Source: Phycisphaerales bacterium (lineage in GTDB: Bacteria > Planctomycetota > Phycisphaerae > Phycisphaerales > UBA1924). From it: a stretch of 64,000 nt of DNA. Below the pieces are notes generated by a model. It was given only the letters and a program-made list of their open reading frames with translations. It was not told the DNA's origin and made no database searches. A program made the position numbers and the translations under genes. Shown here one piece after another: positions 1 through 64,000 of the stretch. The DNA lies in NCBI GenBank assembly GCA_022072615.1, contig JAJVHS010000006.1, positions 62,001 through 126,000 on the forward strand. Direction: 5' to 3'. Every line of letters begins with the position of its first letter. Positions within the stretch are counted from its first letter, which is position 1.

Positions 1-1857
1 AAGCATTCCCAGCAGACGGCCGGGCAGCAGGCGGCGGCGCAGCGTTCGGTGACCCAGCGCCTCACCCCGCCCGCCGAACTCATTGAACGGCTCGCCCAGC
101 GCATCGAACGCAACGGGCTCGCCGACGACGCCATGAAGGGGATGCTCAGCGACGCCGCGGCGACGCTGCGGTCGGCGGCGGAGCACTCCGATCGGGCCGC
201 CACCGCGCTGGATCGAGCCGAGCGAGCCGCCGACGCCGGTCAGGATGCGGATCAGGAGAACCAGGCCGCTCGCGACGCCCAGGATCAGGTGCGAGAGGAA
301 CTCGCCTCGCTGGTCGGCATGCTCGACCGCGGCCAGGACGGCTGGACGGTGCGGCGCGAAGTGCAGAACCTGCTCGACCAGCAGCGGGAACTGATCGACC
401 AGACCCGCCAGGTCACGCGGGACAGCGCGGGCAAGACGGCCGATTCGCTGACCGCGTCGGAACGCGACCGGCTCGCGGAGCTCGCGCAGCGTCAGCAGGA
501 ACTCTCGACCCGCGCCGAGAACGCCATCTCCGAACTGCAGCGCCGGGCAGAGTCGCTCCAGCAGAACGACCCCGGCCAGGCCCAGGCCATGAAGGACGCG
601 GCCAAGGAAGGACGCGATCAGAAGCTCGCGGCCACGCAGCGCCAGGCCGCCAAGGCGATCCAGGAGAACCGGTCGCAGTCGGCCAACGAGCTCCAGCAGA
701 AGGCGGCGGAGGCGATGGAGCAGATGCTCCAGCGCTTCGACAACTCGCAGCAGCAGCGCGACGAGGCGCTGCGGCGCGTCCTGGCCGACCTTCGCCAGCA
801 GCTTGAAGCGCTGGTCCGCCAGCAGAAGACGGAAATCGAAGACCTTTCGCAGGCCGGTGAAGACGTCGCCAGGGCCGGGCTCGACCGCGACATGATCGCG
901 CTGCACGCGGCCACGCTCGGCCTGTTCGACAGCGTCTCGGCCGGGCCGGCGGCGGCGCGTCCGGTCGCCAAGCCGATCGAGACCGCCGCGCAGCACCAGT
1001 CCTCGGCGATCACCGAACTCCGAGCCGAACAGCCGCGAGTTCTGGTCGTCCGCGAGAGCGAGACCGCGAGCCTCACGTCCTTGAACGAGGCCGTTGAGCT
1101 CGCGCAGAAGATGGAGCAGCAGGCCGAGCAGCGCGACCAGGATCGCCAGCGCGCCGAGATTCTGGAGGCCTACCGGTCGGCGCTCGAAGAGCAATCCGCG
1201 ATCATGGACCAGACCGCCCCGCTGATCGCAAAGACGCTCGATCGCCGGCAACGCTCCACCGCTCGGGCGCTGGGCGAACGCGAGGAGGCCCTGAAGACCG
1301 TGCTTGCCGAGCTTCGCACCAAGAACGCCGAGATCGAGAACACCGTCGTCTTCAGCTTCGCGCACGACCAGCTCGACGTGGTGCTCACGCGAGCGGCCGC
1401 GGCTCTCAAGGGCGGTACGGCGTCCCGGTCGGTCGAGCGGGACCAGCAGTCAGCCGCCCTGCTGCTCAAATCGCTCGTGCAGGCCCTCTCCTCGGGCCAG
1501 CAGAATGACCCGTTCCGCGAAGGCGCCGACGAAGGGGGGTCCGGCGAAGGCGGCGCGGGCGGACAGCCCGGCGCCAACCAGCCCCGGCTCATTCCGGAGA
1601 TCGCCGAGCTCCAGGGGCTCAAGGGTCTGCAGGAAATCGCCAACATGCGCACCCGGGCCGCGTCCGAGGCAGGAGCGGATGCCTCCGAAGACGAAGTCAA
1701 AGAGATCCAGCGGTTCCAGCGGGATATCGCCGACCGCGCCAAGACGCTCCTCGAAAAGCTGAACAATCCGGAAACCGAGGACGGCTCCGAGACATCCGAC
1801 GAGCCCGGCGATGCGGACCAGCCCGGATCCCAGCCGCAGGAAGGCGGTGGCGCATGA
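1..1857 (+). CDS. Large coiled-coil protein, 5' end outside window
   Basis: The frame is open from base 1, so the GTG at 49 is probably not the true start and the gene begins upstream. About 618 residues are visible, dominated by Ala/Glu/Gln/Arg heptad-rich coiled coil from end to end, with a glycine-rich break near residues 505-525 and an acidic Ser/Asp/Gly tail. No enzyme motif is seen. Its stop overlaps the next start (ATGA at 1854-1857), so it is the first visible member of a translationally coupled operon reaching 5181. In planctomycetes, coiled-coil or DUF4175-like proteins of this kind lie in MoxR/DUF58/BatA-type operons. That placement is family knowledge, and the upstream genes cannot be checked here. 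The function is unknown; a structural envelope role is an inference. Confidence 0.8.
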   Translation, partial: KHSQQTAGQQAAAQRSVTQRLTPPAELIERLAQRIERNGLADDAMKGMLSDAAATLRSAAEHSDRAATALDRAERAADAGQDADQENQAARDAQDQVREELASLVGMLDRGQDGWTVRREVQNLLDQQRELIDQTRQVTRDSAGKTADSLTASERDRLAELAQRQQELSTRAENAISELQRRAESLQQNDPGQAQAMKDAAKEGRDQKLAATQRQAAKAIQENRSQSANELQQKAAEAMEQMLQRFDNSQQQRDEALRRVLADLRQQLEALVRQQKTEIEDLSQAGEDVARAGLDRDMIALHAATLGLFDSVSAGPAAARPVAKPIETAAQHQSSAITELRAEQPRVLVVRESETASLTSLNEAVELAQKMEQQAEQRDQDRQRAEILEAYRSALEEQSAIMDQTAPLIAKTLDRRQRSTARALGEREEALKTVLAELRTKNAEIENTVVFSFAHDQLDVVLTRAAAALKGGTASRSVERDQQSAALLLKSLVQALSSGQQNDPFREGADEGGSGEGGAGGQPGANQPRLIPEIAELQGLKGLQEIANMRTRAASEAGADASEDEVKEIQRFQRDIADRAKTLLEKLNNPETEDGSETSDEPGDADQPGSQPQEGGGA

Positions 1858-2603
1858 TGCCGAGTTCCCGACTTTGGTGGTGTGCGGTCGTGATCGCCAG
1901 TGTCACCGGGGCGTTCACCCGCCCCGACGAGCCGCCGCCCCCGGGCCCGAGCCCGACCCCGCCGCCGGCCGATCCGGCGCCACCCGACGACCCGGACGAA
2001 TTGCCCTCGCTCGACGACCTGCTCGGCCTCGACGATGAAAAGCCCAAGTCAGGCGACGACTCGCAGCAGAGCACACTCGACCGGGAACTGCGGGACGAGC
2101 AGGCCGGCGACGACTTCAGCCAGGCGGTGAACCTGCTCGACCAGGTCGCTCAGCGGTTGGAAAAGAACAGCGACACCGGCCTCGCCACGCAGCGGATGCA
2201 GGAAGAGGCGGTAAAGCGGCTCGACAAGCTGATCAGCGAGGCGCGCAAGCAGCGTCAGAACCGCCAGCAGCAGAAGAAAAAGCAGCAGCAACAGCAGCAG
2301 CAGGATCAGCCGCAGAAGTCACAGCAGCAGCAGAGTCAGACACAGTCAACGTCGAACCAGAACGCCCAGAACCAGGGAGCCGCCCCGGATCAGGGTCGCC
2401 AGGACGGCGCGGTCCGCCAGGTCACGCCGGGCGGGACCGCCGCGTGGGGCAACCTGCCCGACCACGTTCGATCTTCCCTGATGCAGGGCTTCAGCGATCG
2501 GTTCAGTTCCATGTACCAGGCGATGACGGAGGCTTACTACCGGCGGCTCGCGGAGGATCGATCCAAGCCTGCCGGGTCGGCGTCCCCGGAGGGCGGACGT
2601 TGA
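1854..2603 (+). CDS. Exported Gln-rich hypothetical protein
   Basis: This is a 249-residue protein in the coupled operon. It starts with ATG inside the previous stop (ATGA overlap). The N-terminus resembles a short signal sequence (MMPSSRLWWCAVVIASVTG) followed by a Pro/Asp-rich linker, a helical segment (roughly residues 70-135), a striking Gln/Lys low-complexity run (about 135-170) encoded by CAG/CAA repeats, and a C-terminal region ending in a conserved-looking piece (about 200-235: LPDHVRSSLMQGFSDRFSS). That last region resembles the C-terminal domain of planctomycete proteins found beside squalene-cyclase-like genes. The glutamine run could expand or contract by slippage. The function is unknown. 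Confidence 0.75.
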   Translation: MMPSSRLWWCAVVIASVTGAFTRPDEPPPPGPSPTPPPADPAPPDDPDELPSLDDLLGLDDEKPKSGDDSQQSTLDRELRDEQAGDDFSQAVNLLDQVAQRLEKNSDTGLATQRMQEEAVKRLDKLISEARKQRQNRQQQKKKQQQQQQQDQPQKSQQQQSQTQSTSNQNAQNQGAAPDQGRQDGAVRQVTPGGTAAWGNLPDHVRSSLMQGFSDRFSSMYQAMTEAYYRRLAEDRSKPAGSASPEGGR

Positions 2604-3763
2604 ACGCTCGACACGCAAACCTCGCGGGCCGCGCCGCGGCGGTCGCCATCACCGCCGCATCCCTCACCGGCTTCGCGCAGCCCGTTCCACCGACATCGGA
2701 AAGACCCACACCCACCACGCCGATCCCTTCGTCGACCCAGCCGGCTCCGCCGCCACCGCCTGAGAACGAGTCCCGGCTTCCCAACTCGGCGCAGAACAAC
2801 GCCGCGGCCGACGAGATCACCCCCGAGCTGACCGCGGCGGTTCAGAAAGGCCTCGCGGCGCTGGCGACCAAGCAGCAGGATGACGGATCGTTCGGCGGCG
2901 ACCGCTTCGGCCGCAGCGTTGCCATCACGGCGCTGTCGTGCCTGGCCTACATGGCCGACGGGAACCTCCCCGGTCGCGGGCCCTACGGCGACCAGGTCGC
3001 CAAGGGCCTCGAGCACATCCTCCAGAACTGCGCCGAGAGCGGGCTGATCGCGACCGATGCCACCACGGGTCCGATGTACGGGCACGGCTTCGCCGCCCTG
3101 TTCCTGGGCGAGGTGTACGGCATGACCGCCGGCGGCGGCGATACCGCGCTCAACGCCCGCGTGCACAGCGCGCTGGTCAAGGCCGTTCGCCTCATCCAGG
3201 CAACGCAGAACTCCCAGGGCGGATGGCGGTACAACCCCATCCCCTACGACGCCGACGTCTCGGTCACCATCTGCCAGGTCATGGCTCTGCGATCGGCTCG
3301 CAACGCCGGGCTCGAGGTCCCCAAGGAAACGATCGACAACGCCGTCGAGTACATCCGCCGCTGCCAGAACGACGACGGCGGTTTCCGCTACCAGATGGAC
3401 CAGGGCGACAGCCTGTGGCCACGCTCCGCCGCCGGTGTCGCCTCCCTCTTCTACGCGGGCATCTACAGCGACGCCGCGATCGACAAGGGCCTGCGGTACG
3501 TCACGGCGTCGGCGTTCCCGGGGCGCAACGACAGCAGCAGGGCGCACTATTTCTACGGCCACTATTACGCCGTCCAGACCATGTACCTCGCCGGCGGGCA
3601 GCACTGGGCCGAGTGGTGGCCGGCGATCCGGAAGGAACTCCTCGATAACCAGCAGCCGGACGGCACCTGGAACGATCCGAGCATCGGGGACACCTACGGA
3701 ACCGCGATGTCGCTCATTATCCTCCAAATGCCCAAGCGCTACTTGCCGATCTTCCAGAAATGA
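2600..3763 (+). CDS. Secreted prenyltransferase/squalene-cyclase-like toroid
   Basis: The start is a TTG at 2600, overlapping the previous stop (TTGA). It is preceded by GGAGGG at 2588-2593, an excellent ribosome binding site 6 bases away. The resulting 387-residue protein begins with a signal peptide (MNARHANLAGRAAAVAITAA, cleavage near GFAQP), then a Pro/Ser-rich linker, then an alpha/alpha barrel built from repeats of the QW kind: KQQDDGSFGG, TQNSQGGWRYN, CQNDDGGFRYQ and NQQPDGTWND. These are typical of prenyltransferase/squalene oxidase repeats. The catalytic DXDD of squalene-hopene cyclases is not seen, so it is more likely a binding or scaffolding toroid than a terpene cyclase. The export signal also argues against a cytosolic enzyme. 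Confidence 0.85.
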   Translation: MNARHANLAGRAAAVAITAASLTGFAQPVPPTSERPTPTTPIPSSTQPAPPPPPENESRLPNSAQNNAAADEITPELTAAVQKGLAALATKQQDDGSFGGDRFGRSVAITALSCLAYMADGNLPGRGPYGDQVAKGLEHILQNCAESGLIATDATTGPMYGHGFAALFLGEVYGMTAGGGDTALNARVHSALVKAVRLIQATQNSQGGWRYNPIPYDADVSVTICQVMALRSARNAGLEVPKETIDNAVEYIRRCQNDDGGFRYQMDQGDSLWPRSAAGVASLFYAGIYSDAAIDKGLRYVTASAFPGRNDSSRAHYFYGHYYAVQTMYLAGGQHWAEWWPAIRKELLDNQQPDGTWNDPSIGDTYGTAMSLIILQMPKRYLPIFQK

Positions 3764-5181
3764 GACCCCGTCGCCGCCAGGCCCGTGATGTGCTCGCGAT
3801 GCTGGCCGCAATCATGCCGGCGGCTTCGGCGTGGGCCCAACCGGCGACCACGGTCGCCGCGCGGTCCGCGCCCGTCGCTCCGCTGCGGACGCTGGTCACG
3901 ACATCCCTCCAGAAGCGGGATGTGCGCCTCGTCGAGTGGTCGAAGGCCGGTATCCGCGTGGCCGACGCGTCGGTCCCGGAGGAGTTCGCGGCCGAAGCCG
4001 CTCGGGACGTCGTTGCGAGCACGGACGTGCTCGCGGTCTTCGCGCTGCCGGGCCTGCCCCTGGTTGATTCCACCGCCCCCGAGGCGTTCGAGGAGTACGA
4101 GCTTGAAACGCCCGCCGTCCGCGCGGGCCTGGTCCGAGTGACGCTTGTCGACGGCCAGCGCCTCGTCGGAACTATCGCGCCCGCCGCGGAGGACGCCGAC
4201 CCGGCGTCGGAGGCCGCGGACACGCTGGTCGTGCAGGCCGGCGAACTCGGCGACGTCCGGCTCAGTCTTGATGACATCGCGGAAGTGTGGATGCTCGGGC
4301 GGCCGGATTCCGCCGAGGATGATCGCCAGACCAGAAGCACGGCCGAAACGCCCGCCGCCGACACGGTGCTGCTGGCAAACGGCGACCGGCTGACGGGTTT
4401 CGTCGAGTCCATCGGCTCGCAGATCGTGATCAGCGCCGACTCGACCGACAGCAAGGAAGGCGAAACCACCGCCATCCCGCTGAACCGCTGCCGGCGCGTG
4501 GTCCTCTCCAACCCGCGCACGCCGCTCGACGGCATGGTCGCCTGGATTTCCGCCGACGGCGGCGAGATCCACGTCGTGAAGGCAAGCTCGCTGGCGGCGA
4601 CGGGCGCGGGCGAGACCTCGCTCGAGATCATGCTCGAACGGGCCGACAGGTCCGCGGTGGTCGTCCCGACGCCGAGGGTGGTTGGTGTGGTCCCGGATGC
4701 ATCCCGGGTCGTCAGCCTGTCGTCGCTTGGCGTCCCGCGCCACGAAGCCGACTCGACGCGCCGCTGGACGCGAGCGCCCCAGGTCACGCGCGGAGCCGGT
4801 GCCCCGCTGGGGCTGGGAGACGTGCTGTTCCCCGGGGCGATGAAAGCCCAGTGGACCCTTCCGCCCGGCATCACCGCGCTCATCGGAACGATCCGGCTCG
4901 CCCCGGAAGCCCGCATGTGGGGCGAGTGCGCGGTGGTCCTCGAGGTTTCCGGACCGGACGGTACCCAGCAGGTGTGGCGTGGCGATTTCGACCCCGATCG
5001 TGCAGCCACCGAGGTGTCCATCGACCTCGCCGGGGCGTCCGAGCGTGTCGGCGGAGCGGCGCGCCTGGGCGTTTCCATCGATCCCGGCAAGCTGGGCGGA
5101 ATCCAGGATCGAATCCTCTTCGAGCACGTGATGCTCATCCGCAGGCCCGACGCGGGCCCCGCCAAACTCCCCCGGGAATGA
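3760..5181 (+). CDS. Exported protein with NPCBM/jelly-roll-like C-terminus
   Basis: This is a 473-residue protein starting at the ATG that overlaps the previous stop (ATGA), the last gene of the coupled operon. A signal peptide is visible (residues 1-26, ending SAWAQ). The middle (about 125-240) has two beta-rich segments of the LVDGQRLVGTI / LANGDRLTGFVES type, suggesting small repeated beta modules. The C-terminal 120 residues (PPGITALIGTIRLAPEAR, then VVLEVSGPDG and LGVSIDPG) resemble an NPCBM/NEW2 carbohydrate-binding jelly roll, although the match was made by eye. A role in binding envelope glycans together with the toroid protein is an inference. Confidence 0.75.
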   Translation: MRPRRRQARDVLAMLAAIMPAASAWAQPATTVAARSAPVAPLRTLVTTSLQKRDVRLVEWSKAGIRVADASVPEEFAAEAARDVVASTDVLAVFALPGLPLVDSTAPEAFEEYELETPAVRAGLVRVTLVDGQRLVGTIAPAAEDADPASEAADTLVVQAGELGDVRLSLDDIAEVWMLGRPDSAEDDRQTRSTAETPAADTVLLANGDRLTGFVESIGSQIVISADSTDSKEGETTAIPLNRCRRVVLSNPRTPLDGMVAWISADGGEIHVVKASSLAATGAGETSLEIMLERADRSAVVVPTPRVVGVVPDASRVVSLSSLGVPRHEADSTRRWTRAPQVTRGAGAPLGLGDVLFPGAMKAQWTLPPGITALIGTIRLAPEARMWGECAVVLEVSGPDGTQQVWRGDFDPDRAATEVSIDLAGASERVGGAARLGVSIDPGKLGGIQDRILFEHVMLIRRPDAGPAKLPRE

Positions 5182-5203
5182 ACGCTCGGCCGGGTCGCGT
5201 CGG

Positions 5204-5209
5204 TACAAT
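5204..5209 (+). promoter_or_regulatory. -10-like TACAAT, leaderless layout
   Basis: TACAAT ends 8 bases before the ATG at 5218, and no Shine-Dalgarno lies between. Transcription would begin at or next to the start codon. No convincing -35 box is seen. Confidence 0.5.
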
Positions 5210-5217
5210 ACAAGCGG

Positions 5218-5814
5218 ATGGGAATGTCGCTCCACCCCAAATCCGGGGGCAAGTTGTCGCGCGACGAAGCGGTATGCGTCGTCTGGCATCCGCGTGGATC
5301 CGCGCCCCAGCGCGTGCTGCTCGACACGCTCGCACACAAGGGGTTCCGGATCATCGCGTGCGACAGCGCGGTCGAAGCGACGGCGTGGGTGTGCGCCAGC
5401 GCCGGCCCCGGAGTGAGCCAGCGAGCCGAGAGCATGCCTGTCGTGCTGCTGATCGATCGGCCCGGGTTGGTGCCCGTGGCAGACGAAGTGCTCAAGACGA
5501 TCGAGCGCTACGCCCCGCGAGCGGCCCGCTGGACGTATGACCCGCAAGCCACTCCCAGGCTGCGACGGGCGCTGCCGCCAGCCGACGCGAAGGACGAGGA
5601 ACCCGCGTCGCCGCCGCTTCGGCTGACGGCGGAAGAAAAGCTGGAGGAAGTGAAGCCGATTTCAACCCCCAACCCCGTGGAGGAGGTACCGGCCGTCACG
5701 ACCGGCGGGTCGCTGCGCAATCTGTTAACGGACCAGGAACTTGCGATGCTCCTAGGTGATGCAGGGCTCGCCCCTGAACAGCACCCGCATCAGCAACGAG
5801 TTCCTCGGTCCTGA
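5218..5814 (+). CDS. Hypothetical protein, degenerate receiver-like N-terminus
   Basis: A 198-residue protein that I do not recognise. The first 120 residues alternate hydrophobic strands and helices (AVCVVWHPRG, FRIIACDS, MPVVLLIDRP), like a response-regulator receiver fold but without a recognisable phospho-acceptor aspartate set. The rest is an acidic, Pro-rich linker with a final helical piece (LRNLLTDQELAMLLGD). Starts at 5218 and 5224 are both possible, and the -10-like element favours 5218. It precedes the GGDEF gene by about 100 bases, and both encode receiver-like N-terminal halves. That suggests a shared signalling role, which is an inference. Confidence 0.6.
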   Translation: MGMSLHPKSGGKLSRDEAVCVVWHPRGSAPQRVLLDTLAHKGFRIIACDSAVEATAWVCASAGPGVSQRAESMPVVLLIDRPGLVPVADEVLKTIERYAPRAARWTYDPQATPRLRRALPPADAKDEEPASPPLRLTAEEKLEEVKPISTPNPVEEVPAVTTGGSLRNLLTDQELAMLLGDAGLAPEQHPHQQRVPRS

Positions 5815-5918
5815 CGACCGATATTCGCAACCCATGTCGTATTTGCTTGCTTCGGTCGCATTCACCGAGAACAGTGATGGTACGTGCGCGCTCCGACCCG
5901 CTCCTCAGGAGGGAATGG

Positions 5919-7160
5919 ATGGCCCGGGCCGACGCGGTGGTAAGAGTGATCTTGGTCGGTGCCACCGGCCTCGATACTCTTTTGCGCCGTCAGCCCGGGG
6001 TTGAACTGCTCCGCGCCCGCGGAGCGCTGGACGCCATCGGGGAACTGGCGGAGGCAAACGGGACGGCCGAGTCCCGGAACACGGTGGTGATTGTGGGCTC
6101 GGACGCGGACAAAACGGCTCAGCAGCACCTGGGTGCGACCGCCGACGAGGTGGTGGACGGCCTGCGCCTCGTGGACCCCCACGTCCGCGTGCTGCTGATG
6201 CTCTCGGATCCCAAGACCATGCCAAGCCCGGCGGAGGTCGCCGCGTACGACGGGTTTGTCGCCCCTTCGTCGCCCGTCGAGGAACTGATGCGTGTCATCC
6301 GCGGCACCTCGGCGGCGACCAGCGAGTCCAAGGGCGCGGGCCCCGGCGACACCGAGGTTGTGCTCGCCCTGCTCAAGGGTGTCGATATCACCCCGACCGC
6401 CCTGTCGATCATCGAGCAGCGGACCGGGTGGCCGGTGCAGTTTGTTCCCGCCAAGGACCCGGCTCCCCAGGGTTCCGTCACGGTGTGGGTCCCGGGTTCC
6501 GAAACGTTCGGCTCACTGGTCGGCCCGAAGATCGACCGGCCCACGCTCGAAGCCCACGCGGTGTGGCTCGCGGGCTGGCTCCGCCTCCAGCAGCAGCAGA
6601 CGCACCTGCGCCGAGCCGCCTTTACCGACTCGCTGACCGGGGCCTGGAACCGGCGGTACTTCGAGAGGTTCCTCGCGTCGGCGATCGATCAGGCGAAGTC
6701 AAACCGCCTCTCGCTGACGCTCATGCTGTTCGACATCGACGACTTCAAGCTGTTCAACGACAAGTACGGCCATTCCGCCGCCGACGAGATTCTGGTCGAA
6801 GTCGTCCGCATGATGCAGAGCGTCATCCGTCCCACCGACCGCGTGTGCCGGATCGGAGGGGACGAATTCGCCGTGATCTTCTACGAGCCGGGCGGGCCTC
6901 GCTCGCCCGGCAGCAAGCCGCCAACGTCCGCCGCCGCGATGGCCGAGCGCTTCCAGCGCCAGATCGAGGAGCAGCGTTTCCCCAAGCTCGGCATCGACGC
7001 GCCCGGCCGGCTCACGATCTCGGCCGGCCTGGCAACCTTCCCGTGGGACGGTGCCACGCCGCAGGAGCTCATCGCCCGAGCCGACGAGCTCGCCCGCCAG
7101 AGCAAGCGCGAGGGCAAGAACACCCTGCGAATGGGGCCGTTCGCCGAGGAAGAGCAGTAA
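5919..7160 (+). CDS. Diguanylate cyclase with pseudo-receiver N-terminus
   Basis: The protein makes cyclic di-GMP from two GTP. The GGDEF domain occupies roughly residues 230-400 of 413, with the intact active-site motif RIGGDEFAV. An RPTD inhibitory I-site sits exactly five residues upstream, so product inhibition is expected. The upstream DIDDFKLFNDKYGH block is also canonical. Residues 1-115 look like a receiver-type alpha/beta fold (VRVILVGATG, TVVIVGSD, VRVLLMLSD). The start at 5919 is chosen because AGGAGGGA (5907-5914) lies 4 bases upstream. In-frame starts at 5847 (TTG) and 5877 (ATG) are alternatives. No EAL or HD-GYP partner is visible in the window. Confidence 0.92.
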   Translation: MARADAVVRVILVGATGLDTLLRRQPGVELLRARGALDAIGELAEANGTAESRNTVVIVGSDADKTAQQHLGATADEVVDGLRLVDPHVRVLLMLSDPKTMPSPAEVAAYDGFVAPSSPVEELMRVIRGTSAATSESKGAGPGDTEVVLALLKGVDITPTALSIIEQRTGWPVQFVPAKDPAPQGSVTVWVPGSETFGSLVGPKIDRPTLEAHAVWLAGWLRLQQQQTHLRRAAFTDSLTGAWNRRYFERFLASAIDQAKSNRLSLTLMLFDIDDFKLFNDKYGHSAADEILVEVVRMMQSVIRPTDRVCRIGGDEFAVIFYEPGGPRSPGSKPPTSAAAMAERFQRQIEEQRFPKLGIDAPGRLTISAGLATFPWDGATPQELIARADELARQSKREGKNTLRMGPFAEEEQ

Positions 7161-7189
7161 GCCGGTCCGAGCCGGCCGCCGCGACGTCA

Positions 7190-7195
7190 TACGCT
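7190..7195 (+). promoter_or_regulatory. -10-like TACGCT, leaderless layout
   Basis: TACGCT ends 5 bases before the ATG at 7201. No ribosome binding site lies between. Confidence 0.5.
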
Positions 7196-7200
7196 TGAGC

Positions 7201-8097
7201 ATGGGCGCTCCGCGCTACGAACTTGTCGCCATCGACCTCGACGGCACGCTGCTCGATTCGTCATCGCGCGTCAGCGAGGCGTGCGCCGCCGCGGTTCGCC
7301 GGGCCCGGCACGCCGGCATGCGGATCGCCGTGTGCACCGGCCGGGGCCTGGTCGAGTGCAGGCAGTACCTGGCGGCGATCGAGCAGGCCGACCCCGTCGT
7401 GGTTGCGGGCGGGTCGATCATCGCCTGCCCGGTGACCTCGCGCACCATCCACAAGTTCAAGCTCGATGACGCCCTCGTCCGGCAGGCGGTCGACCGCATC
7501 CACGCCCACGGCTACCCGGCGCTGGTGCTCAAGGACCCCGTCGAGGCGGGCTACGACTACCTCGTCGTGACCGGCGAGCACGACCATCCCCTCGACCCGG
7601 TTACGCGCTGGTGGTTCGAATCGATGAACGTCAAGGTTCGCTACACGCGGGCGTTGACCGACGACCCGCACCCCGAGCACACCGTCCGGCTGGGCGCCTG
7701 CGGCATGTCGGGTGCCATGGCGAAGGTCGAGCGCGACCTGATCGCCGAGTTCGAGGGCAAGCTGCACCTCTATCACTTCCCGGCGGTCGTCGCTCCCGAC
7801 CACGCGAGCCGGACCGAGGACGGCCAGGTCCTGCACGTGCTGGAAGTCTTCGACAAGGGCGCCAACAAGTGGTCGGCCATCGAGGTGCTCGCGTCCATGA
7901 TGGGCGTCCGGAAGGACCGGATCGCCGCGATCGGCGACCAGGTGAACGACCTTCCCATGCTCCGCGAGGCGGCGCTGGGAGTGGCGATGGGCAACGCCGT
8001 GCCGGCGGCCAGGGAGGTTGCCGATCGGCACACGCTCAGCAACGACGAGCACGGCGTGGCCTACGCGCTCGACCGCATGATCTCCGGTGAGTGGTAG
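7201..8097 (+). CDS. HAD-superfamily Cof-type phosphatase
   Basis: A haloacid-dehalogenase fold hydrolase of the Cof/IIB class, 298 residues, probably a cytosolic phosphatase acting on sugar phosphates or nucleotide-like phosphates. All four HAD motifs are visible: DLDGTLLDSSS near the N-terminus (nucleophile and acid/base Asp), the threonine in VCTGRG, a lysine in GANKWSAIE, and GDQVNDLPML (Mg-binding acidic pair). The cap domain lies between the second and third motifs, as in Cof proteins. The start at 7201 gives the normal family N-terminus; the frame continues upstream to 7051 but overlaps the GGDEF gene. rsmA follows after 3 bases, so the two are probably co-transcribed. The substrate is unknown. 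Confidence 0.9.
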   Translation: MGAPRYELVAIDLDGTLLDSSSRVSEACAAAVRRARHAGMRIAVCTGRGLVECRQYLAAIEQADPVVVAGGSIIACPVTSRTIHKFKLDDALVRQAVDRIHAHGYPALVLKDPVEAGYDYLVVTGEHDHPLDPVTRWWFESMNVKVRYTRALTDDPHPEHTVRLGACGMSGAMAKVERDLIAEFEGKLHLYHFPAVVAPDHASRTEDGQVLHVLEVFDKGANKWSAIEVLASMMGVRKDRIAAIGDQVNDLPMLREAALGVAMGNAVPAAREVADRHTLSNDEHGVAYALDRMISGEW

Positions 8098-8100
8098 ACG

Positions 8101-8943
8101 ATGCAATCGCTGGCCCAGATCAAGCGGCACCTCGATGAACGCGGCCTGGCGCCCCGCCACAGGCTGGGCCAGAACTTCCTGATCGACCACAACCTGATCC
8201 GCAAGCTCGTTGACGCCGCCGGGGTCGGGCCCGGATCGCTGGTGCTCGAGGTCGGCCCGGGCACGGGAACGATGACCGAGGAACTGCTCGAGCGCGGCTG
8301 CCGGGTGGTGGCGTGCGAACTCGACGCCGGGCTCGCGGCCTTGCTGCGGGACGTGATCGGCCACGGCCCGCACGCGGACCGGTTCACGCTGGTCGAGGGT
8401 GACTGCCTCGAAACCAAGCGCCGGGTCTCCGGCGCGGTACTGAGGGAGCTCGTGGGCCGGCCGTTCAAGCTGGTCTCGAATCTTCCCTATGCGGCCGCAA
8501 CGCCCCTGATCACAACGCTCCTGGCGTCGCACGCCGAATGCCCGCTGCTTGCCGTCACCATCCAGCGCGAAGTCGGGGACCGGCTCGCGGCCGGACCGGG
8601 GTCCAAGGACTACGGCCCGCTGTCGGTGATTGCGCAGAGCATGGCGACGATCGAGCCGGTCGCCACGTTGCCTCCCGAATGCTTCTGGCCCCGGCCCGAT
8701 GTCACGAGCGCCATGGTGCTCCTGCGCCGGCGTGAACGGCCCCTGACCGACGACGTGGCCGGACTCGCCCAGACGTGCCAGCGGCTGTTCGCGCAGCGGC
8801 GCAAGCAAATCCGCTGGTTCCTGGGAAAGAACGCGGCCTGGCCGGCGGGCATCGAGCCGCACATGCGAGCCGAAGAGCTCACGCCAGAACAGCTCATCGT
8901 GCTGTCAAAGCTGGCCAAGCCGGCTCCGGATGAGGCCGACTAG
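8101..8943 (+). CDS. rsmA: 16S rRNA A1518/A1519 dimethyltransferase
   Basis: RsmA (KsgA) dimethylates two adjacent adenines in the terminal helix of 16S rRNA late in 30S assembly, using S-adenosylmethionine. The 280-residue protein shows the family N-terminus HRLGQNFLID, the SAM-binding motif LEVGPGTGTMTEELL, and the motif IV block NLPYAAATPLI that contacts the target base. Length is normal. It lies 3 bases after the HAD gene, and its stop overlaps the convergent stop of the next gene (8940-8943), so the transcripts meet tail to tail. Confidence 0.95.
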   Translation: MQSLAQIKRHLDERGLAPRHRLGQNFLIDHNLIRKLVDAAGVGPGSLVLEVGPGTGTMTEELLERGCRVVACELDAGLAALLRDVIGHGPHADRFTLVEGDCLETKRRVSGAVLRELVGRPFKLVSNLPYAAATPLITTLLASHAECPLLAVTIQREVGDRLAAGPGSKDYGPLSVIAQSMATIEPVATLPPECFWPRPDVTSAMVLLRRRERPLTDDVAGLAQTCQRLFAQRRKQIRWFLGKNAAWPAGIEPHMRAEELTPEQLIVLSKLAKPAPDEAD

Positions 8944-10124
8944 AAGTCCGCCTCGTCGTCATCGAGGCCCTGCGGATCCGCGGTCTCGGCGAGCGTTCCG
9001 TCGATCAGCCCCGGCATCCACAGGTCGGCGGCGTCCTGGCCGTCGTTGTGCTCGCGCAGCAGCAGGTACGCGATGGTCGAGGTCGCGGCGTAACCGCTGA
9101 AGACCAGGCCGGCCACGGCGATCGACGGGAGATCGCTGCACAATGAAACCACCGCTGCGGCGAAACGCTCGCTCCAACCCGGCTCCTGCCCCGGGTCGGC
9201 GTGCTGCACCCAGTGGTACGACGCCGCGAATGCGGCCCGGGTCGTCCACACGCCGATGAACCACACGACCGCCGCGGCGATGACGGTCTGCAGAGCGCCC
9301 AGCGCGGCGTACAGCAGCGATCGGCCGGGCGAACCGACCAGGTACGCCAGTCCGCGCTGAAACGCATCCAGCGCGTCCGCGCTCTCGCACGCGATCGCCG
9401 GGCAGAACAGGTGGTGAGCGAGCAGCGACGCCGCGACCAGCAGCACCGCGGCCAGCGACGCGAGCACCGCGAGCGGGTACAGCAGTGAACCAAAAGCCTC
9501 GACCACCGGCCACTGCAGCAGCACCCACCCCGCGGCCGCGAGGCCCAGGCAGATGAACAGACCGGTCAGGGGCGCCAGCAGCACGGCGCCGACTCCCGAA
9601 ACCCACCGCCGGACGGCAAATCCCAGGGCCTGCGTCCAGGGCACCAGCGCGCCCTGCCCGAACTCCACCGCCGTCATCCGAGCAAGGGCGATGCTCGACA
9701 CCGACCAGATGATGATCAGCGGCATGACGATCGCGATCGTGGTGGTGGGCCTGGCGATGAGCAGGTCCACCGTGAGGGTCCTGAACGCCCTCCCGATCGC
9801 CACCGCGACGCCGGTGAGGTCGCCGCGACCCCACGCAAGGCCGATCTCATCGAATCCGCGGCTCGCGCTCGTCGCGACCCATGCATGCCATTGACCGCCC
9901 GACACCGTCTGCCGGCTGCCCTCGATCACCAGGGCGGCAAGCACCACGGCGATCGCCGCCAGCACCCAGCGCTGCGGCCGCATCGCGTGAGATGCCACGC
10001 GGAACATCCGCGGCCACAGGAGGTCGCGCGTCAGGTCCGACAGCAGGACCGGCCGGAGGGCACCCCGAGCGGTTGGTTTGCTTCGGGATTGTGCTCGGTG
10101 CGGGGTTGCCTGCGGGCTGTCCAT
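8940..10124 (-). CDS. Polytopic membrane protein of unknown function
   Basis: A 394-residue protein. After a charged N-terminus of about 50 residues it has several hydrophobic spans (for example WVLAAIAVVLAALVIEG, TIAIVMPLIIIWSVSSIAL, AVLLAPLTGLFICLGLAAAG and LAVLASLAAVLLVAASLLA), then further helices near the C-terminus and an acidic tail (DDDEADF). The pattern recalls membrane-embedded DUF-type proteins found widely in planctomycetes, but no named family is certain. The last codons overlap the end of rsmA on the other strand. Confidence 0.75.
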   Translation of the reverse strand: MDSPQATPHRAQSRSKPTARGALRPVLLSDLTRDLLWPRMFRVASHAMRPQRWVLAAIAVVLAALVIEGSRQTVSGGQWHAWVATSASRGFDEIGLAWGRGDLTGVAVAIGRAFRTLTVDLLIARPTTTIAIVMPLIIIWSVSSIALARMTAVEFGQGALVPWTQALGFAVRRWVSGVGAVLLAPLTGLFICLGLAAAGWVLLQWPVVEAFGSLLYPLAVLASLAAVLLVAASLLAHHLFCPAIACESADALDAFQRGLAYLVGSPGRSLLYAALGALQTVIAAAVVWFIGVWTTRAAFAASYHWVQHADPGQEPGWSERFAAAVVSLCSDLPSIAVAGLVFSGYAATSTIAYLLLREHNDGQDAADLWMPGLIDGTLAETADPQGLDDDEADF

Positions 10125-10132
10125 CGGACCCG

Positions 10133-10138
10133 ATGCTA
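10133..10138 (-). promoter_or_regulatory. -10-like TAGCAT, leaderless layout (minus)
   Basis: On the minus strand TAGCAT ends 8 bases before the ATG at 10124. No ribosome binding site lies between. Confidence 0.45.
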
Positions 10139-10232
10139 AAGGCCCTGGCCGCGCTTTGCCAGTCGCCGACAGGCGACCAGGTCCGCCCCCCGCACTTGCT
10201 CCGGCGCAGGAAGCGGCCCATGATCCCTGCCA

Positions 10233-11105
10233 ATGAGCCGCGAAATGCTGAGAAACCTCACGTTGGTGGTCCAGCTCTTTGCCATCGGTCCGCTGGTGGC
10301 GGGGGCGATCACCCTTCTGCGCGCGGCCGACGGCGGGAACGCCGTGACCCCGTTGCTGTGCGAATCACCGCTCATGGGCGCGCTTGCCGGACTTCTGGTG
10401 GTCGCCGGCGCGTGCGTCATCGGCCTTGTCGATGCGCGGTTCTTCGGCGCCAGGTCGGGCCTGGCCGGCGCCGGGGTGGTGCTCGGGTGGGCGGCGCTCT
10501 ATTCGGGCCGGACCGAAGACTTGCTGCGGCTGTATCCGGCGGGATGGGTCTCCGCCGCGATGATGATCGAAGGCCTGGTCGCCAGCGCCGCGGTGATCTG
10601 GTCCGTCCAAAGAATGGCCCGAGCCGCCTCGGCCGGGACGGCCTCCGGGACTGATCGCACCGCGTGGCGCACGCTCGTCTCCCAGACATCGATCCTGGCG
10701 GTGGTCGCGGGCGTGGTTGCTGGCGGTGTCGTGGCTTATTTCGTTGCTTTCTACGGGTCCAAGGGGCAGACGCTGTTCGCCGGGTCGATGGCCGGAATCG
10801 CCGCGGGCGCGGCCGCCGCGGTCGTCTCGGCGGGCTCTGACGGCTCCAAGCCGGTGGCCGACCCGGTCTTCTCGGCGGCGGTCGCCATGGCGTTACTCGC
10901 GGTTATCGGCCCCGCGACGATCGTTGGACTGCATTCCGATCCTCTTGGCAGCGCGTTGGCGGGGACGCTCCGGCCGCTGGGTCACCTCAACGCGTTCGAC
11001 TGGACGGGCGGGGCCTTGATGGGCATCCCGATCGGTCTGGGCTGGGCCGGAGCCCACGCCCAGGCGCACACCGTGACCACGCCGACCGCGACCGCGGCGT
11101 CCTGA
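10233..11105 (+). CDS. Hypothetical polytopic membrane protein
   Basis: A 290-residue protein made almost entirely of hydrophobic helices, about eight by eye (for example LTLVVQLFAIGPLVAGAITL, GALAGLLVVAGACVIGLVDA, AVVAGVVAGGVVAYFVAFYG and AMALLAVIGPATIVGLHS). There are short loops rich in Asp/Arg and a small Thr/Ala tail. No catalytic motif or named family is recognised. It is transcribed away from the preceding membrane protein. The ATG at 10233 is the first good start. Confidence 0.7.
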   Translation: MSREMLRNLTLVVQLFAIGPLVAGAITLLRAADGGNAVTPLLCESPLMGALAGLLVVAGACVIGLVDARFFGARSGLAGAGVVLGWAALYSGRTEDLLRLYPAGWVSAAMMIEGLVASAAVIWSVQRMARAASAGTASGTDRTAWRTLVSQTSILAVVAGVVAGGVVAYFVAFYGSKGQTLFAGSMAGIAAGAAAAVVSAGSDGSKPVADPVFSAAVAMALLAVIGPATIVGLHSDPLGSALAGTLRPLGHLNAFDWTGGALMGIPIGLGWAGAHAQAHTVTTPTATAAS

Positions 11106-11258
11106 CCAATTCCGATCAGCGTCGGAACCCGCGAAACCGCCGAGCGTCCAACTGGTACCATTCGCAGTCGAGCGCCCCGCCGAGCGGGTTGGCGAATGTT
11201 AGGGACGTAATGAACTTCATCGCGGTCCCGCGACGTGGCACAGGGCAAGGAGTCGGTC

Positions 11259-12221
11259 ATGAAGACGTGCGGTCGGTTTCATGCGCTTGCCGGGATTCTG
11301 GTGGCCGCGGCCTGTGCAAGCGGCGCCATGGCGCAGCAGGTGCCCACGCAGTCGGTGACGCGGATCGGCACGTCGGTTTCGGCGCCCGCGGGCACCGAGA
11401 CCACCGTCGTCGTGACCTCGACGCGGCCGGAGCGCGACACGCTCATGAAGTTCATGCGGCCGCTGACGGTGGAGTTCAAGGAATCGCGTCTCGAGGACGT
11501 GGTGAACTTCATGGCGGAAGTCACCGGCGCCGACCTCGAACCGATGTGGATCGATGATCGGGACTCGACCGGCCTCAACAAGGACCTGCTCATCACCTTC
11601 AACGCCAAGAACCTCAACGCCCTGAAGGTCATGGAGAAGATCCTTCAGAAGTCCAGCGAGCGGGGCGACTTCGGCGAGAACACCTGGCAGATGTCCGAGA
11701 GCGGCGCCATGCAGATCGGCCCGAAGGAACGCCTCAACGCCTTCAAGCGTCTCGAGACGTACGACATCAACGACCTGCTGCTGGTCCTTCCCCGCTACGA
11801 CAACGCGCCGGAGTTTGATCTCCAGTCCGTGCTCCAGAGCAGCGGCCAGGGCGGCGGCGGCAGCAGCCAGAGCCCCTTCCGCGACACCCAGCAGGACCGC
11901 GAGGCTCAGAATTCGCCCACCCGTGAGGAACGAGCCACGAGCGTCGTCGACATCGTCACGCAGCTCGTCGAGCCCGAGCAGTGGACCGACAACGGCGGCA
12001 CCGGCGGCACGATCCGCTACTACCAGGGCACGCTGATGGTGAACGCGCCCGATTACATGCACCGTCAGATCAACGGCTACCCGTACTGGTCCGCGGGCCA
12101 GTCCGTCAGCGTCGTGAAGGGCCGGCGGTGGGTGTCTCTGAACCTTGATACCGCGGCGTCTCAGCTCGAGGGCCTCGCCAACCAGCCCGTGACGGCGGTG
12201 GTGCCCGGCGGCGGACGCTGA
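11259..12221 (+). CDS. Exported secretin N-domain-like protein
   Basis: A 320-residue exported protein. AAGGAG at 11247-11252 places the start at the ATG at 11259. A signal peptide is clear (MKTCGRFHALAGILVAAACA, cleavage after GAMAQ). The block at about residues 60-125 (VEFKESRLEDVVNFMAEVT followed by LNALKVMEKIL) resembles the small N0/STN-type domain of secretins. A second region (about 225-270: ATSVVDIVTQLVEPEQW, then YYQGTLMVNAP) resembles the ring-building N domain that ends in a peptide-dimer strand. No secretin beta-barrel follows, so this is a stand-alone N-domain protein. A -10-like TACCAT at 11156-11161 would give a leader of about 90 bases. A terminator follows. Confidence 0.75.
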   Translation: MKTCGRFHALAGILVAAACASGAMAQQVPTQSVTRIGTSVSAPAGTETTVVVTSTRPERDTLMKFMRPLTVEFKESRLEDVVNFMAEVTGADLEPMWIDDRDSTGLNKDLLITFNAKNLNALKVMEKILQKSSERGDFGENTWQMSESGAMQIGPKERLNAFKRLETYDINDLLLVLPRYDNAPEFDLQSVLQSSGQGGGGSSQSPFRDTQQDREAQNSPTREERATSVVDIVTQLVEPEQWTDNGGTGGTIRYYQGTLMVNAPDYMHRQINGYPYWSAGQSVSVVKGRRWVSLNLDTAASQLEGLANQPVTAVVPGGGR

Positions 12222-12250
12222 GTACTCCAGCTGAACTGCTTGAACGGCGA

Positions 12251-12284
12251 CCGAGCGGCTCACCGGGCCGCTCGGCTGCTTTTT
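12251..12284 (+). terminator. Rho-independent terminator
   Basis: A perfect 9-bp stem (CCGAGCGGC at 12251-12259 with GCCGCTCGG at 12267-12275), a 7-base loop, then CTGCTTTTT. It ends the transcript of the secretin-N-like gene. Confidence 0.9.
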
Positions 12285-12341
12285 GACCAGGACGGACTCA
12301 CACCGCTGCCGCTTCCTGCAGCGATGTCCGTCCCGTGCCGG

Positions 12342-12347
12342 TAGAGT
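12342..12347 (+). promoter_or_regulatory. -10-like TAGAGT, leaderless layout
   Basis: TAGAGT ends 5 bases before the ATG at 12353. No ribosome binding site lies between. Confidence 0.4.
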
Positions 12348-12352
12348 GGGGC

Positions 12353-13837
12353 ATGGAGCCACACAAGCGGTCGTTCGCGAGCCGCCACCCGGTGCTTGTC
12401 GCGATGGCGGTGATCGTGCTGGTCGTCCTGGGCTGGCTGGGGTTCGAGGTCGTGCGTGCGCTGACGGCCAAACCGGGGACGGCCGGGCAGTTCGCGGCCC
12501 AGCTCGAGCAGGGCATCATCAAGGCGCAAGAGAACCTTCCCGGGCCCGATGCGTGGAGGGAGTTCGCCCAGGCGGTTGAGCAGATCAAGTCGATCGAGGC
12601 ATCGGTTCGAAGCCAGGTCGGGCGGCGGGTCTCCGGGAACGCGGTGCCAGAGGCGCCGGAGGGTTGGCCCGAGGAACAGGCATGGCCGCCGGATGGCGGC
12701 GTCGTCGGCACGGATGCATCGCACCCGCTCATCGACGCGTACTTCCGGCAAGTGGCCGAGCGAATGAACGCCGACGGGGTGACGAAGCAGCTCGAAGCGC
12801 TGGTGACGCCTCGGCGCGCCGTGCGTCCCATCCCCTCCACGCGGATGATCGACATCCTCCTGCCCGAGCTCGGCGCGTCCCGAGCCGCGGCTCGTGTCAA
12901 TCACGCCAGGATGATGCTCGCACTCCAGGACGATCGGCTGGGCGACATGGTGGCGGCGTTCGAGCAGTCGCTCGCACTGGCAAGGATCACCGGGTCTCAG
13001 GCGACGCTTATCGATTCCCTCGTCGGCGTGGCGATCGCGTCGCTGGCTCTGCAGGACGTCAAGTACCTGATCGCGGACGGGTTCGACGATCGCGAAGCTC
13101 TTGAAGGGTTCCGAGCGGCGATCGACCGGCAGCTCCCGCTCCGTAGCCTTCACGTGACGCTCGAGAGCGAACGGCTGTTTGCCTCCGACACGCTGGCGTG
13201 GACGCACTCGCAGGACGGGCGTGTGATGCCCGGTGCGATCAACTCGATCACGCAGACGGGAGGTAGCGGCCGTATCCCGACGCTCGGCGGGCTTGAGAAC
13301 GTCCTGTCGGTGTTCATGCCGTCGCGGGAACAGTCGCAGGCCGTGGTGGACGCGTACTTCTCGTTGCTCCAGGAGGACGCCGCGCTGCCGGCGTACAAGC
13401 GCCGCAGCCCGTCGGCCGCGGAGAGCTACGCCGAGTCGCTCTCTCCGCGGTACATGGTGGTGAGGCTGCTGTTCCCGGCCATCTCCAAGGCCCTGCTCGT
13501 CAAGTCGGCGCATCTGTCGGATGTGGAAGCGGTCAAGACCATGATCGCCCTGGAGCTTTTCAAGCTCGATCGCGGAGCGTACCCGGCGAGCCTTGACGAG
13601 CTGGTGGCGGCGTACATTCCGCGGCGACCGGTCGATGAGTTCGATCCGGCCGGGCTGCGGTACGTGGTGAAGAACGCCCAGGCCTCTTCCGCGGCCGACG
13701 CGTACCTGCTGTACTCGTCGGGGATGGACTTGGTCGACAACAGCGGGACGCCGACCCACGCGGGGATCACCGGCGAGGCCGGGAAGGACGTCGTTTACAA
13801 CCAGCGGCGTCCGCCGTCGAAGAAACCGGGGACGTAG
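12353..13837 (+). CDS. Membrane-anchored hypothetical with pseudopilin-like tail
   Basis: A 494-residue protein. An N-terminal signal-anchor (residues 14-32, VLVAMAVIVLVVLGWLGFEV) is followed by a long helical, soluble exported region. The last 100 residues contain ALELFKLDRGAYPASLDELV and then a short beta piece with LRYVVKN and YLLYSSGMD. This resembles the C-terminal domain of type II secretion pseudopilins (GspG), a pattern often found at the end of otherwise unrelated planctomycete proteins. No prepilin cleavage motif is present, so it is not itself a pilin. The start at 12353 gives a natural N-terminus; a GTG at 12335 is in frame. Function unknown. Confidence 0.75.
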   Translation: MEPHKRSFASRHPVLVAMAVIVLVVLGWLGFEVVRALTAKPGTAGQFAAQLEQGIIKAQENLPGPDAWREFAQAVEQIKSIEASVRSQVGRRVSGNAVPEAPEGWPEEQAWPPDGGVVGTDASHPLIDAYFRQVAERMNADGVTKQLEALVTPRRAVRPIPSTRMIDILLPELGASRAAARVNHARMMLALQDDRLGDMVAAFEQSLALARITGSQATLIDSLVGVAIASLALQDVKYLIADGFDDREALEGFRAAIDRQLPLRSLHVTLESERLFASDTLAWTHSQDGRVMPGAINSITQTGGSGRIPTLGGLENVLSVFMPSREQSQAVVDAYFSLLQEDAALPAYKRRSPSAAESYAESLSPRYMVVRLLFPAISKALLVKSAHLSDVEAVKTMIALELFKLDRGAYPASLDELVAAYIPRRPVDEFDPAGLRYVVKNAQASSAADAYLLYSSGMDLVDNSGTPTHAGITGEAGKDVVYNQRRPPSKKPGT

Positions 13838-13852
13838 CCCGGGCGGGCGCGG

Positions 13853-16639
13853 TCAGCGCTGCGGCGCATCCACGGCGTCGGGAACCGCGGCCGGCGCGGG
13901 AGCTTCAGGTGGCCGCGGGGCCTCTGCGGCGCGGTCCGCGATCCGCCGGAAAATCCGGCGGACGAGATCGCTGTGCCGCTGGGGGATCGCCTGCTGCTCA
14001 AGGGCTCGCTCCACGCCCTTGGCGGCGGTTTGCGCCGCCTGCGGCGATACGCCGACGGGCGCCGACTTGAGGGGCGCATAGCCCAGGAGCTGCGGGACCC
14101 GACCGACGGGCCGGCTCGCCGGCTGATCGGTCGCGGGCCGGCGTGCATCGAGCTTGGCCTGCGGGTCCTCCTCAAATGCCTCGGGCGTATTGGGTGATGA
14201 ACCCTCGCGCGGACCTCGCGGATCGTCGCCGAATCCCGCTTCGCCATCCCGGCCTGTTCCGGGGCTGTCGCTGTCCTTGGGCGAACCCGCGCCCGGTGGC
14301 GGCTGGTTCTGCCCGCCCTCGTTTTGTGGCATCGAATCGGCCATGTCACGAGCCATTTTTTCGAGCTGGCGCCGCTGCTCGGGTGATGCGCTGCGGAGCA
14401 ACTCTTCCGCCTTCTTTCGAAGGTCCTCGCTCAATCGCTGCTGGCTTTGCGCATCGCGTTCGCGCTGCTGGAGCTTCTGGAACTCCTTCGCGAGCCGTTC
14501 GAGGCCCTTGGCATCCGGGAGCGAATCGGGCAACTGCGGCTTTGCACCGTCCTGCCGGGCCGGCTGTTGCTCCGCGTCGGATTGTTTGTTCGAGCCGGGT
14601 TCCTCGCGAACGTCGCTCGCCTCGGGCTGGGTCGGACGCGGCTGGTTTGCGTCCGGCTGGGAGCCGGGCTCGTCCTGAGCCTGTTCCGGATCCTTCTGCT
14701 GTTGACGCTGCTGCTGCGGGGCCGCTTGCGGCTGGGCCTGCTGCTCCTGCTTGCCCTGCTCCTGGTTCCCCTGCTCGGGGGCCTGCGGGCGCTGGTCGGG
14801 CTGAGGGGACGGCTGAGGCGCAGATTGCGGCGCCTGTGATTCACCGCCACGCGCCTCGCGCTGATCGGTGCGCGGCGGCTGCGTCCTGTCGCGTCTCAGA
14901 TCCCGGGCCGCCTCGCGCATCGCGTCGGAAAGCGATTGCTGGCCGGTCGCGTCCCTCTGATCGCCAGCGTTCTGGTCGCCGGGCTTCTGCTCTTGCGTTG
15001 TGGATTCTCGCTCGGCGGGAGTGCGGGTCTTGGGATCAGCGTTCGCATCACCGGCTCGCGGGCGTTCCTGCTTGTTCGAGGGCTGGCCGTCGGGAGATGG
15101 CTTCTCCGTCTGCTCGGGTTGACGCTTGCCGTCATCACGTTGCTCGCGCTGGGACGCGGGCTGATTCTGTCCGCCGTCGGGCCCGCGTTCCGTCGTGCCC
15201 GGTGGTTGTCCCTTCGGCTCGTTCTTGGTGCCCTGTTGATCCTGCGATGACTCGTTCTTGTCTCGCGGCTCGTTGCCGGTGTCGGAAGGCTTGCGTTCGC
15301 TCGGATTCGGCGGCTGGCGCTCCGTGGCGGGCTCGGTGCCGGGCTTCTGTCCCGAGCCTTGCGGCGGTACCTTCGACTCGGTGTCGGTGGGCTTTTGCTC
15401 CGCGTCGGGTTCCTCGGACCGATCCGCCGCGTTACCGGCCGGATCGTCCTGCTTTCGCGCGGCGTCGCGAGGTTCCTCGGGTTCGTTGCGGGCCGCTGGG
15501 TCACTCGCGCGCGGCTGCTGGGCCTCAGTCTTGCCGGCGTCGGCGTCCTCGGCCTGTTCCCCCGGAGCGGTGTTGTCCGCCTGCGTCTCCCGCCCGGGCG
15601 GCGTCGAATCGGTTGGCGAGGGCGACGGCTTTTCCAGATCCTGCGCGATGCGTTCGAGCTCCCGAGCCAGGCTCTCGCGCTGCTCGGGTGAAAGGGATTC
15701 CACCTGTTCGGCAAGCTGCTGCGCTGCCTGACGAGCCGCCTCGACGTCGCCTTCGCGCATGGCTCGGCGGAACTCATCCGCCGCGCTGGTCGTCCCTTGC
15801 GCCGCGGGACGGGTCTGCGCACGAGCCGCTTCCGCGAGCCGCCGGCGAGCTTCGCGCACCTGGTCGGCATCCTGCGTCGACCGAGCGGCGATCTCGTCGG
15901 CGGTCGTCTCGATCGCACGCGCCGATTCGGCGATCGCTTCCTCGGGCGGACGAGCGGGCGACCCCTCCGCCAGTTCCCGCGTGATCTCGTCGAGCTGGTC
16001 GAGGCTGCGCTTGGCGGCCGCCGCTCGGGCTTCATCGAGCGGAGTCTTGTCAACCGCGTCGCGGATCGTCGCGGCGGCACTGGCGACGGCGTGCCCGGCT
16101 TCGTCGGCCGCGATCGCGGGCGGACGTTTCGGGGCGCTGCCGCGGATATTCTGCGGAATGAACCACGCCGCGCCGCAGAGCACGACGGCCGCGAGCGGGG
16201 CGATCCACCGGCGCCCGATCCGAGCAGGGAGCGCCCGCGACAGATGGACTTCTCCCGCGGCGTGCTCGGCCTCATCGATCACGAGCTGGATGAAGGGCCC
16301 GTTGCGGTTCCGGTCTCCCAGCGCCAGCGCCGACGACAGGCGGTCCTTCAATCCCAGACGCTGATCGAGCTCCAATGCCGCGGTCGGGACGGACCACCGC
16401 GCCAGCCACGCCGCAACCAGCGCCGCCACCACGCTCGCGATCGGAACTGCGACCAGCAGGCCGACCCAGGTGCCGCTTTGAAGCCGCACGAGCGCGAGCC
16501 GAGACGCGATGATCAGGAACAGGTCGATCACCCCCGCCACGGCCAGCGAGATCATCAGATACCGGAGGGCAGTGATGGCGAAGGCTCGGCGGCGAGCCGC
16601 GGACGCTGCCCGGAGTGTCTTGACCGGAAGAGGGGCCAC
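13853..16639 (-). CDS. DUF4175-like giant membrane protein, Gln/Pro/Glu-rich
   Basis: About 928 residues. The N-terminal 200 contain two membrane helices (LRYLMISLAVAGVIDLFLII and GLLVAVPIASVVAALVAAW), the block LELDQRLGLKDRLSSALALG, and a third helix (IAPLAAVVLCGAAWFIP). Then come a coiled coil (about 225-370), a 330-residue region of extreme low complexity (Pro/Gln/Glu/Asp/Arg/Ser), a second coiled coil and a Pro-rich tail. The helix and coiled-coil layout matches DUF4175-type planctomycete proteins. The start is set at a GTG (16639) because the protein begins naturally there and a TACCCT hexamer ends 6 bases upstream. The frame continues to 16813, so the start is uncertain. A structural envelope role is an inference. 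Confidence 0.8.
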   Translation of the reverse strand: MAPLPVKTLRAASAARRRAFAITALRYLMISLAVAGVIDLFLIIASRLALVRLQSGTWVGLLVAVPIASVVAALVAAWLARWSVPTAALELDQRLGLKDRLSSALALGDRNRNGPFIQLVIDEAEHAAGEVHLSRALPARIGRRWIAPLAAVVLCGAAWFIPQNIRGSAPKRPPAIAADEAGHAVASAAATIRDAVDKTPLDEARAAAAKRSLDQLDEITRELAEGSPARPPEEAIAESARAIETTADEIAARSTQDADQVREARRRLAEAARAQTRPAAQGTTSAADEFRRAMREGDVEAARQAAQQLAEQVESLSPEQRESLARELERIAQDLEKPSPSPTDSTPPGRETQADNTAPGEQAEDADAGKTEAQQPRASDPAARNEPEEPRDAARKQDDPAGNAADRSEEPDAEQKPTDTESKVPPQGSGQKPGTEPATERQPPNPSERKPSDTGNEPRDKNESSQDQQGTKNEPKGQPPGTTERGPDGGQNQPASQREQRDDGKRQPEQTEKPSPDGQPSNKQERPRAGDANADPKTRTPAERESTTQEQKPGDQNAGDQRDATGQQSLSDAMREAARDLRRDRTQPPRTDQREARGGESQAPQSAPQPSPQPDQRPQAPEQGNQEQGKQEQQAQPQAAPQQQRQQQKDPEQAQDEPGSQPDANQPRPTQPEASDVREEPGSNKQSDAEQQPARQDGAKPQLPDSLPDAKGLERLAKEFQKLQQRERDAQSQQRLSEDLRKKAEELLRSASPEQRRQLEKMARDMADSMPQNEGGQNQPPPGAGSPKDSDSPGTGRDGEAGFGDDPRGPREGSSPNTPEAFEEDPQAKLDARRPATDQPASRPVGRVPQLLGYAPLKSAPVGVSPQAAQTAAKGVERALEQQAIPQRHSDLVRRIFRRIADRAAEAPRPPEAPAPAAVPDAVDAPQR

Positions 16640-16645
16640 CAAAGA

Positions 16646-16651
16646 AGGGTA
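16646..16651 (-). promoter_or_regulatory. -10-like TACCCT, leaderless layout (minus)
   Basis: On the minus strand TACCCT ends 6 bases before the GTG at 16639. No ribosome binding site lies between. It supports that start. Confidence 0.4.
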
Positions 16652-16820
16652 CGGGCGGGAAAGTCCGAAGTTCGAACGGCACGAACGAAACAGGACCCTC
16701 AGGGCCGCAGGGGAGAACCCGACCGTCCCGCGCGGATGCAGCACCTGCACCCCGAGCATCTGTCGATGCTGCCGCAACGGCGCCTCGCCAGCGCGTGCGG
16801 CTCGGTCGGGCAAAATGAAG

Positions 16821-16826
16821 TACCCT
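16821..16826 (+). promoter_or_regulatory. -10-like TACCCT, leaderless layout
   Basis: TACCCT ends 7 bases before the trpD ATG at 16834. No ribosome binding site lies between. Confidence 0.45.
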
Positions 16827-16833
16827 TCCGGGC

Positions 16834-17883
16834 ATGGAAGTTGCAGGGGTGCTGAATTATCTGCTGCATGGCCAGACGCTGGGCGAAGCGGAGGCGGAGG
16901 CCGTGTTTTGTGAGCTGCTCGAAGGGCGCATGAACGACCCGCAGATCGCGGCGGTGCTCACGCTGATCGCCTGTCGCGGGCCGACGGTGGATGAACTCGT
17001 GGGCGGCGCCCGGGCCATGCGGCGATTCGTGACCCCTGTGCCCGCGGCGGCCGAGCAGCCCGGCATGCTCGGGCCGATTATCGACACCTGCGGGACTGGC
17101 GGGGCGCCCAAGACGTTCAACATCTCGACGGCGGCGGCGATCGTGACGGCCGCGGCGGCGGGCCCGTCGCGGGTGCGCGTCGCCAAGCACGGGAACCGGT
17201 CGCGGTCGGGTCGCGGATCGGCGGAGGTGCTCGCCGCGCTTGGGGTGAATGTTGATGCGTCTCCGGCGGTGCAGGCCAGATGCCTGGACGAAGTGGGGGT
17301 GTGCTTCTGCTTCGCCATCCATGCGCACCCGGCGATGAAGCACGCCGCGACCGTGCGGCGGGCGCTTGGGTTTCCCACCATCTTCAACCTGCTCGGCCCT
17401 TTGACCAACCCGGCGAGGGCGACGCGGCAGGTGATCGGCGTGTACGGTCGGGAAGAGGCCGAGAAGGTCGCGCACGCGCTGGCTCGGCTCGGCGCGGACC
17501 GAGCCATGGTCGTGCACGGCTTCGATGGCATGGACGAGATCACCACGCGGGACCGGACGCACGTCTTTGCAGTGCAGGACGGACGGGTCTACATGTCGGC
17601 GTTCGACGCCCAGGACGCGGGCGTGGCACGGGCGCCCGCGGGGGCGCTCGAGGCGGCGGACCTGGACCACAGCGTGTCGATGGTGCGGGGCGTGATCGAA
17701 GGGGATGACGACGAGTCGCTCGAGCACCCGCGCCGGATCGTGACGCTGAACGCGGGTGCGGCGCTGATGGTGGCGGGTGTGGTTGCGGGCATCGTTGATG
17801 GCATGCAGATGGCCGGCGAGGCGATCGACAGCGGGGGAGCTGCTCGGAAGCTCCAGCAGTTGGTTGATGCATCCATGCGGTAG
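16834..17883 (+). CDS. trpD: Anthranilate phosphoribosyltransferase
   Basis: TrpD joins anthranilate to phosphoribosyl pyrophosphate in the second step of tryptophan synthesis. The 349-residue protein has normal length and the family motifs: DTCGTGGAPKTFNIS (PRPP loop, with Ala where many members have Asp after GTGG), AKHGNRSRS (anthranilate/PRPP site), and LGPLTNPAR. An acidic pair for Mg binding is plausible in FDGMDEIT. No other trp gene is visible, so the pathway is dispersed. It diverges from the giant membrane protein gene. Confidence 0.96.
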   Translation: MEVAGVLNYLLHGQTLGEAEAEAVFCELLEGRMNDPQIAAVLTLIACRGPTVDELVGGARAMRRFVTPVPAAAEQPGMLGPIIDTCGTGGAPKTFNISTAAAIVTAAAAGPSRVRVAKHGNRSRSGRGSAEVLAALGVNVDASPAVQARCLDEVGVCFCFAIHAHPAMKHAATVRRALGFPTIFNLLGPLTNPARATRQVIGVYGREEAEKVAHALARLGADRAMVVHGFDGMDEITTRDRTHVFAVQDGRVYMSAFDAQDAGVARAPAGALEAADLDHSVSMVRGVIEGDDDESLEHPRRIVTLNAGAALMVAGVVAGIVDGMQMAGEAIDSGGAARKLQQLVDASMR

Positions 17884-17943
17884 GGACGGATGACGACCCC
17901 GATGCAACAGCAAGGGCGGGGGCGCGGCTCGCCGCGATGCGAG

Positions 17944-18396
17944 CTACCTGCCAAGCAGCCGCAGCACGCCCGGCCCGCGTTCGTAGCGCGGCACGGTCGG
18001 GTCCGCGGCGAGCGACCACAGCTCGATCCCGCCCGCGACCGAGACGACGTCGGGGTGACCCAGTGCTCGCAGCGCCAGCGCCGCCTTCATGGACCGCACG
18101 CCGTGGTGGCAGATGATCGCGACCTGCTGACCAGGGTCGGGCTCGACTTCATCGTGCCGAGCTTCGATCTCATCGAGCGGGATATGCACCGACCCTTCGA
18201 CGTGCACCAGGTCCCACTCGGGCTTGGTGCGGCAATCGATCAGCAGCAGCCTGCCCGGTTCGGCCAGACGAGCCTTGGCCTCGCGCGGCGTGATCTCGAA
18301 GCCTTCCTTCAGCGGCGCGCCCTCGGGCATGCCCCGGGCATCGAGCCTCGGACCGGTGTTCGACGCGCCGCCTGCGGGGCCGGTTGCATTGCTCAT
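17944..18396 (-). CDS. Rhodanese-domain protein
   Basis: A 150-residue single rhodanese domain. It probably carries a persulfide on the active-site cysteine in ICHHGVRS, the six-residue loop typical of single-domain rhodaneses (CxxGxR). The block LLIDCRTKPEWDLVHVEGS is the conserved first half. Start ATG at 18396 is preceded by GAGGAG 8 bases away and overlaps the stop of the upstream lipoprotein gene (ATGA), so the two are translationally coupled. The partner for sulfur transfer is unknown. Confidence 0.9.
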   Translation of the reverse strand: MSNATGPAGGASNTGPRLDARGMPEGAPLKEGFEITPREAKARLAEPGRLLLIDCRTKPEWDLVHVEGSVHIPLDEIEARHDEVEPDPGQQVAIICHHGVRSMKAALALRALGHPDVVSVAGGIELWSLAADPTVPRYERGPGVLRLLGR

Positions 18397-19139
18397 CGCG
18401 GGTACTCCTCGGGTCCGGGCTGGTCGGGCATCGCCTCGTCCAGCGTCGCCGCGTCCTCGGCCTCGCGGGCCTTGCGGGCTTCTTCCGCCGCGACGGCCGA
18501 CGGGCTGCCGGGCGGGCCCATGAACTCCCCGCTCGGATTCATCGCGGCGGGGACCGGGACCGGGCTCACGTCCGTGGGCTCGTATGTGCGGAGCCAAGTG
18601 AGTTCGCTGCCGCCGGGCCAGCGGTCGTAGTCGCCCTTGGGGCTGTACTTGACGAGCCACTGCGGCTCGGTGAACAGGCGGATGGGCACCGCCAGCGCGG
18701 TCCCGAAGATGACCAGCGGCGTCGTCAGCGTCTCTGTGATCTGCTCATCGGTGAACCCCGCGTCGAGCTCCAGGGCGCTCAGGGCGTTGGGAAACTCGCC
18801 GCGCTGCCGGGCGGTGTCGTTCTTGAGCACGATCGCGTGGGCATAGGTCGGACGGTGCCCGGTGCCGTCCACCGGGACCATGAACACCTGGCGAGACCAG
18901 GCCGAGCGATCGATCGGCACCGGGGTTGATCCCGGCACGATCGCGGGATCGTTGGGACCGGGCTGGGGCGGGTTCTCGCTGAGAATGCCCTGCCGCTCGG
19001 GCGAGAAGGCCTCGAGCGCCACGTCGTGGCCGAGCGTGATGCGCTTGTTGTCATCGACGCACGCCGGAAGGCACGCGGCGAGACTTGCAAGGCCAACGGC
19101 AGTTGCGGCGGCCACGGGTCGCTGGGTGGGACAGGCCAT
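18393..19139 (-). CDS. Probable lipoprotein of unknown function
   Basis: A 248-residue protein. The N-terminus is hydrophobic and ends in a lipobox-like LPAC (about residue 27; another candidate is LAAC a few residues earlier), consistent with lipoprotein export. The rest is soluble with Pro-rich patches and a C-terminal charged helix (AAEEARKAREAEDAAT). I do not recognise a family. Its stop overlaps the rhodanese start. A -10-like hexamer sits 6 bases upstream of the ATG. Confidence 0.7.
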   Translation of the reverse strand: MACPTQRPVAAATAVGLASLAACLPACVDDNKRITLGHDVALEAFSPERQGILSENPPQPGPNDPAIVPGSTPVPIDRSAWSRQVFMVPVDGTGHRPTYAHAIVLKNDTARQRGEFPNALSALELDAGFTDEQITETLTTPLVIFGTALAVPIRLFTEPQWLVKYSPKGDYDRWPGGSELTWLRTYEPTDVSPVPVPAAMNPSGEFMGPPGSPSAVAAEEARKAREAEDAATLDEAMPDQPGPEEYPR

Positions 19140-19145
19140 GCGGCA

Positions 19146-19151
19146 AGCGTA
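19146..19151 (-). promoter_or_regulatory. -10-like TACGCT, leaderless layout (minus)
   Basis: On the minus strand TACGCT ends 6 bases before the ATG at 19139. No ribosome binding site lies between. Confidence 0.5.
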
Positions 19152-19196
19152 TCGGGGCCGGGCGGATCATGCTCGGAGGTGCGGCCGGGTTCCGGG

Positions 19197-19508
19197 TCAG
19201 TCGTCCATTCCCTCCAGCAGCGCCCGCAGTTCGTACTCGGCGTGGTCATCCCCGGCCTTCTTGGCCACCTTGATCCCCGCGTTGATGGTCTTGCGGGCAT
19301 CATCGACCTTGCCCATGGATTGCTGGCTGCGGGCCTTGTGGTAATAGGCGTAGCAGTAACCGGCGTCGGCGGCGATGCAGCGGTCGTAATAGCCGACCGC
19401 CGTGTCGTGCTGCGACAGTTTCGCGTACTCGTGCGCCAGCCCGTAGAGCACGAACGCATCCGCGGGGTCCTGTTCCAGGAGCTTTTGCAACGCCTCGATC
19501 GACGGCAT
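19197..19508 (-). CDS. Small TPR-repeat protein
   Basis: A 103-residue protein. Tetratricopeptide-type helices run through most of it (DAFVLYGLAHEYAKLSQHDT, then AVGYYDRCIAADAGYCYAYY and HKARSQQSMGKVDDARKTI). It is likely a protein-protein adaptor. The start at 19508 gives the normal N-terminus of such planctomycete proteins; the frame stays open to 19628. A TAGGCT hexamer 7 bases upstream supports 19508. Confidence 0.8.
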   Translation of the reverse strand: MPSIEALQKLLEQDPADAFVLYGLAHEYAKLSQHDTAVGYYDRCIAADAGYCYAYYHKARSQQSMGKVDDARKTINAGIKVAKKAGDDHAEYELRALLEGMDD

Positions 19509-19515
19509 GAGGAAA

Positions 19516-19521
19516 AGCCTA
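19516..19521 (-). promoter_or_regulatory. -10-like TAGGCT, leaderless layout (minus)
   Basis: On the minus strand TAGGCT ends 7 bases before the ATG at 19508. No ribosome binding site lies between. Confidence 0.4.
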
Positions 19522-19737
19522 GGCAACAGGGCCATGGGAGGCCCGGCTGCGGATCGATGGGTCGATTGCGGCGGGAGCGGTCCGCTCGCGGTCCCCGGCG
19601 TGCCCGGATGGATCACAGGATGGATCACCGGTTCGCGCAGCGCGAGCTTCCACCCGGCGGGCCGCTCGCACGCCCGGCCGGGCCGTGCGCGGTATCATGC
19701 GGTCCGCCAGCGTTGCCGGGCGGAGATGGGAGCTGTC

Positions 19738-20619
19738 ATGCTGAACGTCAAGACGATCGGGGTCATCGGCGCGGGGCAGATGGGCGGCGGGATCGCGCTG
19801 GTCGCGGCCTCGAACAAGTTCAACGTCGTGCTGTGCGAGAAGTCGGCCGACCAGCTCCACAAGTGCGAGGCGGATCACAAGAAGCGCCTGGGCCGCGAGG
19901 TCGAGAAGCAGCGCATGCAGCAGGCCGACGCCGACGCCGCGCTCAAGCGCATCAAGTACGTCCAGGCGATGGACCTGATCCGCGACTGCGACTTTGTCGT
20001 CGAGGCGGTGGTCGAGAGCTCCCAGGTCAAGCGGGACATCTTCGCCGGCCTGGCCCGGATGATGCGGGAGGAGGTCATCCTCGCGACCAACACGAGCTCG
20101 ATCTCGATCACCGAGATCGCCGCGGCCGCCGAGGTCGCCCACAAGGGGGCGGGCCAGCGCGTCATCGGGATGCACTTCTTCAACCCCGTTCCGGTGATGA
20201 AGCTGGTCGAGGTGATCAAGGGACTCCAGACATCCGAGGCGACGACCAGCGGGACGATCGAACTCGCCAAGCTGCTCGGCAAGACGCCCGTCCCGGCCAA
20301 CGACCGCGCCGGCTTTGTTTCCAACCGCGTGCTCATGCCGCTCATCAACGAGGCTTTCTACGCCTGGATGGAAGGCGTCGCCGAGCCGGCGCACATCGAC
20401 GAGATCATGAAGCTCGGCTGCAACTTCCCGATGGGCCCGCTGCGCCTGGCCGATTTCATCGGCCTGGACACCTGCGAGCACATCATGAATGTCCTCGCCG
20501 ACGGCCTGAACAATGACCGCTACCGGGCATGCCCGCTGCTGAGGCAGCTCGTCGCGGCGGGCCGCCTGGGCGACAAGAGCGGCCGCGGCGTGTTCGATTA
20601 CACCCAGCCGGCCAAGTAA
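19738..20619 (+). CDS. hbd: 3-hydroxybutyryl-CoA dehydrogenase
   Basis: Reversibly oxidises 3-hydroxyacyl-CoA to 3-ketoacyl-CoA with NAD(P). The 293-residue single-function form matches Hbd/PaaH length. Visible motifs are the Rossmann GVIGAGQMGGGIA, EAVVES, NTSSISITEI (catalytic serine region), MHFFNPVPVMKLVEV with the catalytic histidine, and the C-terminal domain with LADFIGLDT and GDKSGRGVFDY. The ATG at 19738 is preceded by GGGAG. A TATCAT at 19693-19698 would place the transcript start about 30 bases upstream. No thiolase or crotonase is adjacent, so the pathway context is open. Confidence 0.93.
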   Translation: MLNVKTIGVIGAGQMGGGIALVAASNKFNVVLCEKSADQLHKCEADHKKRLGREVEKQRMQQADADAALKRIKYVQAMDLIRDCDFVVEAVVESSQVKRDIFAGLARMMREEVILATNTSSISITEIAAAAEVAHKGAGQRVIGMHFFNPVPVMKLVEVIKGLQTSEATTSGTIELAKLLGKTPVPANDRAGFVSNRVLMPLINEAFYAWMEGVAEPAHIDEIMKLGCNFPMGPLRLADFIGLDTCEHIMNVLADGLNNDRYRACPLLRQLVAAGRLGDKSGRGVFDYTQPAK

Positions 20620-20706
20620 CCGCGGACACGCGATTCGGGCGGAGGGCCCCGCGTCTTCCCGCGCGCAGTCTGAAGGATTCATCATGCCACGGGCTCACGC
20701 CGGGGG

Positions 20707-21687
20707 ATGGGTCTTGTGCGCATCGGGATTTCGGGCTGGACGTACGAGCCGTGGCGCGGCAACTTCTACCCGGACGGGCTTCCGCATTGGCTGGAGCTGG
20801 CCTACGCGACAAGGCGCTTCAGCACGCTCGAGATCAACGGGACGTTCTACTCGCTCCAGCGGCCCTCGAGCTTCCGGGACTGGTACGTCCAGACGCCGGC
20901 GGGCTTTGTCTTCTCGATCAAGGGCAGCCGGTACATCACGCACCTGCGCCGGCTGAAGGATGTGCGGACGCCGCTGGCGAACTTCCTTGCTTCCGGCCTG
21001 CTGGAGCTCCGGGAGAATCTCGGGCCCATCCTGTGGCAGTTCCCGCCGACGATGAAGCTCGATCTGCGCCGGTTCCGAGCGTTTCTCGAGATGCTGCCGC
21101 GGGATTCACGGGAGCTCGCCCGGCTCGGCGCCGAGTACGACAGCCGCCTGAAGGAGCCGCCGGCGCTCGAGTTCGACGCCAACCGGCCTGTCCGCCACGC
21201 CATCGAGTTCCGGCACGAGAGCTTCCTGACGCCAGCGTTCGGCGAGCTGCTGCGGGAGTTCAACGTGTCGATCGTCGTCGCGGACGCGGCGAGCAAGTTC
21301 CCGGCCTCGGAGGAGGTGACCGCGGACTTCGTCTACATCCGCCTGCACGGGTCGCGGAAGCTGTACGTGAGCGGCTACACGCCCCGCGAGCTCGACGGCT
21401 GGGCCGGGAAGATCCGGGGGTGGAGCAAGCGCGGCGACGTCTACGTCTACTTCGACAACACCGACATCAAGCTGCGGGCACCGGTGGATGCCCGGAGCCT
21501 CGCCAGGAGGCTGGACGTGCTCGTCCCCGGCACGCCGGCGCAGCTCGTGCGCGCCCTCACGAAGGATGTGCCCGCCGGCCGTGATGCGCCGCGACACTCG
21601 GGACGCACGGTGCCCGAGTCGCCGGCGGTTGAAGTGTCGCCGCCCTTTATCAGCACCCCGCTTCGAACGCGAGCACGAAGGCGGTGA
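20707..21687 (+). CDS. DUF72 (YecE-like) TIM-barrel protein
   Basis: A 326-residue DUF72 family member of unknown biochemical role. Recognisable blocks are RIGISGWTYEPWRGNFYP, LEINGTFYSLQ, FVFSIKGSRYITH, GPILWQFPP, HAIEFRHESF, DFVYIRLHG and VYVYFDNTD. The family usually ends soon after that last block. Here a Pro/Arg-rich tail of about 60 residues follows, and its last 12 codons lie antisense to the dockerin-coding end of the next gene (overlap 21650-21687), which suggests an extended, non-conserved C-terminus. Confidence 0.92.
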   Translation: MGLVRIGISGWTYEPWRGNFYPDGLPHWLELAYATRRFSTLEINGTFYSLQRPSSFRDWYVQTPAGFVFSIKGSRYITHLRRLKDVRTPLANFLASGLLELRENLGPILWQFPPTMKLDLRRFRAFLEMLPRDSRELARLGAEYDSRLKEPPALEFDANRPVRHAIEFRHESFLTPAFGELLREFNVSIVVADAASKFPASEEVTADFVYIRLHGSRKLYVSGYTPRELDGWAGKIRGWSKRGDVYVYFDNTDIKLRAPVDARSLARRLDVLVPGTPAQLVRALTKDVPAGRDAPRHSGRTVPESPAVEVSPPFISTPLRTRARRR

Positions 21688-22378
21688 AGTCGTCGGTGTC
21701 CACGAACCCCGTGCCGTCAAAGTCGGCGTCGTCGGTGCCCGCTTCGAACGCGAGCACGAACGCCGTGAAGTCGTCGGTGTCAACGAACCCGGTGCCGTCG
21801 AAATCGGCCGGGCATGACCCCGGGAAGTCGAAGTTGTCGATCCTCGTGTCGTCGGGCCCGGTGCGCCATTCGGTCAGCACGAATACGGCTCGCAGGTCCG
21901 CCAGCACCGCCTGCATGTCGGCGGCGGTGGCCGCGGCGCCGCTCGAGTAGCTGTTGACCCGCCATCCGGCCTCGGTCAGCGGGATTTCCATGCGAGTCCA
22001 CACGCCGATCGGCGGGGAGGGCGCGTTGTAGAGCAGCGTCTTGGTGGCCCCCGCAAGCATCAACGCGGGGTAGGGCACGCCGTCGGAAGTGGTGAGGTAG
22101 AGGTCGAAGGTCACGGTTCCGCCGTATGCGCTGCTGCGGTCGCCCTCGTAGTTGAACGGAGCCCGAACCCACGTCCATGCGAACAGATCAAACACCCGCA
22201 GCGACCCGTCTTCCCAGTCTGCCAGGCCACCGGTCGTGGCATCGGGGTCGGCGAAGTACGAGGAGGGGTCGGGCCCGGCGATCCGCCAGCCTTCGGGCCC
22301 GGAGTCAAAGGTCGAAAGCTGGCCGAGCGCCGCCGTCGAGGCGATCGCGCAGGAGGCGAGCATGTATGCGACTTTCAT
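21650..22378 (-). CDS. Exported laminin-B-like protein with GC-type dockerin
   Basis: A 242-residue exported protein: signal peptide (1-19, ending AALG), a laminin B/IV-type jelly roll (about 22-185: STFDSGPEGWRIAG, GGTVTFDLYLTTSDG, VWTRMEIPLTEAGW), then the paired EF-hand module at 21650-21814. The module starts CPADFDGTGFVDTDDFTAF and ends in the terminal FEAGC. The two EF loops DFDGTGFVDTDD are identical. A ribosome binding site (AAGGAGAG) precedes the ATG at 22378. The jelly roll probably binds carbohydrate or matrix material and the module docks it; both are inferences. Confidence 0.88.
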   Translation of the reverse strand: MKVAYMLASCAIASTAALGQLSTFDSGPEGWRIAGPDPSSYFADPDATTGGLADWEDGSLRVFDLFAWTWVRAPFNYEGDRSSAYGGTVTFDLYLTTSDGVPYPALMLAGATKTLLYNAPSPPIGVWTRMEIPLTEAGWRVNSYSSGAAATAADMQAVLADLRAVFVLTEWRTGPDDTRIDNFDFPGSCPADFDGTGFVDTDDFTAFVLAFEAGTDDADFDGTGFVDTDDFTAFVLAFEAGC

Positions 22379-22582
22379 GGGAACTCTCCTTCATCCCCAG
22401 GGACAGTGAACGGTCTCGAATGTTCGCTCGAAGGTCTCTTCGCAGCAAGAGATGCGCCGGATCGGCCGAACGAAAAAGACGGCGTGCAGGTCCGAGAAAC
22501 GCCGGGCCCGGGCGTATACTCGCGCCCCCGCTCGGACGGTCCCGGTGGCCGGGCTGGAAAGGCGGGCCCAGGAGATGCATCC

Positions 22583-24145
22583 ATGGCCGAGCGCCATTTC
22601 GATCTGATCGTTATCGGTGGTGGACCGGGCGGGTACGTCGGCGCGATCCGGGCGGCACAGCTTGGCTTGAAGGTCGCCTGCATCGAGCGCGACAAGCTCG
22701 GCGGCGTCTGCCTCAACTGGGGCTGCATCCCGACCAAGGCGCTGCTCGCCAACGCCGAGCTTTACGAGAAGCTCCACACGCAGGCGGCCGATTGGGGCCT
22801 CAAGGTCCAGGGGTCGATCGAAGTCGATTGGAGCAAGACCATCGGCCGGTCGCGCGACGTGGCGAGCAAGCTCAACAAGGGCATCGAGTTCCTCTTCAAG
22901 AAGAACAAGATCGAGTCGATCAAGGGCAACGCCAAGATCGTCTCCGCCAGGAAGGGCAACGCCCCCTGCCGCGTCGAGGTCTACGACTGCAAGGTCCAGG
23001 ACACGCTGACGTCGGCCCCGTGCGAGAACACCTCGCCCACGCCGCGCGAAGTCGTCACCGCGGACAACGTCCTGGTCGCGACCGGGTCGGTCGCGCGCGA
23101 GCTGCCGTTCGCCAAGTTCGACGGCGACCGGATCATCGGCGCCCGCGAGGCGATGAACACCAAGGCCATGCCCAAGAGCATGGTGGTCGTCGGCGCCGGC
23201 GCGATCGGCGTGGAGTTCGCCTACTTCTACCACACCTTCGGCACCAAGGTCACCGTCATCGAGATGCTGCCGCGCATCCTGCCGGTCGAGGACGATGAGA
23301 TCTCGACCGCGCTCGAGCGCATGTACAAGAAGCACGGCATGGAGATCCGCACCTCGACGACCACGCTGAACGTCGAGAAGGGCGGCGCCGGCGTGAAGGT
23401 GACGGTCGCGCCGGTGGTCAAGGGGGCCGACGGCCGACTCACCGGCGACGAATCCAAGAAGGAAGTCATCGAGGCGGAGAAGGTGCTCTTGGCCGTCGGC
23501 GTCAAGGGTCGCTACGACGGGCTCTTCGACGCGTCACTGGGCCTCGTGACCGAGAAGGACCACATCAAGACGGACTTCGTGCCCGGCAAGACGCGCGACG
23601 AGGCGATCGACTACAAGACCAACCTCGCGGGGATCTACGCGATCGGCGATGTCATCGGGCCGCCGTGGCTCGCGCACGTCGCCAGCGAGGAAGCGATCAT
23701 CTGCGTCGAACGCATCGCCCACCGAGCCGGCAAGCTCCACCACGAGCCGATCCCGATCGCCGCCGCCACCGTCCCCGGCTGCACGTACTTCCACCCCCAG
23801 GTGGCCAGCGTCGGCTTCACCGAGCGGGACCTCGTCGCCCAGGGCAAGACCAAGGGCAAGGACTACTCGGCCGGCGTGTATCAGCTTCAGTCCCACGGCA
23901 AGGCCATCGCCGCCAACCAGAACGTCGGCATGGTGAAGATCCTCCGCGGTCTGCCCCGCGGCGAAATCCTGGGCGCTCACATCCTCGGCGACCAGGCCAC
24001 CGAGCTGATCGGCGAGATGGGCCTGGCCCGTCGCCTGGAGGCGACCACCGAAGAACTCATCGTCACGATGCACGCGCACCCGACCATGCACGAGGCGCTG
24101 CACGAGGCGGCGCTGGCGAGCGAGGGACGCGTCATCCACGCCTGA
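22583..24145 (+). CDS. lpdA: Dihydrolipoyl dehydrogenase
   Basis: FAD-dependent E3 subunit that reoxidises dihydrolipoamide in 2-oxo-acid dehydrogenase complexes and passes electrons to NAD. Visible are the FAD-binding VIGGGPGGYVGAI, the redox disulfide GGVCLNWGCIP, the NAD-binding VVVGAGAIGVEFAYFY, AIGDVIG, and the C-terminal HAHPTMHEALHEA with the catalytic His-Glu pair. At 520 residues it is about 50 longer than usual, with an insertion around residues 120-155 and another in the NAD domain. The ATG at 22583 follows a GGAGA; TATACT at 22515-22520 may be the -10. No E1/E2 genes are nearby. Confidence 0.94.
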   Translation: MAERHFDLIVIGGGPGGYVGAIRAAQLGLKVACIERDKLGGVCLNWGCIPTKALLANAELYEKLHTQAADWGLKVQGSIEVDWSKTIGRSRDVASKLNKGIEFLFKKNKIESIKGNAKIVSARKGNAPCRVEVYDCKVQDTLTSAPCENTSPTPREVVTADNVLVATGSVARELPFAKFDGDRIIGAREAMNTKAMPKSMVVVGAGAIGVEFAYFYHTFGTKVTVIEMLPRILPVEDDEISTALERMYKKHGMEIRTSTTTLNVEKGGAGVKVTVAPVVKGADGRLTGDESKKEVIEAEKVLLAVGVKGRYDGLFDASLGLVTEKDHIKTDFVPGKTRDEAIDYKTNLAGIYAIGDVIGPPWLAHVASEEAIICVERIAHRAGKLHHEPIPIAAATVPGCTYFHPQVASVGFTERDLVAQGKTKGKDYSAGVYQLQSHGKAIAANQNVGMVKILRGLPRGEILGAHILGDQATELIGEMGLARRLEATTEELIVTMHAHPTMHEALHEAALASEGRVIHA

Positions 24146-24462
24146 TGATGGACCTCCGGGCCGCGCCTGCCCGGCGAGAATCGGATTCTGACGCAGTCCG
24201 CGCGTCGGGCGTCGGGCAACGGCCGCGCATTGCGGAGCCGGTCATCCATATCCCCTTTGCTCGTGTCTCGGTGACCCGGGTGCCCTGAAACGTATATTTG
24301 GGATGGCGACCGGTGGTTGGCGGCGATCCGGTCGCGATCGCCGCTTTCGATGACCGGCACTGCCGTGCTTTGCGCTTGTCGATGGGGGTCGGGCATCGGC
24401 TCGACTGCGCGGGGGCGGGACGGGCTTGCCGGCGCGGCCCGGACAACCAAGGAGAGGTCTGT
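24146..24462 (+). other. 317-base spacer, leader of the beta-propeller gene
   Basis: No gene or RNA is recognised. TATATT at 24293-24298, with GTGACC 16 bases upstream at 24271-24276, is a possible promoter and would give a leader of about 160 bases. AAGGAGAGG at 24449-24457 is the ribosome binding site of the next gene. Confidence 0.4.
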
Positions 24463-26736
24463 ATGAAGAGGACTGGCATCATTGCGGCGGTCGTCGCCGC
24501 AGGGCTCGCGGCACCGATGGTTCGCGGGCAGTGCAACCTGACCTGGTTCGAAGGTTTCGGTGTCCCCGGTGTGGCGAGCGGCTACACCACCAACGTGTAC
24601 GCCCAGATTCCGTGGGACCCTGACGGCGACGGGCCCGACCCCGAAGTGCTCGTGGTCGCCGGGTACATGGAATCCGCCAACGGCGTGCCCGCCAAATGGG
24701 TGGCGACGTGGGACGGGGTGAAGTTCAAGCAGCTCGGCGACGGCTTTGACGGGTGGGTCTTTGACCTGGCGATCTACAACGGCGAGCTTTACGCGGGCGG
24801 GCAGTTCCATCATTCCGGCTCGACGCCCTGCGCCAAGATCGCGCGGTGGAGCGGCACCGGGTGGCAGGCGGTCGCGGGGAGCATCACCGCGGGCGGTTTC
24901 GAGGGCGTGAACGCGCTGCAGGTGCACGACGGGTCGCTCTACGCCGCCGGCGTTTTCCAGAAGGCCGGCAGCGTCACCGTGAACAACATCGCTCGTTTCG
25001 ACGGGACGACATGGCACTCCTGCGGCTGGAGTTCCGCCGGTCCCGGCGTCGGCTTCAATTCGCTCGCGTCGTACGGCGGCCAGCTCTACGCCGGCGGGAC
25101 GTTCAACCAGGCGTCCTCGGGCTTCGACTACATTGCCCGGTACAACGGCTCGACCTGGAGCGGCGTGGGCGGCGGGGTGCAGGGCCAGGTGAAGGCGCTC
25201 CACGTGATCGACGGCAAGCTCGTGGCGGCCGGCGGCTTCACTCAGCCCGGGAGATTCATCTCGACCTGGAACGGGACGACTTGGCTCGCGACGTGGGCCG
25301 ATGACGCGGGCATGGATGCGTCGGTCGAATCCCTGGGAACCTTCAACGGCAAGCTCGTGGTCGGGGGGAACTTCAGCCATGCGGGCGGCGCGCCGATGCG
25401 CGCGCTTGCCATGTGGAACGGCACCGTCGGCGGGTCGGGGTCCTGGCAGGCGGTCGGCACAGTCGCCGGCGACGCGCCGGTGTTCAGCTTCTCGACGTAC
25501 AACGGACAGCTTTACGCCGGGTTCTACCTCGGGTCGTTCGGGGGTCGGCCGCTCCACGGCATCGGGCGTTTCGACGGAACGCAGTGGCAGCCCCTGGGAC
25601 TGGGTTTCAACGGCGCCATCCACGTATGGTGCTGGCACGACGGCGAGCTGTACGCCGCGGGGGCGTTCACCGAAGCGGGCGGAACATACACGACCAGGAT
25701 CGCGCGCAAGACGCCGGCGGGGTGGGAGCCGCTGGGAGGAGGGCTCACGGGTCCCGTGAACGCGCTCGCGTCGTACCAGGGAACGCTCGTCGCGGGCGGC
25801 GCATTCTCCGGCGGAACGCTCGGCGCCAACAACCTCGCGTGGTGGGATGGATCCTGGCACACGTTCGGCGCGGGATCGACCAACGGCGTGAACAGCGCCG
25901 TCAACGCCCTCGCCGTGCGCGGTGCCGACCTGATCATCGGCGGCACGTTCACGACCGCGGGCGGGTCAGCCGCCAACCGGATCGTGAAGTGGAACGGGAG
26001 CGGTTTTGCCCCGATGGGCGAGGGCTTCAGCTCGGGCTCCGTGCTCGCGCTGCTCTCCGACGGCGAGCTGTACGCGGGCGGCAGCTTCAACGCCTCGGGC
26101 ACGACGACGCTCAACGGCGTTGCGCGGTGGAACGGGAGCGCCTGGGTGCCGGTCGGCGGCGGCCTGGGCATGTACCGGTCGGTGTACGCGCTGGGTCGGT
26201 ACAACGGTGAACTGGTGGCCGGCGGCTACGAACTGAACCCGGGCCTGTGCGCGGCGAGGTTCGACGGGTCATCGTGGAGCGCTCTGGGCCCGACGTCCGT
26301 GTGGGGCGCCTGTTTCCCGGCGGTCTCGACGTTCCACGAGCACGAGGGTGAGCTGTACGCCGGGGGCACGTTCTCCTGCGGTTCGCTCGGTCGCAACGTG
26401 CTGCGATGGAACGGGTCGGCGTGGGGAGCTCTTCAGGGCGGCGTCGACGGGTCGGTCCGGGCGCTCACGACGGATGACGACGGCGCGCTGGTGGTCGGCG
26501 GCCTCTTCGCGACGGTCAACCAGACCATCGCGTCGACGTGCATCGCCAAGTGGGGATGTGATCCCAACGGGTGCCCGGCGGACTTCGACGGATCGGGGTT
26601 CGTCGACACCGACGACTTCACGGCGTTCGTGATCGCGTTCGAGGCGGGCGATCAGAGCGCCGACTTCGACGGCACGGGGTTTGTCGATACCGACGATTTC
26701 ACCGCCTTTGTGCTCGCGTTCGAGGCGGGTTGCTGA
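24463..26736 (+). CDS. Exported beta-propeller protein with GC-type dockerin
   Basis: A 757-residue exported protein. The start at ATG 24463 is set by AAGGAGAGG 6 bases upstream. Signal peptide at residues 1-23 (ending MVRG). Residues 25-700 are about thirteen near-identical beta units of the form YNGELYAGGxF...IARWxGTxWxxLGxG, the repeated kelch/delta-60-like pattern that folds into one or more propellers. The C-terminus is the paired EF-hand module (26572-26736: CPADFDGSGFVDTDDFTAF ... FEAGC). No catalytic residues are seen; binding to polymers or other surface proteins is an inference. A strong terminator follows. Confidence 0.9.
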   Translation: MKRTGIIAAVVAAGLAAPMVRGQCNLTWFEGFGVPGVASGYTTNVYAQIPWDPDGDGPDPEVLVVAGYMESANGVPAKWVATWDGVKFKQLGDGFDGWVFDLAIYNGELYAGGQFHHSGSTPCAKIARWSGTGWQAVAGSITAGGFEGVNALQVHDGSLYAAGVFQKAGSVTVNNIARFDGTTWHSCGWSSAGPGVGFNSLASYGGQLYAGGTFNQASSGFDYIARYNGSTWSGVGGGVQGQVKALHVIDGKLVAAGGFTQPGRFISTWNGTTWLATWADDAGMDASVESLGTFNGKLVVGGNFSHAGGAPMRALAMWNGTVGGSGSWQAVGTVAGDAPVFSFSTYNGQLYAGFYLGSFGGRPLHGIGRFDGTQWQPLGLGFNGAIHVWCWHDGELYAAGAFTEAGGTYTTRIARKTPAGWEPLGGGLTGPVNALASYQGTLVAGGAFSGGTLGANNLAWWDGSWHTFGAGSTNGVNSAVNALAVRGADLIIGGTFTTAGGSAANRIVKWNGSGFAPMGEGFSSGSVLALLSDGELYAGGSFNASGTTTLNGVARWNGSAWVPVGGGLGMYRSVYALGRYNGELVAGGYELNPGLCAARFDGSSWSALGPTSVWGACFPAVSTFHEHEGELYAGGTFSCGSLGRNVLRWNGSAWGALQGGVDGSVRALTTDDDGALVVGGLFATVNQTIASTCIAKWGCDPNGCPADFDGSGFVDTDDFTAFVIAFEAGDQSADFDGTGFVDTDDFTAFVLAFEAGC

Positions 26737-26766
26737 GAGCCGCGAGGATCAACCAGGTTCGTTGCG

Positions 26767-26795
26767 AAGCCCTCCGCCAAGGAGGGCTTTTCTTG
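26767..26795 (+). terminator. Rho-independent terminator
   Basis: Nine-bp stem (AAGCCCTCC at 26767-26775 with GGAGGGCTT at 26781-26789), a 5-base loop GCCAA, then TTTTCTT. It ends the beta-propeller gene. Confidence 0.93.
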
Positions 26796-26953
26796 TGTCC
26801 TTATTAAGGATGGCAAGATCGTTTTTTATCAACATATAGGGCCTCCGTCGAAGCGGACGCATGTCGAGGCAAAGGCTCCAAGTTTGGGCTGGAAGTCTGC
26901 TTGGTGGTCACATCCTGGCGTGGTAGGCTGGTGCTCTTTCGGAGAGCGAGGTC

Positions 26954-29836
26954 ATGCGTTCATCCTTGTCCCTGTTCGACCGCGCGCGGCTGCGGGCATT
27001 GGTCATCTCGGCGCTTGCATCGGCGTCGTTGCATGTTGCCGCGGCGCCCCCCGTTGACATCGACTGCGTGCGGCGCGAACCGGTGGCGCTCGATCAAGCG
27101 GCGTTGGGCGCGGTGCAGCCGGGAGACAGGATCGACCTTCCCCTCTTTGACGGCATCGAGCTGACCGCCGAGGTTTCGAGCGTCGTCCGCCGCCCGACCG
27201 GCATGTGCTGGCACGGACGCATCATCGGCGAGGCGCTGGGGACGTGCACGATCACCATCGAGAACGGCGTGGTGACCGGTGGGGTGTGGTCGGAGCGCGG
27301 GAGCTTCGGCATCGTGCCCGTGAGCGACGCGGGCGACGGCGCGAGCTACGTTGCCGAGCTGCGCTCGCCCGATTCCACCCGGCGCTGCCTCATGCACGAG
27401 GGAGCGCCCGCGACCTGGCCTGCGCCGGGAATGGGTGCCGACCGGCGCGTCATGCTGCCCGATCCCGCCGCCCGGGCCGGCGCCGGCGGTGATGAAGCGC
27501 CGCGTCAGTTCCCGTCTGGTAGCCCGGGCGCGACTCGCGGCGGGCGGTCGTGCGATTGCCCGGATGACCAGGACACGGTGGACGTGCTGTGCGTCTACAC
27601 GACGCTCGCCAGGAACGCGGCGGGCGGGTTGCCTCAGCTTCAGGCTCGCGTTCAGAATGCGGTTGACGCCACCAACGGGGCGTACATCAACAGCCAGATC
27701 CACACGTCGGGCGTCAATCGGCTGCAGATCCGGATCGCCGGGTACTCGGAGATCGCCTACGACGAAGTCTCGCCGGCGTGGCTTGATCACCTGGTGCGCG
27801 TGACGGATCCCGACGACGGCTTCATGGACAGCGTGCACGCGCTTCGCGACCAGTTCCACGCGGACACGGTGCTGCTGGTGGTTGATGATGCTCGGTTCAC
27901 GGGCGGCTCGGCGTGGTGGGCGATCTGGGACGAGGCGCAGGCGTTCTCGTGCTGCAACTGGCGCGGGCTTGGGGGCGGTTCGCTGCTCCTGGCGCACGAG
28001 CTCGGGCACAACTTCGGCTGCGCGCACGATTACGAGAACGACGCGTCGGCGCCCACGTCGTACGCCCGCGGACACTACTTCACGTCGGGCCCCACGACCT
28101 ACCGCACCATCATGGCCTATCCGGGGACGGTCGACGTGCAGTACTTCTCGAACCCGTACCTCACGCACGCCCCCACGGGCCAGCCGCTGGGCGTGCACGT
28201 CGGCCAGCCCCGAGCCGCGTACGACGCTCTCATGCACCAGCAGACGCGCTGGACGCTCGCCAACTTCCGCGATGCGCCGGGCATCATCGACTGCAACGGC
28301 AACACCGTGGACGACGCGACGGACATCGCCGGCGGCGTCAGCCTCGACGAGAACGGCAACTGCCGCCCGGATGAGTGCGAGGAACGCCGCTACGCCGATG
28401 CCCAGACACCCGGGCCCGGCGAGGGGCGATCGTGGACGAACGCGGGCGGCGATCTGCGCGAGATCATGGGCGTTGCCGGGCTGGGATGCTCGAATATCAA
28501 GGAGGTGTGGGTCGCCGACGGGACTTACACGCCCGCGGCCGACGCGGCCGATCGCTGGGGGAGCTTCTCGATCTCGCCGAGCCTCAAGCTCCGCGGCGGC
28601 TTCCAGGGCAAGAGCCGGCCGGGCGGTGGCGAAACCGCGATCGACCAGCGCGTCGCCGGTCAGTTCCACTCCATTCTCTCGGGCGAGATCGCAAGCCCGT
28701 CCGCCGCCGACAATTCGTACTCGGTGATCACCGCGTACGACGCGGACACGCAGTCCCTCGTCGATCGCTTCACCATCGAGCGAGGCTTCTCCGAGTGGTG
28801 GGGAGGAGGCGCCTACCTCGAGGCAAGCTCGACCCGCTTCACGGAGTGCATGTTCCGGGGGAATGTCGCCGGGGCGGGCGGCGGAGTCGCGGTGTGGAAC
28901 CTTGGTTCGCCGGTGTTCGCGGCCTGCACGTTCGAGGCCAACCAGGCGTCCAGCGGCGGAGGCGGCGCCGCCTCGGTGAACGGCGGTGCAGCAGCCGTTT
29001 TCGACCGTTGCTCGTTCACGTCCAACGCGTCGTACTGGGGAGGCGCCATCGCCGCCGCCGACTCGACGGTTGATGTCCGCAGCTCGCTGGTCTCGCACAA
29101 CCTCGCCGATTATTACAACGGTGGCGGGATCGATCTGTACAACGCCCAGGCCTCGATCGTCAGCACGCTGGTGCACTCCAACCACGCCATCGGTGACGCC
29201 GGCGGGATCTGGGTTTCATCCGGCAGCGAGGCCTCGGTCGTCAACTGCACGATCGCCGGCAACACCACCGACACGTACACCGGCGGGCTGGTTGTGTACT
29301 TCGCCGACGCCGACATCATCAACTCGATTGTGTGGGGCCATAACGGCTCATACGCGGATGTGCAGAGCCGCAACCTGCTCTTCTACGCCGCGACCGGAAC
29401 CGTGAACTACTCGCGCGTGCAGGGCTGGACCGGTGTGCTGGGCGGGACTGCCAACAGCGGCGACGACCCGTACTTCCTTGATCCCGGTGCGGGGGACTAC
29501 GGCCTGTCCTTCGGATCGACGTGCATCGACGCGGGGCTCACCAGCGCGGTCCCCGCCGAGGTCTCCACCGATGCGGCGGGGAACCCGCGGTTCGCCGACG
29601 ATCCAGCGACGGCCGACACCGGGCCCGGGCCGGCGCCAGTGGTCGACATCGGCGCGATCGAACGCCCGCCCTGCAAGGCGGACTTTGACGCCTCGGGCTT
29701 CGTCGATCTCGATGATTACGTGGCGTTCGTGCTCGCGTTCGAAGAGGGCGATGAATCGGCCGACTTCGACGGGACGGGCTTTGTGGACACGGATGACTTC
29801 GACGCGTTCGTGTTCGCCTTCGAAGCCGGTTGCTGA
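26954..29836 (+). CDS. Exported reprolysin-like metalloprotease with beta-helix and dockerin
   Basis: A 960-residue exported protein with GGAGAG 7 bases upstream of the ATG. Order: signal peptide (1-31); propeptide-like region (to about 185) with one cysteine in RPTGMCWHG; an M12B/reprolysin-type zinc peptidase (about 210-440) with HELGHNFGCAHD (HExxHxxGxxHD, catalytic Glu) and the Met-turn IMAYPG; a short Ca-binding linker (DCNGNTVDDATD); a right-handed parallel beta-helix (about 560-850) of the choice-of-anchor-Q kind (GGGAYLEASSTRFTECMFRG); and the paired EF-hand module (29672-29836). It probably cleaves extracellular protein, with the beta-helix binding polysaccharide. The catalytic site is intact. 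Confidence 0.92.
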   Translation: MRSSLSLFDRARLRALVISALASASLHVAAAPPVDIDCVRREPVALDQAALGAVQPGDRIDLPLFDGIELTAEVSSVVRRPTGMCWHGRIIGEALGTCTITIENGVVTGGVWSERGSFGIVPVSDAGDGASYVAELRSPDSTRRCLMHEGAPATWPAPGMGADRRVMLPDPAARAGAGGDEAPRQFPSGSPGATRGGRSCDCPDDQDTVDVLCVYTTLARNAAGGLPQLQARVQNAVDATNGAYINSQIHTSGVNRLQIRIAGYSEIAYDEVSPAWLDHLVRVTDPDDGFMDSVHALRDQFHADTVLLVVDDARFTGGSAWWAIWDEAQAFSCCNWRGLGGGSLLLAHELGHNFGCAHDYENDASAPTSYARGHYFTSGPTTYRTIMAYPGTVDVQYFSNPYLTHAPTGQPLGVHVGQPRAAYDALMHQQTRWTLANFRDAPGIIDCNGNTVDDATDIAGGVSLDENGNCRPDECEERRYADAQTPGPGEGRSWTNAGGDLREIMGVAGLGCSNIKEVWVADGTYTPAADAADRWGSFSISPSLKLRGGFQGKSRPGGGETAIDQRVAGQFHSILSGEIASPSAADNSYSVITAYDADTQSLVDRFTIERGFSEWWGGGAYLEASSTRFTECMFRGNVAGAGGGVAVWNLGSPVFAACTFEANQASSGGGGAASVNGGAAAVFDRCSFTSNASYWGGAIAAADSTVDVRSSLVSHNLADYYNGGGIDLYNAQASIVSTLVHSNHAIGDAGGIWVSSGSEASVVNCTIAGNTTDTYTGGLVVYFADADIINSIVWGHNGSYADVQSRNLLFYAATGTVNYSRVQGWTGVLGGTANSGDDPYFLDPGAGDYGLSFGSTCIDAGLTSAVPAEVSTDAAGNPRFADDPATADTGPGPAPVVDIGAIERPPCKADFDASGFVDLDDYVAFVLAFEEGDESADFDGTGFVDTDDFDAFVFAFEAGC

Positions 29837-29912
29837 CGCGCGTCGCAGATCCCTCGATCGAACCCCATCCCAGGACCCTTCCATCCGGTATCATGATCGC
29901 AGGAGAACTGTC

Positions 29913-30875
29913 ATGATGCCGATGACCCGCCGCGATTTTCTTGCTTCCACGGCCGCCTCTGCCGCGGTCCCCGCCGCGCTCGCGTCGCTCGCGACCGGCC
30001 AGCCCACCCCGCCGGCGAGGTCGTCCGACACCCTGCCGGTGAAGAATTCGACCGGCAAGCGCACACTGCGCAAGGCCGTCATGATCGGCATGGTCGGCGA
30101 CGGCGGCACCCTGATCGAGAAGTTTCAGATCCTCCGCGACTGTGGATTCGAAGGCGTCGAGATGGACTGCCCGTCCCCGACACCTGTCGCCGACGTGATC
30201 GCCGCGCGGGAGAAGACCGGCCTGAAGGTCCACGGCTTCGTGGACTCGGTCCACTGGAAGTGGCATCTCAACAGCCCGGCCGCCGAGGTCCGTCAGAAAG
30301 GCCGTGAAGCGCTCGAGCAGTGCCTGCGCGACGGCCAGGCTCCCGGTATTTCCAGCGTGCTGCTCGTCCCCGCGGTCGTCCACAAGGACCAGCCCCACCA
30401 CCAGGCCTGGTCGCTGACGGTCGAGGAGATCCGCAGGACGCTCCCGCTCGCCCATCAGACGGGCGTCCAGATCGCGATCGAGAACGTGTGGAACAACTTC
30501 CTCCTGAGCCCGCTGGAGGCCGCGCGGTACGTGGACGAGTTCAAGGACCCGATGGTCAAGTTCCACTTCGACATCGGCAACGTGATCAACTTCGGCTACC
30601 CCGACCAGTGGATCCGCATCCTCGGTCCGCGCATCGCGAAGCTCCACATCAAGGATTTCTCCCGCAAGAAGCGCGACGACGAGGGACTCTGGAAGGGCTT
30701 CGGCGTCGAGCTCGGCGACGGCGACGCGAACTGGGCCGCTGTGATGAAGGCCCTCGACGACATCGGCTATTCGACCGCGCCCGCCGGCAACTGGGCGACC
30801 GCCGAAGTCGGCGGCGGCGATACCGCGAGGCTCAAGCAGATCTCCCAGCAGATGGACACGCTCTTTGCCATGTGA
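29913..30875 (+). CDS. Tat-exported xylose-isomerase-like TIM barrel
   Basis: A 320-residue sugar phosphate isomerase/epimerase family (AP-endonuclease 2 TIM-barrel) protein. The N-terminus TRRDFLASTAASAAVPAALA is a twin-arginine signal, so it should act folded in the periplasm. Barrel strands are visible, for example GFEGVEMDCPS, LKVHGFVDS, VQIAIENVWNN (metal-binding Glu), KFHFDIGNVINFG and IAKLHIKDFS. AGGAGAA precedes the ATG at 29913, with TATCAT at 29889-29894. Next to a second Tat-exported isomerase and a GH116-type enzyme, it probably processes released sugars. The exact substrate is unknown. Confidence 0.88.
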   Translation: MMPMTRRDFLASTAASAAVPAALASLATGQPTPPARSSDTLPVKNSTGKRTLRKAVMIGMVGDGGTLIEKFQILRDCGFEGVEMDCPSPTPVADVIAAREKTGLKVHGFVDSVHWKWHLNSPAAEVRQKGREALEQCLRDGQAPGISSVLLVPAVVHKDQPHHQAWSLTVEEIRRTLPLAHQTGVQIAIENVWNNFLLSPLEAARYVDEFKDPMVKFHFDIGNVINFGYPDQWIRILGPRIAKLHIKDFSRKKRDDEGLWKGFGVELGDGDANWAAVMKALDDIGYSTAPAGNWATAEVGGGDTARLKQISQQMDTLFAM

Positions 30876-30901
30876 CGCCGGGCGCCGGCCGCGGTGGGGC
30901 G

Positions 30902-30907
30902 TACCCT
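30902..30907 (+). promoter_or_regulatory. -10-like TACCCT, leaderless layout
   Basis: TACCCT ends 7 bases before the cutC ATG at 30915. No ribosome binding site lies between. Confidence 0.45.
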
Positions 30908-30914
30908 CCGTGTC

Positions 30915-31667
30915 ATGACCGGGCCGGGCGCCGCTCAACCGCGGATACTTCTTGAAATCGCCGTCGATTCGCTCGACGACGCCGTGGCCGCGGCCGCGCA
31001 CGGGGCCGATCGCCTCGAACTCGTTGCCGACCTCGCTCGGCACGGCATCACGCCCCCCGCCGAACTGGCGCGCGACGTCAAGGCCGCCGTCTCCATCCCC
31101 GTCGTCGCCATGCTGCGTCCCGACCCGGGCGCTCCCGTGGCCGACCATCGGGTCGTCGCACGCATGCTCAACCAGGCCGAGCGGCTTCTGGAGGCCGGCG
31201 TCGATGGCCTGGTCTTTGGCGTCCTGACACCTTCCGGCCATGTCGATCGCCAGGCGACCGCCATGCTCGTCCAGCTCGCCGGGCCGCGCCAGACCGTCTT
31301 TCACCGAGCCTTCGACATGACCCAGGATCCGATTGCCTCGGTCGGAACGCTGATCGACCGCGGGGTCACGCGCATCCTCACGGCGGGGCTCGATGCCCGG
31401 TCCACCGCCGCGGCGATGGGCCTGGTCGATGAACCCGCTCCGCCCGTCCCGCCGGGGCTCGTGCTCCGCCTCCGCCGGATCCGGGCGTTCATCGAGGCCG
31501 CCCAGGGCCGGATCGAGCTTCTCCCGTGCGGCGGCGTCCGAGCCGGGAACGCCGGGCAGTTCATCAGCGAGACCGGCGCGACCCAGCTCCACAGCGCGGC
31601 CCGTGCCCCCGGCCGGTCGAGGCTCGACACGGCCGCCCTCCGCGACCTCCGCGCCGCCCTCGCGTAA
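30915..31667 (+). CDS. cutC: CutC family protein
   Basis: CutC-family TIM barrel, 250 residues. Family blocks visible are ILLEIAVDSLDDAVAAAAHG, DRLELVADLARHGITPP, VVAMLRPDPGAP, LEAGVDGLVFGVLTPSGHVD, TVFHRAFDMTQDP and RILTAGLDARST. The family was linked to copper homeostasis in E. coli, but that role is disputed. The start at 30915 rather than the in-frame GTG at 30894 is favoured by the -10-like hexamer just upstream. It sits between two Tat-exported isomerases, yet is cytosolic by its N-terminus. Confidence 0.9.
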   Translation: MTGPGAAQPRILLEIAVDSLDDAVAAAAHGADRLELVADLARHGITPPAELARDVKAAVSIPVVAMLRPDPGAPVADHRVVARMLNQAERLLEAGVDGLVFGVLTPSGHVDRQATAMLVQLAGPRQTVFHRAFDMTQDPIASVGTLIDRGVTRILTAGLDARSTAAAMGLVDEPAPPVPPGLVLRLRRIRAFIEAAQGRIELLPCGGVRAGNAGQFISETGATQLHSAARAPGRSRLDTAALRDLRAALA

Positions 31668-31809
31668 CTTCCCCGCCGCCGCGTCATGCGGGCACTTGTC
31701 CAAGCCGCTGCTCCGCCCGTTTTCCGGGTCGGCTCACCATGGCGTCGCGATCACCCATGCGGTACAGTGGCGCTCCCGTCGCCGATCGACGCAGAGGAGT
31801 TCAGCCCCG

Positions 31810-32721
31810 ATGAACCGTCGCGATTTCATCGCCTCGTCCGCCGCACTCGCCGGCACCGCATACTCGGCACACGCCATGCTCAAGCCCGCCAACCAACCCG
31901 CCAATCAAACGGCCAACCAGCCCGCCCCCGCCGCGCCATCACAGGCCGCAACGCCGAAAACCGGCCGCCTGAAGCACTCCGTCTGCCAGTGGTGCTTCGG
32001 GAGCATGCCGCTCGACGAGCTCGCCAAGAACGCCGCCGCGATGGGCATCCAGTCCGTCGAACTGCTCATGCCCGAGCAGTGGGGCACCCTCAAGCCCTAC
32101 GGCCTCACCTGCGCCGTGGCCGGCTTTGTCCACAACAACCGCATCCACTCCGGATGGAACCGCGTCGAGAACCACGACGCCATCATCAAGGACATGGAGT
32201 ACCGCCTGCCGCAGTGCAAGGCGGCGGGCATCCCCAACCAGATCGTCTTCTCCGGCAACCGCGACGGCATGAACGACCTGGAAGGCCTCAAGAACTGCGC
32301 CAAGGGCCTCAAGCGGCTCACGCCCCTCGCCGAGCAGCTCGGCGTCACGCTCGTGATGGAGCTGCTCAACAGCAAGCGGGACCACAAGGACTACATGTGC
32401 GACCGCACGCCCTGGGGCGTCAACCTCGTCAAGGAGGTCGGGTCGCCGCGCTTCAAGCTGCTCTACGACATCTACCACATGCAGATCATGGAGGGCGATG
32501 TCATCGCCACCATCCTCGAGAACTACGACTACATCGCCCACTACCACACCGCCGGAGTGCCCGGCCGGCGCGAGATCGACGAGAAGCAGGAACTGAACTA
32601 CCGAGCCATCTGCACGGCGCTGGCGGACAAGGGCTTCCAGGGCTACTTCGCGCAGGAGTTCATGCCTGTGCGCGACCCGATGGCATCGCTGAAGCAGTCC
32701 ATCGAGATCTGCACCGTCTGA
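31810..32721 (+). CDS. Tat-exported hydroxypyruvate isomerase-like protein
   Basis: A 303-residue protein. The N-terminus MNRRDFIASSAALAGTAYSA is a Tat signal, followed by an Asn/Gln/Pro linker. The TIM barrel carries family signatures of Hyi: SVCQWCFGSMPLDELAKNA, LVMELLNSKRDHKDYMCD (metal Glu), LLYDIYHMQIMEGDV and HYHTAGVPGRREID. It likely isomerises an aldose/ketose or hydroxypyruvate-type substrate in the periplasm. AGAGGAG lies about 10 bases upstream of the ATG, and TACAGT (31764-31769) may be the -10. The GH116-type gene follows after 22 bases. Confidence 0.9.
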   Translation: MNRRDFIASSAALAGTAYSAHAMLKPANQPANQTANQPAPAAPSQAATPKTGRLKHSVCQWCFGSMPLDELAKNAAAMGIQSVELLMPEQWGTLKPYGLTCAVAGFVHNNRIHSGWNRVENHDAIIKDMEYRLPQCKAAGIPNQIVFSGNRDGMNDLEGLKNCAKGLKRLTPLAEQLGVTLVMELLNSKRDHKDYMCDRTPWGVNLVKEVGSPRFKLLYDIYHMQIMEGDVIATILENYDYIAHYHTAGVPGRREIDEKQELNYRAICTALADKGFQGYFAQEFMPVRDPMASLKQSIEICTV

Positions 32722-32743
32722 CCCCAGGCCTGGAGGGTGGCCG

Positions 32744-35700
32744 ATGACGCACATCACACGCCGCGATTTCTCCGTCACCGCGACCCTCGCCGCCGCGGGC
32801 TGGCTGGTCTCGGGGTCGCGTCCCCCCCGCGCGGTCGCCGGGCCGTTCGGGCCCGAAGACCTCGCCGACTTCCCGGTGCCCGCCGACAAGAAGCTCGACC
32901 CGCAGTGGCTCGCGTCGCTCAGCGCGCGCGGCGCTCCCATTGAGTACCGGTCGTCGCGCGACGAACTGAGCTACATCGGCATGCCCATCGGCGGCATCTG
33001 CACGGGGCTGCTGTACCTGGGCGGCGACGGCAAGCTGTGGCTGTGGGACATCTTCAACCAGCCGGCCGCGCCGACGTGGGGTGATTCCTCAGGCCCGCAC
33101 TACGCAAAGCCGGTGCAGCAGACATCGCCTCTCGTGCAGAACTTCGGGCTCCGCGTCACCGCCGGGGGCCAGACGACCCACCGCAACTTCGACATCACCG
33201 GCTGGGCCGACATCGCGTTCCGCGGCGAGTACCCGATCGGCAAGGTCGAGTACAGGCAGCCAGGGCTGCCGGTCGAGGCCTCGCTCGAGGCCTTCTCGCC
33301 CTTCTGCCCCCTCGAGCCCGATGACTCCGGCCTGCCCGCGACGGTGATGAACTTCACCGTCCGCAACACCTCGGCCGAGCCGGTCGAGATCGCCGTCGCC
33401 GGCTGGATGCAGAACGCCGTGTGTCTCGCGAGCGAGCCGGATTTCGACCTCGTCCGGCACGTCCGCGTGAAGCGCCAGAACGGGCTCATCCGAGTCGATC
33501 TCTCCGCCGCCATCGACCCACGTGCCGAGGAACGCCGCAAGCAGGAACGTCCCCCCGTCGTCTTCGACAGGTTCGAATCCGACCGCTACGAGAACTGGGA
33601 AACGACCGGCGAGGCGTTCGGCGACGGGCCGCGGCTCATCAGCTCTCTCCCGGGCTACATGGGCCAGGTCAACGGCGAGGGCCAGCGCGTCGTCAACTCG
33701 CACCACACCCAGAACGGCGAAGATGTCGGCAAGGCCGACACGTACGTCGGCACGCTGCTCAGCCGCGAGTTCACCATTGAGCGCAGGTTCATCAGCTTCA
33801 GGTTCGGCGGCGGCAATCACCCGGGGCAGACGGCGTTCAACCTGCTCGTGGACGGCGCGCCCGTGCGCACGACCACCGGGCGGAACTCCAACTTCATGCA
33901 GCTCCACAACTGGGACGTGACGGAGTTCGAAGGCCGCAAGGCGCGGCTCCAGGCCGTCGACGCCTGGACCGGCGGCTGGGGCCAGATCGGCCTCGACGAC
34001 GTCGTGTTCTGCGACTCGCCCAGGCGCGAGTCGGGCCGCCTCGAGGACCGGGGCGACTACGGAACGCTCTCGCTGGGCATGATCGTTCCTCCCGGGACGG
34101 TCGTCCCCGGCCTGTTCTCGTTCGACTCGGTCAACGCGCAGTCGCTGCCCGCCGCGGCCTTCACCGGCGACGCGGACAGCACCGCGGCTCGCCCCATCGC
34201 CTCCATCGGCCGGTCGGTGACCCTTAAACCCGGCGAAAGCCAGACTTTCAAATTCATCGTCGGCTGGCACTTCGACGGGCTGTGGCGTGATTACGTCGCC
34301 GGCCTGCAGGGCGGTGACAAGCTGCGCCGGCACTACGGCACGCGTTTCAGGAGCGCCGCGGACGTCGTGGACTATGTCGCCGGGTCGTACGACCTGCTCG
34401 CGACGCGCACACGCACGTGGCACTCGTGCTGGTACGACTCGACGCTTCCCTGGTGGCTGCTGCACCGGACGATGGCGCCGGCCTCGACGCTCGCGACCAC
34501 GACCTGCTTCCGCTTCGACAACAACCGGTTCTACGCGTGGGAGGGCACCCACTGCTGCGCGGGCACGTGCACGCACGTCTGGTCCTACGCGCACTCGGTC
34601 GGCCGCCTGTTCCCGCAGCTCGAGCGATCGGCGCGCGAGATGGCCGATTACGGCGTCGCGTTCCACGAGGACACCGGCGCGATGGATTACCGAGCCGAGT
34701 ACCACAAGGTCGTCGCGCACGACGGCCAGTGCGGCACGATCCTGCGCACCTACCGCGAGCACCAGATGTCGCCCGACGACGCGTTCCTCAGGCGGGTCTG
34801 GCCGCGCGTCAGGAAAGCCGTCGAGCACATGATCCGGGAGGACAGGAACCAGGACGGCCTGCTCGAGGGCGCCCAGTACAACACCCTCGACACGACCTGG
34901 TACGGCGAGATGGCCTGGCTGAGCTCGTACTACATGGCCGCGCTGCGGGCAGGGGCCGCCATGGCTCGGGAAATGGGGGACGACGCGTTCGCCGCGCAGT
35001 GCGACGCCATCGTCGCCTCGGGCTCGAGGCTCATCGTCGATCGCCTCTTCAACGGCGAGTACTTCTATCACCGGACCGATCCCGCGCATCCCGAATCCAA
35101 CAACACCAACAACGGCTGCCACGGCGACCAGCTCATGGGCCAGGCATGGGCGTGGCAGGTCGGGCTCGACCGGGTCGTGCCCGCCGAGCAGACGGTCACC
35201 GCGCTCAAGAGCCTCTGGCGGTACAACTTCACCCCCGATGTCGGCCCGTACCGCAAGGCTCTCAAGGACACCATCAAGGGCGGACGCTGGTACGCCATGC
35301 CCGGCGAGGGCGGGCTGATCGTCTGCACCTTCCCCAAGGGCGGCGCCACGGAATCGATCGGAAAGGGCAACGACGCCTGGGCCACCGCGTACTTCAACGA
35401 ATGCTGGACCGGATTCGAGCACCAGGTCGCCGGGCACATGCTGTACGAGGGACTCGTGCAGGAAGGACTGGCGATCTGCCGGATGGCCGAGGATCGGCAC
35501 CACGCGTCGCGCCGCAACCCGTGGAACGAGGTGGAGTGCTCGTCGCACTACGCCCGCGGCATGGCCAGCCACGGCGTGTTCCTCGCCGCGTGCGGCTTTG
35601 AGTACCACGGGCCCAAATGCCACATCGGCTTTGCGCCGCGGCTGTCGCCGAACAACTTCAAGGCGGCTTTCACCGCCGCGCAGGGGTGGGGGACCTTCGC

Positions 35701-35944
35701 GCAGTCCATCCAGGTCAGGACGCAGCGCTGCGAGCTGAACGTCGCGTACGGACAGGTGCAGATCCGTACGTTCGCGCTCGCGGTTTCCGGCAAGACGCCC
35801 GGGGTGACCGCCACGGTCGCGGCCGCGAACCAGCCCATGAAGGTGACGGTGACGCGGTCGGGAGACCGGCTGGTGCTCGACTTCGGTACGCCGCTGCTGG
35901 TCCGTCCGGGCGAGCCGCTCGTCATCACCCTGACGCTCGAGTAG
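32744..35944 (+). CDS. Tat-exported GH116-type glycoside hydrolase
   Basis: A 1066-residue protein of the GBA2-N plus DUF608 architecture seen in family GH116 (beta-glucosidases/beta-xylosidases/glucosylceramidases). The N-terminal TRRDFSVTATLAAAGWLV is a Tat signal. N-domain blocks are GMPIGGICTGLLYLGGDG and LWLWDIFNQ. A jelly-roll-like insert lies at about 265-430 (FDRFESDRYENWETTGE to GWGQIGLDDVVFCDSP). The (alpha/alpha)6 barrel follows, with TTCFRFDNNRFYAWEGTHCC, QDGLLEGAQYNTLDTTWYG and GNDAWATAYFNECWTGFEHQ. The catalytic acid pair was not assigned with certainty. GGAGGG lies upstream of the ATG. It probably acts in the periplasm upstream of the two isomerases. Confidence 0.9.
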   Translation: MTHITRRDFSVTATLAAAGWLVSGSRPPRAVAGPFGPEDLADFPVPADKKLDPQWLASLSARGAPIEYRSSRDELSYIGMPIGGICTGLLYLGGDGKLWLWDIFNQPAAPTWGDSSGPHYAKPVQQTSPLVQNFGLRVTAGGQTTHRNFDITGWADIAFRGEYPIGKVEYRQPGLPVEASLEAFSPFCPLEPDDSGLPATVMNFTVRNTSAEPVEIAVAGWMQNAVCLASEPDFDLVRHVRVKRQNGLIRVDLSAAIDPRAEERRKQERPPVVFDRFESDRYENWETTGEAFGDGPRLISSLPGYMGQVNGEGQRVVNSHHTQNGEDVGKADTYVGTLLSREFTIERRFISFRFGGGNHPGQTAFNLLVDGAPVRTTTGRNSNFMQLHNWDVTEFEGRKARLQAVDAWTGGWGQIGLDDVVFCDSPRRESGRLEDRGDYGTLSLGMIVPPGTVVPGLFSFDSVNAQSLPAAAFTGDADSTAARPIASIGRSVTLKPGESQTFKFIVGWHFDGLWRDYVAGLQGGDKLRRHYGTRFRSAADVVDYVAGSYDLLATRTRTWHSCWYDSTLPWWLLHRTMAPASTLATTTCFRFDNNRFYAWEGTHCCAGTCTHVWSYAHSVGRLFPQLERSAREMADYGVAFHEDTGAMDYRAEYHKVVAHDGQCGTILRTYREHQMSPDDAFLRRVWPRVRKAVEHMIREDRNQDGLLEGAQYNTLDTTWYGEMAWLSSYYMAALRAGAAMAREMGDDAFAAQCDAIVASGSRLIVDRLFNGEYFYHRTDPAHPESNNTNNGCHGDQLMGQAWAWQVGLDRVVPAEQTVTALKSLWRYNFTPDVGPYRKALKDTIKGGRWYAMPGEGGLIVCTFPKGGATESIGKGNDAWATAYFNECWTGFEHQVAGHMLYEGLVQEGLAICRMAEDRHHASRRNPWNEVECSSHYARGMASHGVFLAACGFEYHGPKCHIGFAPRLSPNNFKAAFTAAQGWGTFAQSIQVRTQRCELNVAYGQVQIRTFALAVSGKTPGVTATVAAANQPMKVTVTRSGDRLVLDFGTPLLVRPGEPLVITLTLE

Positions 35945-36052
35945 ATCGACCACCCTGCACCCCGCCTCACGGCGGCAGTTCTCTATACCGCCGCGCCCGA
36001 ATCGAGTTCGTACCCCATCTGCCACAGACGGTCGATCGGTTTCGGAGGGTGA

Positions 36053-36838
36053 TCAAAAGACCCACGGGTTCTCCGCGGCGCCGCGCCGGCGCTCGCTCGT
36101 CGGCGCCGGCTCGATCATCGCGGCGCGGCAGGAATCCGCGAGCCGCTGGTGCAGCTTCTCGTGCAGAGGCCACGCGCCCACGAGCTCGAACAGGTCTTCA
36201 ACCTGGTGCGCGGCCGGGTCTTCCGGTTTCATTCGGGCGATGGCCGCGTCACCCAGGGCCTCGCACGCGCCAAGGAACCACTGCACCGGCACCTTCTGCG
36301 TGAGCACGTCGCGAGTCGCGCCGTTGTCGGTCGGTGTCACCCCCGGCGGCGGGTCGGTATAGGCCCGGATGGTCAGGTCGCGCCCGCCCCATGCCGCCCC
36401 GAACGAGGGTCCCACCGCCGCGATCGGCCACTTGCCCGTTCGCGCACCCGACCGCGACATCGGCTCGCGAGCCAGCACGATCACCGGCACGCCGGCGTGG
36501 TCGGCGTTGATGCGAAGCGCCCGAGCATCGGCGGCTGTCATGGGCGGCTGCACCAGGTACATGCCGGCCGATCGCAGCCCGGTTTTCAGCGCCGCAGCCT
36601 CAAGGACCGTCACCGCCCCGGCGTCCTGGGCGAGCTGCATCTTTTGGCGACGCGCCTCCTGGAGGGGCAGGCATATGCGGGACATCCGCTCGTAGTCGCG
36701 GGCTTCCAGCGCCCGTTGCAGCGCCCGGTGGGCGAGGACCTCGGCCTCGAAGTACGAAGCCATCTCCAGCGCGCCGACCGCCTGTTCCATCAGGTCATCG
36801 ATCAGAACCGCCGCGTTGGCCGGTTGGGGAGTGCTCAC
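36053..36838 (-). CDS. Hypothetical helical-repeat protein
   Basis: A 261-residue protein of unknown function. The N-terminal 70 residues form TPR-like helices (YFEAEVLAHRALQRALEARD). A central alpha/beta region follows (LRSAGMYLVQPPMTAADARA, VPVIVLAREP), and then the block VPVQWFLGACEALGDAAIAR with a helical end. The start overlaps the upstream stop at 36835-36838 (ATGA), so it is coupled to that gene. No family is recognised. Confidence 0.65.
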   Translation of the reverse strand: MSTPQPANAAVLIDDLMEQAVGALEMASYFEAEVLAHRALQRALEARDYERMSRICLPLQEARRQKMQLAQDAGAVTVLEAAALKTGLRSAGMYLVQPPMTAADARALRINADHAGVPVIVLAREPMSRSGARTGKWPIAAVGPSFGAAWGGRDLTIRAYTDPPPGVTPTDNGATRDVLTQKVPVQWFLGACEALGDAAIARMKPEDPAAHQVEDLFELVGAWPLHEKLHQRLADSCRAAMIEPAPTSERRRGAAENPWVF

Positions 36839-37455
36839 GATGACGCACTCCCGCTGGAATCCAGCACCGCTCGGCGCAGCCGCATCAGCAGGTCACGCCA
36901 CTGCTCCGCGAGGTTCGAGAGATCAACACCGAGCAGGTCCGCCAGTTCGACGAAGCGCCCCGCGCCCAGTTCCGTCCGGATCTGTTCGAGGAGGCGGGCC
37001 AGCAGCGCCGACAGATCGGTGCCCGTCTTCCCCGACTCGATGCTGATCTCGCCCAGCCCCAGCCCCGTCGCTTGGAGGCACTGGTTCAGAGCTTCCTGCA
37101 CCAGCCGCCAGCGCTCAAGGACGTCCTTAAGCGAATCCACCGCCTCGCCTGTCCCGCCCGCCCACAGCTTCTCGCACGCGAGCTTCTGGTCCGAGATGAG
37201 CCCCGAGAGCTCCGCCGCGGCGTCACCGAGCGTGTCCGCGACGACCTGCGCGGGATCGGCCGACCTGCAGCGGAACTCCGAGCCCGCGGCGTCGATCCTG
37301 CCCGCCAGAACATCCGCCCCCGCCGGACGCCCGTTCAGGAGCACTTCAACCACGATCCGCCCACGTTGCTGCGCGGCAACCCCGACCGCCTCCAACGCGG
37401 CCGAGACTGAGTCCCCGGAAACGGGAACGGGAACATCGTCGAGATACACGAGCAT
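36835..37455 (-). CDS. Hypothetical protein, coupled to downstream gene
   Basis: A 206-residue protein of unknown function. It begins with a short beta-rich part (MLVYLDDVPVPVSGDSVSAA, then IVVEVLLNGRPAG) and continues as long helices (about 75-190), with no cysteine pair or catalytic motif. The ATG at 37455 is favoured by GGGAG just upstream; a TTG at 37494 would overlap the previous gene. It shares an ATGA overlap with the next gene, so the two proteins probably work together. Confidence 0.65.
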   Translation of the reverse strand: MLVYLDDVPVPVSGDSVSAALEAVGVAAQQRGRIVVEVLLNGRPAGADVLAGRIDAAGSEFRCRSADPAQVVADTLGDAAAELSGLISDQKLACEKLWAGGTGEAVDSLKDVLERWRLVQEALNQCLQATGLGLGEISIESGKTGTDLSALLARLLEQIRTELGAGRFVELADLLGVDLSNLAEQWRDLLMRLRRAVLDSSGSASS

Positions 37456-37480
37456 CCCTGCTCCCAATGTTGCTCCGCTT

Positions 37481-38179
37481 TCACCCTTCTGCAACAGAAT
37501 TCTGAACTTCCTCGGCTCGAATCGCCCCCGTCGGCCTCTCCGCGCTCGGGGCCTCGTCGGCAGTGCGGCGCTGGCGACGCCGCTGCTTATAAATGAGGCG
37601 CAGGTTCCGCGCGTACACGACCAACCCTGTGCACTGGCCCAGGACCCCCACAGGGTCCTGCCGCCAGATGAAATAGCTGAACAGCATCACCGACCCGATG
37701 AGGCTCCACAGCCAGAACGCGGTGGGCACGTGGCTCTGGCGCCGTTTCTCGCTGACCCACCACTGGATCACCATCCGGGTCGAGAACGCGAACTGCCCAG
37801 CAAATCCGACCGCAAGCCAAACAAATCCGACCCACGACGTGATGTTCAGCTTCCGGAACACCACGTTCGGGCGGTCGGAAACGACCTGCGCCATGGCCTT
37901 GGGGCCGATCAGCACCGCCAGCTCTGCCTCGGAAAGCTCGGGCGAGACATGCCCGTCGCGCAGCAGCAGGCGATACGTCCGCTCGCCCGACGCCGGGTCG
38001 ACCCATGATTCCAGGTTGCCCCTTGTATCAGCGATCCGCAGCGGGTACGTCACGGCGCCCTCGCGGATCGGCACTTCACGGAAGGTGTCCGGGCCGATCG
38101 CAAGCCACACTCCCACGAGCAGGACCAGCAGGAAGAGCGCCCCGGGCTCCCACTTGATGCGCTTTCCCTGAATCCTCAT
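37481..38179 (-). CDS. LAB_N (lipid-A-disaccharide synthase N-terminal domain) membrane protein
   Basis: A 232-residue membrane protein. One N-terminal helix (residues 13-28, ALFLLVLLVGVWLAIG) is followed by an exported linker and then a C-terminal membrane domain of the LAB_N family: ITSWVGFVWLAVGFAGQFAF, STRMVIQWWVSEKRRQSHVP, TAFWLWSLIGSVMLFSYFIW and DPVGVLGQCTGLVVYARNL. This domain often stands beside glycosyltransferases that modify lipid-linked sugars; it is not itself LpxB. Its start overlaps the end of the upstream GT2 gene (38176-38179), and the pair is clearly coupled. Confidence 0.88.
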   Translation of the reverse strand: MRIQGKRIKWEPGALFLLVLLVGVWLAIGPDTFREVPIREGAVTYPLRIADTRGNLESWVDPASGERTYRLLLRDGHVSPELSEAELAVLIGPKAMAQVVSDRPNVVFRKLNITSWVGFVWLAVGFAGQFAFSTRMVIQWWVSEKRRQSHVPTAFWLWSLIGSVMLFSYFIWRQDPVGVLGQCTGLVVYARNLRLIYKQRRRQRRTADEAPSAERPTGAIRAEEVQNSVAEG

Positions 38180-39093
38180 GCGGAGGTACTCAGCACGTCA
38201 TCGCTCGGCAAGCGATCCTTCGGACCAGTCTTCGAATCCACCTCCGGAGACGCCCCCGCCACGCCCACGTCCACGCCCACTTCGTGCGAAGAGACGGGCC
38301 GGCGGCGCTTGGACATCCACCGGACCGCGAAACAGTCGATCAGGCCCGGCAACGCCCGCTTGGTGATCCCGAAGCCGTACTTGGTCGTGCCGGCCGTCCG
38401 CGGGCGGTGCCGGACCGGCATCTCGACGACCGTGTACCCCATTTTCCGAGCCGAAACCGGGATGAACCGGTGCATGCCCGCGAACTCCAGCGGCAGCCGC
38501 AGCGCGATCTCCCGCTTCATCACCCGCAACGAACAGCCCGTATCGCGGATGCTGTCCGCCAGGATCATCCGCCGGAACCACCGTCCAACAGCCGATCCCA
38601 CGCGCCGTATGGCGTTGTCCTTGCGGGCGTGCGATCGGTCGCCCTGCACCATGTCCGCGTGACGTGTCCGCAGCAGCTCGATCATCTGCGGGATCTCCGC
38701 CGGGTCATTCTGGAGATCCGCGTCAAGAACCGCGATCAGGCCGCCGCGAGCGGCCCGGAACCCCGCGTGGAACGCCGCGGACTGTCCGTTGCCGCGACCC
38801 GGCGGCGTCTGCGTCATGCGCACGCACCGCAGCCACGGGCGGGTGACCATGAGCGATCGCAGGCGGGCACCCGTCGAGTCGGTCGATCCATCGTCCACGA
38901 CCAGGAATTCCCAGCCGCGCGGGAGGTTGGCGGCAGCGCAGGCCCGGCGGACCTCCTCCACCAGCGTCTCGATGTTCTCTTCCTCGTTGTGCGCGGGAGC
39001 CACGACCGAGAGATCGAGCTCATGGTCGCTTTCCGGGGAGCGGGCGGGCGGTGCCGGCGACCGCTCGGGAACTGCATTGGGCAAGCGAGACAT
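38176..39093 (-). CDS. GT2 polyprenyl-phosphate glycosyltransferase (DPM1/ArnC-like)
   Basis: A 305-residue GT-A fold enzyme of glycosyltransferase family 2, of the type that transfers a sugar from a nucleotide donor to undecaprenyl or dolichyl phosphate. It shows LSVVAPAHNEEENIETLVEE, LVVDDGSTDSTG, AVLDADLQNDPAEI (DXD-type metal site) and DTGCSLRVMKREIA, with RHRPRTAGTTKYGF near the end. It lacks the two C-terminal membrane helices of ArnC-type proteins, and the LAB_N neighbour may supply the membrane part. The ATG at 39093 is used; a TTG at 39096 is in frame. TATCCT ends 10 bases upstream. Confidence 0.9.
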   Translation of the reverse strand: MSRLPNAVPERSPAPPARSPESDHELDLSVVAPAHNEEENIETLVEEVRRACAAANLPRGWEFLVVDDGSTDSTGARLRSLMVTRPWLRCVRMTQTPPGRGNGQSAAFHAGFRAARGGLIAVLDADLQNDPAEIPQMIELLRTRHADMVQGDRSHARKDNAIRRVGSAVGRWFRRMILADSIRDTGCSLRVMKREIALRLPLEFAGMHRFIPVSARKMGYTVVEMPVRHRPRTAGTTKYGFGITKRALPGLIDCFAVRWMSKRRRPVSSHEVGVDVGVAGASPEVDSKTGPKDRLPSDDVLSTSA

Positions 39094-39206
39094 CAAGACG
39101 ACAAGGATAGGACTCTCCCTGCCTCCGTCCGGCGGCGTTCGCTCGGCATGGGCCCCGACTCTATGATCAGCCGGAGGAGCAAGACGCTCGACTCCGGGAG
39201 TCTGTG

Positions 39207-39605
39207 ATGTCCGTGAAGCGATCTGAAAACGTCAAGGGTCCGCCCACTGTCCCCGTGACATTCGTGCTCGAGGACCCCCGTTCACTCACCGGCGGCGACC
39301 AGCGCGAGCACCGGCTCACGGGGTCGGTGGGGGCGCACCTGCTCGAAGTCGCGATGGATGCGGGGATCAACATCGAGCACGCCTGCGGCGGGGTGTGCGC
39401 CTGCTCGACCTGCCACGTCTACATCGAAGAAGGCATGAAGCACCTCTCCGAGGCGACCGAAGCCGAAGAGGACCGTGTCGAGGAAGCCCCCGGGCTTCAG
39501 CGCAACAGCCGCTTGAGCTGCCAGTGCAACATCGAAGGCCCTGGGCCGATCGTCGTCCGGGTCCCGTCGTGGAACCGCAACGCGATCAAGGAAGACCCGC
39601 ACTAG
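39207..39605 (+). CDS. fdx: 2Fe-2S ferredoxin, Isc type
   Basis: A 132-residue adrenodoxin-like ferredoxin. The cluster ligands are in ACGGVCACSTCHVYI (C-x5-C-x2-C) and the fourth in RLSCQCNI, as in Fdx of the Isc machine, which supplies electrons for Fe-S assembly. The start is the ATG at 39207, preceded by GGGAG; a GTG at 39204 is in frame. TATGAT at 39162-39167 may be the -10. iscX follows after 37 bases, which strengthens the assignment. No iscU, iscS, hscA or hscB is visible here. Confidence 0.92.
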   Translation: MSVKRSENVKGPPTVPVTFVLEDPRSLTGGDQREHRLTGSVGAHLLEVAMDAGINIEHACGGVCACSTCHVYIEEGMKHLSEATEAEEDRVEEAPGLQRNSRLSCQCNIEGPGPIVVRVPSWNRNAIKEDPH

Positions 39606-39642
39606 ACGGGCAGCCCTGTGCCGCGAGCAGGGGGTTTGGCGT

Positions 39643-39876
39643 ATGAACGACAGCTTCGGATGGCTCGACGTGGACGAGATCGGTGAGCGGCTCTTCCTGG
39701 CCTTTCCCGACCGCGATCCCTTTTCCGTCCGCTTCACCGAACTGCGCCGGCTGGTGGAAAGCCTTCCCGGATTCGAGCCCGATCCGGACCACCCCGTGAA
39801 CGAGAAGATCCTGGAGACGATCCAGGCTCGCTGGCACGAGGCCAGGGAAGACCTCGCCGACCCGGATGAAGATTGA
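39643..39876 (+). CDS. iscX: Fe-S assembly protein IscX
   Basis: A 77-residue acidic protein. The IscX/YfhJ pattern is clear: FGWLDVDEIGERLFLAFPD, then DPFSVRFTELRRLVESLPGF and VNEKILETIQARWHEAREDL. In E. coli IscX binds the cysteine desulfurase IscS and may deliver iron or regulate the enzyme. Position after fdx matches the usual isc order although the rest of the operon is absent from the window. Confidence 0.93.
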   Translation: MNDSFGWLDVDEIGERLFLAFPDRDPFSVRFTELRRLVESLPGFEPDPDHPVNEKILETIQARWHEAREDLADPDED

Positions 39877-39908
39877 TCGCCGGCCTCGATGGCGGCGGCA
39901 CACCCTCC

Positions 39909-40610
39909 ATGGCCCAACCCCGCAAGCTGCACGATAAGTACTTCAAGCAGGCCAAGGCCGAAGGGTACCTTGCGCGCTCGGCGTACAAGCTCATGGAGAT
40001 CAACGAGCGCCGACCCGTCATCAAGGCCGGTGACGCGGTGCTCGACCTGGGATGTGCGCCCGGTTCCTGGGTGCAGGTCGCGTCGGACCTGGTCGGCCCG
40101 CGCGGCCTGGTCGTGGGGATCGATCTGCTCGAGTGCTCGCCGCTGCTGGCCGAATCCGTCGGGTCCAACGTGCACTGCATGGTGGCCGACGTCTTCAAGG
40201 TCGATGCCCGGACGCTGCTCGAAGCGGCGGGGTCGCTGCACGCCGGATCCAGCGGCTTTGACGCGGTCATCAGCGACATGGCTCCCAACACCACCGGCCA
40301 CGGTGATGACCTCCTGTCCGCGCGGCTCTGCCGCCGGGTGCTCGAAGTTCTGCCTAGGCTGCTCCGCCCGGGCGGGAATCTTGTCATGAAGATCTTCGAG
40401 GGTTCGGAGTACCAGGCGGTCGTCCTGGAGACTCGGGAAGTGTTCCGCGAGGCAAAGGGCTTCAAGCCCAAGGCGTGCCGCGAGGTCTCGCGCGAAACGT
40501 ACATCGTCGCGTACGGCTATCGCCCGCCCGCTGACGCTCCGTCCGACCGCCCGCGGCCTTCCCGAGCGGCTCCCGCCCCGCCGGCGCCTCCCCCCGGCTG
40601 GAACCGGTAG
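39909..40610 (+). CDS. rlmE: 23S rRNA U2552 2'-O-methyltransferase
   Basis: RlmE (FtsJ/RrmJ) methylates the ribose of U2552 in the peptidyl-transferase A loop. The 233-residue protein has the N-terminal FKQAKAEGYLARSAYKLMEI, the SAM site VLDLGCAPGSWVQVA, and the catalytic KDKE set: K in RSAYKL, D in VISDMAPNTTG, K in GGNLVMKIFEG and E in SRETYIVA. A Pro/Arg/Ala-rich tail of about 30 residues is unusual. The ATG at 39909 gives the normal N-terminus; a TTG at 39873 is in frame. It lies 32 bases after iscX. Confidence 0.94.
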   Translation: MAQPRKLHDKYFKQAKAEGYLARSAYKLMEINERRPVIKAGDAVLDLGCAPGSWVQVASDLVGPRGLVVGIDLLECSPLLAESVGSNVHCMVADVFKVDARTLLEAAGSLHAGSSGFDAVISDMAPNTTGHGDDLLSARLCRRVLEVLPRLLRPGGNLVMKIFEGSEYQAVVLETREVFREAKGFKPKACREVSRETYIVAYGYRPPADAPSDRPRPSRAAPAPPAPPPGWNR

Positions 40611-40640
40611 GACCGGCACGGTGACGATCAGCCGGCGAAC

Positions 40641-40646
40641 TACAGT
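40641..40646 (+). promoter_or_regulatory. -10-like TACAGT, leaderless layout
   Basis: TACAGT ends 6 bases before the ATG at 40653. No ribosome binding site lies between. Confidence 0.5.
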
Positions 40647-40652
40647 CGACCG

Positions 40653-42692
40653 ATGACGCTCCTGGAGCCAGCCGCCGCCCTGATCGCCGGCGCCATCGCG
40701 CTGCCGGCGCTGGCGGTGCTGTACCTGCTGAAGCTGAGGCGCCGTCCCGTCCGGGTGAGTTCGACGCTGCTCTGGCAACAGGCCTACGAGGACCTGGAGG
40801 CCAACGTTCCCTGGCGCTGGGTTCGCCCGTCATGGCTGGTGCTGCTGCACCTGCTGCTGGTGGCGCTCCTCGTGCTCGCGATCGGGCGCCCGGCGATCGG
40901 TGACGGCGGCGCCGCGCCCTCCAAGATCATCATCGTGCTGGATCGCTCCGCATCGATGAACGCGGCCGACGGCGTCGGCGGCGGGACCCGCTTCGATGAA
41001 GCCCGGACGCGGGCCCTCCGCGTGATCGACGACGCCATGAGGCTTGGGCGCCGGGTCGAGGCCGCGGTCATCGCCGCCGCGGCCGACCCCGTGGCGCTGA
41101 CACAGCTCACGACCGACCGGCGCCTCCTCCGAGCCGCCGTCGAGTCGGCTTCGACGACCGATCAGCCCCTCGACCTGAACGCCGCGCTCGAGCTCGCGAG
41201 CGGGATGGTCGGCGCCGGCGAGCAGGTCACCTCGGAGAGCGCCGCGCCCGGCCCCGAGCCGATGATCCTCGTGTTTTCCGATGGTTCGGTCGCGGGTTCC
41301 GACGCGGCGGCTCCGCCAGGTGTCCAGGTGCGGCTCGAGCGCGTGGGACCGTCGCCGGCCGGTCTGGCCTCCGCGACGGGCGCGCCGGCCATCGATGTCG
41401 ACAACCTGGGGATCACGAGGCTCAGCGCTCGGCGCGACGCCGAGAACCCCGCGGTGGTCCGCGTGTTCGTCGAAGTGATCAACGCGAGCCGGCGGCCCCG
41501 CGACGTCGCGTGTCTCATTTCACTGGACCGCACCGAGCAGGCCCGCCGCCCGATGTCGATCCCGGCGGCCACCGACACCGGCCCCGGCACCGCCTCGATC
41601 ACCTTCGAGCTTTCCTCCCGCGGCGGAGGGGTTGTCGAGGTGGAACTGGTCGCGCAGGACCTGCTGGCCGCGGACAACCGCGCATGGCTGGTCCTCGCTC
41701 CGCCGCGCTCGCCCGCAATCCTTGTCGTCGTTCCCGCGGACTCGGACCCTGCGGGCGACGCCGGGCAGGTGACCCCGACCTGGGTGCTCGAGAACGTGCT
41801 CGCCGAGCTGCGCTCCGCGCTGCTGCGAACCGTCACCCAAGCACAGGCGCCCGCCGCGCTCGCCGGCGCCGCGAGCACGTACGACCTGGTCGTATTCGAT
41901 AGGGTCGAGCCCGCCGGGCTGCCGCCGGTTTCCTCGATCGTCCTGGGATCGGGGATGGCCGCCGCCGGCGTCACCCTGGAACCTCCGCAAGCCCCCGGCG
42001 AACGGGATTTCGTCCTCACCTGGGAGCGGTCGCACCCGCTCCTGCGGGACGTGTCGCTCGACAGCGTCTATACGGTTGGCGGGTCGTTCATCGCCGCGCC
42101 CACGCCGGGCCTGAGGCCCACCGACCTCGCGACGGGCGTGTCGGGCCCGCTCGTCCTGTTGGTCGAATCGGGGAGCACCAAATACCTGTTCGCGCCGGAC
42201 CTCGAGCGTTCGAACTGGGGTTTGCAGGTCGGTTTCGCGATCTTCCTCGCCAACGCCGTCGATTACCTGACGCTCGGCCCGGAGACGCAGTCCGGCGTCG
42301 CCCGGCGCATCGCCGACCCGATCGAGGCCGCGGTCCCCCGGGGCATGACGTCGGTGACGATGACCGGCGCCGCCACCAGGACCATCGAGCTCCCGCCTCC
42401 ACCATCCGCAGACGCGGCCCAGGTACGTACGGTGTCGCTCGGCCGGGTTGAACGCACCGGTCGGTACGACCTCCCCGCCGGCGTGTCGCCCGCGGTGGTG
42501 GGGATCAACCTGCTGGACGAGACAGAGACCGCGCTGGCCACCGCGGACCAGCTGCCCGTCCGCGTCCGCGGCAGCACGGCGGCATCGGCGGAGCCTCCGG
42601 TTCCCCGGGAGATCAGCCGGGATCTCCTCCTCGCGGCGCTGGTCGTCCTGGTCATCGAGTGGATCGTCTACGCCCGGACTGCTCGGAGCTGA
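40653..42692 (+). CDS. BatA-like membrane protein with von Willebrand A domain
   Basis: A 679-residue protein of the BatA/DUF58-associated class. The N-terminal block has two membrane helices (AGAIALPALAVLYLLKL and WLVLLHLLLVALLVLAIG) around RRPVRVSSTLLWQQAYEDLE, which is typical of the BatA N-terminal family. A vWA domain follows with the MIDAS DxSxS motif in VLDRSASMNAAD and VFSDGS. A long exported region and a final helix (LLLAALVVLVIEWIVYA) complete it. In other planctomycetes such proteins lie with MoxR, DUF58 and the toroid/coiled-coil genes, but here it is alone beside cysS. Function: protein assembly or envelope stress, inferred only. Confidence 0.88.
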   Translation: MTLLEPAAALIAGAIALPALAVLYLLKLRRRPVRVSSTLLWQQAYEDLEANVPWRWVRPSWLVLLHLLLVALLVLAIGRPAIGDGGAAPSKIIIVLDRSASMNAADGVGGGTRFDEARTRALRVIDDAMRLGRRVEAAVIAAAADPVALTQLTTDRRLLRAAVESASTTDQPLDLNAALELASGMVGAGEQVTSESAAPGPEPMILVFSDGSVAGSDAAAPPGVQVRLERVGPSPAGLASATGAPAIDVDNLGITRLSARRDAENPAVVRVFVEVINASRRPRDVACLISLDRTEQARRPMSIPAATDTGPGTASITFELSSRGGGVVEVELVAQDLLAADNRAWLVLAPPRSPAILVVVPADSDPAGDAGQVTPTWVLENVLAELRSALLRTVTQAQAPAALAGAASTYDLVVFDRVEPAGLPPVSSIVLGSGMAAAGVTLEPPQAPGERDFVLTWERSHPLLRDVSLDSVYTVGGSFIAAPTPGLRPTDLATGVSGPLVLLVESGSTKYLFAPDLERSNWGLQVGFAIFLANAVDYLTLGPETQSGVARRIADPIEAAVPRGMTSVTMTGAATRTIELPPPPSADAAQVRTVSLGRVERTGRYDLPAGVSPAVVGINLLDETETALATADQLPVRVRGSTAASAEPPVPREISRDLLLAALVVLVIEWIVYARTARS

Positions 42693-42718
42693 TCCGGGTC
42701 GGGCTCGGTGACGGCGAA

Positions 42719-42724
42719 TACCAT
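42719..42724 (+). promoter_or_regulatory. -10-like TACCAT, leaderless layout
   Basis: TACCAT ends 8 bases before the cysS ATG at 42733. No ribosome binding site lies between. Confidence 0.45.
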
Positions 42725-42732
42725 CGTCTCCA

Positions 42733-44394
42733 ATGCCGCTGCGACTGTACAACACGCTCACCAAGGAGATCGAGGACTTCCGCCCGGCCGACCCCGACCT
42801 GGTGACGTTCTACACCTGCGGCCCGACGGTGTACGACGACGCGCACATCGGCAAATTCCGGTCGTTCCTGGCGGCGGACGTTCTTCGTCGGTGGATCGAA
42901 TCGCCGCTGTGCGAGGTCGTTGCTCCGACCGGAGACCGGCACCGAGGCCCGCGTCGCGTCGTGCACGTGATGAACATCACCGACGTCGGCCACATGACCG
43001 ACGACGCCGAAGGCGGCGAGAGCGGCGAAGATCGGATGTCGGTCGCCGGGAGGCGGCTCGCCGAAGCAAAGAAGTCCGGGTCGCTGCCGGCGGGCGTCTC
43101 GGTGGACCCGACCAACCCGTACCAGATCGCCGAGTTCTACGCCGCGAGATTCGTGGACGATGCCCGCAGGCTGGGACTGAAAGTCGCGGTCGAAGCCAAG
43201 GCCGATCCGACGCTGATGCCCCGCGCGACGCAGAAAGTCGCCGGGATGATCCAGGTGATCCGGCGGCTCATCGAGCGCGGGCACGCGTACGCCGTCGGCG
43301 ACCCCGGCCAGCAGACGGTGTATTTCCACGTGCCCAGCTTTGCTCCCTACGGAAGGCTGAGCGGCAACACCGTCGACCAGCTCGCCGAGGGGCGCGGCGG
43401 TCGCATCAGCTCCGCGAACCAGGCGCAGAAGAAACACCCCGCGGACTTCCTGCTGTGGAAGAGCGATGCCTCGCACGTCATGAAGTGGGACTCGCCCTGG
43501 GGCACCGGGTACCCCGGATGGCACATCGAGTGCACGGTGATGGCGGCCGAGCGTCTGCTGCGCCCCGCGGCGTCGACCGATCTCAAGCAGGCGGCCGGCG
43601 GTGTGGGCCCGGCGCTGCTCGACGCGCTCGTGCACCCGACCACGCGGCCGGCGATCATCGACGTGCATTCCGGCGGCGAGGACAACATCTTCCCGCACCA
43701 CGAGTGCGAGATCGCCCAGTCGTGCTCGGCGTTCGGCGTTGATCCCTCGCGCGGGACGTTCGCCCGGATGTGGTTCCACCCGCGTTTCCTGCTGGTGGAC
43801 GGCGAGAAGATGTCCAAGAGCAAGGGCAACTTCCACACGCCGCGCCAGCTCTTCGAGCGCGGGATCGAGCCCGCCGCCCTCCGGCTCGAGCTCATCAAGA
43901 CGCACTACCGCAGCAACGCGAACTTCACCGAACAGGGGCTCAAGGACAGCCAGCGCACGGTCGAGCGGTGGCGTGGCTTCCTGGAGCGTGCCGACGCCGG
44001 CGCCCGCGATTCTTCGATCGATCCCGAGGTGAGCCGCTGGTTCGCCGCCGCGATGAGCAACGACCTGAACGTGGCGGAGGCGATCGCCGAGGTGAACAAG
44101 TGGATCTCGCGCACGCCCGAACCGTCGCGCAACGACGCGATGATGATGCGCGCGTTCGATGCGGTGCTCGGCGTGCTCGAGCTCGGCGCCGCGGCCAGCG
44201 CCCAGACCGAGATCGGGATCTTCCGCGACGGCCTGGCGCCCGACCCGGCGGTGCTCGCGAAGCTGTACGAGCGCGCCGCGGCCCGCGCCGCCAAGGACTT
44301 CCGCAAGTCCGATCAGATCCGCGACGAACTGGCCCGGATGGGCTACGCGATCAAGGACGTCGCCGGTGGGAAGGTCGAAGTGCGCCGGGCGTGA
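42733..44394 (+). CDS. cysS: Cysteinyl-tRNA synthetase
   Basis: Class I synthetase that charges tRNA-Cys. Visible are the N-terminal zinc cysteine in YTCGPTVYDDAHIGKFR (HIGH motif in the variant form HIGK), WHIECTVMA with a second zinc ligand, HSGGEDNIFPHHECE (zinc His/Glu) and the loop KMSKSKGNF. At 553 residues it is about 80-90 longer than E. coli CysS, mainly from an insertion after the HIGH region (GDRHRGPRRVVHVMNITD region and EGGESGEDRMSVAGR). The C-terminal domain contains the usual RxxKDFRKSDQIRDEL helix. Confidence 0.95.
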   Translation: MPLRLYNTLTKEIEDFRPADPDLVTFYTCGPTVYDDAHIGKFRSFLAADVLRRWIESPLCEVVAPTGDRHRGPRRVVHVMNITDVGHMTDDAEGGESGEDRMSVAGRRLAEAKKSGSLPAGVSVDPTNPYQIAEFYAARFVDDARRLGLKVAVEAKADPTLMPRATQKVAGMIQVIRRLIERGHAYAVGDPGQQTVYFHVPSFAPYGRLSGNTVDQLAEGRGGRISSANQAQKKHPADFLLWKSDASHVMKWDSPWGTGYPGWHIECTVMAAERLLRPAASTDLKQAAGGVGPALLDALVHPTTRPAIIDVHSGGEDNIFPHHECEIAQSCSAFGVDPSRGTFARMWFHPRFLLVDGEKMSKSKGNFHTPRQLFERGIEPAALRLELIKTHYRSNANFTEQGLKDSQRTVERWRGFLERADAGARDSSIDPEVSRWFAAAMSNDLNVAEAIAEVNKWISRTPEPSRNDAMMMRAFDAVLGVLELGAAASAQTEIGIFRDGLAPDPAVLAKLYERAAARAAKDFRKSDQIRDELARMGYAIKDVAGGKVEVRRA

Positions 44395-44837
44395 ACCGCC
44401 GGCGTGCCCGGCCGATCAGTGCAAAAAGAAGAACAGCAACTTCCACTCTCTCTCCCGGGGGCGGAAGCTGCTGTCTTCACTGGAGCACAAGGACTCTCTC
44501 AATCCCTCGCGCTCGATTGTCCGTCAGGCCTGTGTTGAAAGCTTGTCCAAGTATCCCGTGAACCGGGACTCGACTGGATGTCCCTTCTCCTCGCCGCGGG
44601 CCAGAAACCCCCGAGCGAAGCCTCAAACAGAACCAGACGTGCGGGCGGAAACTGGCCTCAAGGTAATCGCCGCGAACGACTGATTCAAGAACGTCCGCAA
44701 GAAGTTTCTGCAAAGGAGTTGCGGTCTCAATGATCTTGATCCCGTTCGGCGGTGAGCCAGGGACTGAACGGCGAGATCAATGTGAAAATAGGTAAACTGA
44801 AGGCGATTCTCGGACGTCAGGCCGATGTTCTCGGGCG
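44395..44837. other. Unexplained 443-base spacer, lower GC, possible remnant or RNA
   Basis: No recognisable gene lies between cysS and the convergent glycosyltransferase gene. The stretch is visibly less GC-rich than its surroundings. On the minus strand two open frames are suggestive but unproven: one of about 83 codons without an ATG (44850-44600, containing NIGLTSENRLQFTYFHIDLA) and a 78-codon ATG frame (44713-44477, beginning MQKLLADVLESVVRGDYLEA) whose stop falls at the foot of a terminator-like hairpin. It could be a frameshifted remnant, a small gene or a minus-strand RNA. Confidence 0.45.
44423..44478 (-). terminator. Terminator-like hairpin, minus strand
   Basis: Arms at 44428-44444 and 44463-44478 pair over 15 bp with one bulge and one mismatch around an 18-base loop. 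On the minus strand the stem is followed at once by TTTTT (complement of 44423-44427). It would end transcripts coming from the glycosyltransferase gene or from the spacer itself. Confidence 0.65.
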
Positions 44838-46430
44838 TTACGGCGAGCCACCCTCAAGCGGTTGTCCGGCGACCGCCTGGTCCGCGAGGACTCGCATGAC
44901 CCGGAAGGAGAACCGGTACACCGACCCATTTCCGACCTCCTGCAAGGTCCACGGCAGGGGACCCCGAGCAAGCGCTTCCAGCTCGCCCGTCAGCGCGTCG
45001 TCACGAAGGACGAGATAGTCGCCGTGGGTCAGTTCGAACGGGCCTTTGGCCAGCGGCAGCCAGACAACCCGGCGTTCGCCCGCGGATCCGTGAGCCGACG
45101 CGTACCACAGGACATCAGGCCTGGCCTCGACGAGGTGGTCGGAGATGATGCGGGCGCCCTCGGGGACGCACGCGGCGATCTCGGCGCCCGCGGCTTCCCC
45201 GCTGACGCGCTCGCGCCGGGCTTCGCTCATCGGCAGCGCGACCGCCGCGGCCACGGCCAACCCGATCACGAGGACGGCGGGGTGACCGAGCATCATCACC
45301 CGGGCAATCCCGGGGCGCTTGAGGATGAACGCTCCGTGCATGCCCAGGCCGAAATAGCCGGCGATCGGAGCGATCAGGATCTGGGCGGGCATGGTGTACC
45401 GCGGGTTGCTCACGCCCGCGACCGTCAGCACGCCGAGCGCCAGCAGCACCGCAAGGGTGAGGCTCCGCGCCGCCGGCAGCGCGAGCGGATGGCGGACCGC
45501 GATCGACTGCCGGTCTTCGGCGATCGCATCCGGGCCCCATGGATAGAGCATCGCCAGCGACGCCGGCAGGGCCATCAGCAGGCTTGTGGGCCCCAGCAGC
45601 AGCACCCGCCACCACTGATCCGTGGCCCACAGGAACTCATCCACCGTCTGCGTGACGGTGTGAGCCCCGAGCTCCTGCCCGCGCTGCACGATCTGCCAGA
45701 ACACGATCGTGAGTGCGGCGCCGCCGCACAGGATGCCACCGATGATGGCGGGCTTGAGCAACGGGCGTACCGAGCGCGCCATGAGAAGCGGCGTCACCAG
45801 GCATGCCCCAAGGGCCGCGGCGCCCGATGGTCCCTTGGTGATGCCCGCGGCGAACAGGCCGCCGGCGATGGCGAGCGCACCGACGATCGAACTTGCGGGG
45901 CGCGCGGGGCTTCGATCGATGGCCCGGTCCACCAGCACGAGCCCGGCGATCTGCACGGCCAGGTTGTGCAGGCTCTCGATGTCGGCGGTCCTCGAGGTCA
46001 GCCAGAACACGGGCATCAGCAGCTGCCCCATGCCCGCGTAGAGCCCGCCCCAGGGACCGAACCAGCGGCGCCCGAACCACAGCGACACCATCACCGACAG
46101 CGTGGCCGCGAGCGCCGACACGGAACGAGCCGCGAACTCCGTCCGGCCGAGCAGTTCCGACGCCCCCGCGATCGCCCACGGCATGCCCGGCGGCTTGCGC
46201 AGGTACGGCCGGCCGAAGAGGTGCGGCACCAGCCACTCACCCTCGTCGAGCATGTGATACGCGGGGATCGCGCGGTGCCCCTCGGTGCCGCTGAAGCCCG
46301 CCGAGCCGATCCCCACCCAGTACAGCAGCACGCTGCCCGTCAGCGCGATCACCACCTGCCACACCGGGTTCCGCAGCACCGCGGAAAGGGACGTGGCGGA
46401 CGAACTAGGCGTGCTCGCCGCGGGCTTCAT
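44838..46430 (-). CDS. ArnT-like GT39/GT83 membrane glycosyltransferase
   Basis: A 530-residue polytopic enzyme of the PMT_2/ArnT superfamily, which moves a sugar from a polyprenyl-phosphate donor to lipid A or another envelope acceptor on the outer face of the membrane. Blocks seen are the first periplasmic loop GFSGTEGHRAIPAYHMLDEG with acidic residues, LFGRPYLRKPPGMPWAIAGA, a helix-rich core of about ten spans, TSRTADIESLHNLAVQIAG and SNPRYTMPAQILIAPIAGYF. A soluble C-terminal domain follows. Start and stop overlap the phosphatase gene (ATGA at 46427-46430). Donor and acceptor are unknown. Confidence 0.88.
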   Translation of the reverse strand: MKPAASTPSSSATSLSAVLRNPVWQVVIALTGSVLLYWVGIGSAGFSGTEGHRAIPAYHMLDEGEWLVPHLFGRPYLRKPPGMPWAIAGASELLGRTEFAARSVSALAATLSVMVSLWFGRRWFGPWGGLYAGMGQLLMPVFWLTSRTADIESLHNLAVQIAGLVLVDRAIDRSPARPASSIVGALAIAGGLFAAGITKGPSGAAALGACLVTPLLMARSVRPLLKPAIIGGILCGGAALTIVFWQIVQRGQELGAHTVTQTVDEFLWATDQWWRVLLLGPTSLLMALPASLAMLYPWGPDAIAEDRQSIAVRHPLALPAARSLTLAVLLALGVLTVAGVSNPRYTMPAQILIAPIAGYFGLGMHGAFILKRPGIARVMMLGHPAVLVIGLAVAAAVALPMSEARRERVSGEAAGAEIAACVPEGARIISDHLVEARPDVLWYASAHGSAGERRVVWLPLAKGPFELTHGDYLVLRDDALTGELEALARGPLPWTLQEVGNGSVYRFSFRVMRVLADQAVAGQPLEGGSP

Positions 46431-47110
46431 CGCTGGGGAACGGGCTTGGGAATCGGGTCAACGCCCGGGATCGGGTTGCCGCTCTGGTACGACTCCGCGA
46501 TCTCGTCGCTCCACTCGGCGAGCATGAGCAGCAGGTGCGGGTTGTCGCCCGCGTCATGGCGGTGGGTGATCGCCTCGCCGAATACCTCCCCGTACGGCTT
46601 GCCCTCGACGATGTGACGCTGGAGCATCACCACGCAGCCGGTTCGCTGAGCGCCCGCCGAGCAGTGAACGAGCACCGGCTGATTCCCGGGATCGTTCATA
46701 AGGCGAAGGGCATGGACGTAGTTGTTCGGATTCCCCGTGGCATCGCCCTCGAGCCGCAGCACGTAACGCGTGAGCCCGAGCGCGGCCGCGGCGCGCTGAT
46801 CGCGTGCCTCTTCGCCAGACCCCGGCTCGTGCGCGCCCAGGTCGATGATGGTCCGGATGTGGTAGCGTTCGACGACGTTCTTCAGGGCCGCCGGGGTGAG
46901 CTCTCCCGACCGGTAGATCCGGCCTTCCTCCACCACCCCGAAATTCTTCGGCTGGCCGCGCGACCACGCCGCGACGCCCAGCGCAATGACGACCGCCCCG
47001 AGCACGATCGCCGCGGGCCAGAACGCCCGGCGACCCCGCCCGAGCCGCGTCGCGGCCGGATCGGTTCCCGGTGCATCGACGGCAAAGGCGGCGGAGTGGA
47101 CGGTTGACAT
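46427..47110 (-). CDS. Membrane-anchored dual-specificity-type phosphatase
   Basis: A 227-residue protein with an N-terminal membrane helix (about residues 31-48, AFWPAAIVLGAVVIALGVA) and a DSP/PTP-like phosphatase domain with the catalytic loop VHCSAGAQRTG (HCxxGxxR, Cys nucleophile) and a general-acid region near RLEGDATGN. The domain is probably exported. Coupled to the ArnT-like gene (4-base overlap), it may dephosphorylate a lipid-linked intermediate or polyprenyl phosphate rather than a protein; that is inference. The start is the ATG at 47110; a TATCAT hexamer lies 6 bases upstream. Confidence 0.88.
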   Translation of the reverse strand: MSTVHSAAFAVDAPGTDPAATRLGRGRRAFWPAAIVLGAVVIALGVAAWSRGQPKNFGVVEEGRIYRSGELTPAALKNVVERYHIRTIIDLGAHEPGSGEEARDQRAAAALGLTRYVLRLEGDATGNPNNYVHALRLMNDPGNQPVLVHCSAGAQRTGCVVMLQRHIVEGKPYGEVFGEAITHRHDAGDNPHLLLMLAEWSDEIAESYQSGNPIPGVDPIPKPVPQR

Positions 47111-47116
47111 CCCGGG

Positions 47117-47122
47117 ATGATA
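47117..47122 (-). promoter_or_regulatory. -10-like TATCAT, leaderless layout (minus)
   Basis: On the minus strand TATCAT ends 6 bases before the phosphatase ATG at 47110. It faces away from the recR element 12 bases to the right. Confidence 0.5.
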
Positions 47123-47133
47123 GATCCCTTTCC

Positions 47134-47139
47134 TACCAT
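47134..47139 (+). promoter_or_regulatory. -10-like TACCAT, leaderless layout
   Basis: TACCAT ends 8 bases before the recR ATG at 47148. No ribosome binding site lies between. Confidence 0.45.
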
Positions 47140-47147
47140 ACCGGCAG

Positions 47148-47882
47148 ATGCCAGATGACGCTTCCAATCCAGGTGCAGGGACCAACAGCCCCGGTCCGAC
47201 CGGTGCTGCCCGGCCCGGTCAGAAGCCTGCTCGACGCAGCTCGTACCCAGCGGTGGTCGATCGGCTGATGGAGGAGTTCGCCAACCTTCCCGGCGTCGGC
47301 CGCCGGTCGGCCGAGCGTCTTGCCTTCCACATCCTCAAGAGCCCGCCCCAGGCGGCGCTGGCACTCTCCCGAGCCATCGCGGACGTGAAGGAGAAGGTCC
47401 GTCATTGCTCGGTCTGCTGGAACCTGACGGATCGCGCGGCCGACGCCGGCGGCGCGGCCCGGTGCGAGATCTGCAACGATCCGCAGCGAGACCGGGGGAC
47501 GATGCTGGTGGTCGAACAGCCCAAGGATCTGATCGCCCTTGAACAGACGGGCATGTACAAGGGCTTGTACCACGTGTTGATGGGCCGGATTTCGCCGCTC
47601 GACGGCATCGGTCCCGAGGAACTGACCGTTTCGGGACTGCTCGGCCGTCTCGACCACCCGGACCTGAACCCCGGTGGAACCCCTGTTGTGGAGCTCATCC
47701 TGGGACTCAACCCCACGCTCGAAGGCGACGGCACGTCGCTGTACCTGATGCAGGAAGCATCGCGGCGCCCGGGGATCCGGGTCACCCGCCTTGCGAGAGG
47801 ATTGCCCACCGGGTCGCAGCTCGAATTCGCCAACAAGGCCGTGCTCGCTGACGCGATCCAGTGCCGGCAGGAAGTGCACTAA
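47148..47882 (+). CDS. recR: Recombination mediator RecR
   Basis: RecR works with RecO/RecF to load RecA at gaps. Visible are the helix-hairpin-helix region LMEEFANLPGVGRRSAERLA, a C4 zinc finger (HCSVCWNLTD ... RCEICND) and the Toprim domain (GTMLVVEQPKDLIALEQTGM, LGLNPTLEGDGTSLYL). Two oddities: a 34-residue Pro/Ser/Gly-rich extension before the usual start, and 15 residues between the two CxxC pairs rather than about 8. Total 244 residues. rpoN follows after 8 bases. Confidence 0.94.
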   Translation: MPDDASNPGAGTNSPGPTGAARPGQKPARRSSYPAVVDRLMEEFANLPGVGRRSAERLAFHILKSPPQAALALSRAIADVKEKVRHCSVCWNLTDRAADAGGAARCEICNDPQRDRGTMLVVEQPKDLIALEQTGMYKGLYHVLMGRISPLDGIGPEELTVSGLLGRLDHPDLNPGGTPVVELILGLNPTLEGDGTSLYLMQEASRRPGIRVTRLARGLPTGSQLEFANKAVLADAIQCRQEVH

Positions 47883-47890
47883 CCCACCCC

Positions 47891-49486
47891 ATGCGGTTCG
47901 ACTACTCCCAACAGATGAAGCTCGGCCAGCACATGAAGCTGGCGCCGCGGATGATCCAGTCGATGGAGATCCTCCAGATGCCCCTGGCGGACCTCCAGGA
48001 ACGCATCCAGCAGGAGCTCGAGAACAACGCCGCACTCGAGATCCAGGAGAACGAGGCCGACGGCCCCAGCCGGGCCGACCGGTTGCTCGATCGGGCCACC
48101 AGCCACGACCAGCCGCTCGAAGTCGATCAGTCGGGCACGGCGGATTTCAGCCGCCTCGAGGAGTTCCAGGAGACCAACCCCGACGCCGCCGAGAACGAGT
48201 TCTCCTCCTCCAGCTTCGATGACATGCCGCCCGCCACGACGGTCGAGCGGACCATCATCCGCGAGGACGACGTCGGGACATACTCCCCCAGCCGGATGGA
48301 CGGCGAGCGCGACGCCAAGCTCGACGCCATGGCGTCGGCCCCCGCGCCGACGGCATCGCTCACCGAGCAGCTCCAGGACCAGTGGGCGCTGTGCGACATC
48401 GAACCGCGCGTCCGCGAGCTGGGCGAGATGATCATCCCGTACATCGAGGAGGATGGTTACGTCCGCACGCCGCTGGCGACCATCGCCGACAGGGTCCCCG
48501 CGTCCGCCACGGCCAAACCCTCTCCCGAGGAACTCGAGCACGGCCTCAAGGCCCTCCAGCTCTTCCTCGAGCCCGCGGGCATCGCCGCTCGGGACGTGCG
48601 CGAGTGCCTCCTGCTCCAGCTCGACGCGATGGAGGACACGCTGGTCGAAGAGATCGAGCAGGATCCCGATGCCCGCCGCACGCTGGCGGCCGCGCGGCGC
48701 ATCATCGAGGGGTACCTCGACGACCTGACCCAAAACCGGCTTCCCCGGATCGCCGAGAGGACCGGTCTCTCGATGAACGAGATCAAGTCGGCGCTGGTCG
48801 CGATGCGCAAGCTGAGCCTGGCACCGGCCCGGCGGCTGGTCGAAGAGGCCTCGCGCCCCATCGTGCCCGACGCCATCGTCGAATACGACGCGGATGCCGA
48901 CCGCTACGTGGCATTCCTCAACGACACGCGACTGCCCAATCTCCGCGTCAACCAGCACTACGCGCACATGGCCAAGGACCGCAGCGTCGACCGCAAGAGC
49001 CGCGAGTTTCTCAAGACCAGCCTGGGCAACGCCAACTGGCTGATCGACGCGGTCAACCAGCGCAAACGCACCCTGCTGCGCGTCGTAAAGGCGGTGGTCG
49101 AGGCCCAGCGCGAGTACTTCGACTACGGCCCGCAGGCCCCCAAGCCCCTGCCCATGACCCAGGTCGCCGACCAGCTTGGCATCCACGTCGCGACGGTCTC
49201 CCGAGCCGTCAGCGAGAAATACCTCCAGACGCCGCGCGGAATCGTCCCGCTCCGCAAGTTCTTCACCGGCGGCACCCAGAGCGACACCGGCGAGGAAGTG
49301 AGCTGGGACGCCATCAAGGCCGCCCTTAAGGACGTCATCGACGCCGAGGACAAGTCAAAGCCGCTGGCCGACGAGGCGCTGGCCGACGAGCTCAAGAAGC
49401 GCGGGCTCGAGATCGCCCGCCGCACCGTCGCCAAGTACCGCGAACAGATGGGGATCCCGACCGCACGCCTCCGCAAGACCTTCTAG
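47891..49486 (+). CDS. rpoN: RNA polymerase sigma-54 factor
   Basis: Sigma-54, the alternative sigma factor needing AAA+ activators. Region I is visible at the N-terminus (QMKLGQHMKLAPRMIQSMEI, LQMPLADLQERIQQELENN), then an acidic linker, the core-binding domain (about 155-290), the DNA-binding region with VADQLGIHVATVSRAVSEKY, and the RpoN box ARRTVAKYRE near the C-terminus. Length 531 is usual. It follows recR after 8 bases. No clear -24/-12 promoter was found in this window. Confidence 0.95.
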   Translation: MRFDYSQQMKLGQHMKLAPRMIQSMEILQMPLADLQERIQQELENNAALEIQENEADGPSRADRLLDRATSHDQPLEVDQSGTADFSRLEEFQETNPDAAENEFSSSSFDDMPPATTVERTIIREDDVGTYSPSRMDGERDAKLDAMASAPAPTASLTEQLQDQWALCDIEPRVRELGEMIIPYIEEDGYVRTPLATIADRVPASATAKPSPEELEHGLKALQLFLEPAGIAARDVRECLLLQLDAMEDTLVEEIEQDPDARRTLAAARRIIEGYLDDLTQNRLPRIAERTGLSMNEIKSALVAMRKLSLAPARRLVEEASRPIVPDAIVEYDADADRYVAFLNDTRLPNLRVNQHYAHMAKDRSVDRKSREFLKTSLGNANWLIDAVNQRKRTLLRVVKAVVEAQREYFDYGPQAPKPLPMTQVADQLGIHVATVSRAVSEKYLQTPRGIVPLRKFFTGGTQSDTGEEVSWDAIKAALKDVIDAEDKSKPLADEALADELKKRGLEIARRTVAKYREQMGIPTARLRKTF

Positions 49487-49501
49487 ACCGGACCCCGGGC
49501 T

Positions 49502-50272
49502 TCACGTCGCAGGGATCGGGACTGGCACCTCGCGGTAGCGGCAATCCAGCGCAAGCCCCAGGCGGATGTGCTGCCAGAAAAAGGGATTCTCGTCCACCAC
49601 CGCCGGCCGCAGCTGCTGGCCGGGCCGCGGCCGCTGCACCAGCGAGAAGCAGTCCACCGGCTCGAGCGATCCCCACGGAACCAGCTCCTGGTACACGCAC
49701 TGGAGCCCGAACTCGGCGCAGTCGTTGCGGAACTTCTCCGCGGTCATGTCCACGCCGCGCCAGTGATCGTTGGGCACCGCGGGCCGGTCGTCGCGCGGCG
49801 CGGCGAACTCCCCGTAGTTGGTGTGGTGGATCAGGCCCATCCCGCCGGGCTTGAGCACCCGGCAGATCTCCTTGACGTAGCTGCGCATCACCTCGTGCTC
49901 GGCGTGCACGAGGCTGTGCCAGGAGAACGCAAAGTCGATGGTCGAATCGGCGACCCCGGCGAGCGTGCGGCCGTCGTTGACGACGTAGCTCATGTTCTCC
50001 TCGCCGAACTTGCTCCGGCAGAACTCGATGCAGCGGGGCGTGAGGTCCACCAGGGTCACCCGCCTGGCGAGCGGGCGAAGGTACTCGGTCCAGACGCCGT
50101 GGCCGGGCGCCAGCTCGAGCAGGTGGTCGCAGGGCACGAAGCGCTGGATCCGCGGCAGGATCGCGAACTGCCACGCGGCCCTGGTGCCGCCGTAGCCGAC
50201 ATTCCACTCGTTTCCTTCGAGCTTCCAGTCGTATACCGACCAGAACTGCAGGTTCTCGGTGACCGTGGGCAT
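49502..50272 (-). CDS. Class I SAM-dependent methyltransferase
   Basis: A 256-residue methyltransferase-fold protein. SAM-binding features: LLELAPGHGVWTEYLRPLA (motif I), VTLVDLTPRCIEFC (motif II acidic residue), STIDFAFSWHSLVHAE and VLKPGGMGLIHHTNYG. The substrate is unknown; the C-terminal half, with many aromatic residues and VPNDHWRGVDMTAEKF, resembles methyltransferases of glycan or lipid clusters. It converges with rpoN. TACATT (minus, 50320-50325) is a possible -10, about 47 bases upstream. Confidence 0.88.
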   Translation of the reverse strand: MPTVTENLQFWSVYDWKLEGNEWNVGYGGTRAAWQFAILPRIQRFVPCDHLLELAPGHGVWTEYLRPLARRVTLVDLTPRCIEFCRSKFGEENMSYVVNDGRTLAGVADSTIDFAFSWHSLVHAEHEVMRSYVKEICRVLKPGGMGLIHHTNYGEFAAPRDDRPAVPNDHWRGVDMTAEKFRNDCAEFGLQCVYQELVPWGSLEPVDCFSLVQRPRPGQQLRPAVVDENPFFWQHIRLGLALDCRYREVPVPIPAT

Positions 50273-50337
50273 GTGCTGACTCCGCGTGGGCCCCGCCTCA
50301 GCGGCACGGGGACAGGCTCAATGTAGGCCCGCGCACG

Positions 50338-50366
50338 AAAAAGGGGCGCCCCGGCGGGCGCCCCTT
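50338..50366 (-). terminator. Rho-independent terminator, minus strand
   Basis: An 11-bp stem (50341-50351 with 50356-50366) around CGGC. On the minus strand the stem runs into TTTTT. It closes the dockerin gene that ends at 50390. Confidence 0.92.
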
Positions 50367-50389
50367 CAAGATCAATCCGTCCCTGCTTC

Positions 50390-53002
50390 TCAGCAGCCGG
50401 CTTCAAAGGCGAGCACGAAGGAGGTGAAGTCCTCGATGTCGACGAAGCCCGACCCGTCGAAGTCCGCGCTGTCTTCGCCGGCCTCGAACGCGATCACGAA
50501 GGCGGTGTAGTCCTCAATGTCGACGAAGCCCGAGCCGTCGAAGTCGGCCGGGCAGGGGGCCAGGTGGAACAGCGCCGACGCCGGGATGACCGTCTTGCTG
50601 ATGGTGCTGCTGGCGTAGCTCAGCGTCAGGCCCAGCCACCCGGTGTTCTCGAAGTACTCAACCCGGATCGCGTGCTTGCCGGCCTTGAGCGCGATCTCGG
50701 CCGACTTCTCGGTGTAGGTGTGCGACCCGTCGTGGTTGATGAGCTGCGTGTTGCCGACGTACATGTTGGCGCCGTCGTCGCACGACAGGTAGAACGTGTA
50801 CAGGTCGGTCGCCGGCACCTCAACGTACCCGGTGAACCGCGCCGCCACGCGGTCGCTCCGCGTGGAGTTCAGGAGCTGGCCCAGCGTCTGGCCCTGGTTG
50901 AGCCGCGGCGTCGTCGTGACCAGGTAGGGGGTCAGGGACGTAAAGTCCGGCACCGCAGAGAGGTTGGTCGTGGTCGCATAGAACTCGGACGCCAGTTCCG
51001 GCGCCGTATTGCTGGGGTTCTCCGGATCGCGCGCCACGAGCACCGTGGCCAGGACCGACGCGTTGTCGGTGGCGTTGGCCGTGTCCTTGATGGTGTAATT
51101 GAACGTGTCCGATCCCGTGTAGCTCGTCGGCGGCGTGTAGATCAGCTCGTCGCGTCCGCCCGGGCCGGTCCCGACCGAACGCACGACCGTTCCGCCGTGC
51201 TGGGACGTGGCGTCGAAGGTGTGGATGACGATCGGCAGCGAGGAGCTGTGGCCGTCGTTGGCGAGCACGTCCACCGTGACGGCCTCGCCGACGAACACGT
51301 TGCCCAGCAGGTCATCGGTCGCGTAGGGCCCCGTGCCGGTAGTGATGGTGAACTTGTCAATCCACGTTCCCCAGCTATTGGTCGCGGCCGAGGTTTCCCC
51401 GACGACCCAGAAGGTCGTGTCGTCGCTGGGATCCATGGCGATGTCCTGGTAGTCGCCCCAGCGGCCGGTGTTGTTCGCGGGCGACAGGTACAGCTGCGTG
51501 AGCGGGCCCATGGTGCCCGTCGGGTCGGTCGTCCGTCGACCGACGACGTTGATGCTGACGCGCTCGGTGGAGGAGCTCGCGCCCACCACCAGGCCGACGT
51601 CGTGGAACTTGTTGGAGTAGATCGCCGGGAAGAACACGGCCTTGCCGCCGCCCGGCGCCACATTGCCGGACTGCACCAGCGAAACCGACCCGCTCGTCGG
51701 CCAGTTGTTGGTGTTGAGGTGGTACCAGCGAGCGGCATTGAGCCCGCCGACGCTGACGTCGTGGGTCGCGTACAGGTTGCCGTTGCGCCAGTGGACGTTG
51801 AGGATGCGGCCGTCGATCATGGAGATCGATCCGCCCGGCGCCGGGGCGCTCCCCGGGCCGCTGAAGGACGGCACCGACACGGTGGTCGACACCAGCGCCG
51901 GAGCGGTCAGCGGGTTGGTGATGGCCTGGACCCGCAGCGAGCTGCTGGTGGCCACGGCCACGAAGAACGGCGCGGCGGGGGACCCGAAGCACTGCGCGAC
52001 CTGCACCGAGAAGATGCTGCCGTCGCGGAGGGTCGAGAACTGCGCGGGCTGGCCCGAGAGCAGCGGCGTCTTGTTGAAGATCCGGTACGCCGTCCCGGCG
52101 GTGCCGCCGGTGTTCAGACCGAACAGGTTGCCGGTGATGTAATAGCCCTGCTGGTCATAGCCGAAGCCCGGATAGTCGAGCCAGTAGGTGCTGTTGCCCA
52201 CCGTCACGACCATGTTGGTGCGGTACTTGTACCAGGTGCCGTTGGGGTCGCTGTCGTCGGAGACGGCGATGCACAGCCAGGCTTCCGTTGACCCGTAGAC
52301 CTCCGGAGCGATGATGACGAAGCGGCCCGCGTAATGGTCGTAGAAGCACTTGGGATCGAACGTGAAGTTCCCGCAGCCCACGCTCTCGAAGAAGCCCGGG
52401 TTGCCGGTGTTGTCCAGGTTCGACGAGAACTGGAGCGTGCCGGTCTTCGTCCACCACGCCACGGCCATGTTGACGGTGGCCAGCACGTGGTTGGGGCCGA
52501 CCGCCAGCGTCGGGTCCGGCGGCGTCCACGGAGTCTGGCCGATGCCCGGGAACATCGCGCCGCCCGTGGGCCGGATGCCGTCGGGGTTGATGCCGCCCAC
52601 GGGCAGGTTGTTCGCCGGTCCCTGCGGCACGCGGCGGCGCTCGTGGTCCTCGTCCTCGAGGACCTCCTCGATGTCCGTGACCGGGCCGCGCCAGGCCTCG
52701 GTGATCTGCCTCTGCATGGGGAGGACGCCGGTGTTCTCGATCGTGGGCTGGGCGGTCTGCCACACCACGGCGCCGGGCTGGGTGAGGTCGATGATGTCGC
52801 CCGGCTGGCGCGGAGCACCCGGCTTGAGGTCGCCCCGGTTGGCCGGCTGCATGACCATCGGGCCTGCGACCGTGTCGTCATGGGACGAGGCCTTCGGCGC
52901 CGAGCAGGCCGCCAGAAGGGCCGAACCGGCTGCCAGCGTGACTGCTGCGACGGCGATGCCGGTCCTGGCACGACCGGACGGGGTGCGGACTGATGATCTC
53001 AT
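50390..53002 (-). CDS. Exported lipoprotein-like paralogue A with PA14 and GC-type dockerin
   Basis: An 870-residue exported protein. GGGAGAA fixes the ATG at 53002. The signal ends in a lipobox-like LLAAC (about residue 32). Next comes a large beta-rich domain (about 130-530) with GGAMFPGIG, PPDPTLAVGPNHVLATVN, YWLDYPGFGYDQQGYYITGN and GRWGDYQDIAMDP. A Big_9/cadherin-like module follows (NVFVGEAVTVDVLANDG, DTFNYTIKDTANATDNA), then a PA14-type domain (about 690-815: AARFTGYVEVPATDLYTFYL) and the paired EF-hand module (50390-50554). It is a tandem paralogue of the next gene. Function: probably surface binding; no catalytic motif seen. Confidence 0.88.
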   Translation of the reverse strand: MRSSVRTPSGRARTGIAVAAVTLAAGSALLAACSAPKASSHDDTVAGPMVMQPANRGDLKPGAPRQPGDIIDLTQPGAVVWQTAQPTIENTGVLPMQRQITEAWRGPVTDIEEVLEDEDHERRRVPQGPANNLPVGGINPDGIRPTGGAMFPGIGQTPWTPPDPTLAVGPNHVLATVNMAVAWWTKTGTLQFSSNLDNTGNPGFFESVGCGNFTFDPKCFYDHYAGRFVIIAPEVYGSTEAWLCIAVSDDSDPNGTWYKYRTNMVVTVGNSTYWLDYPGFGYDQQGYYITGNLFGLNTGGTAGTAYRIFNKTPLLSGQPAQFSTLRDGSIFSVQVAQCFGSPAAPFFVAVATSSSLRVQAITNPLTAPALVSTTVSVPSFSGPGSAPAPGGSISMIDGRILNVHWRNGNLYATHDVSVGGLNAARWYHLNTNNWPTSGSVSLVQSGNVAPGGGKAVFFPAIYSNKFHDVGLVVGASSSTERVSINVVGRRTTDPTGTMGPLTQLYLSPANNTGRWGDYQDIAMDPSDDTTFWVVGETSAATNSWGTWIDKFTITTGTGPYATDDLLGNVFVGEAVTVDVLANDGHSSSLPIVIHTFDATSQHGGTVVRSVGTGPGGRDELIYTPPTSYTGSDTFNYTIKDTANATDNASVLATVLVARDPENPSNTAPELASEFYATTTNLSAVPDFTSLTPYLVTTTPRLNQGQTLGQLLNSTRSDRVAARFTGYVEVPATDLYTFYLSCDDGANMYVGNTQLINHDGSHTYTEKSAEIALKAGKHAIRVEYFENTGWLGLTLSYASSTISKTVIPASALFHLAPCPADFDGSGFVDIEDYTAFVIAFEAGEDSADFDGSGFVDIEDFTSFVLAFEAGC

Positions 53003-53180
53003 GGACTTCTCCCTTACCCACGGGTTGATGGGGTCAGACGGCCCGCCCGGGCGAACCTGGACCGGGGATGGGGGCCGAAAGTGAACAACGCGCCGCTGCT
53101 TCAGCGGAGACCATTCAATGTACATGCTCGCCGGGAACCGAAGGAATCCTTTTCTGGATCAATACGGGACTTTTTTGCGG

Positions 53181-55910
53181 TCACGGGCACTGGCACCCGT
53201 TCTCGAACGCGCACACGAAGTAGTCAAAGTCGTCGGTGTCGACGAATCCCGACTGGTCGACGTCCGCGGCCTCGTCGCCGAGCTCGAACGCGAGAACGAA
53301 GGCCGTGAAGTCGTCGGTGTCGGGGAACCCCGAACCATCGAAGTCGGCGACGCAGTCGGCCGGACGGAGGTACCACGTGTCGGGCAGGAACTCGTCACTC
53401 AGGGGTCCGCCCGTGGCCCGGAGCATCAGGCCGTGCGGCCCGCTTGCGTGGAAGAAGTTCACCGTGAACATGTGGGTGCCCTTCTTGAGGCCGATGGTGC
53501 CGCAGATGGTCCCCTCGCTGGGCGTATGCACGCCCGTGTCCTGGATGAGCACGTCCTCGCCGAACAGCAGCGAGGCGCCGCTCCCGCGCCGGAAGCAGAA
53601 CTCGTACACGGCGGTCTGTGGGATGTCCATGTACCCCGTGAAGACCGCGACCGTGCCCTCCGACCGGCCCGAGTTGGCGAACGGAACGCCCTCGGATTCG
53701 GGGAAGATGAAGTTAGGCACGGTGGTGGTCAGGTAGGGCGCGGGAAGAGTCGTCGGGAAATCCTCGGCGGCGGTGCTGCCCTCGTAGTACGTCACGTCGA
53801 TGCCGTTCTCGGTGAGGCCGCCGATGACGTCGGGTTCGCGGAAGTCGCTCGAGGTCACCATGACGGCCACGTTGGCCGTATCGGTCGTGTCGGCGGTGTT
53901 GCGGATCGTGTAGGTAAAGGTGTCCTCGCCCTGGTACGTGCCCGGGGACGTGTAGCGAACCTCGTTGCGGCCGCCCGGTCCGGTGCCGACCGAGAGCTCG
54001 ATGAACCCGCCGTTGGCGGAGATGCCGTCGAAGCCGTCGATGTCGAAGTTCAGGCCCTGGGAGTCGTAATCGTTCGCCAGCACGTCGATCTCGATCGCGG
54101 TGTCCTGCGGCACCTCGATCGCGACGTCGACGCCGTCATCGACCGCAAAGAGCGACGGGACGCTCTCGACGTCGAAGCTGAAGATCCACGATGACCAGCC
54201 GTCGTTCTCGCCGGGCAGGTCGAGGAACTGCTTGTTCCACTGGCCGATCCCCCAGAACGTCTCGTCGTCGATCGGATCGACGGCGATCCCGTAGTAGTCG
54301 CCCCAGCGGAACTCGTCCTGGTCCTGGCCGTCGCTCGCCTTGACCGCGACGGGCGCGGACATGGCCCCCGCCGGGTCGGCGACCAGGCGGCCCGCGTACG
54401 CGACCTGGGCACACTCGCCGTCAACGGCCATCCCCAGCACGACGCCGACATTGCCGCTGCCGGCGACGTGGATCGCGGGGAAGAACGTATGGATCGGCCG
54501 CCCGTCGGGGGCGCTCCCGCCGGGGATGTCGCCGCCCTGGACGAACAGCGGCGACTGGCTGGTATCAAGAGGCCAGTTGTTGGTCGCCACCTGGTACCAC
54601 CGAGCGGTCACGATGCCGTTGAGGTCGGTGAAGTGGTGCGCCGTATACAGGTTGCCGTCACGCCAGACCGCGTTGAACACGCGGTCGTCCACCGTGTTGA
54701 TGAAACCCGCCCCGCAGCCCGGGTCGGTCGCGTCCTCGCAGCACGCCAGGATGTAATCCGGGCCGTCGTACCCGTACGGAACCTGGGCCACTTTCATGAA
54801 GCGCGTCGGATTGGCGATCGGGTCCTTGATCGAGTGGACCTGGAGCAGCGTGTTTTCGTTGATCGCGGCGACCGAGACGAAGTACGGCGTCGCGGTCTGG
54901 CTCATGTGCTGCGACGCCTGCACCGACGCGAACGAACGCGTGTAGTCGTCCACGTCCTTGAAGTTCTCGATCGCCTGGCCGTTGAAGAGCTTGGCCTTGT
55001 TGAAGCACCGGAATTTCACGCCGCGGAAGGCCGCAAAATCACCGAACGTGAACAGGTTTCCCGTGACGTAGTAGCAGTTCGCGTCGTAGCCGAAGCCGGG
55101 GTAGTCGAACCACGTGTCGCCGACGCCGGTGATCGGCTGCTTGGAGTCGGTCCGGAAGGTCGTGTAGTTCTGCGCGTCGCCCGGGTCCGAGACCGCGATC
55201 AGGATCGACGACAGCCGCGGCGACTGGTAGTACTCGAGCGCCACGATCACGAATCGATCCTCGAGCGCGTCGTAGAGGCACTTGGGATCGAACACGAAGC
55301 CGCCCGCGCCCTGGTCGCCGAAGAGCCCGGAAGATCCGAAGAGCATGATCTCCTGGACCGGCGTCCCGTCCTTGTCGTAGATCGACAGCAGCGAGTTGGC
55401 CGTCATGATGACGTTCGACGGGCCCACGGCCACCGTCAGGTCCGGCGGCTGGAACGGCGAGGACCCGGTGTCGGAACCGGGGAACATCGCGCCCGGCGTT
55501 CCGCGCGGGCCGTTCTGCGGCCCGCCGGGTACGGCGACCTTCTCGCGCCCCATCCGTCGGCCTTCCTTGACCTTCTCGATCTTCTCCGCTTCGCCCTCGA
55601 GGATGTGCTTGATCGAGATCTTGGGCCCGGGGAACGGTCGCGGCGGCGGGGGGAGCAGGCGGGTGTCCACGCGCCGGGGCGCGGTCGAGCTCCCGGTGAT
55701 GACCCGGGGGTTCTCGAGCGAATTGGCGGGCAGCGGCGGCATCACCGGCAGCGGGACCGGCGCTGCGATCGGCAGGCTGGGCGGCGCCGCGGGGGAAGGA
55801 TCCCCTTGGGCGGCCGCATCCTGAGCTCGACTCAGCGAACAGAAACCGATCAATACGGCGGCAGCGGTGGCATAGACGGTCCACCTTCCGGGGTTCGCTA
55901 CGGTCATCAT
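53181..55910 (-). CDS. Exported paralogue B with PA14-like domain and GC-type dockerin
   Basis: A 909-residue exported protein. AGGAG precedes the ATG at 55910. A signal peptide (about 1-29, ending SLSRAQ) and a Pro-rich linker lead to the same domain order as paralogue A: GAMFPGSDTG, PDLTVAVGPSNVIMTANS, FVFDPKCLYDALEDRFVIV, FDYPGFGYDANCYYVTGN and FRWGDYYGIAVDPIDDETFW. Then come a cadherin-like module (AIEIDVLANDYDS, DTFTYTIRNTADTTDTA), a PA14-like domain (VAVFTGYMDIPQTAVYEFCF) and the EF-hand pair (53181-53354). Unlike the other five, the module is followed by QCP after the closing cysteine and has an extra internal cysteine (DYFVCAFENGC). Confidence 0.88.
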   Translation of the reverse strand: MMTVANPGRWTVYATAAAVLIGFCSLSRAQDAAAQGDPSPAAPPSLPIAAPVPLPVMPPLPANSLENPRVITGSSTAPRRVDTRLLPPPPRPFPGPKISIKHILEGEAEKIEKVKEGRRMGREKVAVPGGPQNGPRGTPGAMFPGSDTGSSPFQPPDLTVAVGPSNVIMTANSLLSIYDKDGTPVQEIMLFGSSGLFGDQGAGGFVFDPKCLYDALEDRFVIVALEYYQSPRLSSILIAVSDPGDAQNYTTFRTDSKQPITGVGDTWFDYPGFGYDANCYYVTGNLFTFGDFAAFRGVKFRCFNKAKLFNGQAIENFKDVDDYTRSFASVQASQHMSQTATPYFVSVAAINENTLLQVHSIKDPIANPTRFMKVAQVPYGYDGPDYILACCEDATDPGCGAGFINTVDDRVFNAVWRDGNLYTAHHFTDLNGIVTARWYQVATNNWPLDTSQSPLFVQGGDIPGGSAPDGRPIHTFFPAIHVAGSGNVGVVLGMAVDGECAQVAYAGRLVADPAGAMSAPVAVKASDGQDQDEFRWGDYYGIAVDPIDDETFWGIGQWNKQFLDLPGENDGWSSWIFSFDVESVPSLFAVDDGVDVAIEVPQDTAIEIDVLANDYDSQGLNFDIDGFDGISANGGFIELSVGTGPGGRNEVRYTSPGTYQGEDTFTYTIRNTADTTDTANVAVMVTSSDFREPDVIGGLTENGIDVTYYEGSTAAEDFPTTLPAPYLTTTVPNFIFPESEGVPFANSGRSEGTVAVFTGYMDIPQTAVYEFCFRRGSGASLLFGEDVLIQDTGVHTPSEGTICGTIGLKKGTHMFTVNFFHASGPHGLMLRATGGPLSDEFLPDTWYLRPADCVADFDGSGFPDTDDFTAFVLAFELGDEAADVDQSGFVDTDDFDYFVCAFENGCQCP

Positions 55911-56056
55911 CGAGCTCCTGACAGTCACGCCGTGCCAGCCGTGCCGTGCTGCATCAGTCGGTTCGTGCCCTTCTGCATCGGGTTGCGGTCGCTCGGCTCC
56001 GAAAACGTGGATTGTCAACGTTACCGGACCAGCACATTCCGAGGTTGGGGGCAACC

Positions 56057-56084
56057 CACGGGTCGCCGTTTCCGGCGGCCCGTG
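56057..56084 (-). terminator. Putative structured terminator with GAAA loop (minus)
   Basis: CACGGG / CCCGTG and CGCCG / CGGCG pair with one mismatch between them and, read on the minus strand, close a GAAA tetraloop. It lies 15 bases after the stop of the dehydrogenase gene. No T-run follows, so the assignment as terminator is tentative. Confidence 0.4.
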
Positions 56085-56099
56085 AGAGGTATGTTCGGT

Positions 56100-57536
56100 T
56101 CAGCAGCCGTTCTCGAAGGCCACGACAAAGGCGTCAAAGTCGTCGGTATCGACAAAGCCCGTGCCGTCAACATCGGTCGATTCGTCGCCCGCCTCGAAGG
56201 CCAGGACGAAGGCATCGTAATCGTCGGTGTCGACGAAGCCTGAATTGTCGAAATCGGCGGGGCAGCCGGCCAGTTCGCAAGTGTTGGGGATGCCGTTCTT
56301 GTTGGTGTCCAGGGGCGTCACGCGGGGCACGATCTTGTAGATCTCGCCGTTGGACGCCGTGCTGCCCTGGTCGCAGATGTAGATCTCGCCGTAGTAGTCC
56401 TCGCCGAACGACGTGATGTCGCCGATCACCAGCCCGCTGCCGGGCGCGAGCTCGCTGGTGCGGTCGGTGTATTCGGTCACGGTCCCCTCGTAGCGGAAGC
56501 TCCAGATCTTGTCCGTGCAGTAGTCCGCGAAGAAGTAGGTCCCGCGCAGCTCCGGGATCGCGCACCCGCGGTACGCGTATCCGCCCGAGATCGAGCAGCC
56601 GGCCGAGTGGCTGTACACCCATACGGGGGGCTGGAAGGTCTTGCCGCTGCACGCCGAGTCGAAGTTGAAGGTGACGTTGCCCTCGTAGCACCGCCAGCCG
56701 AAATTCAGGCCGGCGCTGCCGGCGGCGGCGACGTTCACCTCTTCCCACTGGCCCTGGCCGACGTCGGCGATGTACATCTGGCCGGTGGCGCGGTCGAAGG
56801 AGCAGCGCCACGGGTTCCTGAGCCCGTAGTGGAGAATCTCGTCGTCGCCGGTCACGCCCACGAAGGGGTTCGACGGCGGGATGCGGTAGTCCTTGGAGTC
56901 GTCGGCGGGGAAATCGTCGCCGTTGACGTCGATCCGAAGGATCTTGCCGAGCAGGTTGGCCTCGATGTCCTGCGCGTTGCCGCCCGGCTCGGTGTGCCCG
57001 CTCCCCTGGTCGTTGGCGTTGCCGCCGTCACCCGAGGAGATGTGGAGGTACCCGTCGGGTCCGAAGCCGAGCCAGCCGCCGTTGTGGTTCGCCTGCGGCT
57101 GATCGAAGGTCATAATGATGTTGCCGGTCGTGTTGGCGATGTCGGGGTTGGCGGAAACCGTGTACTCGGCGACCACCGTGTCACCCGACCCGGCCACGGC
57201 GGTGTAGTTCACGTAGAACTTCCCGTTTGTCTGGTAGTTGGGGTGGAAGGCCAGCCCGAGCAGCCCCTGCTCGCTGCTGGTGCTCGTTCCGCCGGTGACG
57301 ATGGCGTCGATGTCGAGGAAGGGCGTCGCGAGCAGGGCGCCGTCCTTGATGATCCGGATTCGGCCCTGCTTCTCGATGACGAACAGCCTGGAGGGGTCGC
57401 CCGGGGCGTGGGTGAGGAAGATCGGCCGGGACATGCCGGACGCCACGCGGACGGTGGTCAGCGTCTGGGCGGCGGCGTGCCCCGAGAGGCTGCTGCCGAC
57501 AAGAGCGGCCACGGTGAGGGCGGTCAGGTGACGCAT
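56100..57536 (-). CDS. Exported PQQ-dependent sugar dehydrogenase-like protein with GC-type dockerin
   Basis: A 478-residue exported protein. AAGGAGAT precedes the ATG at 57536; signal peptide about 1-24 (ending GHAAAQ). The six-bladed GSDH/sorbosone dehydrogenase propeller is clear: SRPIFLTHAPGDPSRLFVIE, EQGLLGLAFHPNY, GGWLGFGPDGYLHISSGDGG, EILHYGLRNPWRCSFDRATG, IADVGQGQWEEVN and ITSFGEDYYGEIYI. Such enzymes oxidise aldoses with PQQ, but whether the PQQ and calcium ligands are all kept was not checked. The C-terminus is the paired EF-hand module (56100-56264). Confidence 0.9.
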   Translation of the reverse strand: MRHLTALTVAALVGSSLSGHAAAQTLTTVRVASGMSRPIFLTHAPGDPSRLFVIEKQGRIRIIKDGALLATPFLDIDAIVTGGTSTSSEQGLLGLAFHPNYQTNGKFYVNYTAVAGSGDTVVAEYTVSANPDIANTTGNIIMTFDQPQANHNGGWLGFGPDGYLHISSGDGGNANDQGSGHTEPGGNAQDIEANLLGKILRIDVNGDDFPADDSKDYRIPPSNPFVGVTGDDEILHYGLRNPWRCSFDRATGQMYIADVGQGQWEEVNVAAAGSAGLNFGWRCYEGNVTFNFDSACSGKTFQPPVWVYSHSAGCSISGGYAYRGCAIPELRGTYFFADYCTDKIWSFRYEGTVTEYTDRTSELAPGSGLVIGDITSFGEDYYGEIYICDQGSTASNGEIYKIVPRVTPLDTNKNGIPNTCELAGCPADFDNSGFVDTDDYDAFVLAFEAGDESTDVDGTGFVDTDDFDAFVVAFENGC

Positions 57537-57766
57537 CGCAATCTCCTTTCGCGGTCCTGTGATCTGGAACGGGCGGACGTGGGGATCCGGAAGTGTCCGC
57601 GCGCTCCGTGTCACCGGCCCGTGCGGTCGAAGTGCGACCACCCCCGACGCCGGTGAGCGCCGCAGTGTACCGGATGGCCGTTCCGCGCCGAGCGCATTTG
57701 TGCCAAAACCGGCCGTTTGGCGGGCGGGGTTCGGCCCGTGTGCGGAATCGGCCCCCGACCCCGGCT

Positions 57767-57772
57767 TATCAT
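57767..57772 (+). promoter_or_regulatory. -10-like TATCAT, leaderless layout
   Basis: TATCAT ends 6 bases before the ATG at 57779. No ribosome binding site lies between. Confidence 0.5.
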
Positions 57773-57778
57773 GTGTCC

Positions 57779-58081
57779 ATGCCCATGTACGAGTACGAGA
57801 TTCTTGACGCGAAGGGGAATCCGACCGGCAAGACGTTCGAGGTGTTCCAGTCGATGAAGGACGCCGCCTTCAAGAAGCACCCGCAGACCGGCGAGCCCGT
57901 CCGCCGAGCCATTCAGCTCCCCAACATCGCCGGCAAGTGGTCCGACATGAAAGGCAAGAGCGCGCTCTCCAACAAGAACCTCGAGCGGCTGGGCTTCACC
58001 AAGTACGAGCGCCGCGGCGAGGGCTACATGGAGCGCGTTGCCGGCAACGAAGGCCCCAAGTCCATCTCCGCCGACGACTGA
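57779..58081 (+). CDS. FmdB-like protein lacking the zinc-ribbon cysteines
   Basis: A 100-residue protein. The N-terminus MPMYEYEILDAKGNPTGKTF and EVFQSMKDAAF follow the FmdB/CxxC_CxxC_SSSS family pattern (MPxYxYxC..CG..FEvfqsm.d.), but the two CxxC knuckles are absent: there is no cysteine in the protein. The rest (about 40-90) has a conserved-looking KYERRGEGYMERVAG. The usual zinc-binding function cannot apply. The start is the ATG at 57779. Confidence 0.75.
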   Translation: MPMYEYEILDAKGNPTGKTFEVFQSMKDAAFKKHPQTGEPVRRAIQLPNIAGKWSDMKGKSALSNKNLERLGFTKYERRGEGYMERVAGNEGPKSISADD

Positions 58082-58129
58082 TCCCCGTCGAACGCCCGGC
58101 ACCGGGCGGCGGTACATTCTGCAGGACGC

Positions 58130-59053
58130 ATGGCCGAAACACCTTCACCCCCCGCGCACGGCGACGGCTCAGCCGCGGCGGTTGAGTATCGCGACGTCAC
58201 GTTCGCGTACCCGTCCGCGGCGGGCAACGGCCAACCGGTCCCGGCGGTGCAGGGCGTGACCTTCGACGTCCGGCGCGGCGAGTGCCTTGGGATCCTGGGT
58301 CCCAACGGCGGCGGCAAGAGCACGTTGGTCAAACTCACCCTCGGCCTCCTGCGCGGCGCCCGCGGGTCCATCCGCGTCTTCGGTCAGCCGCCGGACACTG
58401 CTCGTCGCGACGGGCTGGTCGGCTACGTCCCGCAGCGCATGGGAGCGGAACTGGCGTTCCCCGTCAGCGTCCGACAGGTTGTGTCGATGGCGGCGGCGGG
58501 CGGGCTCCCGCCCTGGAAGACCCTGCCCGCGGCCAGGATCGACCTCGTCAATCGCATGCTCGGCCTGGTCGGGATGTCGGAGTTTGCCGACCGGCCGATC
58601 GGGAAGCTCTCGGGCGGCCAGATCCAGCGGGTCATGATCGCTCGCGCGCTTGCCGCTTCTCCCCGCCTGCTGATGCTCGACGAACCCACCGTCGGGATCG
58701 ACGTGGCGGGGCTCCAGCGCTTCTCCGAGCTTCTGCTCCGCGTGCGGCGGGAGCTGGGCGTGACGGTCATGATCGTGAGCCACGACATCCGGGCCATCGC
58801 CGGGTCGTGCGACCGCGTCGCGTGCCTGAGCCGGACGCTCCACTTCCACGACGCCCCGCAGGGCCTGACGCCCGCGGTGCTGGCCGAAGTCTTCCGGCAC
58901 GACGTGTCGGGCATCTTCGGCGACGTGCACGTGGAGGCCCACACGGCGGCGGGGTGCACCGACCCCTCGCATCATCACGGTCCGCTTGACGGACCGGTGT
59001 CGATGACGGTCTCGGCGCCGCCACGGCCGCCGCAGGGAGTCCCCGGGCCGTGA
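58130..59053 (+). CDS. Zinc/manganese-type ABC transporter ATPase (ZnuC-like)
   Basis: A 307-residue ABC ATPase. Walker A GPNGGGKST, signature LSGGQIQRV, Walker B LLMLDEPTVGID and the H-loop IVSHD are intact. The family block VEYRDVTFAYPSAAG and its permease partner point to the metal-uptake class (ZnuC/MntB/TroB). The C-terminal tail carries a short His-rich piece (DPSHHHGPLDG) that may sense or bind metal. A TACATT at 58113-58118 lies 11 bases from the ATG. Its stop overlaps the permease start (GTGA). Confidence 0.92.
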   Translation: MAETPSPPAHGDGSAAAVEYRDVTFAYPSAAGNGQPVPAVQGVTFDVRRGECLGILGPNGGGKSTLVKLTLGLLRGARGSIRVFGQPPDTARRDGLVGYVPQRMGAELAFPVSVRQVVSMAAAGGLPPWKTLPAARIDLVNRMLGLVGMSEFADRPIGKLSGGQIQRVMIARALAASPRLLMLDEPTVGIDVAGLQRFSELLLRVRRELGVTVMIVSHDIRAIAGSCDRVACLSRTLHFHDAPQGLTPAVLAEVFRHDVSGIFGDVHVEAHTAAGCTDPSHHHGPLDGPVSMTVSAPPRPPQGVPGP

Positions 59054-59943
59054 AGACGATCGAGTATCTCTCCAACCCGGTGATGTTCAACCTGCTGATG
59101 CCCGGCATCGTGACCGGCCTGTTCATGGCGGTGATGTGCGCGGCGTTGAGCGTGCTGGTCGTGCTCAAGAAGCTGAGCTTCATCGGCCAGGGGATCAGCC
59201 ACGCGGCGTTCGGCGGCATGGGGATCGCCGCGGTGCTCGGGCTCACCGGCATGGGCGCGGCGGCGCTTGGGCAGTTCGGCGTGGTCGTGGCGTTCTGCCT
59301 TGCATCCGCGCTCATCATCGCGTGGCTCTCGGGGCGTGGATCGACCTCGGCGGATACGGCGATCGGGATCGTGCTCGTGGCCTCGATGTGCCTGGGCGGC
59401 ATCCTGCTGCACATCTCCATGAGCCGCGCGACCGGTTCTCCCGGCACCGCGTGGGAGTCGGTCCTGTTCGGATCGATCCTCGAACGGTCCGCGACCGAGG
59501 CCTGGCTTGCGTTGCTGGCGGCGGCGGTGGTGCTCGGGGCCGCGTGGTGGTGCCGCCGTCCGCTGCTGTTCTGGGCCTTTGATGAAGCGGCCGCGCCCGC
59601 GTTCGGGGTGTCGGGCCCGCGGATGCGCAACCTGCTGCTGGTCCTGCTGTGCCTGGCGATCGTGACGGCGATGAAGGTGTCCGGCGTCGTGCTGCCGACG
59701 GCCATGCTGGTGCTGCCGGCGGCATCGGCGCTGAGCGTGTCGGACCGCCTGTGGCCGGTCTTTGCGATCTCCCAGGCCGCGGCGCTCACCGGCGTCGTCG
59801 TCGGCATCGTGGCGAGCCTCGAACTGGGCTGGCCGCCCGGCCCGTGCGTGGTCGCGACGCTGACGCTGCTGTTTGTCATCTGCCGGGGCTACGAGGCCGT
59901 CACGCGGCGGGCCCGCGCTCCCGTCGTCGTTGCCGCAAGGTGA
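59050..59943 (+). CDS. Zinc/manganese-type ABC transporter permease (ZnuB-like)
   Basis: A 297-residue permease with eight or nine hydrophobic spans (LLMPGIVTGLFMAVMCAALS, VLVVLKKLSFIGQGISHAAF, then GGMGIAAVLGLTG). The ISHAAFGG segment is typical of the ABC-3 metal permease family. The start is a GTG inside the upstream stop (GTGA), so translation is coupled. No solute-binding lipoprotein or Fur-type regulator is nearby, so specificity (Zn, Mn or Fe) is open. Confidence 0.92.
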   Translation: MKTIEYLSNPVMFNLLMPGIVTGLFMAVMCAALSVLVVLKKLSFIGQGISHAAFGGMGIAAVLGLTGMGAAALGQFGVVVAFCLASALIIAWLSGRGSTSADTAIGIVLVASMCLGGILLHISMSRATGSPGTAWESVLFGSILERSATEAWLALLAAAVVLGAAWWCRRPLLFWAFDEAAAPAFGVSGPRMRNLLLVLLCLAIVTAMKVSGVVLPTAMLVLPAASALSVSDRLWPVFAISQAAALTGVVVGIVASLELGWPPGPCVVATLTLLFVICRGYEAVTRRARAPVVVAAR

Positions 59944-59954
59944 GGAGTCCGATC

Positions 59955-60140
59955 ATGAAAGCCGAAACACTGCTCGCCGAGCTCAACCGGCTCCGCAAGG
60001 ACTTGGACGACGATCCGACGGATCTCGAGTGGCTCACGCTGCACCACGCCTTCTGCTTCATCTCGTACAAGATGACCGAGTTTCAGAAGTACGTCGACGA
60101 GCAGTCCCGCCAGGGAGCGTTCGATCAGTTCGAGGGGTGA
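59955..60140 (+). CDS. Small hypothetical protein
   Basis: A 61-residue acidic helical protein (MKAETLLAELNRLRKDLDDD, then EWLTLHHAFCFISYKMTEFQ). GAGGAG at 59942-59947 precedes the ATG and it follows the permease by 11 bases, so it is probably co-transcribed with the metal transporter. No family is recognised. A histidine pair and one cysteine are present but are weak evidence for metal binding. Confidence 0.65.
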   Translation: MKAETLLAELNRLRKDLDDDPTDLEWLTLHHAFCFISYKMTEFQKYVDEQSRQGAFDQFEG

Positions 60141-60153
60141 TCGTCGCCGACGC

Positions 60154-61110
60154 TCACGCGTTGGCGAGCGGCGTGATCGTGCACGCAAGCCACCGGCGCA
60201 GCGGGAGCGCGTCCAGCAGGGCGCCCACGGCCGGCCGGTCGGCGGCGCGCACGATCAGCCAGCCGCTGCACTGGTCTGCGGCGATCCAGCGTTCGAGAAG
60301 CACGCCGTCGCGCCGCCACTCTTCGAGCATCGCCCGCTCGCGCGGGATGAGCGCGTCGATCTCCGGGGTATCCGGGCCGTTCCAGGTCCACGCGACCATG
60401 AAGCGCGGGGCTCGGTCTTGGTACCGGTCGTCGCAGTCGTCGACGCCGGGGTAACGCAAGGGCGGTGTCGTGAAGAGCGAATGCAGACGGGCTTCGTACT
60501 CGGCGAGCATCCGGGCGCGGTCCTCGGCGGTCGCCCGGGACACCTGCCACGCGATGAACGGCGGCAACGGCTGGAAACCGGTGAACCAGAAGACGCCGTG
60601 CTGGATGGGCCTCAGGATCGATTCGAGCGACGGATTCAGGCCCCATCCGTCGAACATGGATGCGGGGCCGCCGGTCGTCATTGCGACCATCGCCCGCTTG
60701 CCCTTGAACGCGCCGCGCTCGTACCACTTCCCGTTCCCATAGACACGCCCGGCCGCCATCACGCGGTCGATCCAGCCCTTGAGGATCGCGGGGACGCCGA
60801 ACCACCACATGGGGAACTGGAAAATCAGAGCGTCGCAGCGCTCGAGCTTGGCCATCTCGGCGGCGATATCGGATGAGAAGCCGTCGTGCTCGGACGCGTG
60901 TGCTTCCTCTCGCTGCTGCTTGAGGAATGCCGGATCCTTGACCGTCGTGAAGTTGCGCCGGTCCGAGACCGGATCGAAGCCCATCGCGTAGAGGTCGGAA
61001 ACGATGACCTCGTGGCCGTCACCTGCCAGCACCCGCCGCGCACGCTGGGTCATCGCGGCGTTGAAACTCGCCGGCTCATGATGGGCGTGAACGATGAAAA
61101 CGGTGGCCAC
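60154..61110 (-). CDS. NAD(P)H oxidoreductase (flavodoxin fold) fused to a YciI-like domain
   Basis: A 318-residue protein. The first 220 residues are a flavodoxin-2/NQO1-like quinone reductase fold: VFIVHAHHEPASFNAAMTQR, VIVSDLYAMGFDPV, DALIFQFPMWWFGVPAILKG (flavin loop) and AMVAMTTGGPASMF. The final 100 residues (RFMVAWTWNG, MLEEWRRDGVLLERWIAADQ, CSGWLIVRAADRPAVGALLD) read as a YciI/muconolactone-isomerase-like ferredoxin fold. The start is a GTG at 61110; GGAGAA upstream and a 19-base gap couple it to the small gene before it. Substrate unknown. Confidence 0.85.
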   Translation of the reverse strand: MATVFIVHAHHEPASFNAAMTQRARRVLAGDGHEVIVSDLYAMGFDPVSDRRNFTTVKDPAFLKQQREEAHASEHDGFSSDIAAEMAKLERCDALIFQFPMWWFGVPAILKGWIDRVMAAGRVYGNGKWYERGAFKGKRAMVAMTTGGPASMFDGWGLNPSLESILRPIQHGVFWFTGFQPLPPFIAWQVSRATAEDRARMLAEYEARLHSLFTTPPLRYPGVDDCDDRYQDRAPRFMVAWTWNGPDTPEIDALIPRERAMLEEWRRDGVLLERWIAADQCSGWLIVRAADRPAVGALLDALPLRRWLACTITPLANA

Positions 61111-61129
61111 GCGCCCGTTCTCCGAGCAC

Positions 61130-61393
61130 TCAGCGGACGGGGGCGTCGGCCAGAACGTCGACGTTCGAGTACTGGTCGAGGTTGACGGTGACCAGCTCGC
61201 CGTCGTCCTTGCGGAGTTCGAGGCGGTCGAGCCACAAGCGGTCGTCCTTGGAGTGCGCGTACCACGAACCGGTCTTCGCCTGTCCGGCTCGGATGACGAC
61301 GCCCTCGACGGAGATCGCCGACGATCCGCTCTGCCGAGCGATCTGCTGCGTGACGCGGACGCGGTCGCCGGGTTTGTATGAAGAGGAAATCAT
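61130..61393 (-). CDS. Small hypothetical protein, SH3-like
   Basis: An 87-residue beta-rich protein (YKPGDRVRVTQQIARQSGSS, VEGVVIRAGQAKTGSWYAHS, DDRLWLDRLELRKDDGELV). The YKPGDRVRVTQ start resembles small SH3-like or KOW-type barrels, although no named family is certain. GGAG precedes the ATG at 61393. It is probably co-transcribed with the oxidoreductase gene, 19 bases downstream. Confidence 0.7.
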   Translation of the reverse strand: MISSSYKPGDRVRVTQQIARQSGSSAISVEGVVIRAGQAKTGSWYAHSKDDRLWLDRLELRKDDGELVTVNLDQYSNVDVLADAPVR

Positions 61394-61521
61394 GGGATTG
61401 AACTCCGGGAAACCTCGTGTCAACCACAGGTAGTCGAATCCATCAATTGTAGTTGCAGTCAGCAGATCTGGGAGTTACCCTGACCGATAAGTGATGGGGT
61501 TCACCACTCTGGAGGTGCCAC

Positions 61522-62166
61522 ATGGCTTGCAGATCAGCGTATGCGTTGGCGGTCGTCGGGGCGATCGTGTCAGCGTTTGGTGCGATGGCCTCCTCGCCCG
61601 AAGCGTCACCGCCGCGGTACAAGCCGATCCCTGATGTACCGAAAGTCATGGCCGAGCTTGCTCCGGGAACATTGACATGGTCCGACCTCGGTGAGCTTGC
61701 GGCGTCGCTCGGCGCTGTCGAGTACGGTGCCTTGATGGACCGCGGAGAGGTTCACGTGGTGGCTGGAACGCTCGTCGGCGTCTGTGATCTCGAGGGACGT
61801 GTGTTCAATGCCGGCGACGTGTTGCCAGACGGCCCGGTGTGGAATCCCGTCGATGACACGGTCGTCCTTTCCACCAAGCGAGCCGACGAGCCCTGGACGT
61901 TCGAAGCAACGGTGCCCGCGAACGGACTCATGCACATCGGCCTCCTGGCTCGTTCAAACAGGCGAGTTGGCGACGATGGCACCCGTGACGGGCCCGGATG
62001 CCCCAGCACGGCGCAAGTGACATGCGTCTCAGGGTATTGGGCGTGCTGCTATATCCAAGAAAACGGTTGTCCTCGAGCGGTGTGCTACAGGTCGTCCGAT
62101 CCGCCGCCAACCGCATGCACGTCCGGGGGCGAGGGCTCATCGAGTTGCTCGATCTCCATTCCGTAA
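61522..62166 (+). CDS. Exported protein with Cys-rich C-terminus
   Basis: A 214-residue exported protein. TGGAGG lies 4-5 bases before the ATG. Signal peptide about 1-24 (MACRSAYALAVVGAIVSAFG, cleavage after AMA). The middle is a beta-rich domain with repeated VVAGTLVGVCDLEGRVFNAG features. The last 56 residues hold nine cysteines (CPSTAQVTCVSGYWACCYIQ, then NGCPRAVCYRSS and a Cys-Ser-rich end), which suggests a disulfide-bonded tail. No dockerin is present. Function unknown. It converges with glmM. Confidence 0.75.
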   Translation: MACRSAYALAVVGAIVSAFGAMASSPEASPPRYKPIPDVPKVMAELAPGTLTWSDLGELAASLGAVEYGALMDRGEVHVVAGTLVGVCDLEGRVFNAGDVLPDGPVWNPVDDTVVLSTKRADEPWTFEATVPANGLMHIGLLARSNRRVGDDGTRDGPGCPSTAQVTCVSGYWACCYIQENGCPRAVCYRSSDPPPTACTSGGEGSSSCSISIP

Positions 62167-62203
62167 ACGACTTTGGATGCCCGGTCCGAGGCTCTTACGG
62201 CGG

Positions 62204-63700
62204 TTATGTGCGACTGATGATGTCCCTGGCTTGCGAGAGCACGGCGTCGGCCTCGTCGGCGGTGGGGGCCTCGGCGATCAGCCGCATGATGGGCTCGGTG
62301 TTGCTCGCTCGGATGTGCAGCCACGCCTTGCCCGCCAGGGGACCGGTGGTGAAATCCACCCAGGCGCCGTCCTGGAGGTCCACGCGGTTCTCCTTGTAGG
62401 CGGCGGCGATGCGCTCGATCGCCGGACGGGCATCCTCGCGCCTGGCAAGGTCGGTCTTCTGCTTGCGGATCGCGTACGTCGGGATGCCGGATATCACTTC
62501 GCTGAGCTTACGTTTGCGGCCGTTGCCCGCGCCCGCGGGCGAGAGCAGCCAAAGCACCAGGCCCATCGCCGCCAGCGAGTCGCGAACGTACGTCACACGC
62601 GGCCAGATCGAGCCCCCGTTGCCCTCGCCGCCCAGCAGAGCGCCGCGGGCTTTCATCGTCTCGACCACGTTGGCTTCGCCCACCGCGGTGCGGAGCACTG
62701 AAGCCCCATACCGACCCGCCACGTCGTCGAGCATCCGGCTGGTGGAAAGGTTCGTCACCAGCACGTGGCCCTTGGTCGGCTGCCCGGACCGGCTCATCGC
62801 TTCCAGCAGCGCCAGCGCCGAGAGCGCGAGCGTGTACTCCTCGCCGATGTACCTGCCCCGCTCGTCCACGATCGCAAGTCGGTCGGCGTCGGGGTCCTGG
62901 GCAAAGCCGACGTCGCTCTCGTTCTCGCGGACCGCGTCGCACAGCCCGCCCGGCGTGCTCAGGTTCTCCAGGGTTGGTTCGGGCGGGTGCGGGAAGATCC
63001 CCGTGTCCTCCGCGCCCAGGTGCAGGATCTCCTCGACGCCGAGCGCTTCGAGAAAGAGGTGCGACCCGGTCGCGCCCGAGGCATTGACCGAATCGACGGC
63101 GATGTTCAGCCCGGCGCCCAGCAGCGACGCGTCCGAGCACAGGCCCGCGGCCTCGAGCGCTGCGGTCACGCGATCAACGTGGGCCTCGGCGGCGGAGTCG
63201 TCGTCGGTGATCTCGCCGACGTCGTGCCACTCCGCCCCGCGGACCGCGTTGGATTCAAAGCGTTCGATGATCTGCGCCGCGAACGCGGCGGGCGGGGCGC
63301 ACGCGGCACTCCCGTGGTCCCCGGATTCGGCGAGCAGGCACTTCAGGCCGTTCCACTGCTGCGGGTTGTGGCTGGCCGTGAGGACCATCCCCGCGACGAA
63401 GGTGTCGGGCGATTCGGCTCGGTAGGCGTCGGTCAGGACGGCGGTGGTGGGGGTCATGGCGACGCCCAGGTCGACGACATCGCAGCCGGCGCCGCAGAGG
63501 CCCGCGAGCGCCGCTCGGTGGATGACCTGGCCGCCGGCGCGGCCGTCGCGGCCGAGGACCACGGTGACCGGCTTGCCGCCCGCGCGTTCGATGAGCCAGG
63601 AGGCGTAGGCGGCGGCGAACCTCGCGGCGACCTCGGCGGTGAGGCTCTGTCCGACGATTCCGCGGCAGCCCGAGACCGACAGCATGAGGGGAGCGTTCAT
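62204..63700 (-). CDS. glmM: Phosphoglucosamine mutase
   Basis: GlmM converts glucosamine-6-phosphate to glucosamine-1-phosphate for UDP-GlcNAc and peptidoglycan/LPS. Visible are the active-site serine in LTASHNPQQWNGLK, the metal loop AQDPDADRLAIVDERG, the sugar-specificity loop LGGEGNGGSIW and the phosphate-binding end RASNTEPIMRLIAEA. At 498 residues it is somewhat longer than bacterial GlmM (about 445) and could overlap functionally with phosphomannomutases; GlmM is preferred because of GEGNGG. TACACT (minus 63717-63712) ends 11 bases upstream of the ATG. Confidence 0.9.
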   Translation of the reverse strand: MNAPLMLSVSGCRGIVGQSLTAEVAARFAAAYASWLIERAGGKPVTVVLGRDGRAGGQVIHRAALAGLCGAGCDVVDLGVAMTPTTAVLTDAYRAESPDTFVAGMVLTASHNPQQWNGLKCLLAESGDHGSAACAPPAAFAAQIIERFESNAVRGAEWHDVGEITDDDSAAEAHVDRVTAALEAAGLCSDASLLGAGLNIAVDSVNASGATGSHLFLEALGVEEILHLGAEDTGIFPHPPEPTLENLSTPGGLCDAVRENESDVGFAQDPDADRLAIVDERGRYIGEEYTLALSALALLEAMSRSGQPTKGHVLVTNLSTSRMLDDVAGRYGASVLRTAVGEANVVETMKARGALLGGEGNGGSIWPRVTYVRDSLAAMGLVLWLLSPAGAGNGRKRKLSEVISGIPTYAIRKQKTDLARREDARPAIERIAAAYKENRVDLQDGAWVDFTTGPLAGKAWLHIRASNTEPIMRLIAEAPTADEADAVLSQARDIISRT

Positions 63701-63757
63701 GGGAGGGGGTCAGTGTACCGCTTGCCGGCGTCCACCCCTTGCCCGGGGAAGCCCGGC

Positions 63758-63763
63758 TACGCT
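63758..63763 (+). promoter_or_regulatory. -10-like TACGCT, leaderless layout
   Basis: TACGCT ends 6 bases before the ATG at 63770. No ribosome binding site lies between. Confidence 0.5.
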
Positions 63764-63769
63764 CGGTGC

Positions 63770-64000
63770 ATGTTCGAGATCTCGGTACAGGCGACGTTCA
63801 GCGCGGCGCACGCGTTGTCGATCGCGGGGGCTCGGGAGCCGGTGCACGGCCACGACTGGAAGGTGACCGTGGTGGTGTCCGGGACGACCCTCGACGCCGA
63901 CGGTCTGCTGTGTGATTTTCACACGGTCGAGGAAACGCTCCAAACCATTACCAAACAATACAACAACAATAACCTGAACCAGATCGAGACGTTTACAAGA
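63770..64000 (+). CDS. 6-pyruvoyl-tetrahydropterin synthase/QueD-like, 3' end outside window
   Basis: Seventy-seven codons are visible. The T-fold pattern FSAAHALSIAG ... VHGHDWKVTVVVSG keeps the three zinc histidines of QueD/PTPS. The catalytic Cys (normally just before the HGH) is not present, and the usual LDHxxLN block near residue 65 reads NNNNLN, so Asp and His are also missing. This may be an inactive or altered relative; the gene symbol is therefore withheld. The last 70 bases are strikingly AT-rich compared with the rest. The remainder of the gene lies beyond the window. Confidence 0.8.
   Translation, partial: MFEISVQATFSAAHALSIAGAREPVHGHDWKVTVVVSGTTLDADGLLCDFHTVEETLQTITKQYNNNNLNQIETFTR

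What the first reader, a model, noticed from the sequence alone, without database searches (positions are those of the whole stretch)
63770..64000. QueD/PTPS-like protein missing the catalytic Cys and the Asp-His pair
The zinc histidines (AAHAL, HGH) are kept, but the cysteine that normally precedes HGH is absent and the LDHxxLN region reads NNNNLN. This would remove the catalytic triad of 6-carboxytetrahydropterin synthase. The local base composition also drops sharply (AAC/AAT codons), unlike the rest of the window.
Basis: partly seen in the sequence, partly recalled or inferred. Interest (0 to 1): 0.5.

Follow-up and report, generated by a model that had tools for sequence, protein, structure and literature searches.

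The report
Folate-type PTPS enzyme lacking catalytic triad
This gene is probably not a broken QueD but the folate-pathway enzyme that stands in for the missing FolB in Phycisphaerae bacteria; it keeps the known substitute glutamate but has lost the aspartate-histidine pair that other known versions keep, which hints at which active-site parts the reaction may not need.

Summary
The gene (window 63770 onward) continues to a full 126-aa COG0720/PTPS protein. The Cys before HGH is absent and the LDHxxLN region reads NNNNLN. The motif is ExxHGH, the published PTPS-III signature; in Plasmodium that Glu redirects the enzyme to 6-hydroxymethyl-dihydropterin, the FolB product. Searches of the genome find FolE2, FolK and a FolP candidate but no FolB, plus a separate Cys-type QueD and a PTPS-II-like paralogue. 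In the class, 0 of 64 genomes with this gene have FolB above cut-off; 3 of 4 without it do. Glu23 and the three zinc histidines are invariant in 58 of 58 orthologues. So this is probably an active FolB replacement, not a dead QueD. The unusual part is the Asp-His pair: absent in 57 of 58 order-level orthologues, while all 65 Cys-bearing homologues in a 130-row set keep it. Strong homologues read elsewhere in the phylum are mostly CExxHGH hybrids with Asp-His (30 of 38). Plasmodium and Pyrococcus Glu-type enzymes keep Asp-His, so its loss is a lineage-specific variant. Best reading: a zinc/glutamate-only PTPS-III that no longer needs the Cys-Asp-His triad. No activity was measured.

The parts
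63770..64000 (+). PTPS/COG0720 coding sequence, codons 1-77 of 126; continues beyond the window to G000:C3:126150
63809..63811 (+). His14, zinc ligand by homology (AAHAL)
   Evidence: invariant in 58 of 58 and 80 of 80; the two sets overlap
63836..63838 (+). Glu23, the ExxHGH glutamate of PTPS-III that takes the place of the Cys nucleophile
   Evidence: 58 of 58, 80 of 80; signature from PMC5041015
63845..63853 (+). His26-Gly27-His28, zinc ligands by homology
   Evidence: both His invariant in 58 of 58 and 80 of 80; the Gly between them in 52 of 58
63914..63922 (+). Asp49-Phe50-His51 (CDFH); His51 is nearly confined to the order
   Evidence: H51 in 57 of 58 order orthologues, 2 of 31 CExxHGH rows, 0 of 17 Cys-only, 2 of 17 PTPS-II-like
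63962..63967 (+). Asn65-Asn66 in the place of the catalytic Asp-His pair
   Evidence: Asp-His present in 1 of 58 order orthologues and 65 of 65 Cys-bearing homologues
63904..63978 (+). lowest-GC 75-base stretch of the window (0.413)
62204..63700 (-). phosphoglucomutase/phosphomannomutase, the divergent neighbour
   Evidence: Pfam PGM_PMM domains; adjacent in 53 of the 75 related loci with room upstream

Best explanation
It is the FolB replacement of Phycisphaerae: a PTPS-III-type enzyme that takes 7,8-dihydroneopterin triphosphate (or a less phosphorylated form), made here by FolE2, and cleaves its side chain by a retro-aldol reaction to 6-hydroxymethyl-7,8-dihydropterin for FolK. Zinc held by His14, His26 and His28 polarises the side-chain hydroxyls. 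Glu23 is the base, and Glu114 anchors the pterin. The Cys and the Asp-His pair serve the 6-pyruvoyl/6-carboxy chemistry and have been lost because this enzyme no longer does that reaction; in this genome a separate QueD serves queuosine. Shown by sequence: motif, gene inventory, FolB complementarity, conservation, fold. Inferred: zinc binding, substrate, product, and the roles of the single residues (those of Glu114 and of the triad are recalled from PTPS work).
For: ExxHGH signature; Plasmodium mutagenesis shows that Glu makes 6-hydroxymethyl-dihydropterin. FolB not found in the genome by PF02152 or TIGR00526; FolE2, FolK and a stand-alone PF00809 protein, the FolP candidate, present; FolE not found. 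In 61 genomes (own and 60 relatives) the orthologue is in 58 and FolB over cut-off in 2, both among the 3 without it (p=0.0016); the FolB of G004 is a FolB-FolK fusion. In 199 phylum genomes FolB is in 7 of 57 with a strong hit against 58 of 142 without (p=9e-5). E23, H14, H26, H28, E83 and E114 are 58 of 58 and 80 of 80. dN/dS 0.04-0.27 in 9 usable pairs of 11 tried. AlphaFold2 model of the 77%-identical L111: pLDDT 97.2; best solved match P. horikoshii PH0634, Z 17.4. Cys and Asp-His go together: 65 of 65 Cys-bearing rows keep DH, 63 of 65 Cys-less rows lack it.
Against: No activity is known for any member. Asp-His is kept in the Glu-type enzymes of Plasmodium and P. horikoshii (alignments), so its dispensability is not shown. 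G050 (97% complete) has FolK but neither FolB nor this gene, only a PTPS-II-like one (L252). 84 of 199 phylum genomes have neither a strong hit nor FolB. Seven phylum genomes have both: of the six of these whose gene was read, five are hybrids and one is Cys-only; G092 is Cys-only yet lacks FolB. Five relatives with the gene lack FolE2 (G037, G042, G054, G058, G060), and FolE was searched only in the own genome. A separate QueD is not shown in every genome: G001 shows two PTPS proteins, this one and a PTPS-II-like one, and G022 (82% complete) one. Two Cys-less rows (G051, G203) keep Asp-His. HGH itself is exact in only 52 of 58. No folate gene was seen beside it in this genome; the context is pgm and ppk. 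Independent losses cannot be counted firmly (4 changes on the best tree, 1 forced by supported branches).
Confidence: 0.75

Rival explanations
1. A degenerate, non-catalytic pterin-binding protein of the PTPS fold, as SCO6650 of Streptomyces may be; its solved structure is the second-best match to the model.
For: Asp-His lost; SCO6650 reads NY in that place in the alignment and matches the model at Z 17.0.
Against: In the alignment SCO6650 reads HGA where this family has HxH and Gln where it has Glu23, whereas here all three zinc His and Glu23 are invariant in 58 of 58; a non-catalytic protein would not explain the complementarity with FolB. What SCO6650 does is not known to me from any call.
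Confidence: 0.1
2. An enzyme with a new active-site arrangement: His51 (CDFH), nearly fixed in the order, takes over the acid/base role of the lost Asp-His pair in the same FolB-like reaction.
For: H51 in 57 of 58 order orthologues and rare elsewhere.
Against: The three class-level relatives outside the order lack both Asp-His and His51 (L, R, S), so loss did not wait for His51; its distance to the zinc site could not be measured because no coordinates are given.
Confidence: 0.2
3. A QueD/PTPS of normal function with a replaced triad.
For: It scores 68.7 bits against QueD TIGR03367.
Against: Below the QueD cut-off of 89.25, as is the Cys-type paralogue, so that score does not discriminate; Cys absent; a Cys-type QueD sits beside a QueE-like domain in the same genome.
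Confidence: 0.05

Closest known systems
PTPS-III (COG0720 subfamily; Plasmodium falciparum PTPS, bacterial FolB replacements)
   Same: ExxHGH with no Cys, three zinc His; occurs where FolB is missing. PMC3223725 (passages) states that PTPS-III replaces FolB in many bacteria
   Different: The Plasmodium enzymes keep Asp-His; here the pair is replaced, most often by x-Asn
PTPS-I/III hybrids with CExxHGH
   Same: The form of 30 of 38 strong phylum hits outside the order that were read; same zinc His, same Glu, and Cys118 in 24 of 31 rows
   Different: Hybrids keep Cys and Asp-His (31 of 31 rows); PMC5041015 says that some function in both folate and queuosine pathways
Pyrococcus horikoshii PH0634 (2dj6)
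   Same: Best fold match, Z 17.4, 32% identity over 114 residues; ExxHGH without Cys
   Different: Keeps LDHRNLN. That it is the orthologue of the folate enzyme PF1278 of P. furiosus is recalled, not tested
QueD / PTPS-I
   Same: Fold and zinc His
   Different: QueD has CxxxHGH and Asp-His; here neither
SCO6650 (3d7j)
   Same: Fold; Asp-His replaced (NY)
   Different: In the alignment SCO6650 lacks the third zinc His and the ExxHGH Glu
FolB dihydroneopterin aldolase (PF02152)
   Same: Proposed product; distant fold similarity (Z about 8 to 9)
   Different: Different family; no PF02152 match in the genome

Membership tests
PTPS superfamily (PF01242/COG0720) | Pfam profile above the curated cut-off | tested here: met
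   99.8 bits against a cut-off of 22.4
PTPS-III | ExxHGH signature | tested here: met
   AREPVHGH; Glu23 in 58 of 58, exact HGH in 52 of 58 orthologues; signature from PMC5041015
PTPS-III | stands in for a missing FolB in a folate-making genome | tested here: met
   FolE2, FolK and a FolP candidate present, FolB not found; complementarity. The later steps (dihydrofolate synthase and reductase) were not searched
PTPS-III | Asp-His pair as in the solved Plasmodium members; not part of the published signature | tested here: not met
   NN here; Asp-His in 1 of 58 orthologues
PTPS-III | forms 6-hydroxymethyl-7,8-dihydropterin | not testable with these tools
   needs an assay
QueD / PTPS-I | CxxxHGH with Asp-His | tested here: not met
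   no Cys, NNNNLN
QueD / PTPS-I | TIGR03367 cut-off 89.25 | tested here: not met
   68.7 bits; the genome's Cys-type QueD also misses it at 72.7, so the test is weak
PTPS-II | CxxxxxHGH | tested here: not met
   no Cys; the genome's PTPS-II-like protein is in L002
FolB | PF02152 match | tested here: not met
   the protein matches PTPS, not FolB; no PF02152 match in the held genome

The most novel reading that the evidence does not exclude
A triad-free class of PTPS enzyme: in Phycisphaerae the folate-type enzyme descends from a CExxHGH hybrid that served both queuosine and folate, and on specialising for folate it dropped Cys, Asp and His together, leaving zinc and one glutamate. It would then make 6-hydroxymethyl-dihydropterin alone, without the pyruvoyl by-product of the Plasmodium enzyme, and would show that the Asp-His pair belongs to the pyruvoyl/carboxy chemistry and not to the carbon-carbon cleavage. 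Cys-less enzymes in two other families of the phylum (f54: HY, NY; f37: DY) look like parallel cases.
Probability: 0.43. Interest if true: 0.55.

Novelty: new variant of a known kind. Interest (0 to 1): 0.43.

Why it matters
PMC5041015 presents COG0720 as a clear case of paralogue misannotation, and these genes match best to QueD/PTPS models. A set of natural enzymes without the triad could separate the residues needed for cleavage from those needed for the pyruvoyl and carboxy reactions, which in the work I saw was approached by point mutants of one Plasmodium enzyme (PMC2229834). It also fills the FolB gap of folate synthesis for a group known largely from metagenome-assembled genomes.

Tried and rejected
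Dead gene or assembly error: rejected (orthologues agree; dN/dS 0.04-0.27 in 9 usable pairs of 11 tried; one pair, L156/L168, was compared out of register and its value of 2.6 is meaningless, one pair failed on an N). Insert particular to this genome behind the low GC: rejected; the two same-genus genes share the dip. Folate neighbours: none seen beside the gene in this genome; the neighbours are pgm upstream (53 of the 75 loci with room) and ppk downstream (53 of 78). The other genes of those 80 loci were not annotated: an all-frames ORF clustering was swamped by spurious high-GC frames and was not used.

Independent-loss test: the best tree needs 4 changes for Cys and 4 for Asp-His, but supported branches force only 1, and the paired sign test has no power. 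Distance of His51 or Asn66 to the zinc site: no coordinates are returned. Literature: the 2009 PTPS-III paper is not held; the listings of searches showed no title or abstract start on an Asp-His-less PTPS-III, in a library that lacks most subscription papers; only passages of four papers were read.

Corrected on checking: PMC4674097 says that FolB is absent from Planctomycetes genomes, not that PTPS-III was reported there. The QueE-like domain is below the cut-offs of the QueE models. Odds lowered slightly because more contrary cases were listed.

Full report
WHAT IS THERE. The reading frame opens with ATG at 63770, and the window holds its first 77 codons. The window is bases 62001-126000 of contig C3 of the held genome, so the rest of the gene could be read: 126 residues, ending with the stop codon at C3:126150. 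It is a PTPS family protein (PF01242, 99.8 bits). The zinc histidines H14, H26 and H28 are present, there is no Cys before HGH, and the LDHxxLN site reads NNNNLN. The drop in GC is real too: the 75 bases from 63904 are the lowest of the window, and the two same-genus genes dip at the same codons.

THE MISSED RESIDUE. The motif is E-P-V-H-G-H. PMC5041015 (passages) gives ExxHGH as the signature of PTPS-III, CxxxHGH for QueD/PTPS-I, CxxxxxHGH for PTPS-II, and CExxHGH for I/III hybrids. In P. falciparum the Glu is needed to make 6-hydroxymethyl-7,8-dihydropterin; E38L gives no detectable product and E38C gives only the conventional pterin product (PMC2229834, passages). So the absent Cys has a known, active substitute.

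THE GENOME. Three PTPS proteins are encoded. One has CRFPHGH and LDH and lies beside an open frame with a TrmB domain (over cut-off) and a radical SAM domain whose best matches are QueE models, below their cut-offs: the likely queuosine enzyme. One has CNNAAGHGH and FDHKHLN: PTPS-II-like. The third is this one. FolB is not found by two profiles. FolE is not found, but FolE2 and FolK are. Of two PF00809 matches the stand-alone one is the likely FolP, the other lying in a 1205-residue frame; this split is my inference. The genome is 91.9% complete, so single absences are weak on their own.

FOLB COMPLEMENTARITY. Among 61 genomes (own and 60 relatives), 58 have the strong orthologue (62 bits or more; G004 has only a 28-bit paralogue match, G032 and G050 none). 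FolB over cut-off is in 2, G004 and G032, both among the 3 without it (p=0.0016). The FolB of G004 is one open frame with FolK; in G032 both matches are given with a frame of 359 aa. G050 has neither. G053, which has the orthologue, has a FolB match below the cut-off. In a phylum sample of 199, a strong hit (88 bits or more; the next is 63) is in 57, FolB in 65, both in 7, neither in 84 (p=9e-5). Of the seven with both, six were read: five hybrids and one Cys-only. Pooling the distinct genomes of the class by hand: FolB over cut-off in 0 of 64 with the gene and in 3 of 4 without. These genomes are related, so the p-values are too small.

OTHER STEPS IN RELATIVES. FolK is in 59 of 61 and FolE2 in 56 of 61. 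Five genomes with the gene lack FolE2, and I did not look for FolE in them. Not every genome shows a separate QueD: G001 has this protein and a PTPS-II-like one only, G022 (82% complete) this one only.

CONSERVATION. In 58 orthologues from the order, F10, H14, E23, H26, H28, L41, D49, F50, L69, F75, A82, E83, E114 and C118 never vary; the Gly of HGH is kept in 52. Asp-His is present in one (G051). In 80 loci of genome contigs, which overlap the 58, E23, H14, H26, H28, D49, F50, H51, E83 and E114 are 80 of 80; position 66 is N in 69; no row has Asp-His. dN/dS is 0.04 to 0.27 in the 9 usable pairs of 11.

THE UNUSUAL PART. I read 38 of the 48 strong phylum hits outside the order: 30 are CExxHGH with Asp-His, 2 are Cys-only with Asp-His, and 6 are Cys-less without it, three of these from the same class. 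Over 130 rows (58 orthologues, 21 phylum rows, 51; two loci gave no match and one duplicate was dropped), all 65 rows with Cys have Asp-His, and 63 of 65 without Cys lack it. The exceptions are G051 and G203. Cys-less enzymes outside the class, in f54 (HY, NY) and f37 (DY), have also lost the pair. But Plasmodium and P. horikoshii enzymes of the Glu type keep it, so loss of Cys does not force loss of Asp-His. The class rows form one group with SH-aLRT 94, below the 95 mark; 109 columns cannot settle the number of losses.

TWO MARKER RESIDUES. Cys118, four after Glu114, is in 88 of 96 Glu-bearing rows and 0 of 34 Glu-less rows. His51 is confined almost wholly to the order. I know of no role for either. 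The three class-level rows outside the order lack His51 and Asp-His, so His51 came after or apart from the loss.

FOLD. The model was made for L111, 77% identical, because the job accepts only certain loci; mean pLDDT 97.2. Best solved matches are P. horikoshii 2dj6 (Z 17.4, rmsd 1.5, 114 residues), SCO6650 (17.0), E. coli QueD (16.9) and the Plasmodium enzymes (about 15). Zinc was not modelled.

MECHANISM. Shown: motif, gene inventory, complementarity, conservation, fold. Inferred from PTPS-III work: the substrate is dihydroneopterin triphosphate or a less phosphorylated form, Glu23 is the base, and the product is 6-hydroxymethyl-dihydropterin. Inferred here: Cys, Asp and His serve the pyruvoyl/carboxy chemistry and were dropped once another enzyme covered queuosine. 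The prediction is a single product.

NOVELTY. PTPS-III as a FolB substitute in many bacteria is known (PMC3223725, passages), and absence of FolB from Planctomycetes genomes has been noted (PMC4674097, passage). The listings of ten paper searches showed nothing on an Asp-His-less PTPS-III, but the 2009 PTPS-III paper is not held. I rate it a new variant of a known kind.

Noticed in passing
L003:1990-3375 (-), G000 contig C2: One 461-aa open frame matches TrmB (tRNA m7G46 methyltransferase, over cut-off) and, further on, a radical SAM domain closest to QueE models (below their cut-offs), next to QueD: an apparent TrmB-QueE fusion.
   Followed up: partly
63770-64000 and L111-L190: The gene lies between a divergent phosphoglucomutase (53 of the 75 loci with room) and a co-directed polyphosphate kinase (53 of 78).
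   Followed up: partly
residue 118, beyond the window (L004): Cys four after the conserved Glu114 marks Glu-bearing PTPS proteins: 88 of 96 rows against 0 of 34.
   Followed up: partly
L266 (G004), L251 (G032): The two genomes of the 61 with FolB over cut-off carry it joined to or in the same frame as FolK, and have a second, separate FolK elsewhere.
   Followed up: partly
G050 (L252): A 2.2-Mb genome, 97% complete, with FolK and FolE2 but neither FolB nor this gene; one PTPS-II-like protein.
   Followed up: no
60154-61110 (-): One open frame with a flavodoxin-like domain and a muconolactone isomerase domain.
   Followed up: no
58130-59943 (+): ATPase and permease of an ABC-3 family transporter about 4 kb upstream.
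   Followed up: no
L164, L170, L174: Records named Bacteroidia, Chitinophaga pinensis and Leptolyngbya carry the Phycisphaerae-type gene; possibly misnamed or mis-binned MAGs.
   Followed up: no
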